From a virus: 25,410 bases of DNA. Below the pieces are notes generated by a model that saw nothing but the letters and a program-made list of their open reading frames with translations, had not been told where the DNA came from and did not search any database. The translations under genes and the position numbers were made by a program. Below are positions 1-25,410 of this stretch, piece by piece; position 1 is the first letter of the stretch; every line of letters starts with the position of its first letter. The stretch spans positions 1-25,410 of the IMG/VR virus record IMGVR_UViG_3300025425_000143, one strand, 5' to 3'.

Positions 1-66
1 TGCTGGGATATTATTAACATATACGAAGCAGGGGGGCCGCCCGTTGATTCTACCAAAGAAGGTTAA
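1..66 (+). CDS. C-terminal end of an upstream gene (partial)
   Basis: Frame 1 is open from the window edge to a TAA at 64-66 and gives 21 residues ending in ...GGPPVDSTKEG. It overlaps the TTG start of the next gene by 23 bp, in keeping with the overlapping style of this region. Too little is present to name a product, and a chance open stretch this short cannot be excluded. Confidence 0.35.
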   Translation, partial: CWDIINIYEAGGPPVDSTKEG

Positions 67-382
67 GGTCGCCTATAGAGATATAGCTATCGAGGAGTTT
101 TGTCCTATCAAGGCCGCGGAGGCCCAAAGGTACGGCGAGTACGACAACCACAAAAACGTAATACGCATCGATACTAGTCATGGCGAGGTTAAGGCCGCCT
201 ATACGCTTTTGCATGAGATTATGCATTGTGTTTATTTCTATTACGATATGAGCCAGAAGGACGAGGAGGAGGCTATAGTCACAAAATCCTCGACCGGCCT
301 CATCCAAGTTTTTAGAGACAACCCGGACGTTATGTCGTATATTTTCCTGTGTTTAACAGACCCACAAAAACAAGGAGACTAA
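44..382 (+). CDS. HExxH zinc metallopeptidase-like phage protein (ImmA/IrrE- or SprT-like)
   Basis: This is a 112-residue protein with a zincin signature HEIMH at residues 57-61: His57 and His61 would bind zinc and Glu58 would be the catalytic base. An acidic run at residues 74-76 (EEE) is a candidate for the third ligand. A DNP motif follows near residue 92. The pattern, a TLLHEIMH helix followed by an acidic helix and a xxDNPx end, resembles small ImmA/SprT-type metallopeptidases found beside phage packaging genes. The substrate is unknown. The start is a TTG with a G-rich stretch (31-36) about 8 bases upstream; the frame is open to the window edge, so a longer N-terminus is possible. The enzymatic role is inferred from the motif only. 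Confidence 0.6.
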   Translation: MILPKKVKVAYRDIAIEEFCPIKAAEAQRYGEYDNHKNVIRIDTSHGEVKAAYTLLHEIMHCVYFYYDMSQKDEEEAIVTKSSTGLIQVFRDNPDVMSYIFLCLTDPQKQGD

Positions 383-383
383 A

Positions 384-593
384 ATGGAACCAAATCAAAT
401 CGAAGCCGACCTAACGTTTATTAACGACGCAGTGCAGCGCCAAATCTCAGACACAGGACTAAAGCAAGAGGTCTCAGGTAAGATCGACGCTTTGCGTAAG
501 CATTGTGCAAACCCGCCCTGCAAGGCGGTGTCCAAAAAAAAATCAGGGGCAAAGAAGTCTGCGGTTAAAACTAAAGGATCTTCTAAAAAATAA
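384..593 (+). CDS. Small Lys-rich hypothetical protein
   Basis: A 69-residue protein with a good Shine-Dalgarno (AAGGAG just before the ATG). The first 40 residues look like an amphipathic helix (IEADLTFINDAVQ...). They are followed by a Cys pair (residues 41 and 46 in CANPPC) and a strongly basic Lys/Ser/Ala tail. The basic tail suggests nucleic-acid contact, but no family is recognised. The stop codon directly abuts the ATG of the next gene (TAA then ATG), so the two are probably translated together. Confidence 0.55.
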   Translation: MEPNQIEADLTFINDAVQRQISDTGLKQEVSGKIDALRKHCANPPCKAVSKKKSGAKKSAVKTKGSSKK

Positions 594-1055
594 ATGGAAC
601 TCAATGAGTGGCAGGAAAATCAGGAAGGGGAGCGCCGGCGTTTAGACGAGAAGCGACGAGAGCGAGAACAAAGAAAAGCAAAGGCCGCCGCGCCTGAGCC
701 TGAGGAGTTCACCCCCGATCCTGCCGAAATTGAGATAGACCTCCCTGACACTGACGACCCTAGAGAACTAGCAAAGGCGGCCACAGTGTCCGCTATAAAA
801 ACCCTTGTCTCTGTAGCCCTTGACCCAACACAGAGCGCTAATGCAAGAGTGAGCGCGGCCAACAGCCTTATTGACCGAGGACACGGCAAGGTTGAGCAAT
901 CAATCACCGCCGTTGTAGAGAGTAAACTTGACCCCAGCGACATCACAGACCTAGCCCGCCGCATGAGATTTTTGATGGCTATGGCGCAGAACCAAGCTAT
1001 AGAGAGCCAGCCGATAGAGGTCGTCCCGGAAAAGGATGATGACACAGACCAATAA
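594..1055 (+). CDS. Putative small terminase subunit / phage DNA-binding protein
   Basis: A 153-residue protein. Residues 1-35 are a charged Glu/Arg/Lys helix, residues 35-60 an acidic Pro/Asp linker, and residues 60-105 a helical region with the motif RVSAANSLIDRGHGK near residues 85-99. That motif resembles the RvaAAnaiLdRGyGKP pattern in many phage small terminase-type proteins, which recognise the packaging site and feed DNA to the large subunit. The position two genes before the large terminase agrees. The helix-turn-helix is not clear enough to be certain, so this remains a probable call. The start directly follows the previous stop; no strong ribosome site is present, suggesting coupling. 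Confidence 0.5.
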   Translation: MELNEWQENQEGERRRLDEKRREREQRKAKAAAPEPEEFTPDPAEIEIDLPDTDDPRELAKAATVSAIKTLVSVALDPTQSANARVSAANSLIDRGHGKVEQSITAVVESKLDPSDITDLARRMRFLMAMAQNQAIESQPIEVVPEKDDDTDQ

Positions 1056-1067
1056 TCGCGGTATAAT
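1039..1067 (+). promoter_or_regulatory. Near-consensus sigma70 promoter
   Basis: ATGACA at 1039-1044 matches TTGACA at five of six positions. A 17-base spacer leads to a perfect TATAAT at 1062-1067. The predicted start of transcription is about 1074, leaving about 37 bases of leader before the ATG at 1111. The -35 half lies inside the end of the preceding gene. This is the best promoter by eye in the window and would drive the structural-like gene at 1111 and the large terminase. Confidence 0.65.
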
Positions 1068-1110
1068 CCCGACAAGCAATTAAGCAACAAGCAATACTAA
1101 GGAGAATACT

Positions 1111-1560
1111 ATGACTAAAATCGTAAAATCAATTGTAGGCCGTCGGCTAGGATTGGGCGCTAAGGGAAACTTAGTGTCTGAGAACCTGGACATTACGCCG
1201 GCCTGCGCGGGCGCAACCGTTACCGTTAGCGATGAATCAACTAACGTTCGGACAATCACAATCCAACTGACGGACTCTGCTGGAAATGATATCGATTACG
1301 TTGAAAGCGTAGAAGTGGCGGTGTTTACAACTGCCGCTAGGATAGCATTTGCCACAACTGGTGGATCTACAGGAATTGCAATCGGCACAGACGGCGCTCT
1401 TTTAGCTGTTGTTGCGAAGAAGCTTTTTCTTGTTACATCTGAGGCTGACGGAGACATCGACCTAACATGGACAGACACAGGGACTGAGGCTGCCGCAATC
1501 GGCGTTCGCCTTCCCACAGGTGCTTGGGTCATGGGCAGTCAATTGCTCACTAACGCTTAA
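1111..1560 (+). CDS. Predicted beta-rich phage structural protein
   Basis: A 149-residue protein with a strong ribosome site (AAGGAG, 7 bases from ATG). Residues 25-149 are rich in Thr/Val/Ile/Gly with alternating hydrophobic residues (ATVTVSD, RTITIQLTD, GDIDLTWTDTG), as expected for an Ig-like or jelly-roll fold. Proteins of this look occur among phage head or tail accessory proteins, with a recurring ADGDIDLTWTDTGT-type strand near the end. It has its own promoter upstream (1039-1067), so it may be made in large amounts. A decoration or adhesion role is a guess; no precise family is recognised. Confidence 0.6.
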   Translation: MTKIVKSIVGRRLGLGAKGNLVSENLDITPACAGATVTVSDESTNVRTITIQLTDSAGNDIDYVESVEVAVFTTAARIAFATTGGSTGIAIGTDGALLAVVAKKLFLVTSEADGDIDLTWTDTGTEAAAIGVRLPTGAWVMGSQLLTNA

Positions 1561-1591
1561 TAATCAGGTCTTGATGTTGGTGGTTTTTAAT

Positions 1592-1596
1592 AAGGA
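1592..1596 (+). promoter_or_regulatory. Ribosome-binding site deciding the terminase start
   Basis: AAGGA lies 9 bases before an in-frame ATC (1606) and is the only clear Shine-Dalgarno upstream of the terminase frame. No canonical start codon lies between it and the GTG at 1726, which has no comparable site. Confidence 0.45.
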
Positions 1597-1605
1597 CAAC
1601 GAACC

Positions 1606-3219
1606 ATCGACAATCTTGAAGAACTCTTAGGTAGCCTCGACGAGACTGAGCGTAACAAAATTGTTCAGGATCTCGAGGAAAAGACCAAGAGCCTTGTATT
1701 TATCCCGAATGATGGGCCTCAAACCGTGGCCTATTTTCACCCTGCGAATATTATGCTTTACGGCGGGCAAGCTGGCGGTGGTAAATCTGCGCTGCTTTGT
1801 GGTTTGCCGCTGCAAGAGCATAGAAGAAGCCTTTTGCTGCGAAGGGAGTATGGAGATCTGGGCGGGCTGACTGACCAGATGATAGCTTTCAACGGGAAAA
1901 AAGGCTTCGTCGGGTCGCCAAGACCAAAAGTTAGAAGGGAGGACGGGTCTATTATTGACTTCGGTGCCTGCCAATATCTAGGCGATGAGCTTGCATTCCA
2001 AGGACAAGCTCGAGATTTCTACGGCTTCGATGAGGTCACGCAGTTTTTAGAGCAGCAAGTTAGATTTATTATCGGTTGGAACAGACCCGGCCCTGGCGTT
2101 GGGCCAGATCAGAACTGCCGCGTTATCTTTGCGTCGAACCCTCCCACAAACAGCACTGGCGATTGGATTATACCATTTTTCGGTCCGTGGCTTGACCCAA
2201 CCCACCCCAACCCCGCGAAAGACGGTGAGCTTAGATGGTGCTTAACGGATCCTGATGGCAATGACATGTGGGTCGACGGCCCTGAGCCGGTGCAATTCCC
2301 AGGGAGATCTAAGCCGACAATACCGCGCTCGAGAACTTTTGTGCGGGCGTCGCTGGAGGACAACCCTTATTTGATAAACACAGACTATCAATCTGTTTTG
2401 GACGCTATGCCCGAGCCGTTCCGTAGCGCGTACCGCGACGGTAATTTTATGTTGGCAAGGGAGGATGACCTAAAACAGGCCATCCCTACAAGTTGGGTTA
2501 TGGAGGCACAAAAAAGATGGCAGCCGAACCCACCCGAAGACAGCGCTATGTCCGCTTTAGGCTGTGACCCAGCTCAAGGTGGAGCCGACAATATGGTCAT
2601 ATCTACGCGGTATGATTGGTGGTTTTCAGAGCTTATTGTAGTGCCGGGCAAGAGAGTCCCCCAAGGCAGGGATGTCGGGGCAGAGATTATTAAGGCGGCC
2701 CGCGATGGCTGTGACATTGCTATTGACTTAGGCGGCGGCTATGGGTCTGTACCCTACGAGATGCTGGAAGAAAACGGGATAAAAGCTCACAGATACAAAG
2801 GGCAGCAAGCGAAGAATTTAGGTAAGAGCGCCGACGGGCACTTTAGGTTTGTGAACCGCAGGTCGGAGATTATATGGAAGCTGCGCGAGGGCCTGGATCC
2901 ATCGCAGCCCGGCGGGTCGCGAATAGCTTTGCCCCCAGGACAGGAGCTGCTGTCTGACCTGACGACACCGAATTTTGAAATAACAAGCCGCGGGATTAAA
3001 GTTGAAACAAAAGACTCTGTTAAAAAGCGACTAGGACGCTCCACCGACTATGGCGATGCTGTGTGCCTATGTTGGTGGAAGGGTGATAGGGGGCATACGA
3101 CGACGAGCTTTACAAACAACGAAGAGCAAGGTTGGCACGCCCCTAAAAAAAGGAAAAAGCGGAAGACACCAAAGGTTTCATACGGAAAATACGAAAACAG
3201 AATGAGAGGCAAAAGTTAA
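1606..3219 (+). CDS. terL: Terminase large subunit (packaging ATPase and nuclease)
   Basis: The motor that pumps DNA into the prohead and cuts it. Numbering from the proposed ATC start (537 residues): Walker A GQAGGGKS at 54-61, Walker B YGFDE with Asp142/Glu143, coupling motif IFASNPP, then a RuvC-like nuclease domain opening with GCDPAQGG (Asp321) and ending with DYGDA near the C-terminus. The first canonical start in frame is the GTG at 1726, but it would begin only 13 residues before Walker A. Upstream of it the frame still encodes typical family sequence: a leucine/glutamate-rich helix (NLEELLGSL...), then FIPNDGPQ, resembling the PGPQ motif that precedes Walker A in this family. The frame is closed by TAA at 1591-1593, so translation must begin at a non-standard codon, most likely ATC 1606 behind AAGGA. 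The stop overlaps the next ATG (TAATG). Confidence 0.93.
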   Translation: MDNLEELLGSLDETERNKIVQDLEEKTKSLVFIPNDGPQTVAYFHPANIMLYGGQAGGGKSALLCGLPLQEHRRSLLLRREYGDLGGLTDQMIAFNGKKGFVGSPRPKVRREDGSIIDFGACQYLGDELAFQGQARDFYGFDEVTQFLEQQVRFIIGWNRPGPGVGPDQNCRVIFASNPPTNSTGDWIIPFFGPWLDPTHPNPAKDGELRWCLTDPDGNDMWVDGPEPVQFPGRSKPTIPRSRTFVRASLEDNPYLINTDYQSVLDAMPEPFRSAYRDGNFMLAREDDLKQAIPTSWVMEAQKRWQPNPPEDSAMSALGCDPAQGGADNMVISTRYDWWFSELIVVPGKRVPQGRDVGAEIIKAARDGCDIAIDLGGGYGSVPYEMLEENGIKAHRYKGQQAKNLGKSADGHFRFVNRRSEIIWKLREGLDPSQPGGSRIALPPGQELLSDLTTPNFEITSRGIKVETKDSVKKRLGRSTDYGDAVCLCWWKGDRGHTTTSFTNNEEQGWHAPKKRKKRKTPKVSYGKYENRMRGKS

Positions 3220-3701
3220 TGGACAAATATACAGTTAAGACACTAGAGGATTGGGATTACGATGTGGTCAATCAAATTGTTTTAATGTCTAGGGAGTTTA
3301 TCGAGGAGGCTTCTTATAAGTTGACTTTTAACTCCAAAAAATCCTACCAAAAGATTTTTAGTAGCTTCATGTGCGATAATTCGAGTATATTATACTTAGA
3401 AGATTGTGAAGGAGAGGTCGCCGCAGGAGCTTTTTTGTTCATTTGTGCTGACTGGCACAAAGAAAAGCTCGGTTACGCAGAAAAATTTTACGTGAGGAAA
3501 AAGTATAGGGGGACAAAGGCCGGACGCACACTCAGTAAGGCTTGCGCCACTTGGTTTGATAGGAATAATTGCTTAGATTCGTTCATAACTGACACCGCCG
3601 CTGTAGGTCAGGGTAGACCATTCGTCAATTTAATGTCAAAATCAGGCTACAAAGCTATGGGACCAATATTAATTAGGGAGAATCCGAATGGGCAAATTTA
3701 G
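3219..3701 (+). CDS. GNAT-family N-acetyltransferase
   Basis: A 160-residue protein with GNAT layout: an N-terminal strand/helix pair, a central strand (SILYLEDCEGEVAAGAFLFI, residues 56-75) and the acetyl-CoA loop of motif A at residues 88-103 (EKFYVRKKYRGTKAGR, with Arg97-Gly98...Gly102 in the pyrophosphate-binding position). A C-terminal SKSGYKAMG segment fits motif B. The family moves an acetyl group from acetyl-CoA to an amine; the substrate here is unknown. It starts inside the terminase stop codon (TAATG) and ends inside the next gene. Its base composition is unlike its neighbours (64 of 180 bases are G/C at 3241-3420, 36%), suggesting late acquisition. Confidence 0.75.
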   Translation: MDKYTVKTLEDWDYDVVNQIVLMSREFIEEASYKLTFNSKKSYQKIFSSFMCDNSSILYLEDCEGEVAAGAFLFICADWHKEKLGYAEKFYVRKKYRGTKAGRTLSKACATWFDRNNCLDSFITDTAAVGQGRPFVNLMSKSGYKAMGPILIRENPNGQI

Positions 3702-3894
3702 TCCGCCGACGCCAAAACCACCACCACCACCTCCACCACCTCCTCCTCCACCGGATCCAGAGCCAGAGCCCCCGGCCCCTGATCCTGATAGTATTTACAA
3801 TAAAAACAAAGAGCGCAGGAAGTTTGCTTCAGAGCGCCTTCGATCAGGCAGGGCCTCGACGTTCTTAAGCGACGACAACGAAAGGCTTGGTTAG
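3688..3894 (+). CDS. Small polyproline head-tail protein
   Basis: A 68-residue protein. After MGKFSPPTPK come 12 consecutive prolines (residues 11-22), then a Pro/Glu/Asp stretch, and a basic C-terminal half ending RSGRASTFLSDDNERLG. The final RxGRAST-(I/F)LS...LG pattern recurs in small phage proteins encoded next to the portal of podoviruses, so it is likely a minor head or head-tail protein. It overlaps the GNAT gene by 14 bp and its TAG overlaps the GTG start of the portal (TAGTG). The proline run should need elongation factor EF-P to be translated. Confidence 0.65.
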   Translation: MGKFSPPTPKPPPPPPPPPPPPDPEPEPPAPDPDSIYNKNKERRKFASERLRSGRASTFLSDDNERLG

Positions 3895-5567
3895 TGGAAG
3901 AGGCCAACAAGACCAAAGAACTCACAAGAGTTGCTGACCGCCTTATTGGCGACAGAGCAACTCTCCTTACCCTTTGGCAAACGATTGCCGAAAACTTTTA
4001 TCCTGAGCGCGCGAGCTTCACAACCATACGAGATAAAGGAGAGGAGTTCGCCGACCACCTCACGACATCCTATCCCCTTCTGGCTCGCCGGGAGCTGGGT
4101 AATTCACTGAGCTCCATGCTCCGTCCTAGAAGCCAGCAGTGGTTTTACACGCAAACTGGGTACGAAGAGCTAGAGGATATTGACGGGCGCGAGTGGTTAG
4201 AGTACGCGAACATGATTCAGCGCCGGGCTATGTACGATAAGGACTCAGGTTTTGTCCGAGCGACAAAAGAGGGCGACAATGATTTTGTTACTTTCGGCCA
4301 ATGCGTAATTTCTACCGTTATGAACTACTCGACAATGACCCTTTCATACAGGTGCCACCACCTAAGGGACATGGCCTGGTCAGAGGACGCCGCGGGCAAT
4401 GTGAACAAGGTTGTTCGAAAATGGCAACCTACAGCGCGCGAATTGTTGGCGAATAAGACTTTAGATAAACACACAAAAATAGAAGAAATTTTCGATAAAG
4501 ACCCGGACGCAAAAATAGAGTGCCGCCACATAGTCATGGAGTCGGAGGAGTATGAGGCCACATGCCGGTCGATGAAGTCCGAGTCGTACAAAAGGGTTCC
4601 CCAGCCTTATGTATCGATTTACGTTGATGTCGACAACGGCAAGGTTATGCAAGAGCGGGGGTCTTGGACTAAGATTTACACGATACCAAGATGGCAAACA
4701 GTATCAGATTCGCAGTACTCTTATAGCCCTTGCACAACAATCGCCCTGCCCGACGCTCGCCTTATGCAGGCCGTTGCTTTAACGCTTCTCGAGGCAGGAG
4801 AGAATTTTGTAAGGCCACCTATGGTCGCTGTTGAGGACGCCATTCGCGACGATGTTCAGTTGTTTTCTGGGGGGATCACTTGGGTTGACTCAGCCTACGA
4901 TGAGCGGTTGGGCGATGTTCTCCGGCCTTTGACGCAAGACAAGGGGGGCTTTAATATCGGTTTTAATATGCAGGAGGAGATGCGCAAATCCATATCTGAA
5001 GCGTTCTTCCTTAACAAACTTAACTTACCAGACACCGGCAGCCGCCGCATGACTGAGTATGAGGTCAGCCAGAGGATCCAAGAATACGTGCGAAGCGCCC
5101 TGCCGTTGCTTGAGCCTGCTGAGCACGACTACAACCAAGATATTTGTCAGACAAGCTTTAGCTTAATGCTGCGCAACGGTGGGTACGGCCCGCTTGAGAA
5201 TATACCCCCGTCTATTGATCTTGAAAATATCAGGTTTAGCTTTGAGAGCCCGATACACCAAGCTGAGGAGCGTCTTAAAGGGCAGACGTTCTTGCAAGCT
5301 AAAGGGCTATTGGTCGAGGCGCTGGCTCTTGACCCAAGCTCGGCGAATGCACTTGACATTAAGGTTGCATTGCGCGACGCTCTTAAGGGTGTTCAAACGC
5401 CTGCGAAGTGGCTGAGAACAGAAGAAGAAATCGAAGGCCTCGAAATTCAAGAAGAGCAGAACGCAAGGGCACAAGAACTACTTGGCACACTCGGACAGGG
5501 CGCTGCGGTTGCTGAGCAAATAGGCAAAGCTGGACAAGCTTTACAGCAAATCGAAGGTGAGCAGTGA
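3894..5567 (+). CDS. Portal protein (head-to-tail connector, podovirus type)
   Basis: A 557-residue protein of the bacteriophage head-to-tail connecting family, which forms the twelve-subunit ring through which DNA enters and leaves the capsid. Diagnostic features are the N-terminal DRATLLTLWQTIAENFYPER segment (residues 20-39), then RRELGNSLSSMLRP (residues 65-78), the long middle region with aromatic and Asp/Arg clusters, and a C-terminal Glu/Gln/Ala-rich coiled coil from about residue 500. Length is normal for the family. The start is GTG, overlapping the previous stop as TAGTG; its own stop overlaps the next GTG (GTGA). Position between terminase and scaffold is as expected. Confidence 0.9.
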   Translation: MEEANKTKELTRVADRLIGDRATLLTLWQTIAENFYPERASFTTIRDKGEEFADHLTTSYPLLARRELGNSLSSMLRPRSQQWFYTQTGYEELEDIDGREWLEYANMIQRRAMYDKDSGFVRATKEGDNDFVTFGQCVISTVMNYSTMTLSYRCHHLRDMAWSEDAAGNVNKVVRKWQPTARELLANKTLDKHTKIEEIFDKDPDAKIECRHIVMESEEYEATCRSMKSESYKRVPQPYVSIYVDVDNGKVMQERGSWTKIYTIPRWQTVSDSQYSYSPCTTIALPDARLMQAVALTLLEAGENFVRPPMVAVEDAIRDDVQLFSGGITWVDSAYDERLGDVLRPLTQDKGGFNIGFNMQEEMRKSISEAFFLNKLNLPDTGSRRMTEYEVSQRIQEYVRSALPLLEPAEHDYNQDICQTSFSLMLRNGGYGPLENIPPSIDLENIRFSFESPIHQAEERLKGQTFLQAKGLLVEALALDPSSANALDIKVALRDALKGVQTPAKWLRTEEEIEGLEIQEEQNARAQELLGTLGQGAAVAEQIGKAGQALQQIEGEQ

Positions 5568-5902
5568 AAGTCGTACAGGACAACAACGGCACAAGATATC
5601 TTGTGCCGCCGGACGAAATAAAATCAAAACCATGGGCACCAACAAGAGTATCGGTGCCTGTTATCTACGCTCTACAGCGTATGGAAAAGGGCGAGGCTTC
5701 TGCCCAAGACCAAACAGCCGTCCTTAAATGGATTACAAGAGATCTTTGCGGTATTGGAGACCTGTCTTACAGGCCCGAAAGCGCAAGGGAAACCGACTTT
5801 GCAGAAGGAAAAAGATTTTGCGGTCTGCAAATTGAACGCTATATAGGCATAAATCTAAAACTATATTTGGAGGAAGAAAATGGACAACGAACCGAATCCT
5901 AA
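5564..5902 (+). CDS. Bbp19-like small phage protein
   Basis: A 112-residue protein beginning with GTG inside the portal stop codon (GTGA). The segment at residues 50-90 (AVLKWITRDLCGIGDLSY, then ETDFAEGKRFCGLQIERYIGI) matches the Bbp19-like layout: a short helix, then T-x-F-x-E-G-x-R/K, then a hydrophobic helix. Such proteins lie between portal and scaffold in podoviruses related to Bordetella phage BPP-1. Their molecular role is unknown. The last 23 bases overlap the scaffold gene. Confidence 0.6.
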   Translation: MKVVQDNNGTRYLVPPDEIKSKPWAPTRVSVPVIYALQRMEKGEASAQDQTAVLKWITRDLCGIGDLSYRPESARETDFAEGKRFCGLQIERYIGINLKLYLEEENGQRTES

Positions 5903-6869
5903 CGAACCAACACCTAATGAGCCTGCCCCCGCTGCGGACGCACCTGCGCCTGCACCAGCCCCCAACAGCGACTCAGTCCCCGCACCGGAAAATGATTCGA
6001 AGCCAGCGCCAGCGAACAACACTGCTTTCGGTGACGACAACGCCGCGGCACAACAAAACGACGAGGGCGACAACACTCCTAAAAATTGGCCCGACAATTG
6101 GCGCGAAATATACGCCGGCGAAGATGAGAAGAAGCTTGCAAAGCTGAATAGATATACAGATCCAAAGGCTGCGCTCGATGCTTTGTTCTCAGCTCAAGGG
6201 AAAATCGGTGGAGAAGGCGCGCCCACAGAGTTTCCCAAGGACGGCACAGATGAAGACAAAGCTTTATGGCGCGGGGAAAATGACATCCCTAAGGAGTGGT
6301 CAGACTATGACACAAGCTTTGACGATGGCTTTAAGTGGGGTGAGGCAGACCAACCATATGTCAACGCTTTTTTGGAGAAAATGCACGGCCAAAACGCAAA
6401 CCCTGCGTTAGTTAAGGCGGGCTTAGAGTCATACAAAGAGATTTTAGAAGAAGAGGGGGCGGCCAGGCAAGCTCAAGACGTTTCTGACAAAAGAGATTTT
6501 GAGGACGAGCAGCGCGCAGATTGGGGCTCATCCTATAGGTCGAACATAAACCTCGTCAAGAATTACCTCGACACACTTCCTGGAGAAGTCTCGGAGGGCA
6601 TCCAAAATGGCAGGGGTGAGGACGGTAAGGCGTTTCTTAACAAGCCCACTTTTGTAAATTGGCTTGTTAACGACGTGATTAATCAAGTAAACCCTGAAAT
6701 CACCATCTTAACCCAGACGGGCGCAAAAAATTCCGCGGGTATAGATGATGAGCTTAGTGAGATCGCTGGAAAGCGCAAAACCAATCGTAAGGCCTACTTC
6801 GCAGATAAGGATTTGTTGGCGCGTGAGCGTGATCTTCTCGACGCTCAACAGAAGCTCAAGAAGAAATAA
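5880..6869 (+). CDS. Capsid scaffold / assembly protein
   Basis: A 329-residue acidic protein with ribosome site GGAGGAA before the ATG. Residues 1-60 are a low-complexity Pro/Ala/Asn/Glu segment, residues 66-110 contain NWPDNWREIYAG followed by a RYTDPKAALDA helix, the middle is Glu/Lys/Gln-rich helix, and the C-terminus is basic (QQKLKKK). This layout, a disordered acidic N-terminus, a 'W...aGdd.k....l.RY.dp' block and a basic capsid-binding tail, is typical of podoviral scaffolding proteins, which direct coat assembly and then leave. It lies directly before the major capsid gene. Confidence 0.82.
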   Translation: MDNEPNPNEPTPNEPAPAADAPAPAPAPNSDSVPAPENDSKPAPANNTAFGDDNAAAQQNDEGDNTPKNWPDNWREIYAGEDEKKLAKLNRYTDPKAALDALFSAQGKIGGEGAPTEFPKDGTDEDKALWRGENDIPKEWSDYDTSFDDGFKWGEADQPYVNAFLEKMHGQNANPALVKAGLESYKEILEEEGAARQAQDVSDKRDFEDEQRADWGSSYRSNINLVKNYLDTLPGEVSEGIQNGRGEDGKAFLNKPTFVNWLVNDVINQVNPEITILTQTGAKNSAGIDDELSEIAGKRKTNRKAYFADKDLLARERDLLDAQQKLKKK

Positions 6870-6872
6870 TTC

Positions 6873-6900
6873 TTGAAATTATTAAAATTGCTGGTATATT
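6873..6900 (+). promoter_or_regulatory. Extended -10 sigma70 promoter before the capsid gene
   Basis: TTGAAA at 6873-6878 (five of six matches), a 16-base spacer, and TATATT at 6895-6900 preceded by TGG, which makes a TGnTATATT extended -10. Transcription would start near 6907, giving an untranslated leader of about 200 bases. It sits immediately after the scaffold stop codon, so the capsid gene can be transcribed above the level of the upstream operon. Confidence 0.6.
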
Positions 6901-7104
6901 GACAATGTAGATACCCCGCCCTTGCGGCCCTGCACTAAATTTGGTCGTCTTACCAAAGGCCCCTAAGTTTAGCAAGTAACGGCCCCGATTAGTCGGGCAC
7001 CCCGTAAACGCCATTCAAAGGACACCCCTGATATAGGTACAGATTAATAACTGTAATATCTTGGGGCAATCCTGCCTCCAAAATAAATATGAATGGAGAA
7101 AAGA
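6901..7104 (+). ncRNA. Structured 5' leader of the capsid mRNA
   Basis: No open frame of use exists here, but three inverted repeats are visible. Hairpin 1: TTTGGT 6940-6945 with ACCAAA 6952-6957, flanked by CTAAA 6935-6939 with TTTAG 6968-6972. Hairpin 2: CCCGA 6984-6988 with TCGGG 6993-6997 around TTAG. Hairpin 3: CCCC 7025-7028, GATAT 7030-7034 and ACAG 7039-7042 pairing with CTGT 7051-7054, ATATC 7056-7060 and GGGG 7063-7066. None is followed by a T-run, so they are not intrinsic terminators. The capsid Shine-Dalgarno (7095-7098) is left single stranded. Likely roles are mRNA stability, RNase processing or translation control. Confidence 0.45.
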
Positions 7105-7956
7105 ATGGCTACTTCAGCTTTTCAGATTCAGTATCGTCAACAATTAATTGACGGCTTTGAGCAAAGAGAATCGTTGCTCCGCATGTCCGCTACCACGGAA
7201 TATGTGAACAAAGGCGGAAGCGCAGTATTTTGTGTCGCAGACTCAAATAGCGCAGAAGCATCAACACGCGGCTTAAACGGTAACATTCCTTACCGCTCGC
7301 AAAACCTCAACCAAAACACAGCGACATTGCAAGAGTGGCATGACCTCGTTCGTTTGACTGGCTTCAATATTTTCGCAAGCCAAGGCGACCAGGTAGCACA
7401 AATGCAAAAAGACTCTGTAGGTGTGATCAACAGAAAGATTGATGATATCATCATCGATCAACTTGAGACGATCACAGCGAATACAGGGGCTGCTGGCACC
7501 ATGAGCTTTGAGACGTTCTTGCACTCTCACACTATTTTGCAGAACAACGAAGTACCAAACGACGGTCAGATCAATTTCGTGATCACGCCGGCGGCTTTTG
7601 CGTACCTCGCTCAAACAACTGAGTTTGCAAGCGCAGACTACGTAAATGTTCGTCCGGTTCAGGATGGTCAAACAGCCTTCGACGATAGTGAGAAGCTTTA
7701 TAAGTGGCTCAATATCAATGTGATCGTTCACCCGCGCCTTCCAGGCGCAGGCACGGCTGCTGAGAAGTGCTTTATGTACCATCGATCATCTATCGGTCAC
7801 GCTATGGATACCGGTGGTATGCAGACATTCGTTAATTACGACGAAGAGCAAGACTATAGTTATGCTCGCTGTTCTGGGTACATGGGCACCAAGCTGCTTC
7901 AGCAGTCTGGTGGCGTAGTTATCAACCATGACGGCTCTGCTTACGCAGCAAGCTAA
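7105..7956 (+). CDS. Major capsid protein
   Basis: A 283-residue protein, the coat of the icosahedral head. It follows the scaffold and precedes a small head-associated protein, which is the usual order. Recognisable features are the N-terminal MATSAFQIQYRQQ, the middle helix FASQGDQVAQMQKDSVGVI followed by NRKIDDIIIDQLET, then a beta-rich domain containing FVITPAAFAYLAQ, and HPRLPG, and a C-terminus with GHAMDTGGM and YDEEQDYSYARCSGYMG. It resembles the HK97-fold coat proteins of podoviruses. An upstream in-frame ATG at 7093 would add four residues, but GGAG at 7095-7098 is properly spaced (6 bases) only for the ATG at 7105. Confidence 0.88.
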   Translation: MATSAFQIQYRQQLIDGFEQRESLLRMSATTEYVNKGGSAVFCVADSNSAEASTRGLNGNIPYRSQNLNQNTATLQEWHDLVRLTGFNIFASQGDQVAQMQKDSVGVINRKIDDIIIDQLETITANTGAAGTMSFETFLHSHTILQNNEVPNDGQINFVITPAAFAYLAQTTEFASADYVNVRPVQDGQTAFDDSEKLYKWLNINVIVHPRLPGAGTAAEKCFMYHRSSIGHAMDTGGMQTFVNYDEEQDYSYARCSGYMGTKLLQQSGGVVINHDGSAYAAS

Positions 7957-7979
7957 TCTAATATAGAAAGGTAGATAAA

Positions 7980-8273
7980 ATGGCTTACTCAACATCAAAC
8001 CCACCCCAACTTCTTGTGTGCTCTTTTGACGGCACAAGCCCCGGAATGTGGACTTACTCTTCTACGGACACAGCATCTGCTGTGGATTTAGACGGGTATA
8101 TCTCTGACGGGCAAGATTTAGGGATGCGTGTCGGCGACCTTGTTATGGTCACAGACACCGACGCTTCGCCTGTTATTGTGACGATGCATAGAGTGGCGTC
8201 GCTTTCCGCGGTTAACCGCTCAGTGGATCTTACAGACGGCAATACTTTAGTCACTGGTACTGATTCAGATTAA
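7980..8273 (+). CDS. Small head-associated protein (possible decoration or cement protein)
   Basis: A 97-residue beta-rich protein starting MAYSTSNPPQLL and carrying the pattern W-x-YSSTD...GYISDGQDLGMRVGDLVMVTDTD, with a conserved-looking G(Y/F)-x-x-x-G-x-DLGMRVGD core at residues 39-55. Proteins with this core are common directly after the capsid gene or in the structural block of tailed phages. It shares the capsid promoter and is followed by a terminator, so it should be made at capsid-like levels, which suits a decoration role. That role is inferred. Confidence 0.68.
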   Translation: MAYSTSNPPQLLVCSFDGTSPGMWTYSSTDTASAVDLDGYISDGQDLGMRVGDLVMVTDTDASPVIVTMHRVASLSAVNRSVDLTDGNTLVTGTDSD

Positions 8274-8297
8274 TCTGGTTGTCCAACGACGTGCCTA

Positions 8298-8335
8298 AAA
8301 ACCCTCGCGTGTTTCACGCGGGGGTTTTCTTTGTT
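8298..8335 (+). terminator. Rho-independent terminator
   Basis: A 14-bp stem pairs 8298-8311 with 8315-8328 (AAAACCC-T-CGCGTG with CACGCG-G-GGGTTTT, one T-G wobble) around a 3-base TTT loop, followed by CTTTGTT. It closes the scaffold/capsid transcript and lies just before the next promoter. Confidence 0.85.
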
Positions 8336-8362
8336 CAAAATATATGGGATATTTGTTATACT
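8334..8362 (+). promoter_or_regulatory. Extended -10 promoter after the terminator
   Basis: TTCAAA at 8334-8339 (four of six matches), a 17-base spacer, and TATACT at 8357-8362 preceded by TGT, forming a TGnTATACT extended -10. Predicted transcription start is near 8368. The promoter restarts transcription after the terminator for the tail and ejection gene block, and it rules out the in-frame ATG at 8344 as the start of the next gene on this transcript. Confidence 0.55.
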
Positions 8363-8391
8363 TAGAGCACAAAAAAATGAAAGGCACTGAA

Positions 8392-8928
8392 ATGGCACAA
8401 GCAAAGAAACAACAAAAGCCTATTGAGACTGAAACTGAGACTACCGCCGCACCTGAGGCACCCGCGGAAACTAAGGCGAAAACGCCCTCTAAACCCCGGG
8501 CTGCCCGTAAAGTAATATCCCCAAGATTTAAGCTTGCTGAGTTCAAACGGCAGGTTTTTAGTGTTGATGTCGAGCGCGGCACTGACATTACAGATCTTTT
8601 ATCCCCTGAATATTGGGCTGGTGTTACAGACCAAGTGAGAACTAAATCAAGAATTGAATGCCACTGGGAGGATAATTCTGAGTTTGCTGAGCTTGTTGTT
8701 TTGAGCGCCGGCAAGAATTTCTGTGAGGTAGGGCTTTTGTTCCACAAGAGATTTAACGAGAAAACTGGCGGCGGCGACACAGAAGCTGATAACAACCACT
8801 CTGTAGCCCACCAAGGCAATTTTGATAAGTGGTGTGTTACCCGACTTTCTGATAAGCTGAGACTGCAAAAAGGTTTTGATACAGAGCTACAGGCCCGCAA
8901 GTGGCTTATTGAATACTTGGGAGGTTAG
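8392..8928 (+). CDS. Conserved-looking phage protein of head-tail region, function unknown
   Basis: A 178-residue protein. Residues 1-45 are a Lys/Thr/Ala/Pro/Glu low-complexity leader. The folded part starts near FKLAEFKRQ and contains TDITDLLSPEYWAGVTDQVRTKSRIECHWEDNSEFAELVVLSAG. This has the form 'D-LL-x-P-x-(Y/F)W-x-x-V...I-E-x-x...W/F-x-A-E-L-x-V' seen in small phage proteins between capsid and tail genes, but no function is known to me. In-frame ATGs at 8344 and 8377 are also possible starts. The ATG at 8392 is chosen because AAGG (8381-8384) is well spaced from it and the promoter's -10 lies over 8344. Confidence 0.6.
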   Translation: MAQAKKQQKPIETETETTAAPEAPAETKAKTPSKPRAARKVISPRFKLAEFKRQVFSVDVERGTDITDLLSPEYWAGVTDQVRTKSRIECHWEDNSEFAELVVLSAGKNFCEVGLLFHKRFNEKTGGGDTEADNNHSVAHQGNFDKWCVTRLSDKLRLQKGFDTELQARKWLIEYLGG

Positions 8929-8931
8929 TAA

Positions 8932-9558
8932 TTGACTGACAAGCTATCAATTTATAGAGGCGCTGCGCGGGCACTAGGTTCGCGCAGGATTGCCTCACTT
9001 ACCGCAGGCGGTGAATCAAAACGTGTCTTTGACGACATCTTTGACGACGATTTTATTGATTACGTTTTAAGCCAAGGGTATTGGAATTTTGCTACGCGGG
9101 TGGTTCGCCTTGAGTATGACGCCAGCATTGAGCCGGACGACGGGTATTCTCGGGCGTTTATCAAACCTGACGACTGGATAAGAACCTCGGCGGTTTGTAG
9201 TGATGAATTTTTTAGAGACCCCCTCCAAGAATACGACGACACCGCTGGCCATTTATGGTCCGAACAAGAGGTGTTGTTTGTAAAATATATATCTAACGGA
9301 CCTGATTATGGCGGGGACTACGCAAACTGGCCGCCGTACTTCGCGAAGTATGCGCAGCATTACATGGCCCACGAAGCTTGTGGTAGGATCACTCAGTCCA
9401 CATTAAGCAAAAGAGAAATATACAGCCTCATGAAGCAAAAACTTAAAGAGGCTAAAAACAACGACGCAATGGATCAGCCGGCACGCCAGCTACCTTCAAG
9501 CAACTGGACAAAATCCAGAGGCGGCGGTCGCAGCAAGTACACTACGCGGAGGGGGTAA
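8932..9558 (+). CDS. Tail tubular protein A-like head-tail adaptor
   Basis: A 208-residue protein with a TTG start placed about 8 bases after GGGAGG. The N-terminal helix region (IYRGAARALGSRRIASL) is followed by FIDYVLSQGYWNFATRVVRLEYD (residues 41-63). The 'L-x-x-G-x-WNFA' motif is the hallmark of podoviral tail tubular protein A (T7 gp11-like), which binds beneath the portal and joins the head to the tail nozzle. The helical C-terminal half carries 'YFAKYAQHYMAHEACGRI' and ends in a basic Arg/Gly/Ser tail. The gene directly abuts the nozzle gene, the standard order. Confidence 0.8.
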   Translation: MTDKLSIYRGAARALGSRRIASLTAGGESKRVFDDIFDDDFIDYVLSQGYWNFATRVVRLEYDASIEPDDGYSRAFIKPDDWIRTSAVCSDEFFRDPLQEYDDTAGHLWSEQEVLFVKYISNGPDYGGDYANWPPYFAKYAQHYMAHEACGRITQSTLSKREIYSLMKQKLKEAKNNDAMDQPARQLPSSNWTKSRGGGRSKYTTRRG

Positions 9559-12228
9559 ATGGCTAGAGACATTGTCCCAATACACGCCTTTAACCGCGGC
9601 ATTATTTCGGCGAGAGGTCTGGGGCGCACAGACCTTCGCCAGCGCGTAGGTTTATCCGCCGAGATCCAAACAAATTATATCCCCCGGACATTAGGGTCAA
9701 TGACGATCAGGCCAGGCTGGGAGTACATAGCAGGATCAAATAACAATAAAAAAGCTGTCTACTTCCCTTTTATTTACGCTGTTGACGACCTTGCTTATAT
9801 CGAGATGACTTCGGGAAAAATGAGGGTGTTCGTCGATGACGCGCCCATCACTAGGGCCCCTGTCTCGGCAGCGGTAACAAACTCAGATTTTGCGACAGAC
9901 CTTTCTGGGTGGACAGACAACGATGACTCTGGTGGCGTATCCGGGTACGACACAGGGCAAATGTCTCTTCAGGGCACCGGCAATGATTACGCCAGGATGT
10001 ACCAGGAGGTTTCTATTGATACCGCCGATGAGAGCGAAGAGCACGCTTTTCGTATTGTTGTGAACCAAGGAAAGGTTGACATCACAATAGGTACATCGAT
10101 TGGCGATGATAGCCTCGGTGAGGCCACACTAACAAAAGGCACCCATTCACTAGCCTTTACGCCGGGTAACTCCTCTGTCTTTATCCAAGCAGCGAGTTTA
10201 ACGCCATACCCAACCCTCATTGAAGGCATCTCGATAGAGTCCGGGGGGGTTTTTGAGATAGAGACGCTTTGGAGCGAGTCTGATTTAGCGAACTTAAGGT
10301 GGGATCAATCAGCCGACGTTATATTTATCTCCGCTGACGGGTACAGACAAAAAAAGATCGAGCGTCGCGGTGTAAGGTCTTGGTCTTTAGTCGAGTATCT
10401 GACAGAGGATGGCCCGTTCGGAAATATTAATTTAACCCCAATAAACCTATCAGCAAGCGCTATAACTGGCGCCATAACTTTAACTGCTTCTTCAGCAGTC
10501 TTTAAGTCTGGGGATGTCGGGGGTCTTTACAGGCTTTCCTCGGTCGGGCAGTCTGTTGCGGCGGACGCCTCGGGCGAAGGGCAGTGGAGTGATTATATCA
10601 GGGTTGCGGGCGTTGATGACACTAGGAAGTTCACAATCAACGTAGCAGGCACATGGACCGCCACAGTAACACTACAAAGGTCTGCTGGCGATCCTGGGAA
10701 TTGGGTTGATGTCGAGACGTACACATCGAACCAAGCTGATGTGATTTACGACGACACCTTCGATAACAGTATTATGTTCTATAGAATCGGCATCGATGCC
10801 GGGGATTACACGTCAGGCACCGCTGAGCTATCTTTAACTTACGACACAGGGTCTATTACTGGTGTTGTTAGGGTGACTGCCTACACAACACCGACTAGCG
10901 TTGAGGCTATTGTTTTGAAAAACCTTGGCGGCACAGCGGCGACAAATGATTGGTTCGAAGGCCAATGGTCCCCGAGGCGGGGATACCCGACAGCGGTGGC
11001 GCTGCATGAGGGCCGATTGTTTTGGGCTGGGAGAAGCAAGGTCTGGGGCTCGGTCTCTGACGGATTCTCTAGTTTTGACGATGAGGTTGACGGCGATAGC
11101 GGCCCTCTCATTAGAACAATAGGCTCAGGCCCCATTGATGTTATTAATTGGATATTCGCCGGCAATAGATTGGTTCTTGGCACGGCGAGCGCAGAGGCTG
11201 TTATTAGGTCGTCTAGTTTTGATGAGCCTCTAGCCCCTTCCGCCTTCAATATAAGGTTCCCGTCCTCTCAGGGGTCGGCCAACGTCCCTGCTGTCAAAGT
11301 CGACAGCACCGGCGTATTTGTGCAGCGGTGCGGCAAGGAGCTTTACAGGCTTGTTTACGACAACGTCCAGACCTTTGATTACAACTCTCAGAGCATGACT
11401 CAGCTTGTTCCTGAGATACTACTCCCCTCTTGTATCCGTTTGGCGGTCCAAAGGCAGCCAGACACTAGAATACATTGTGTTCGCAGTGACGGTAAGGTCG
11501 CGGTGATGATCGACGACCCTGTCGAAGAGGTCAGCGCTTGGGTCCTTGTCGAGACCGACGGCTTTGTTGAGGATGCTTTTGTTATGCCGGGCGCGGAAGA
11601 GGACAGGGTTTATTATTCTGTTCGCCGTGAGATCGGCGGGGAGACCGTACGCTACTTAGAGAAGTGGGCGCTCGAAAGCGAGTGTGTCGGTGGCACGGTT
11701 AGTAATATTGCGGATTCATACAAAACATACTCTGGCGTATCGACAGACACAATAACAGGGCTTGAGCACCTTGAGGGCAAACAGGTTGTGGTTTGGGGCG
11801 CTGGCAAAGCCTTAGGCACATACACTGTCGCCAGCGGGTCGGTTACGCTATCTGAGGCAGTAACCTCTTGTACAATTGGTTTGGGGTACACAGCTCAATA
11901 CAAAACAACAAAACTCGACAATGCATCTGAGGCGAGCACAGCCTTAAACCAGAAAAAACGTGTAGACCAGATTGGCATTATTGCACAAAATCTTCACCAC
12001 CTCGGCCTTCAGTATGGCCCTGACTTCGACACCCTTGATTATTTACCTGAGTCTGAGAACGGGGAAGATGTTGCTGATGACACTATTCACGTTGCGTATG
12101 ACGAGGAGGCCTTCGAGTTTAATGGCGATTGGGACACAGACAGCCGTGTGTGTCTACAGACGGTGGCCCCCTATCCAGCGACAATTTTAGCCCTAACAAT
12201 AAACCAACAGACAAATGAAAGAATTTAA
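9559..12228 (+). CDS. Tail nozzle / tail tubular protein B-like
   Basis: An 889-residue protein, similar in size and layout to T7 gp12-type nozzle proteins. The N-terminus carries FNRGIISARGLGRTDL and later NYIPRTLGSMTIRPGWEY (residues 10-55), the usual 'RpG' opening of this family. Near residues 473-492 is RRGYPTAVALHEGRLFWAGR followed by SDGFSSFDD, the conserved 'G-x-P-x-x-V-x-x-x-x-x-RL-x-x-AG...S...F' nozzle motif. Residues 105-235 and 330-445 look like inserted beta-sandwich domains rich in Thr/Ser/Asp, possibly carbohydrate-binding or Ig-like. A GGAGGGGG ribosome site precedes the ATG. The last 14 bases overlap the following GNAT gene. Confidence 0.82.
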   Translation: MARDIVPIHAFNRGIISARGLGRTDLRQRVGLSAEIQTNYIPRTLGSMTIRPGWEYIAGSNNNKKAVYFPFIYAVDDLAYIEMTSGKMRVFVDDAPITRAPVSAAVTNSDFATDLSGWTDNDDSGGVSGYDTGQMSLQGTGNDYARMYQEVSIDTADESEEHAFRIVVNQGKVDITIGTSIGDDSLGEATLTKGTHSLAFTPGNSSVFIQAASLTPYPTLIEGISIESGGVFEIETLWSESDLANLRWDQSADVIFISADGYRQKKIERRGVRSWSLVEYLTEDGPFGNINLTPINLSASAITGAITLTASSAVFKSGDVGGLYRLSSVGQSVAADASGEGQWSDYIRVAGVDDTRKFTINVAGTWTATVTLQRSAGDPGNWVDVETYTSNQADVIYDDTFDNSIMFYRIGIDAGDYTSGTAELSLTYDTGSITGVVRVTAYTTPTSVEAIVLKNLGGTAATNDWFEGQWSPRRGYPTAVALHEGRLFWAGRSKVWGSVSDGFSSFDDEVDGDSGPLIRTIGSGPIDVINWIFAGNRLVLGTASAEAVIRSSSFDEPLAPSAFNIRFPSSQGSANVPAVKVDSTGVFVQRCGKELYRLVYDNVQTFDYNSQSMTQLVPEILLPSCIRLAVQRQPDTRIHCVRSDGKVAVMIDDPVEEVSAWVLVETDGFVEDAFVMPGAEEDRVYYSVRREIGGETVRYLEKWALESECVGGTVSNIADSYKTYSGVSTDTITGLEHLEGKQVVVWGAGKALGTYTVASGSVTLSEAVTSCTIGLGYTAQYKTTKLDNASEASTALNQKKRVDQIGIIAQNLHHLGLQYGPDFDTLDYLPESENGEDVADDTIHVAYDEEAFEFNGDWDTDSRVCLQTVAPYPATILALTINQQTNERI

Positions 12229-12595
12229 TATTAGGCCAGCCGTGGACGCTGATCTTGGCGACTTTAAGGTAGGCGCCTCAATGCCCCCGTTTTCTTGTAA
12301 GATATGGGCGGTCGAGCACGACGGGAAGGTCTGTGGGGTTTTTGGTTTCGTGTACGCGCCGAATAATTTAATTGCTTTTTCTGAAATATCGGATGGTATT
12401 GACGTTCCGCTTATGACAAAATGGAAGGCGATTGAAAAGTCAATGGATGTCTTAAAGAAACATTCGTCGTCTTTTTATGCTATAAGTAGTCAGGACCATG
12501 ATAACTCTGGTAAGATGTTGCGGAAGCTTGGTTTTGATTTTTTTAAGACAACACACGAAACGGATTTCTATATATGGCAGACGCACTTACAATAG
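12215..12595 (+). CDS. GNAT-like acetyltransferase (small, divergent)
   Basis: A 126-residue protein. IRPAVDADLGDF at the N-terminus, a central strand pair WAVEHDGKVCGVFGFV (residues 31-46), and the C-terminal 'NSGKMLRKLGFDFF' (residues 97-110) match the beginning, centre and motif B of GNAT enzymes. The acetyl-CoA loop of motif A (Arg/Gln-x-x-Gly-x-Gly) is not evident, so activity is uncertain. The gene is AT-rich relative to neighbours (64 of 180 bases G/C at 12361-12540, 36%). It overlaps the genes on both sides (14 and 22 bp). It is only loosely similar to the GNAT at 3219-3701. Confidence 0.6.
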   Translation: MKEFNIRPAVDADLGDFKVGASMPPFSCKIWAVEHDGKVCGVFGFVYAPNNLIAFSEISDGIDVPLMTKWKAIEKSMDVLKKHSSSFYAISSQDHDNSGKMLRKLGFDFFKTTHETDFYIWQTHLQ

Positions 12596-13248
12596 GAGGG
12601 ATTGTGTTCTCAGCCTTTAGCGCCATACAGCAAGGCAACGTGCAAAAGGACGCTTACGATGAGCAGGCCCGCCAAGCGGAGTTTATAGGGCAAAGAAACG
12701 CTAAAATCGTTGAGGACCGCGCGGCGTATGACTCCGATAGACTAAAAGAAGACGCTAATAGAGAGCGCGCCGCTGGCACAAGGCGTGCTATCGAGGCCCG
12801 CAGAGAAAAAAGATCAACACAATCACGCGCTCTTGCTGTGGGCGCTGCGTCCGGCGGCGGCGCATTCGACGCTACAGTAGAGAACATCCAGGGAGATATA
12901 GGGCAGGAGGGCGAATACAACGCGTTGTCTGAGCTGTTCCTCGGGGATAGCGCCGCGGCCAACTTAACGTCGGCTGCCGATTTAACCGTCTATGATGCAG
13001 GAATTCAAGCTGATAACATAAGATACGGCGCTGCGGCAAATGCCAGTAATATGCGGTTCCAAGGCAAATCAGCAAGATATTCTGGATACATGAACGCGGC
13101 AGGCACAGTCATTTCCGGCGCAGGAAGCTTATACGACAAGTACGGCGGTACGGCTACAACCGGAGGAGGTGGTGGAGGTGGTGGTGGAGGTGGTGGTGGT
13201 GGCGACCGCATTGACTGGGCTCGACCTAGATATGCGGGGTATAATTAA
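12574..13248 (+). CDS. Internal virion protein (T7 gp14-like) with polyglycine tail
   Basis: A 224-residue protein starting MADALTIGGIVFSAFSAIQQG, a hydrophobic glycine-containing segment, followed by a long Ala/Arg/Glu helix (residues 25-85) and an ASGGG segment, then FDATVENIQGDIGQEGEYNALSEL. This order, a glycine-rich start, alanine-rich helix and 'aasGgg...d....d...eg.....', is typical of the smallest podoviral ejection protein, which inserts in the outer membrane during DNA delivery in T7. A run of 14 glycines (codons 197-210) precedes a short GDRIDWARPRYAGYN end. The start lies inside the GNAT gene; the stop overlaps the next ATG (TAATG). Confidence 0.7.
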   Translation: MADALTIGGIVFSAFSAIQQGNVQKDAYDEQARQAEFIGQRNAKIVEDRAAYDSDRLKEDANRERAAGTRRAIEARREKRSTQSRALAVGAASGGGAFDATVENIQGDIGQEGEYNALSELFLGDSAAANLTSAADLTVYDAGIQADNIRYGAAANASNMRFQGKSARYSGYMNAAGTVISGAGSLYDKYGGTATTGGGGGGGGGGGGGGDRIDWARPRYAGYN

Positions 13249-15620
13249 TGCCCCCTCGCTTACCGACAGAAAAAGGCAGGAACGATATCAGGACCATAAG
13301 ATCAGCTAAGGCTGGCTCAGCCGGGCCTGTTTTGCTCCAAGACCCCTACCTCACATCAAATGTTTCCATCGCTAATTCGTCGGCCATTTCCGACGCAGTC
13401 GCGGGTGTTGCTGTTGATCTAAAAAGTAAAAAAGAAGACAGGGCTGCCGCGAAAGGAAAATTCGCCTTAGCCCGCGCGAAAGTAAGCTTTTTAGAGCAGC
13501 GCCTTGCTATTGAAGATGAGATCAATAACGACGCTAATTATGAGGGGCACGTCGCCTTGTATGAGAAGAAAATACAAAAAGCGCTTACGGACACTCAGGG
13601 CACATTCAGGGTTGACCAAAGGTATCTACCCGATTTTCAGCTCGCGGCGAGAGAAGAGATTGCGTTTGGAAGATCCCGGGTGAAGGCGGGTGTCGACACC
13701 AAAAGAAGAGACGTAGGCGCCACGCAGTACGGCATAGATATGCAAAAATTAAAAGAGAGAATAGCGTCCACCAAAGATCCCGCACAAAGGGCCGAGCTCT
13801 TTAAAACAGCGTCGCAAGCCACTGACGGAGCCTACGCAAACATGTTTATTGACCAGCCGACTGCTCTTGTTAATAAGAAAAACTTTCCGCGCGATGTGGC
13901 CCTTCTCACTGCGGAGAACAGCCCGCCGGACGAGATACTTGCTGAGCTTGACCCTAAGATGGAGGTTGATGTCTACCCCCACATGTCTGAGGCAGCCAAG
14001 AACAAAGGCCTGCCGGATGATTACCTCCCGAGGGTAGCGCGGATAGAGAGTGATGGAAACACGCAAGCAATTAACGACGCCACGCAAGCAACAGGGCTCT
14101 TCCAATTCAAGCCTAGCGTTGCCGACGCATACGGGATTGATCCTACCGACCCAGTGCAATCTATAACCGCCGCCGCTGAGCTTGCGGACAACAACAGAAG
14201 GGGCCTTAGGTCTTCGATTAAAAGAGAGCCCACAGCCCAAGAAATTTACTTGGCGCACCAACAAGGCGCTACTGGGGCCGCGGCTCTTTTGAATAACCCG
14301 GATACAAACGCTGTCGATGTTCTTGAGGGCGTATATGGCAACAGGGGGACGGCGCTTAAGGCTGTTACGCTAAACGGGGGGGCTGTCGAAGACACGGCGC
14401 AAGAATTCGCCAACAGGCATTTTAAAAAATACAGCGATGCAAAGCCTGTCACGCATATTGCGGATATACAATACGGCCCGAAGAAGGGGTCTATTTATGA
14501 CTTTCTCAGTGTCGGGGAAAGAAACGCCCTAGCTCGAGGCGCCCTAGAGGCCCAAGCTTTAACGAGGGCGGAATCTGACCCTGTTGGGTTTCTGTCTGGA
14601 CATGACGACGGGCAGTACGACATGATGGGTGTAAAAAAGAAAAGAGAGATCCGTGCTATTGCTGAGCAAGAGCTAGAGCGGTCCATACAGGCGCCCATTG
14701 TAGGAAAAATCAGAAACGAAATAAAATACGATGCTTTTATTTACAACCCCAATATACCGTCTGCTCAGAAGTACAGGTTATTAGCCGACCTAAACAGTAG
14801 GGGTGAGGTTAGAGAAGAGTGGGTTACGAAAGCCCGCGCGGTTGCGGCAGGGTTTTCGAACGACAAGACACCACCGACTGAGACAGAGAAGCACAATAAT
14901 TTGGGAGACTTGTCCCGGGAACTTTCCCAGCTCTATATCACATTTGGGGGCACTGCTAGCGGTTTCGACGCGGATAAAGATGTTGTTCTTAACAGGGAAA
15001 GAATGGCCGCGTACAACAGTCTTAAGTCGAGTGTTTCTAGTGCCGTACAAAACGGCTTTATGACGGGGCCGCAGGCGTCTTCTTTTATTGAAAACGTCGA
15101 AAGAAATGTGGTCCAGACCATAGAGGATAAGAGTTTTGAATCAGAGGGCAGAACGGACGAAGGGTTTTTTGGCAACAAGATAGATCCGTACTCTGACACG
15201 CTCTCTGCGGTTGACATCTACGCAGATTCTCTCGGGATGAACGACGAGCAAAGGTCAAGATATAGATATGATGTCTTCACGAATATCAGTAATTTTTTTG
15301 GTGAGTACGACGCTAAGGGAGACTATAAAATAACAGGAGAATTTAAAACAACCGATAACGCAGCGCAAGACAAAAAAAATATTATCGGGGCTGTTGAGGC
15401 CGCCACCAAACAACTAAATATTAATAATTATGCGGGTCGAGTTGACCCCCAAAACCCGCCCAACTCCTATGTTTCTGCGCAACCAACAGCCCTCTCTAGG
15501 TACGTGCCGCCGGAGATGTTCTTTAATAGCCTTGAAGATATGGAGAAAGCCAATCTTCCGCCAGGGACGCGCGTTGTTGTAAATGGTCGGCTGGGTACGT
15601 TTTACGAGGACGACGAATAA
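13248..15620 (+). CDS. Internal virion protein with lytic transglycosylase domain
   Basis: A 790-residue protein. Residues 40-220 are mostly charged helix. Residues 258-350 form an SLT-type lytic transglycosylase: LPRVARIESDGN with catalytic Glu267, then ATQATGLFQFKPSVADAYG, and later IYLAHQQGATGAAALL, the three motifs of this goose-lysozyme-like fold. The domain cleaves peptidoglycan and would open the cell wall for DNA ejection from inside the virion. In T7 the enzyme sits at the front of gp16; here it is in the middle-size ejection protein, which otherwise occupies the gp15 position. The rest, to the C-terminus, has no recognised domain. Stop and next ATG overlap (TAATG). Confidence 0.82.
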   Translation: MPPRLPTEKGRNDIRTIRSAKAGSAGPVLLQDPYLTSNVSIANSSAISDAVAGVAVDLKSKKEDRAAAKGKFALARAKVSFLEQRLAIEDEINNDANYEGHVALYEKKIQKALTDTQGTFRVDQRYLPDFQLAAREEIAFGRSRVKAGVDTKRRDVGATQYGIDMQKLKERIASTKDPAQRAELFKTASQATDGAYANMFIDQPTALVNKKNFPRDVALLTAENSPPDEILAELDPKMEVDVYPHMSEAAKNKGLPDDYLPRVARIESDGNTQAINDATQATGLFQFKPSVADAYGIDPTDPVQSITAAAELADNNRRGLRSSIKREPTAQEIYLAHQQGATGAAALLNNPDTNAVDVLEGVYGNRGTALKAVTLNGGAVEDTAQEFANRHFKKYSDAKPVTHIADIQYGPKKGSIYDFLSVGERNALARGALEAQALTRAESDPVGFLSGHDDGQYDMMGVKKKREIRAIAEQELERSIQAPIVGKIRNEIKYDAFIYNPNIPSAQKYRLLADLNSRGEVREEWVTKARAVAAGFSNDKTPPTETEKHNNLGDLSRELSQLYITFGGTASGFDADKDVVLNRERMAAYNSLKSSVSSAVQNGFMTGPQASSFIENVERNVVQTIEDKSFESEGRTDEGFFGNKIDPYSDTLSAVDIYADSLGMNDEQRSRYRYDVFTNISNFFGEYDAKGDYKITGEFKTTDNAAQDKKNIIGAVEAATKQLNINNYAGRVDPQNPPNSYVSAQPTALSRYVPPEMFFNSLEDMEKANLPPGTRVVVNGRLGTFYEDDE

Positions 15621-18600
15621 TGCCTGTTTTATTTGAAGATGGTCCGAGCCTGCTGTCGCCCCAGAATAATCCAGGGGCCCAACAGCAAACCCGCCCGCCT
15701 CCGCCATACATGTACGTCCCACCAAAAGAGGGGGCGGAAAAAGAAAGTGTATTTTTCGAGGGGGCGCAAACCTCTTACGACGTTCCTGTCGGCACTGCCC
15801 CACTGATAAGCCAAGTCATGCAGGATGATTTTTTTGACGACGATGCTACTGTTGCTGAAGAGGTCGGTGTCGGCTTTCAAACCCAAGCCTCAAGGCTGGC
15901 AATAGCCGCCTATGCGGTGGGACTAGTCGAGCCTGAGGAGGTGGTTGATTATATAGCAAGCACAAATAGGCGCCTGCAAAGCGTAAATAGACGATCCCCT
16001 GATTGGGTTAAGGAGTACGACAAGAAGGTTGAGGATGCTGGGAAGAGGGGGCATTTCTCTTGGTTCGCGGCTTTAATTTCAAACCCTGCCGCGCTCGGTA
16101 GGGATATTTTGGCTCAAACCCCGAACGCAACAATTCCCCTTATGGCCGCCTACACTGGCGGTAAGTTGGGCGCTAAAGCGGGCGCAGTCACAGCTCTTGT
16201 GGCGGGGCAAGCCGGCCCACAAGCGGCGACGCTCGAGGAAATCGCTACAGTTCCCTTGTTCGCCGCTACAGCCGGTACGGTCGGTGCAGCCCTTGGGTCC
16301 TTCTCTGCGGGGACTATCATGGAGACAGCCGCTGAGATAGATCAGATTTTTGGAGAAAAAGGGATTGACACAACCGATACTGTCGCTCTTTTGGCCGCGC
16401 TCAAAGACCCTGAGCTATCCAAGGAAGTCAAAGCTAAGGCTGTAAAGAAGGGGCTTACGGTCGGCGCCGTCGACGCTTTATTCCAAGCCTTTGCTGCCGG
16501 CAGAATTTTAAAGGCGTTTAAAAAATCAAATAAAATACAAAAAGGGCTGGCCGCTGCGGCTGATGTTGGGGTTGATAGCTTTGGCGAAGGCCTTGGAGAG
16601 GCGCTTGGGCAGGCCGCGCAGGGTGACGCTATTGATATTAGAGAGGCGGCGTTAGAGGCCATTTATAGTGTGGGGCAGTCCACAGGACAAAGTGCTATCG
16701 GATTTTCGGTGCGCGGCGGCTTTGCAGCCGAGAGGGCTATAAATTCCGAGAAGTACCAGCAGCGCGCTGAGAGGGTAGTCGGAGAGGGCCGCTCTGAGGT
16801 TATCGGTGAGTCTCAAGAGGCCGCCTCTGTTATTTTGGAGGGCGAGAAATCAGCGGTTAAAAAAAGGGTTTTTAATGTTCTCGGCGAATATGCTAAAGGC
16901 AAAGATATCAATATAGTCGAGGAGCTGGGAAAAATAAAAGGCATAACAGAAGATGCCCGCGTTGCCCTTGTGCAGACCTTCGAGAAAAGTAAAGCGGAAA
17001 TAAAAAACAAGACCGACACCTTAGTTAGGGAAGCGCGTGTTAATGCCTTAGAAAAAGAAGTGTCCTCGCTGGACGAAAGGATCGAGGCGGCGGAGCAAGA
17101 TATCGTCGAAACAGAACAGAAGGGCGGTCGTGTTGTTCGGAAAAACAATGCCCTAGACAAGCTTATAGAACAAAGAGAAGACGCCGACACCCAAATAGGA
17201 CAAATAAGGGAGGCCTCACCAGATGTGATCTTCTATAAAGACGCCGATGGGGTTGTTATCACAGACCAAGATGTCGTCACTGAGATGGCGGCAGACGGGA
17301 CTGTTTTAACTAAGGGCCGTAAAATACAAAGCTTAGGGCTGAACGCGACCAGATTGGCCATCTCTAGTATTAGAAGTACAATGCGGTCGGCCACGGCGCT
17401 TGCAAAGAACGACGCAGTGGCGGCCCGTAAGCTTGTGGCGCAAGCTGTAGATGACTCCCCACTTTCAAAGATAGACAAGAAAGCGATTAAAGGCTCTGCC
17501 CTTTTAAGGAATATCGAAACCTCAGAGCAGGCGTTGAAGGCCATCCCGAAGTTGAACTCAAGAATTACCAGAACATTGCAAAAACGCCAACGCCAGAATA
17601 TTAAAGCCTCTTTGTTGAAGGCACTCAAAAGCACTATGCCGAAAAAAGGGGGGAAAAGACCAGAAGGAAAGTTCAAAGACCCCAAAATACAATCAGCCTT
17701 CGATGGGTTGAGAAAGGCCGCTAATCTGACACAAGAGGATATCGGGGACTTACTAGCTTATGACGGAGAGAAATCTCAGGAGAAAATCCAAGAGACTATA
17801 TCGGGAAATCTCGAGAACATTGAGGCGTACTACGAAGGGAAAACTGGTGCGGACCCTGCCGCCGTCGAGGTCATGATACTCCAAAATAAAATACTCAGCG
17901 TCATGTACAACAAGCAGCCTGTTAGCAATGAGTTCTCTCTTTCAGTTCTAGAGGAGATAGAGGGCCTTGTCGGCGGCGCCCGCCAAAAGGCTGAGGCCCA
18001 GGTTGAGGCCACTAAATCAAGAAGAAAAGAAGAGGCGGGGGCCCTAACAGACTCTATATTGCGCGGAAAAAATATTAAAGACATATCGCGGGTTAAGTTT
18101 AAAGACAGGCTGGTTAAGGCCTATAACAGCTTTTGGGCCAATGAATCTTGGTTTTCTGATAACTGGTACGGCGCACTAGATGTTTTCTTCGGCGCGACTG
18201 CCGAGGGCAGGGCAATCAGAAACAAGTACGCCTCCCTCGTTGCTGAGGGCTTAAGAGCCACTTCGCAGTTTAATATCCAACACGGTAACAGGTTTGTGGC
18301 TATGGGCAAAGATGCTTACGGCATAAACAGCAGCTCTAAGCTCCAATCGAAGCTTTTAAAAGACGAGGCTGTTTACATTCTAAAAGACGAAGACGGTAAA
18401 GAGATGGTCTTTGAGTACGAAGACGGGCGTGTTGGCACCTGGGAGATAAGTAGAGCAGAGGCGCGGAAGCTTTACATGGAGCTTAAGGATCCTAAGCTCC
18501 GAGAGACGTTAGTGTCCAAAGACGCGAATGCTATCTCTCAGCAAATGGAGGACTATTTAGTTAACACTCTCTTGACGAGTGAGGACAAGGCATTCGCTGA

Positions 18601-20140
18601 CAACCAGATCGAGATGTATAAAGACATAAAACCGGAGGTCGATGAGGTTTACGGGAGGTTATACGGAATTTATCTACCTGATAACGCAGATTACTCCCCG
18701 ATTCGTCGTGAGCATAGCTCCAATATAGGCGACGCAAACCCTATGCTAGAGGACTTTAAGGCAAGAGCAAGCGGGACACCTAGTTTTGCCAAGGACAGGG
18801 TCAGTAACAACTCTGAGATAATCAAGCAATCAGATGTGACTGTTATGCAGCGCCACATAACCCAGGCAGCTCATTTTATAGCAATGTCAGAGGTGGCGGT
18901 AGAGCTGAGGTCTGTGTTCGCCGACAAAGGTTTGCGCAAGGCCTTGACTGTTAAATACGGTAAAACATCCTTAAGCGTACTGGATGGATATGTAGGGGAC
19001 TTCACAGCCGGCGGGGTCAAAAGCAGTGAGAGCTTCTTTAGTTTAATTGACAGCCTGAATAGAAATTTTGCCATCTCAAACCTAGCGCTCCAGCCTGATA
19101 TTTTTTTTAAGCAGCTAGTGTCTTTTGCCGCCGGGGCCATGAGTATCCCAACAAAAGATTTTATAACAGGAATAGCAGACTTCGCAGCGAACGCTCCAGA
19201 GGCCGTTAAAACTATGGCATCCACCCCTGTTATGCAGGATAGATCATCTAGCCAGGACGTTTCTGTTATTGAAAAAAACATGAAGAAATCGAAGAATGTG
19301 CAAAGCGCATGGGGGCGGCTTAAGAATAAGCTCGCAACCTACCAAGACATGTCTATGATATTAACGAAGTTGGGGGATAGGGGCGGTATATACCTCGGAG
19401 GTTGGCCGATTTATAAGTACCATATTAACCAAGGGAAAAGTCACGATCAAGCAATGAGAGAGTTTGAGGGTTTCGTCGAGAACACACAGCAGTCATCTTC
19501 GATAAACCAGATGTCAAGATTCCAGACAGAGGGCGGGCCGATTGGCAGAGCCTTTACTATGTACCAGACAGCCCCCCTTGCTTATTGGCGGCAGACAAAA
19601 GTGTTGATGCGTGAGTATTCCAGAGGCCAAATTTCTCACGCTGAGTTCGGTAAGAGGGCGGCTATACTTTGGGTTGTTTTGCCCCAGCTCTTTAATTATG
19701 TCGCAGGGGCTTTTTCCTTCGGTGATGATGAAGAGGAGTCGGTCACAGGACAGTTGCCGACGGGGGTAGAAAGAAACCTTGCTGTCGGAACGCTCCGCGG
19801 TGTTCCTATCGCGGGGCCTATGTTTGACTATAGCGTGGCCTACTCCCAAGGCATGAGATGGAGGCGGGGAACATTCCCTTTCCTAGAGGGCGCCTATGCA
19901 ATGATAGAGGGAGCTCAGCAGTACGACCCCGACGCGGACCTATACGGGCTGGAGACGTTTCTTGAGGGCACAGGTATGTTTACTGGCGTTAGTGTCGGGA
20001 ATATGATAAACCAAGCTGAGGGCGCGGCGCAGGCTTTGGACGGAGATATTGAGGTTGGTTTAAAAAGGGCATCGGGCTGGAGTGAGAAAATATCAAAATC
20101 TTCTGCGGGGAAAAGTTCTAGAAGAGGTCCGGTTCCGTAA
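15620..20140 (+). CDS. Large internal virion (ejection) protein
   Basis: A 1506-residue protein, the largest in the window. Residues 1-60 are Pro-rich (GPSLLSPQNN...RPPPPYMYVPP). Residues 150-240 are Gly/Ala-rich and hydrophobic (NPAALGRDILAQTPN, MAAYTGGKLGAKAGAV, AATAGTVGAALGSF), like the membrane-active region of large ejection proteins. A second Gly/Ala block follows to residue 380, then long coiled coil (470-530). Toward the C-terminus come YLPDNADYSPIRRE-type and FAISNLALQPDIFFKQLVSF segments and GGPIGRAFTMYQTAPLAYWRQ, seen in large phage internal or polyvalent proteins. By order it fills the T7 gp16 slot, but it has no transglycosylase domain; that is in the preceding protein. A role in forming the trans-envelope DNA channel is inferred. 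Confidence 0.72.
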   Translation: MPVLFEDGPSLLSPQNNPGAQQQTRPPPPYMYVPPKEGAEKESVFFEGAQTSYDVPVGTAPLISQVMQDDFFDDDATVAEEVGVGFQTQASRLAIAAYAVGLVEPEEVVDYIASTNRRLQSVNRRSPDWVKEYDKKVEDAGKRGHFSWFAALISNPAALGRDILAQTPNATIPLMAAYTGGKLGAKAGAVTALVAGQAGPQAATLEEIATVPLFAATAGTVGAALGSFSAGTIMETAAEIDQIFGEKGIDTTDTVALLAALKDPELSKEVKAKAVKKGLTVGAVDALFQAFAAGRILKAFKKSNKIQKGLAAAADVGVDSFGEGLGEALGQAAQGDAIDIREAALEAIYSVGQSTGQSAIGFSVRGGFAAERAINSEKYQQRAERVVGEGRSEVIGESQEAASVILEGEKSAVKKRVFNVLGEYAKGKDINIVEELGKIKGITEDARVALVQTFEKSKAEIKNKTDTLVREARVNALEKEVSSLDERIEAAEQDIVETEQKGGRVVRKNNALDKLIEQREDADTQIGQIREASPDVIFYKDADGVVITDQDVVTEMAADGTVLTKGRKIQSLGLNATRLAISSIRSTMRSATALAKNDAVAARKLVAQAVDDSPLSKIDKKAIKGSALLRNIETSEQALKAIPKLNSRITRTLQKRQRQNIKASLLKALKSTMPKKGGKRPEGKFKDPKIQSAFDGLRKAANLTQEDIGDLLAYDGEKSQEKIQETISGNLENIEAYYEGKTGADPAAVEVMILQNKILSVMYNKQPVSNEFSLSVLEEIEGLVGGARQKAEAQVEATKSRRKEEAGALTDSILRGKNIKDISRVKFKDRLVKAYNSFWANESWFSDNWYGALDVFFGATAEGRAIRNKYASLVAEGLRATSQFNIQHGNRFVAMGKDAYGINSSSKLQSKLLKDEAVYILKDEDGKEMVFEYEDGRVGTWEISRAEARKLYMELKDPKLRETLVSKDANAISQQMEDYLVNTLLTSEDKAFADNQIEMYKDIKPEVDEVYGRLYGIYLPDNADYSPIRREHSSNIGDANPMLEDFKARASGTPSFAKDRVSNNSEIIKQSDVTVMQRHITQAAHFIAMSEVAVELRSVFADKGLRKALTVKYGKTSLSVLDGYVGDFTAGGVKSSESFFSLIDSLNRNFAISNLALQPDIFFKQLVSFAAGAMSIPTKDFITGIADFAANAPEAVKTMASTPVMQDRSSSQDVSVIEKNMKKSKNVQSAWGRLKNKLATYQDMSMILTKLGDRGGIYLGGWPIYKYHINQGKSHDQAMREFEGFVENTQQSSSINQMSRFQTEGGPIGRAFTMYQTAPLAYWRQTKVLMREYSRGQISHAEFGKRAAILWVVLPQLFNYVAGAFSFGDDEEESVTGQLPTGVERNLAVGTLRGVPIAGPMFDYSVAYSQGMRWRRGTFPFLEGAYAMIEGAQQYDPDADLYGLETFLEGTGMFTGVSVGNMINQAEGAAQALDGDIEVGLKRASGWSEKISKSSAGKSSRRGPVP

Positions 20141-20154
20141 CTCTTTTACCGGAC
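20127..20154 (+). repeat. Inverted repeat across the stop codon of the large ejection gene
   Basis: GTCCGGT at 20127-20133 pairs perfectly with ACCGGAC at 20148-20154 around a 14-base loop that holds the TAA (20138-20140). No T-run follows (next bases ATAATTAAG), so it is not a standard terminator; it may protect or attenuate the transcript between ejection and fibre genes. Confidence 0.45.
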
Positions 20155-20190
20155 ATAATTAAGATATAACATCAACCAAGGAGAAATTGC

Positions 20191-20799
20191 ATGGCTGTTA
20201 TTAGTGATAGAATTAATGGGCTTACAGCGAACACCGCCGTCAAGGCGCCGTGCAGAGTGGCCACAACGGCCAATATAACCCTAAGCGCAGAGCAAACAAT
20301 TGATGGTATCGCTGTTGTCGACGGAGATAGGGTTCTGGTTAAGGACCAAACAGCCGCGTCTGAGAACGGTATATATGAGGCCAGCACATCAACATGGCAA
20401 AGAGCAAAGGACTTTAATGGCCCAAGGGACGCGCGCCAAGGCACGTATGTTTTGGTAAACCTGGGCAGCGTAAACGCCGACGGCCAGTTTAAGGTGGGTA
20501 CGGTCGATACATTCACAATTGGGACAACTAATTTAACCTTCACACCCGTCGCTATACAAGGTGCAACAGGCGCAACGGGTGCAACAGGCGCAACGGGTGC
20601 AACAGGCGCAACGGGGACAAGCGACACCGCAGTCTCAGGCAATGATACCGGCGCTGGTGTTCTTGAGGAAAAAATAACAGTAGACACGGATTTTTTAGCG
20701 ACGAGCGTTCTTAATGAAGGGGCTGACGAGGACTTTAATATCGCGCCGACAGCTAATGCTAAAAATGCAATGAACCTTTTTCTTTATCAATTCTCATAG
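20191..20799 (+). CDS. Tail fibre-type protein with collagen-like repeat
   Basis: A 202-residue protein with ribosome site AAGGAG. Residues 20-110 hold the pattern CRVATTANITLSAEQTIDG, then VVDGDRVLVKDQTAASENGIYE and STWQRAKDFNGP, a small domain often found in phage fibre and appendage proteins. Residues 124-141 are six Gly-Ala-Thr triplets, a collagen-like segment that could form a short triple helix. The remaining 60 residues are a Thr/Asp-rich C-terminal part. The trimeric nature and fibre role are inferred from the domain and its location after the ejection genes. Confidence 0.68.
   Translation: MAVISDRINGLTANTAVKAPCRVATTANITLSAEQTIDGIAVVDGDRVLVKDQTAASENGIYEASTSTWQRAKDFNGPRDARQGTYVLVNLGSVNADGQFKVGTVDTFTIGTTNLTFTPVAIQGATGATGATGATGATGATGTSDTAVSGNDTGAGVLEEKITVDTDFLATSVLNEGADEDFNIAPTANAKNAMNLFLYQFS
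20560..20613 (+). repeat. Three tandem copies of an 18-base unit
   Basis: Three perfect copies of GGTGCAACAGGCGCAACG, each encoding Gly-Ala-Thr-Gly-Ala-Thr, lie in frame inside the fibre-type gene. Perfect identity at the DNA level suggests recent expansion; copy-number change would lengthen or shorten the collagen-like rod without a frameshift. Confidence 0.85.
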
Positions 20800-20808
20800 G
20801 AGACGAAC

Positions 20809-21192
20809 ATGACAGCATCACCAATATACTTCACAACACCAGTCGCGGGGCTTGGGCAAGTAAGCGCGGCCAACACTGGCCGTGACGGGAGCGGAACGTT
20901 AGTTGATATTCTCACCGGCGCAACAGCCGGCACTAAGATAGAGGAGGTTCGAATTAAAGCGGCCGTTTCGACTACTGGCGGGATGGTCAGGTTATTTATT
21001 TACGATGGGTCCTCAGTCACGCGGTTGTTTGATGAGGTTCCTATAGCGGCGGCCACAGTTAGCGCTACTGTTGAGGCAGACGAGACGGTGGTTTTTTATG
21101 ACAATCTTGTTTTGCCTAATGGGTATATCTTGAGAGCAGCAACCCACAACGCAGAAGCGATTAATGTTATAGCGATTGGAGCTAGCGCCTAA
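20809..21192 (+). CDS. Beta-rich phage structural protein
   Basis: A 127-residue protein, ribosome site AGGAGA. It contains AANTGRDGSGTLVDILTGATAGTKIEEVRIKA and TTGGMVRLFIYDG, a layout (NRDGtG...vdi.tag..Gt.i..i.ikA...T..GmvRlFi.dG...) repeated in many tailed phages among fibre and tail-tip genes. The fold is probably a beta-sandwich. No enzymatic residues stand out. It is closely spaced with the fibre genes on both sides (stop overlaps next ATG as TAATG), so it is probably a receptor-end or decoration protein. Confidence 0.6.
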   Translation: MTASPIYFTTPVAGLGQVSAANTGRDGSGTLVDILTGATAGTKIEEVRIKAAVSTTGGMVRLFIYDGSSVTRLFDEVPIAAATVSATVEADETVVFYDNLVLPNGYILRAATHNAEAINVIAIGASA

Positions 21193-21704
21193 TGCTTAAG
21201 GGAATGAACAGCCTAACTAACAAAAAAAATATTGGCGAAGATAGCCTTAAAAAACAAATAAGTGCTGTTGTCTCAACTCACACAGGCGCAAAATCCACTA
21301 CAGCCACAATACCTAATGACAGCACCTCACCACAAAACACAGAAGGCACAGAGATTACAGAGCTTGCAACGGCGATAACCCCGAAAAGCGCAAGTAGTAA
21401 AATTAAAGTAACGGTTCATATTCCTTACGTTGATGCAAGCGGAAATAGAATATTCACTGGGGCTTTGTTTAAAGACAGTGCTGCTGACGCGCTAACAGTA
21501 GGCACGGCATCGATGTCAGCAGCGGGAAACCCCGCAACGTTTACATTGGTTTATTATGAAAACGCAACAGACACAACAGAGCGGACTTATAAGTTTAGGT
21601 ACGGCTCACACGCGGCTGGAACGGTTTATGTCGGCCGATCCTCAACAGGCGACACGCTTGGTGGTGTCCAGTACAGCATGACTGTTGAGGAGATCGCCCA
21701 ATGA
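21192..21704 (+). CDS. Putative tail-fibre accessory protein
   Basis: A 170-residue Thr/Ser/Ala-rich beta protein. The central pattern TATIPNDSTSPQNTEGTE followed by LATAITPKSASSKIKVTVHI (residues 38-78) is a common motif of phage appendage proteins. A second half carries GALFKDSAADALTVGTA and TYKFRYGSHAAGTVYVGR strands. It starts in the previous stop (TAATG); the stop overlaps the next gene by four bases (ATGA). Its most likely place is on the tail fibre or tail tip, but the exact role is unknown. Confidence 0.6.
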   Translation: MLKGMNSLTNKKNIGEDSLKKQISAVVSTHTGAKSTTATIPNDSTSPQNTEGTEITELATAITPKSASSKIKVTVHIPYVDASGNRIFTGALFKDSAADALTVGTASMSAAGNPATFTLVYYENATDTTERTYKFRYGSHAAGTVYVGRSSTGDTLGGVQYSMTVEEIAQ

Positions 21705-22267
21705 TATTCTTTTGGGTTTTGTTTATAATTACTGTGGGTATTTTAGGCCGTTTATCTGGTAATGGGTTCGGACAAAAATGGGGTGTGTCTTGGTTGCCAG
21801 AAGCGCTGCACTCTCTGCCGTACGGTCTTACTCTTGGTTGGGCTGCGAACGAGCTTGGCGCTGGGTTTTTAACATCAATGACCCTCGCCTCGGTCGGGTC
21901 CATTATTTCATACGCGGGAATGCAATCGGCGACATGGATGTTTCTCCGGTGGGAAAGTCACGATGACCCAAACACAGAGCGCACATCTACATTGAGGCCA
22001 ATTATTGATTGGCTGGCATCAAGATGGGGGTATAAAATTGGCGATGAAGGTTATGCCTGGGTAGCCGCAGCGGTTAAAGGATTTATCATCACCCTACCCG
22101 TTGGCGGGCTTGGCGCTATTACGTGGCCCCTAGGGTATGAGATTGGCTCTCATGCAAAGGGTCAGGTTGGTGATCTTGACCCGCACGTATTTTCAGAATT
22201 CTTTGCGTCAGCGCTTACTGCGGTTTGGCTTGTGTTAATTATCTCAATGGTTGGGGCTTATGAGTAG
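21701..22267 (+). CDS. Multi-spanning phage membrane protein, possible holin
   Basis: A 188-residue hydrophobic protein with about four predicted membrane segments: residues 2-17 (FFWVLFIITVGILG), about 36-80 (two helices rich in Gly/Ala/Leu), 117-145 and 168-187 (ALTAVWLVLIISMVGAY). A charged loop WESHDDPNTERTS lies between the second and third. It directly precedes the coiled-coil/TM protein and the endolysin, which makes it a holin or lysis-accessory candidate. Similar multi-TM proteins occur near fibre genes of podoviruses, with no known function, so the holin call is weak. Confidence 0.5.
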   Translation: MIFFWVLFIITVGILGRLSGNGFGQKWGVSWLPEALHSLPYGLTLGWAANELGAGFLTSMTLASVGSIISYAGMQSATWMFLRWESHDDPNTERTSTLRPIIDWLASRWGYKIGDEGYAWVAAAVKGFIITLPVGGLGAITWPLGYEIGSHAKGQVGDLDPHVFSEFFASALTAVWLVLIISMVGAYE

Positions 22268-22568
22268 CGATATGGCACAGATAATGGCAAGACTTGATAC
22301 AATGCAGGGTGATGTTACGGGTTTGAAAGACAGGGTTGAAAAATTCACTGAGGCTATGATCCAGTTGGCGCGCACAGAGGAGCGTATGGCTGTGGTTTTA
22401 GAAAACCTATCTGTTTTGTTTCATAAGGTTGATAAGCTTGAGGGCAGGATGAGTAAGGCAGAAAGCACCAATGCTACACAAAGTCAGTCCCTTGGGTTTT
22501 TCGAGCGCTTTGGATGGCTTGTTGCAACAGCGATTGCTGGTGTGATTGGGTGGATGTTTAGGGGTTAA
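22260..22568 (+). CDS. Coiled-coil protein with C-terminal membrane anchor (XhlA-like)
   Basis: A 102-residue protein from the ATG at 22260 (an in-frame TTG at 22251 would add three residues). Residues 5-75 are heptad-like helix (LDTMQGDVTGLKDRVEKF, EERMAVVLENLSVLFHKVDKLEG), and residues 80-100 are a single membrane helix (FGWLVATAIAGVIGWMF) ending in Arg-Gly. This is the layout of XhlA-type haemolysin/holin-accessory proteins. Next to a SAR endolysin it may act as a pinholin or its regulator. It overlaps the preceding gene by 8 bp. Confidence 0.5.
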   Translation: MSSDMAQIMARLDTMQGDVTGLKDRVEKFTEAMIQLARTEERMAVVLENLSVLFHKVDKLEGRMSKAESTNATQSQSLGFFERFGWLVATAIAGVIGWMFRG

Positions 22569-22570
22569 GG

Positions 22571-23071
22571 ATGAGTTTTAGTAATATAGCAAAAACAATT
22601 GGTCTTGGCGCAGGTGTTGGCACAGTTTTGATTGCAGCGCCCTTTATTGCCAGTGAAGAGGGCTTGAGTTTGGTTGCTTATACTGATTCTGTTGGTGTTG
22701 TAACTGTGTGCCACGGCTTAACGAACGGCGTTAATCTGCGCAAGATATACACTAGGGATGAGTGTGATAAAGAACTTTTGCTTCGCATAAGCAGAGATGT
22801 TGAAGCTATACGGCCTTATATTAAAGTTGAAATTACAGATACTACACGGGCCGCGATTGCGAGTTTCGCGCATAATGTTGGTGTGCCCTCAGTCAAATCA
22901 TCAACAATGATTAAAGTTTTAAATACTGGTGATATTTCCGGTGGTTGTTACCAAATGTATGACTGGCATAAGGGCGGTCGTAAAGATTGCCGTGTGCGTA
23001 AGAATAATTGCTTTGGTGTTTGGAATCGGAGAATGAAAGAAGTTGATATGTGTTTAAAGGGGGCGAGATAA
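22571..23071 (+). CDS. SAR endolysin, lysozyme of glycoside hydrolase family 24
   Basis: A 166-residue muramidase that cuts the peptidoglycan glycan strand. Catalytic residues fit the T4/P21 lysozyme triad: Glu30, Asp39 and Thr45 in SEEGLSLVAYTDSVGVVTVCHGLT, with E-9-D-6-T spacing as in P21 lysozyme (35/44/50). Residues 9-28 (TIGLGAGVGTVLIAAPFIAS) are a weakly hydrophobic Gly/Ala-rich signal-anchor-release segment, so the enzyme would be exported by the host Sec system, stay tethered and inactive, then be released when the membrane is depolarised. Cys47, Cys64 and further Cys residues allow disulphide control. It is followed without gap by the inner spanin (TAA then ATG). Confidence 0.9.
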   Translation: MSFSNIAKTIGLGAGVGTVLIAAPFIASEEGLSLVAYTDSVGVVTVCHGLTNGVNLRKIYTRDECDKELLLRISRDVEAIRPYIKVEITDTTRAAIASFAHNVGVPSVKSSTMIKVLNTGDISGGCYQMYDWHKGGRKDCRVRKNNCFGVWNRRMKEVDMCLKGAR

Positions 23072-23320
23072 ATGTTCGGGTTTAACCCATGGATAATTTT
23101 GATTATAGCCGTTGCTTTCACAGCTTATTCGGGAAGTTTGGTCTATAAAGGCTATTCTTGGGGGGCTGGTGTTGAGGAGAGAAAATGTATAGCAGCAGTA
23201 AACGCAGCTAATGCTGAGAATATTGACATAGAAAGGATGCAAAGTGAGACACGCGGTATTATATTTAGCGATGACGATTTTGTTGAGCGCTTGCGGAGCG
23301 CACAGTTCGGGGAGCCTTGA
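23072..23320 (+). CDS. Inner-membrane spanin subunit (Rz-like)
   Basis: An 82-residue protein with one N-terminal membrane segment at residues 7-24 (WIILIIAVAFTAYSGSLV), then a periplasmic helix with Ala/Asn/Glu/Arg (VEERKCIAAVNAANAENIDIE). It sits right after the endolysin and its last 77 bp overlap the lipoprotein subunit in another frame, the classic Rz/Rz1 arrangement. It would bridge the periplasm with the lipoprotein to fuse the two membranes at the end of lysis. It is shorter than lambda Rz (153 residues). Confidence 0.78.
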   Translation: MFGFNPWIILIIAVAFTAYSGSLVYKGYSWGAGVEERKCIAAVNAANAENIDIERMQSETRGIIFSDDDFVERLRSAQFGEP

Positions 23321-23498
23321 GACTCGTAAGCTTTTGCTTCCAGAGGTAAAGAAATATACGCCAGAGCAGCAAAGCACTCTAGCCGATGAGATTGAGCAAT
23401 GTGATGTTCCAACGGCTACTGTATTATTAAAAGATTATGATACCATGCAAAGGGAAACAACTATTGCTGGCAGGAAATTAGACAGGACGAGGGATTAA
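23244..23498 (+). CDS. Outer-membrane spanin lipoprotein (Rz1-like)
   Basis: An 84-residue protein starting with GTG inside the inner spanin gene, in the +1 frame. Residues 1-16 are a lipoprotein signal (MRHAVLYLAMTILLSA) and Cys17 follows the lipobox Leu-Ser-Ala. The residue after Cys is Gly, not Asp, which suits outer membrane sorting. The mature part is short and Lys/Glu/Thr-rich rather than the usual Pro-rich Rz1. The overlapping architecture and lipobox together give a confident o-spanin call. Presence of this protein indicates a Gram-negative host. Confidence 0.8.
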   Translation: MRHAVLYLAMTILLSACGAHSSGSLETRKLLLPEVKKYTPEQQSTLADEIEQCDVPTATVLLKDYDTMQRETTIAGRKLDRTRD

Positions 23499-23502
23499 TT
23501 CA

Positions 23503-25287
23503 ATGGTGTTAGGATTAGGATTAGGATTAGGGTTAAGCGGCGGCAGCGCTGTTATTATCAATGACGCAATCACCCTATTCACGGGACAATCCCTACACGA
23601 CAGGCTGTTCAACAACTTCTCTGGCGCTGGCGCAGATGCCTTCGAAGCTGAGGCTGCTAATTACTTCACAGGAACGGTATCGACCAATGACGGCGCGGTA
23701 AGCAATCAGTTCCTGACTGAAAGCGCCTATGACGAAAGCGGTGAGACTGGTGGACGTTACTTCTGGGCCGATACCACCTCATCCAAAGGCTCACAGTACA
23801 CCAACACCATTGATTCGATCGCCAACAAAGACACGTACACAGCGCTTATCATCGCCCTTGGTGAAAGCGATGCGCTGCTTGCAAATCACCCGCATGATGC
23901 CACGGAGTACACGGCGTTCTATAAAGAATTTATTGCACAACTTCATTCCGATTTTCCAAATGCCCAGATATTCCTCAACATCATTGGCCGCAATAAGGTC
24001 GCTGGCGATAATGATTCAAAACATAATATGGTTAAGCAATCTCTATTGAATGTGATTGCCGATGTGTCCTATGTCAAGAAAGGCGTTGAGAATTACGATA
24101 TAGCGCTGACAGATAACGTTCATTTTGCCGAAGCGGGAACAGAGTTATACGCGGAGCGCGAAGCAAGGGTAATTGCGAAAGGCTTGGGCAAAGCCGTGGA
24201 CGGCGCTTATGGCCCCTCTGTTGGCAGCTTGATTGACAGAACAGACCGGATTTATTTCACTGTGACGCATGATGACGGGACAGACTGGACAGCCCCGACA
24301 AGTGGGCGCGGTATGTTCACCGTGGAAGATGATGGCACAGCGATTAACCCCGAAAGCATTGTAAGAACAAGCGCCACAGAAGGTTATATCTTACTGCCCG
24401 AAGGCACAGCCCCGCTTCACGGCTCAACCGTCACAGCCTTCACAAACTATGGCGATGGAGGTCACTTGGGCGCAACGCCTGATGTTGCGAAGGATAACGC
24501 CACAAATGCACTGCCATTCCAGACCGCCTTCGGGATTGCCCCAACACAGGGCGATGCTGTTAAGGCGCTGGATAATCTAGAATTTCGCATGCATTCTAGG
24601 GGCTGCGCAAAGACTTATAGCGCCACGAATATCATTGATACTATAGCAAGCTTGGCGGGTAGCGATTTTTCTGTCATTGGCTCAGGCACAGGGCCAGAGT
24701 TTACAGGCGGTTATGTTGAATTTGCGCGGGGTACGGACGGTATTATCACTGATGATGTGCTCACAACCAGCGCGGCCAGAACGCTCGGTATCTGTGGGAA
24801 AATGCCAACCAGCATTCCATCGTTTGGCACACTTGCGGGGTTTACAAATGCGGCGGGAGTCTGGTCAAACAATGCTAGGTTTTACTTACACACAGGCGGT
24901 TTTTTAAATTACGCGGCCGTAGACAGCGGCACAACACCCTTGCATGGTTCAGGGGCGTTCACGGGGGGAAAAGATTTTATAGTGTTCCTTCGCTTTAATG
25001 ATGCCACTGAGTTAGAGGCTTTTGTTAATTCCACAACCGTCACAGCCACACTCGACCCGCAGGGGACATACGCAGCCTCAGATAAAAAGCTTGCTTTCGG
25101 CGAGCCTTCTAATCAAAACGGCCTTGCTCTACAAATGAAAATCTACGACGCGTTTTTAACTTCGGACGCGATCACAGACACCGAGCTGGTGAATATATAT
25201 GATTTCTGGGGGGAACAATTCAGCCTAACTTTTTATACAGGCGGTGGGTTTACGCCAGCACCGGACGCGGAGCCAGTACCGCCATGA
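23503..25287 (+). CDS. Tail spike / fibre with SGNH-type carbohydrate esterase domain
   Basis: A 594-residue protein. It begins MVLGLGLGLGLSGGSAV, encoded by a hexamer repeat. Residues 25-225 fit the SGNH (GDSL-like, SASA/CE6-type) hydrolase: block I GQSL with Ser30, block III GESD (120-123) and block V DNVH with Asp204 and His207. The catalytic set would be Ser30-Asp204-His207. These enzymes commonly remove O-acetyl groups from surface sugars, so it may deacetylate the host capsule or O-antigen. Residues 225-345 look like an Ig-like/beta-sandwich linker. Residues 360-570 have the pattern of a LamG-like concanavalin fold ending in NIYDFW. Pro-rich C-terminus PAPDAEPVPP. It ends in an ATGA overlap with the next gene. 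Confidence 0.75.
   Translation: MVLGLGLGLGLSGGSAVIINDAITLFTGQSLHDRLFNNFSGAGADAFEAEAANYFTGTVSTNDGAVSNQFLTESAYDESGETGGRYFWADTTSSKGSQYTNTIDSIANKDTYTALIIALGESDALLANHPHDATEYTAFYKEFIAQLHSDFPNAQIFLNIIGRNKVAGDNDSKHNMVKQSLLNVIADVSYVKKGVENYDIALTDNVHFAEAGTELYAEREARVIAKGLGKAVDGAYGPSVGSLIDRTDRIYFTVTHDDGTDWTAPTSGRGMFTVEDDGTAINPESIVRTSATEGYILLPEGTAPLHGSTVTAFTNYGDGGHLGATPDVAKDNATNALPFQTAFGIAPTQGDAVKALDNLEFRMHSRGCAKTYSATNIIDTIASLAGSDFSVIGSGTGPEFTGGYVEFARGTDGIITDDVLTTSAARTLGICGKMPTSIPSFGTLAGFTNAAGVWSNNARFYLHTGGFLNYAAVDSGTTPLHGSGAFTGGKDFIVFLRFNDATELEAFVNSTTVTATLDPQGTYAASDKKLAFGEPSNQNGLALQMKIYDAFLTSDAITDTELVNIYDFWGEQFSLTFYTGGGFTPAPDAEPVPP
23509..23532 (+). repeat. Telomere-like hexamer repeat TTAGGA x3 + TTAGGG
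   Basis: Three copies of TTAGGA (23509-23526) and one TTAGGG (23527-23532) follow directly after ATGGTG and encode Leu-Gly repeats at the very N-terminus of the spike. Because the unit is six bases, slippage would alter the number of Leu-Gly pairs without changing frame. Confidence 0.85.
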
Positions 25288-25410
25288 CAACCCTCGTAAA
25301 AATCCGCGATAAATTCAACGAAGAAGCTTGGTGCGCGTTCATGCGCTATTCAACAAAAGACAAGGGCGTTACTGTCCGGCACTACGGCGAAGAATACGTT
25401 ACGCCATTGC
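25284..25410 (+). CDS. Start of a further gene cut by the window edge
   Basis: An ATG overlapping the spike stop (ATGA) opens a frame that runs to the window end without stop, giving 42 residues that begin MTTLVKIRDKFNEEAWCAF and include VTVRHYGEEYVTP. A co-translated partner of the spike, such as a fibre or its chaperone, is possible by position. Nothing in the 42 residues allows a family to be named. Confidence 0.55.
   Translation, partial: MTTLVKIRDKFNEEAWCAFMRYSTKDKGVTVRHYGEEYVTPL

Follow-up and report, generated by a model that had tools for sequence, protein, structure and literature searches.

A phage terminase gene without a canonical start codon where one is required

The large terminase gene (terL) of the phage in IMG/VR virus record IMGVR_UViG_3300025425_000143 has no ordinary start codon at the position where one is required, and its translation probably starts at the ATC codon at position 1606 (AUC in the mRNA). 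The window, by which we mean the whole stretch of DNA that was analysed, is this 25,410-base record. A start at ATC 1606 had been put forward in the original prediction, whose coordinates all checked out, and it emerges here as the best-supported interpretation; we infer initiation at AUC, its translation as Met and any consequence for terminase dosage.

1588..1593, + strand: tandem TAA TAA closing the terL frame upstream (direct sequence reading)
1606..3219, + strand: large terminase gene terL, 537 aa counted from ATC, stop codon TAA at 3217-3219 (PHROG 979; fold matches)
1606..1608, + strand: proposed terL start codon ATC (Shine-Dalgarno, homologue start positions, N-terminal profile)
1606..1725, + strand: N-terminal segment lost with a start at GTG 1726; two helices (residues 2-10 and 13-26) followed by the PNDGPQ motif
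1705..1722, + strand: PNDGPQ motif including Gln39, which is invariant in all 87 aligned terminases
1726..1728, + strand: GTG, first canonical in-frame start codon of terL, rejected as the start (no Shine-Dalgarno; 12 codons before Walker A)
1762..1788, + strand: Walker A motif GGQAGGGKS, conserved in the alignment

The frame is shut by the TAA at 1591-1593, as claimed originally, and by the TAA at 1588-1590 as well. Direct reading of codons 1594-1725 found zero ATG, GTG or TTG and confirmed that GTG 1726 is the first of these in frame.

Family membership of the encoded protein is indicated by both of its domains. The Walker A ATPase domain matched the P74-26 ATPase domain (Z ~19) and PHROG 979, while the RNase H-like C-terminal nuclease domain matched the nuclease domains of Sf6 gp2 and E217 (Z ~20), with an rmsd of 3.1 over ~200 residues in the superposition. 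Fold matches of the model comprised the Sf6, D6E, HK97 and P74-26 terminases, and a profile match to Sf6 gp2 was obtained at 7.6e-07. A Pfam search of the window terminase gave no match; Terminase_6N was found in 25 of 87 relatives. The large terminases of Bordetella BPP-1, Caulobacter SR18 and Sf6 (gp2) belong to the same protein family and share its domains, but the phage relatives inspected differ from the window in starting at a canonical codon 48-66 codons before Walker A.

Two side observations concern the relatives. The terL genes of loci L107, L121 and L129 have sequence resembling an intein C-terminus (THN then T or S) right before the Walker A Ser/Thr, and on this sequence likeness may carry inteins at Walker A. 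Limnohabitans phage DC33 (PQ492659.1, L166) is filed as Inoviridae, yet its 39-kb record encodes a large terminase, and the taxonomy line is probably wrong.

The segment upstream of GTG 1726 is genuine protein

The 40 codons ahead of GTG 1726, described originally as family-like, are genuine protein, as homologues, a profile, an invariant residue and a confident structural model all support. A profile built from 134 homologous N-termini, with the window excluded, matched the frame opened at 1594 from residue 4 (T, right before ATC) through Walker A at 90.6 bits. Within the PNxGPQ motif of the 87-sequence alignment, P34, G37 and P38 are near-invariant alongside the invariant Gln39, and all four precede GTG 1726. 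With ATC taken as the start, the AlphaFold model (87-sequence input) reached a mean pLDDT of 91.9 and showed helices beginning at residue 2. Codon usage did not set 1606-1725 apart.

These data bear directly on a start at GTG 1726 with the upstream 40 codons as an untranslated remnant. GTG 1726 is the first canonical codon in frame, and the phage does use GTG starts for the genes at 3894, 5564 and 23244. Such a start would, however, remove Gln39, P34, G37 and P38, and it has no Shine-Dalgarno (SD) sequence, while homologues start 36-54 codons further upstream. Alignment of the solved terminases of Sf6, D6E, HK97 and P74-26 to the model begins at residue 26-35, which means that a protein lacking everything before residue 41 would miss part of their common ATPase core. 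We consider this reading extremely unlikely. Gene callers limited to ATG, GTG and TTG would trim 40 residues, including the invariant motif, from the terminase.

Homologous terminases start close to the position of ATC 1606

In 148 distinct loci, the window included, we measured how far canonical in-frame codons lie from Walker A. A canonical start was present 48-66 codons before Walker A in 145 loci (120 ATG, 16 GTG and 9 TTG), although a 19-codon span often contains a canonical codon by chance and the survey therefore misses non-canonical starts that have one nearby. ATC 1606 lies 52 codons before Walker A, compared with 12 for GTG 1726, and none of the surveyed homologues needs a start at the GTG 1726 position; homologues beginning there would, according to the original prediction, have counted against its proposal.

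Alignment with homologues, suggested originally as a check, placed their initial Met on ATC 1606 or no more than a few codons away. Among the closest relatives, the viral homologues L001 (55% identity) and L003 (52%) cover the N-terminal region and begin with Met-Asp where the window reads ATC GAC; their N-termini, MDQDSLNKQ and MDAMENLRR, together with MDLAELTAL of L004, compare with (I)DNLEELLGS in the window. In the alignment, most homologous Met residues are not exactly level with ATC but 1-5 columns further upstream. Family N-termini vary by a few residues, so that a start at ATC 1606 is within the normal range, towards its shorter limit.

Three of the 148 loci had no canonical start at the right place: the window, L026 and L056. 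The terL of L026 2501 (IMGVR_UViG_3300020213_000111) has an ATT one base after the TAG of the upstream gene (TAG C ATT), with SD GGAG, and relatives at 87% identity use an ATG two codons before the ATT position. For L056 2489 (IMGVR_UViG_3300035696_002902), the only plausible start is a CTG after TGAGGGTAGGCC, with SD GAGG. These two genes, each with an SD match of four bases, appear to start at ATT and CTG, respectively, on the same kind of reasoning as applied to the window's ATC. About 2% of the surveyed loci (3/148) thus seem to need a non-canonical start, and such starts may be under-recorded in phages. For the control gene, portal, all 113 loci had a canonical start between −20 and +8 codons; in a narrower range of −12 to +6 one locus had none, L016, which has an ATG at −15. 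The difference between 3/148 for terL and 0/113 for portal is not significant by itself.

ATC 1606 combines a well-spaced Shine-Dalgarno with the family start position

1591..1596, + strand: Shine-Dalgarno UAAGGA (0.74% chance per ATC/ATT/ATA triplet)
1574..1630, + strand: short overlapping ATG frame of 18 codons, stop codon TAG at 1628-1630, −1 relative to terL; probably not used

ATC 1606 is the only near-ATG in-frame codon between 1594 and 1725 that pairs a six-base, well-spaced SD with the family start position. The original prediction located the SD correctly but as AAGGA (1592-1596); the match is one base longer, TAAGGA (1591-1596), and lies 9 nt before ATC 1606, which equals 6 nt after a full TAAGGAGGT. 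Across the whole record and both strands, an SD match of at least six bases at workable spacing occurred for 18 of 2430 ATC, ATT or ATA triplets (0.74%), and the allowed stretch of the terL frame contains three ATC, ATT or ATA triplets in frame. With an SD at workable spacing and no canonical in-frame start there, terL shows two features of a gene with a non-canonical AUN start.

The other in-frame codons one base off ATG (ATT 1660, AAG 1681, AAG 1687 and ATC 1702) have SD matches of at most four bases, and none is at a homologue start position, which bears out the claim that ATC 1606 alone has a good SD. Initiation at a different near-cognate codon in the frame, with ATT 1660 or a non-AUN codon as the first candidates, is very unlikely. 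ATT 1660 is the sole other AUN codon upstream of PNDGPQ that spares the conserved core (residue 26 on), but its SD is only GAG, its distance of 34 codons from Walker A is one at which the survey does not support starts, and its use would lose the first conserved helix.

Entry by frameshift would instead begin at ATG 1574 and require a −1 shift into the terL frame between 1594 and 1627. The 18-codon frame overlaps the site, and the hairpin predicted at 1573-1615 (described below) lies within it. The frame has no X XXY YYZ slippery heptamer in 1594-1630, in agreement with what had been noted before, and ATG 1574 has only a weak SD (AGGT, −3.2 kcal/mol). The shift must also come after TAA 1591, which means that the first conserved residues would be replaced, and the two-frame arrangement was seen in no homologue. 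Frameshift entry is accordingly unsupported, and we give it hardly any credence.

Agreement among assemblies bears on sequence error

A sequence error, or a rare or defective variant, would make ATC 1606 a single-base change in the record while the population has an ordinary codon at 1606. A single base separates ATC from ATG, relatives at 55% identity use ATG, with ATG GAT in L001 at the window's ATC GAC, and the site is covered by one record only: searches of viral contigs with exact peptides and with DNA patterns on both sides returned no near-identical copies over 1606, and searches of genome contigs returned distant relatives only. Against this, contigs L110, L111 and L165 from other metagenomes match the window at 3971-14690, 6476-12767 and 5224-9294, respectively, with 99.86-100% identity and no gaps. 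They differ from the record by 0-9 mismatches in 4-11 kb, indicating a reproducible assembly, and from this agreement any one start codon would carry a changed base with a probability of ~0.2-0.4%, a rate exceeded by the 3/148 loci without a canonical start. The ATT of L026, two codons from the ATG of its relatives, is no simple miscall of that ATG, and sequence error becomes less probable as a general explanation given that L026 and L056 both lack a canonical start. We judge a base-call error or a rare defective variant at 1608 unlikely.

The phage of the window is a recurrent population, assembled from three other metagenomes (L110, L111 and L165).

Comparison with known non-canonical starts

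1111..1560, + strand: upstream gene encoding a conserved protein of 149 aa, strong Shine-Dalgarno TAAGGAG (relatives at 50-81% identity in 41 IMG/VR loci)

ATC is among the rarest bacterial start signals. Non-canonical AUN starts are known, if rarely documented, biochemistry, placed here in an unusual location, a terminase gene; we found no report of a non-ATG terminase start in the openly accessible literature. The gene for initiation factor IF3, infC, starts at ATT in E. coli and at ATC in Streptomyces, and sigR of Streptomyces starts at GTC (PMC5472188). The AUU and AUA starts of cvfC1/ccpN in S. aureus yield ~10-30% of AUG output and have strong, extended SDs (PMC13009471), whereas the terL SD is of ordinary length (6 nt). 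Work cited in PMC12350097 ranked AUC, AUU, AUA and CUG highest among non-canonical start codons measured in E. coli, and the window's ATC, the ATT of L026 and the CTG of L056 all fall within this set.

The proposed terL start resembles that of infC in being a non-canonical AUN codon (PMC5472188), but the infC start serves autoregulation by IF3, while the window gene encodes a phage packaging motor. In sigR and cvfC1/ccpN a weak start codon keeps expression low (PMC5472188, PMC13009471), as is proposed for terL, although those are experimentally studied cellular regulators and the window gene is known from sequence alone.

With initiation at AUC, the ribosome would bind the six-base SD UAAGGA and the initiator tRNA would be placed on AUC through the first two bases of the codon, giving a terminase of 537 residues with formyl-Met at its N-terminus. 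As a weak codon, AUC would hold terminase output below that of the well-initiated gene directly upstream, and the predicted hairpin, with the SD in its loop and AUC paired, may restrain initiation further. Lowered synthesis would suit a motor needed in few copies. As a counterpoint, AUC initiates poorly and is completely paired in the predicted hairpin, which makes efficient translation doubtful. If confirmed, the start would be a non-canonical one in an essential phage motor gene and would give a way into the control of terminase dosage.

A predicted hairpin covers the proposed start

1573..1615, + strand: predicted RNA hairpin of 14 pairs with a 14-nt loop showing the SD and AUC in the 3' arm (RNA folding)

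The predicted hairpin has a folding energy of −13.8 kcal/mol and, for a 46-nt segment picked after seeing the fold, a z of −3.3; among windows of similar G+C, 0.6% reach an equally good fold, and the excess stability over shuffles was gone in an 80-nt fold (z −0.7). The unpaired probability was 0.88-0.99 for the SD and 0.0 for AUC, also in a 260-nt context, making ATC 1606 the least accessible of the 137 terminase starts compared. The ordinary ATG starts of the phage genes at 1111 (0.09) and 13248 (0.03) are also buried, and start burial is thus weak evidence for regulation. L001 has a strong, unrelated hairpin right upstream of its ATG. An Rfam search of 1000-2200 gave no match.

The fold tentatively suggests that the hairpin restrains or gates terminase translation. 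In translational operator hairpins, such as the RNA-phage replicase operator, the start codon lies within a hairpin near the SD. The window hairpin shares this layout, as a predicted structure that is a lead only. C1608 pairs with G1579, and unpairing them costs 4.8 kcal/mol in the folding model. A stronger proposal joins AUC and the hairpin into one translational switch, with the SD shown in the loop, AUC locked in the stem and the odd codon itself strengthening the lock through the C1608-G1579 pair. Terminase would then be made only once a factor or a passing ribosome opened the hairpin, for example late in infection, and codon and hairpin would act as one control device for terminase. We regard such a switch as improbable.

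Two other roles for the hairpin were considered and rejected. As a terminator it has no T-run after it and is not listed by the terminator scan, and as a DNA palindrome it has no inverted repeat at the site, because three of its pairs are G-U.

Neighbouring genes

The upstream gene (1111-1560) had no Pfam or PHROG match, and that it is of structural type is a guess. Its family (the window gene and loci L171-L211) is widespread, adjoining terL in some phages and lying elsewhere in others, and several relatives are followed by an apparent terminator-like hairpin. At 23072-23498 in the window, after the endolysin gene, two overlapping small ORFs, for which no PHROG match was found, have an N-terminal membrane helix or a lipoprotein-like signal (LLSAC) and look like an overlapping spanin pair.
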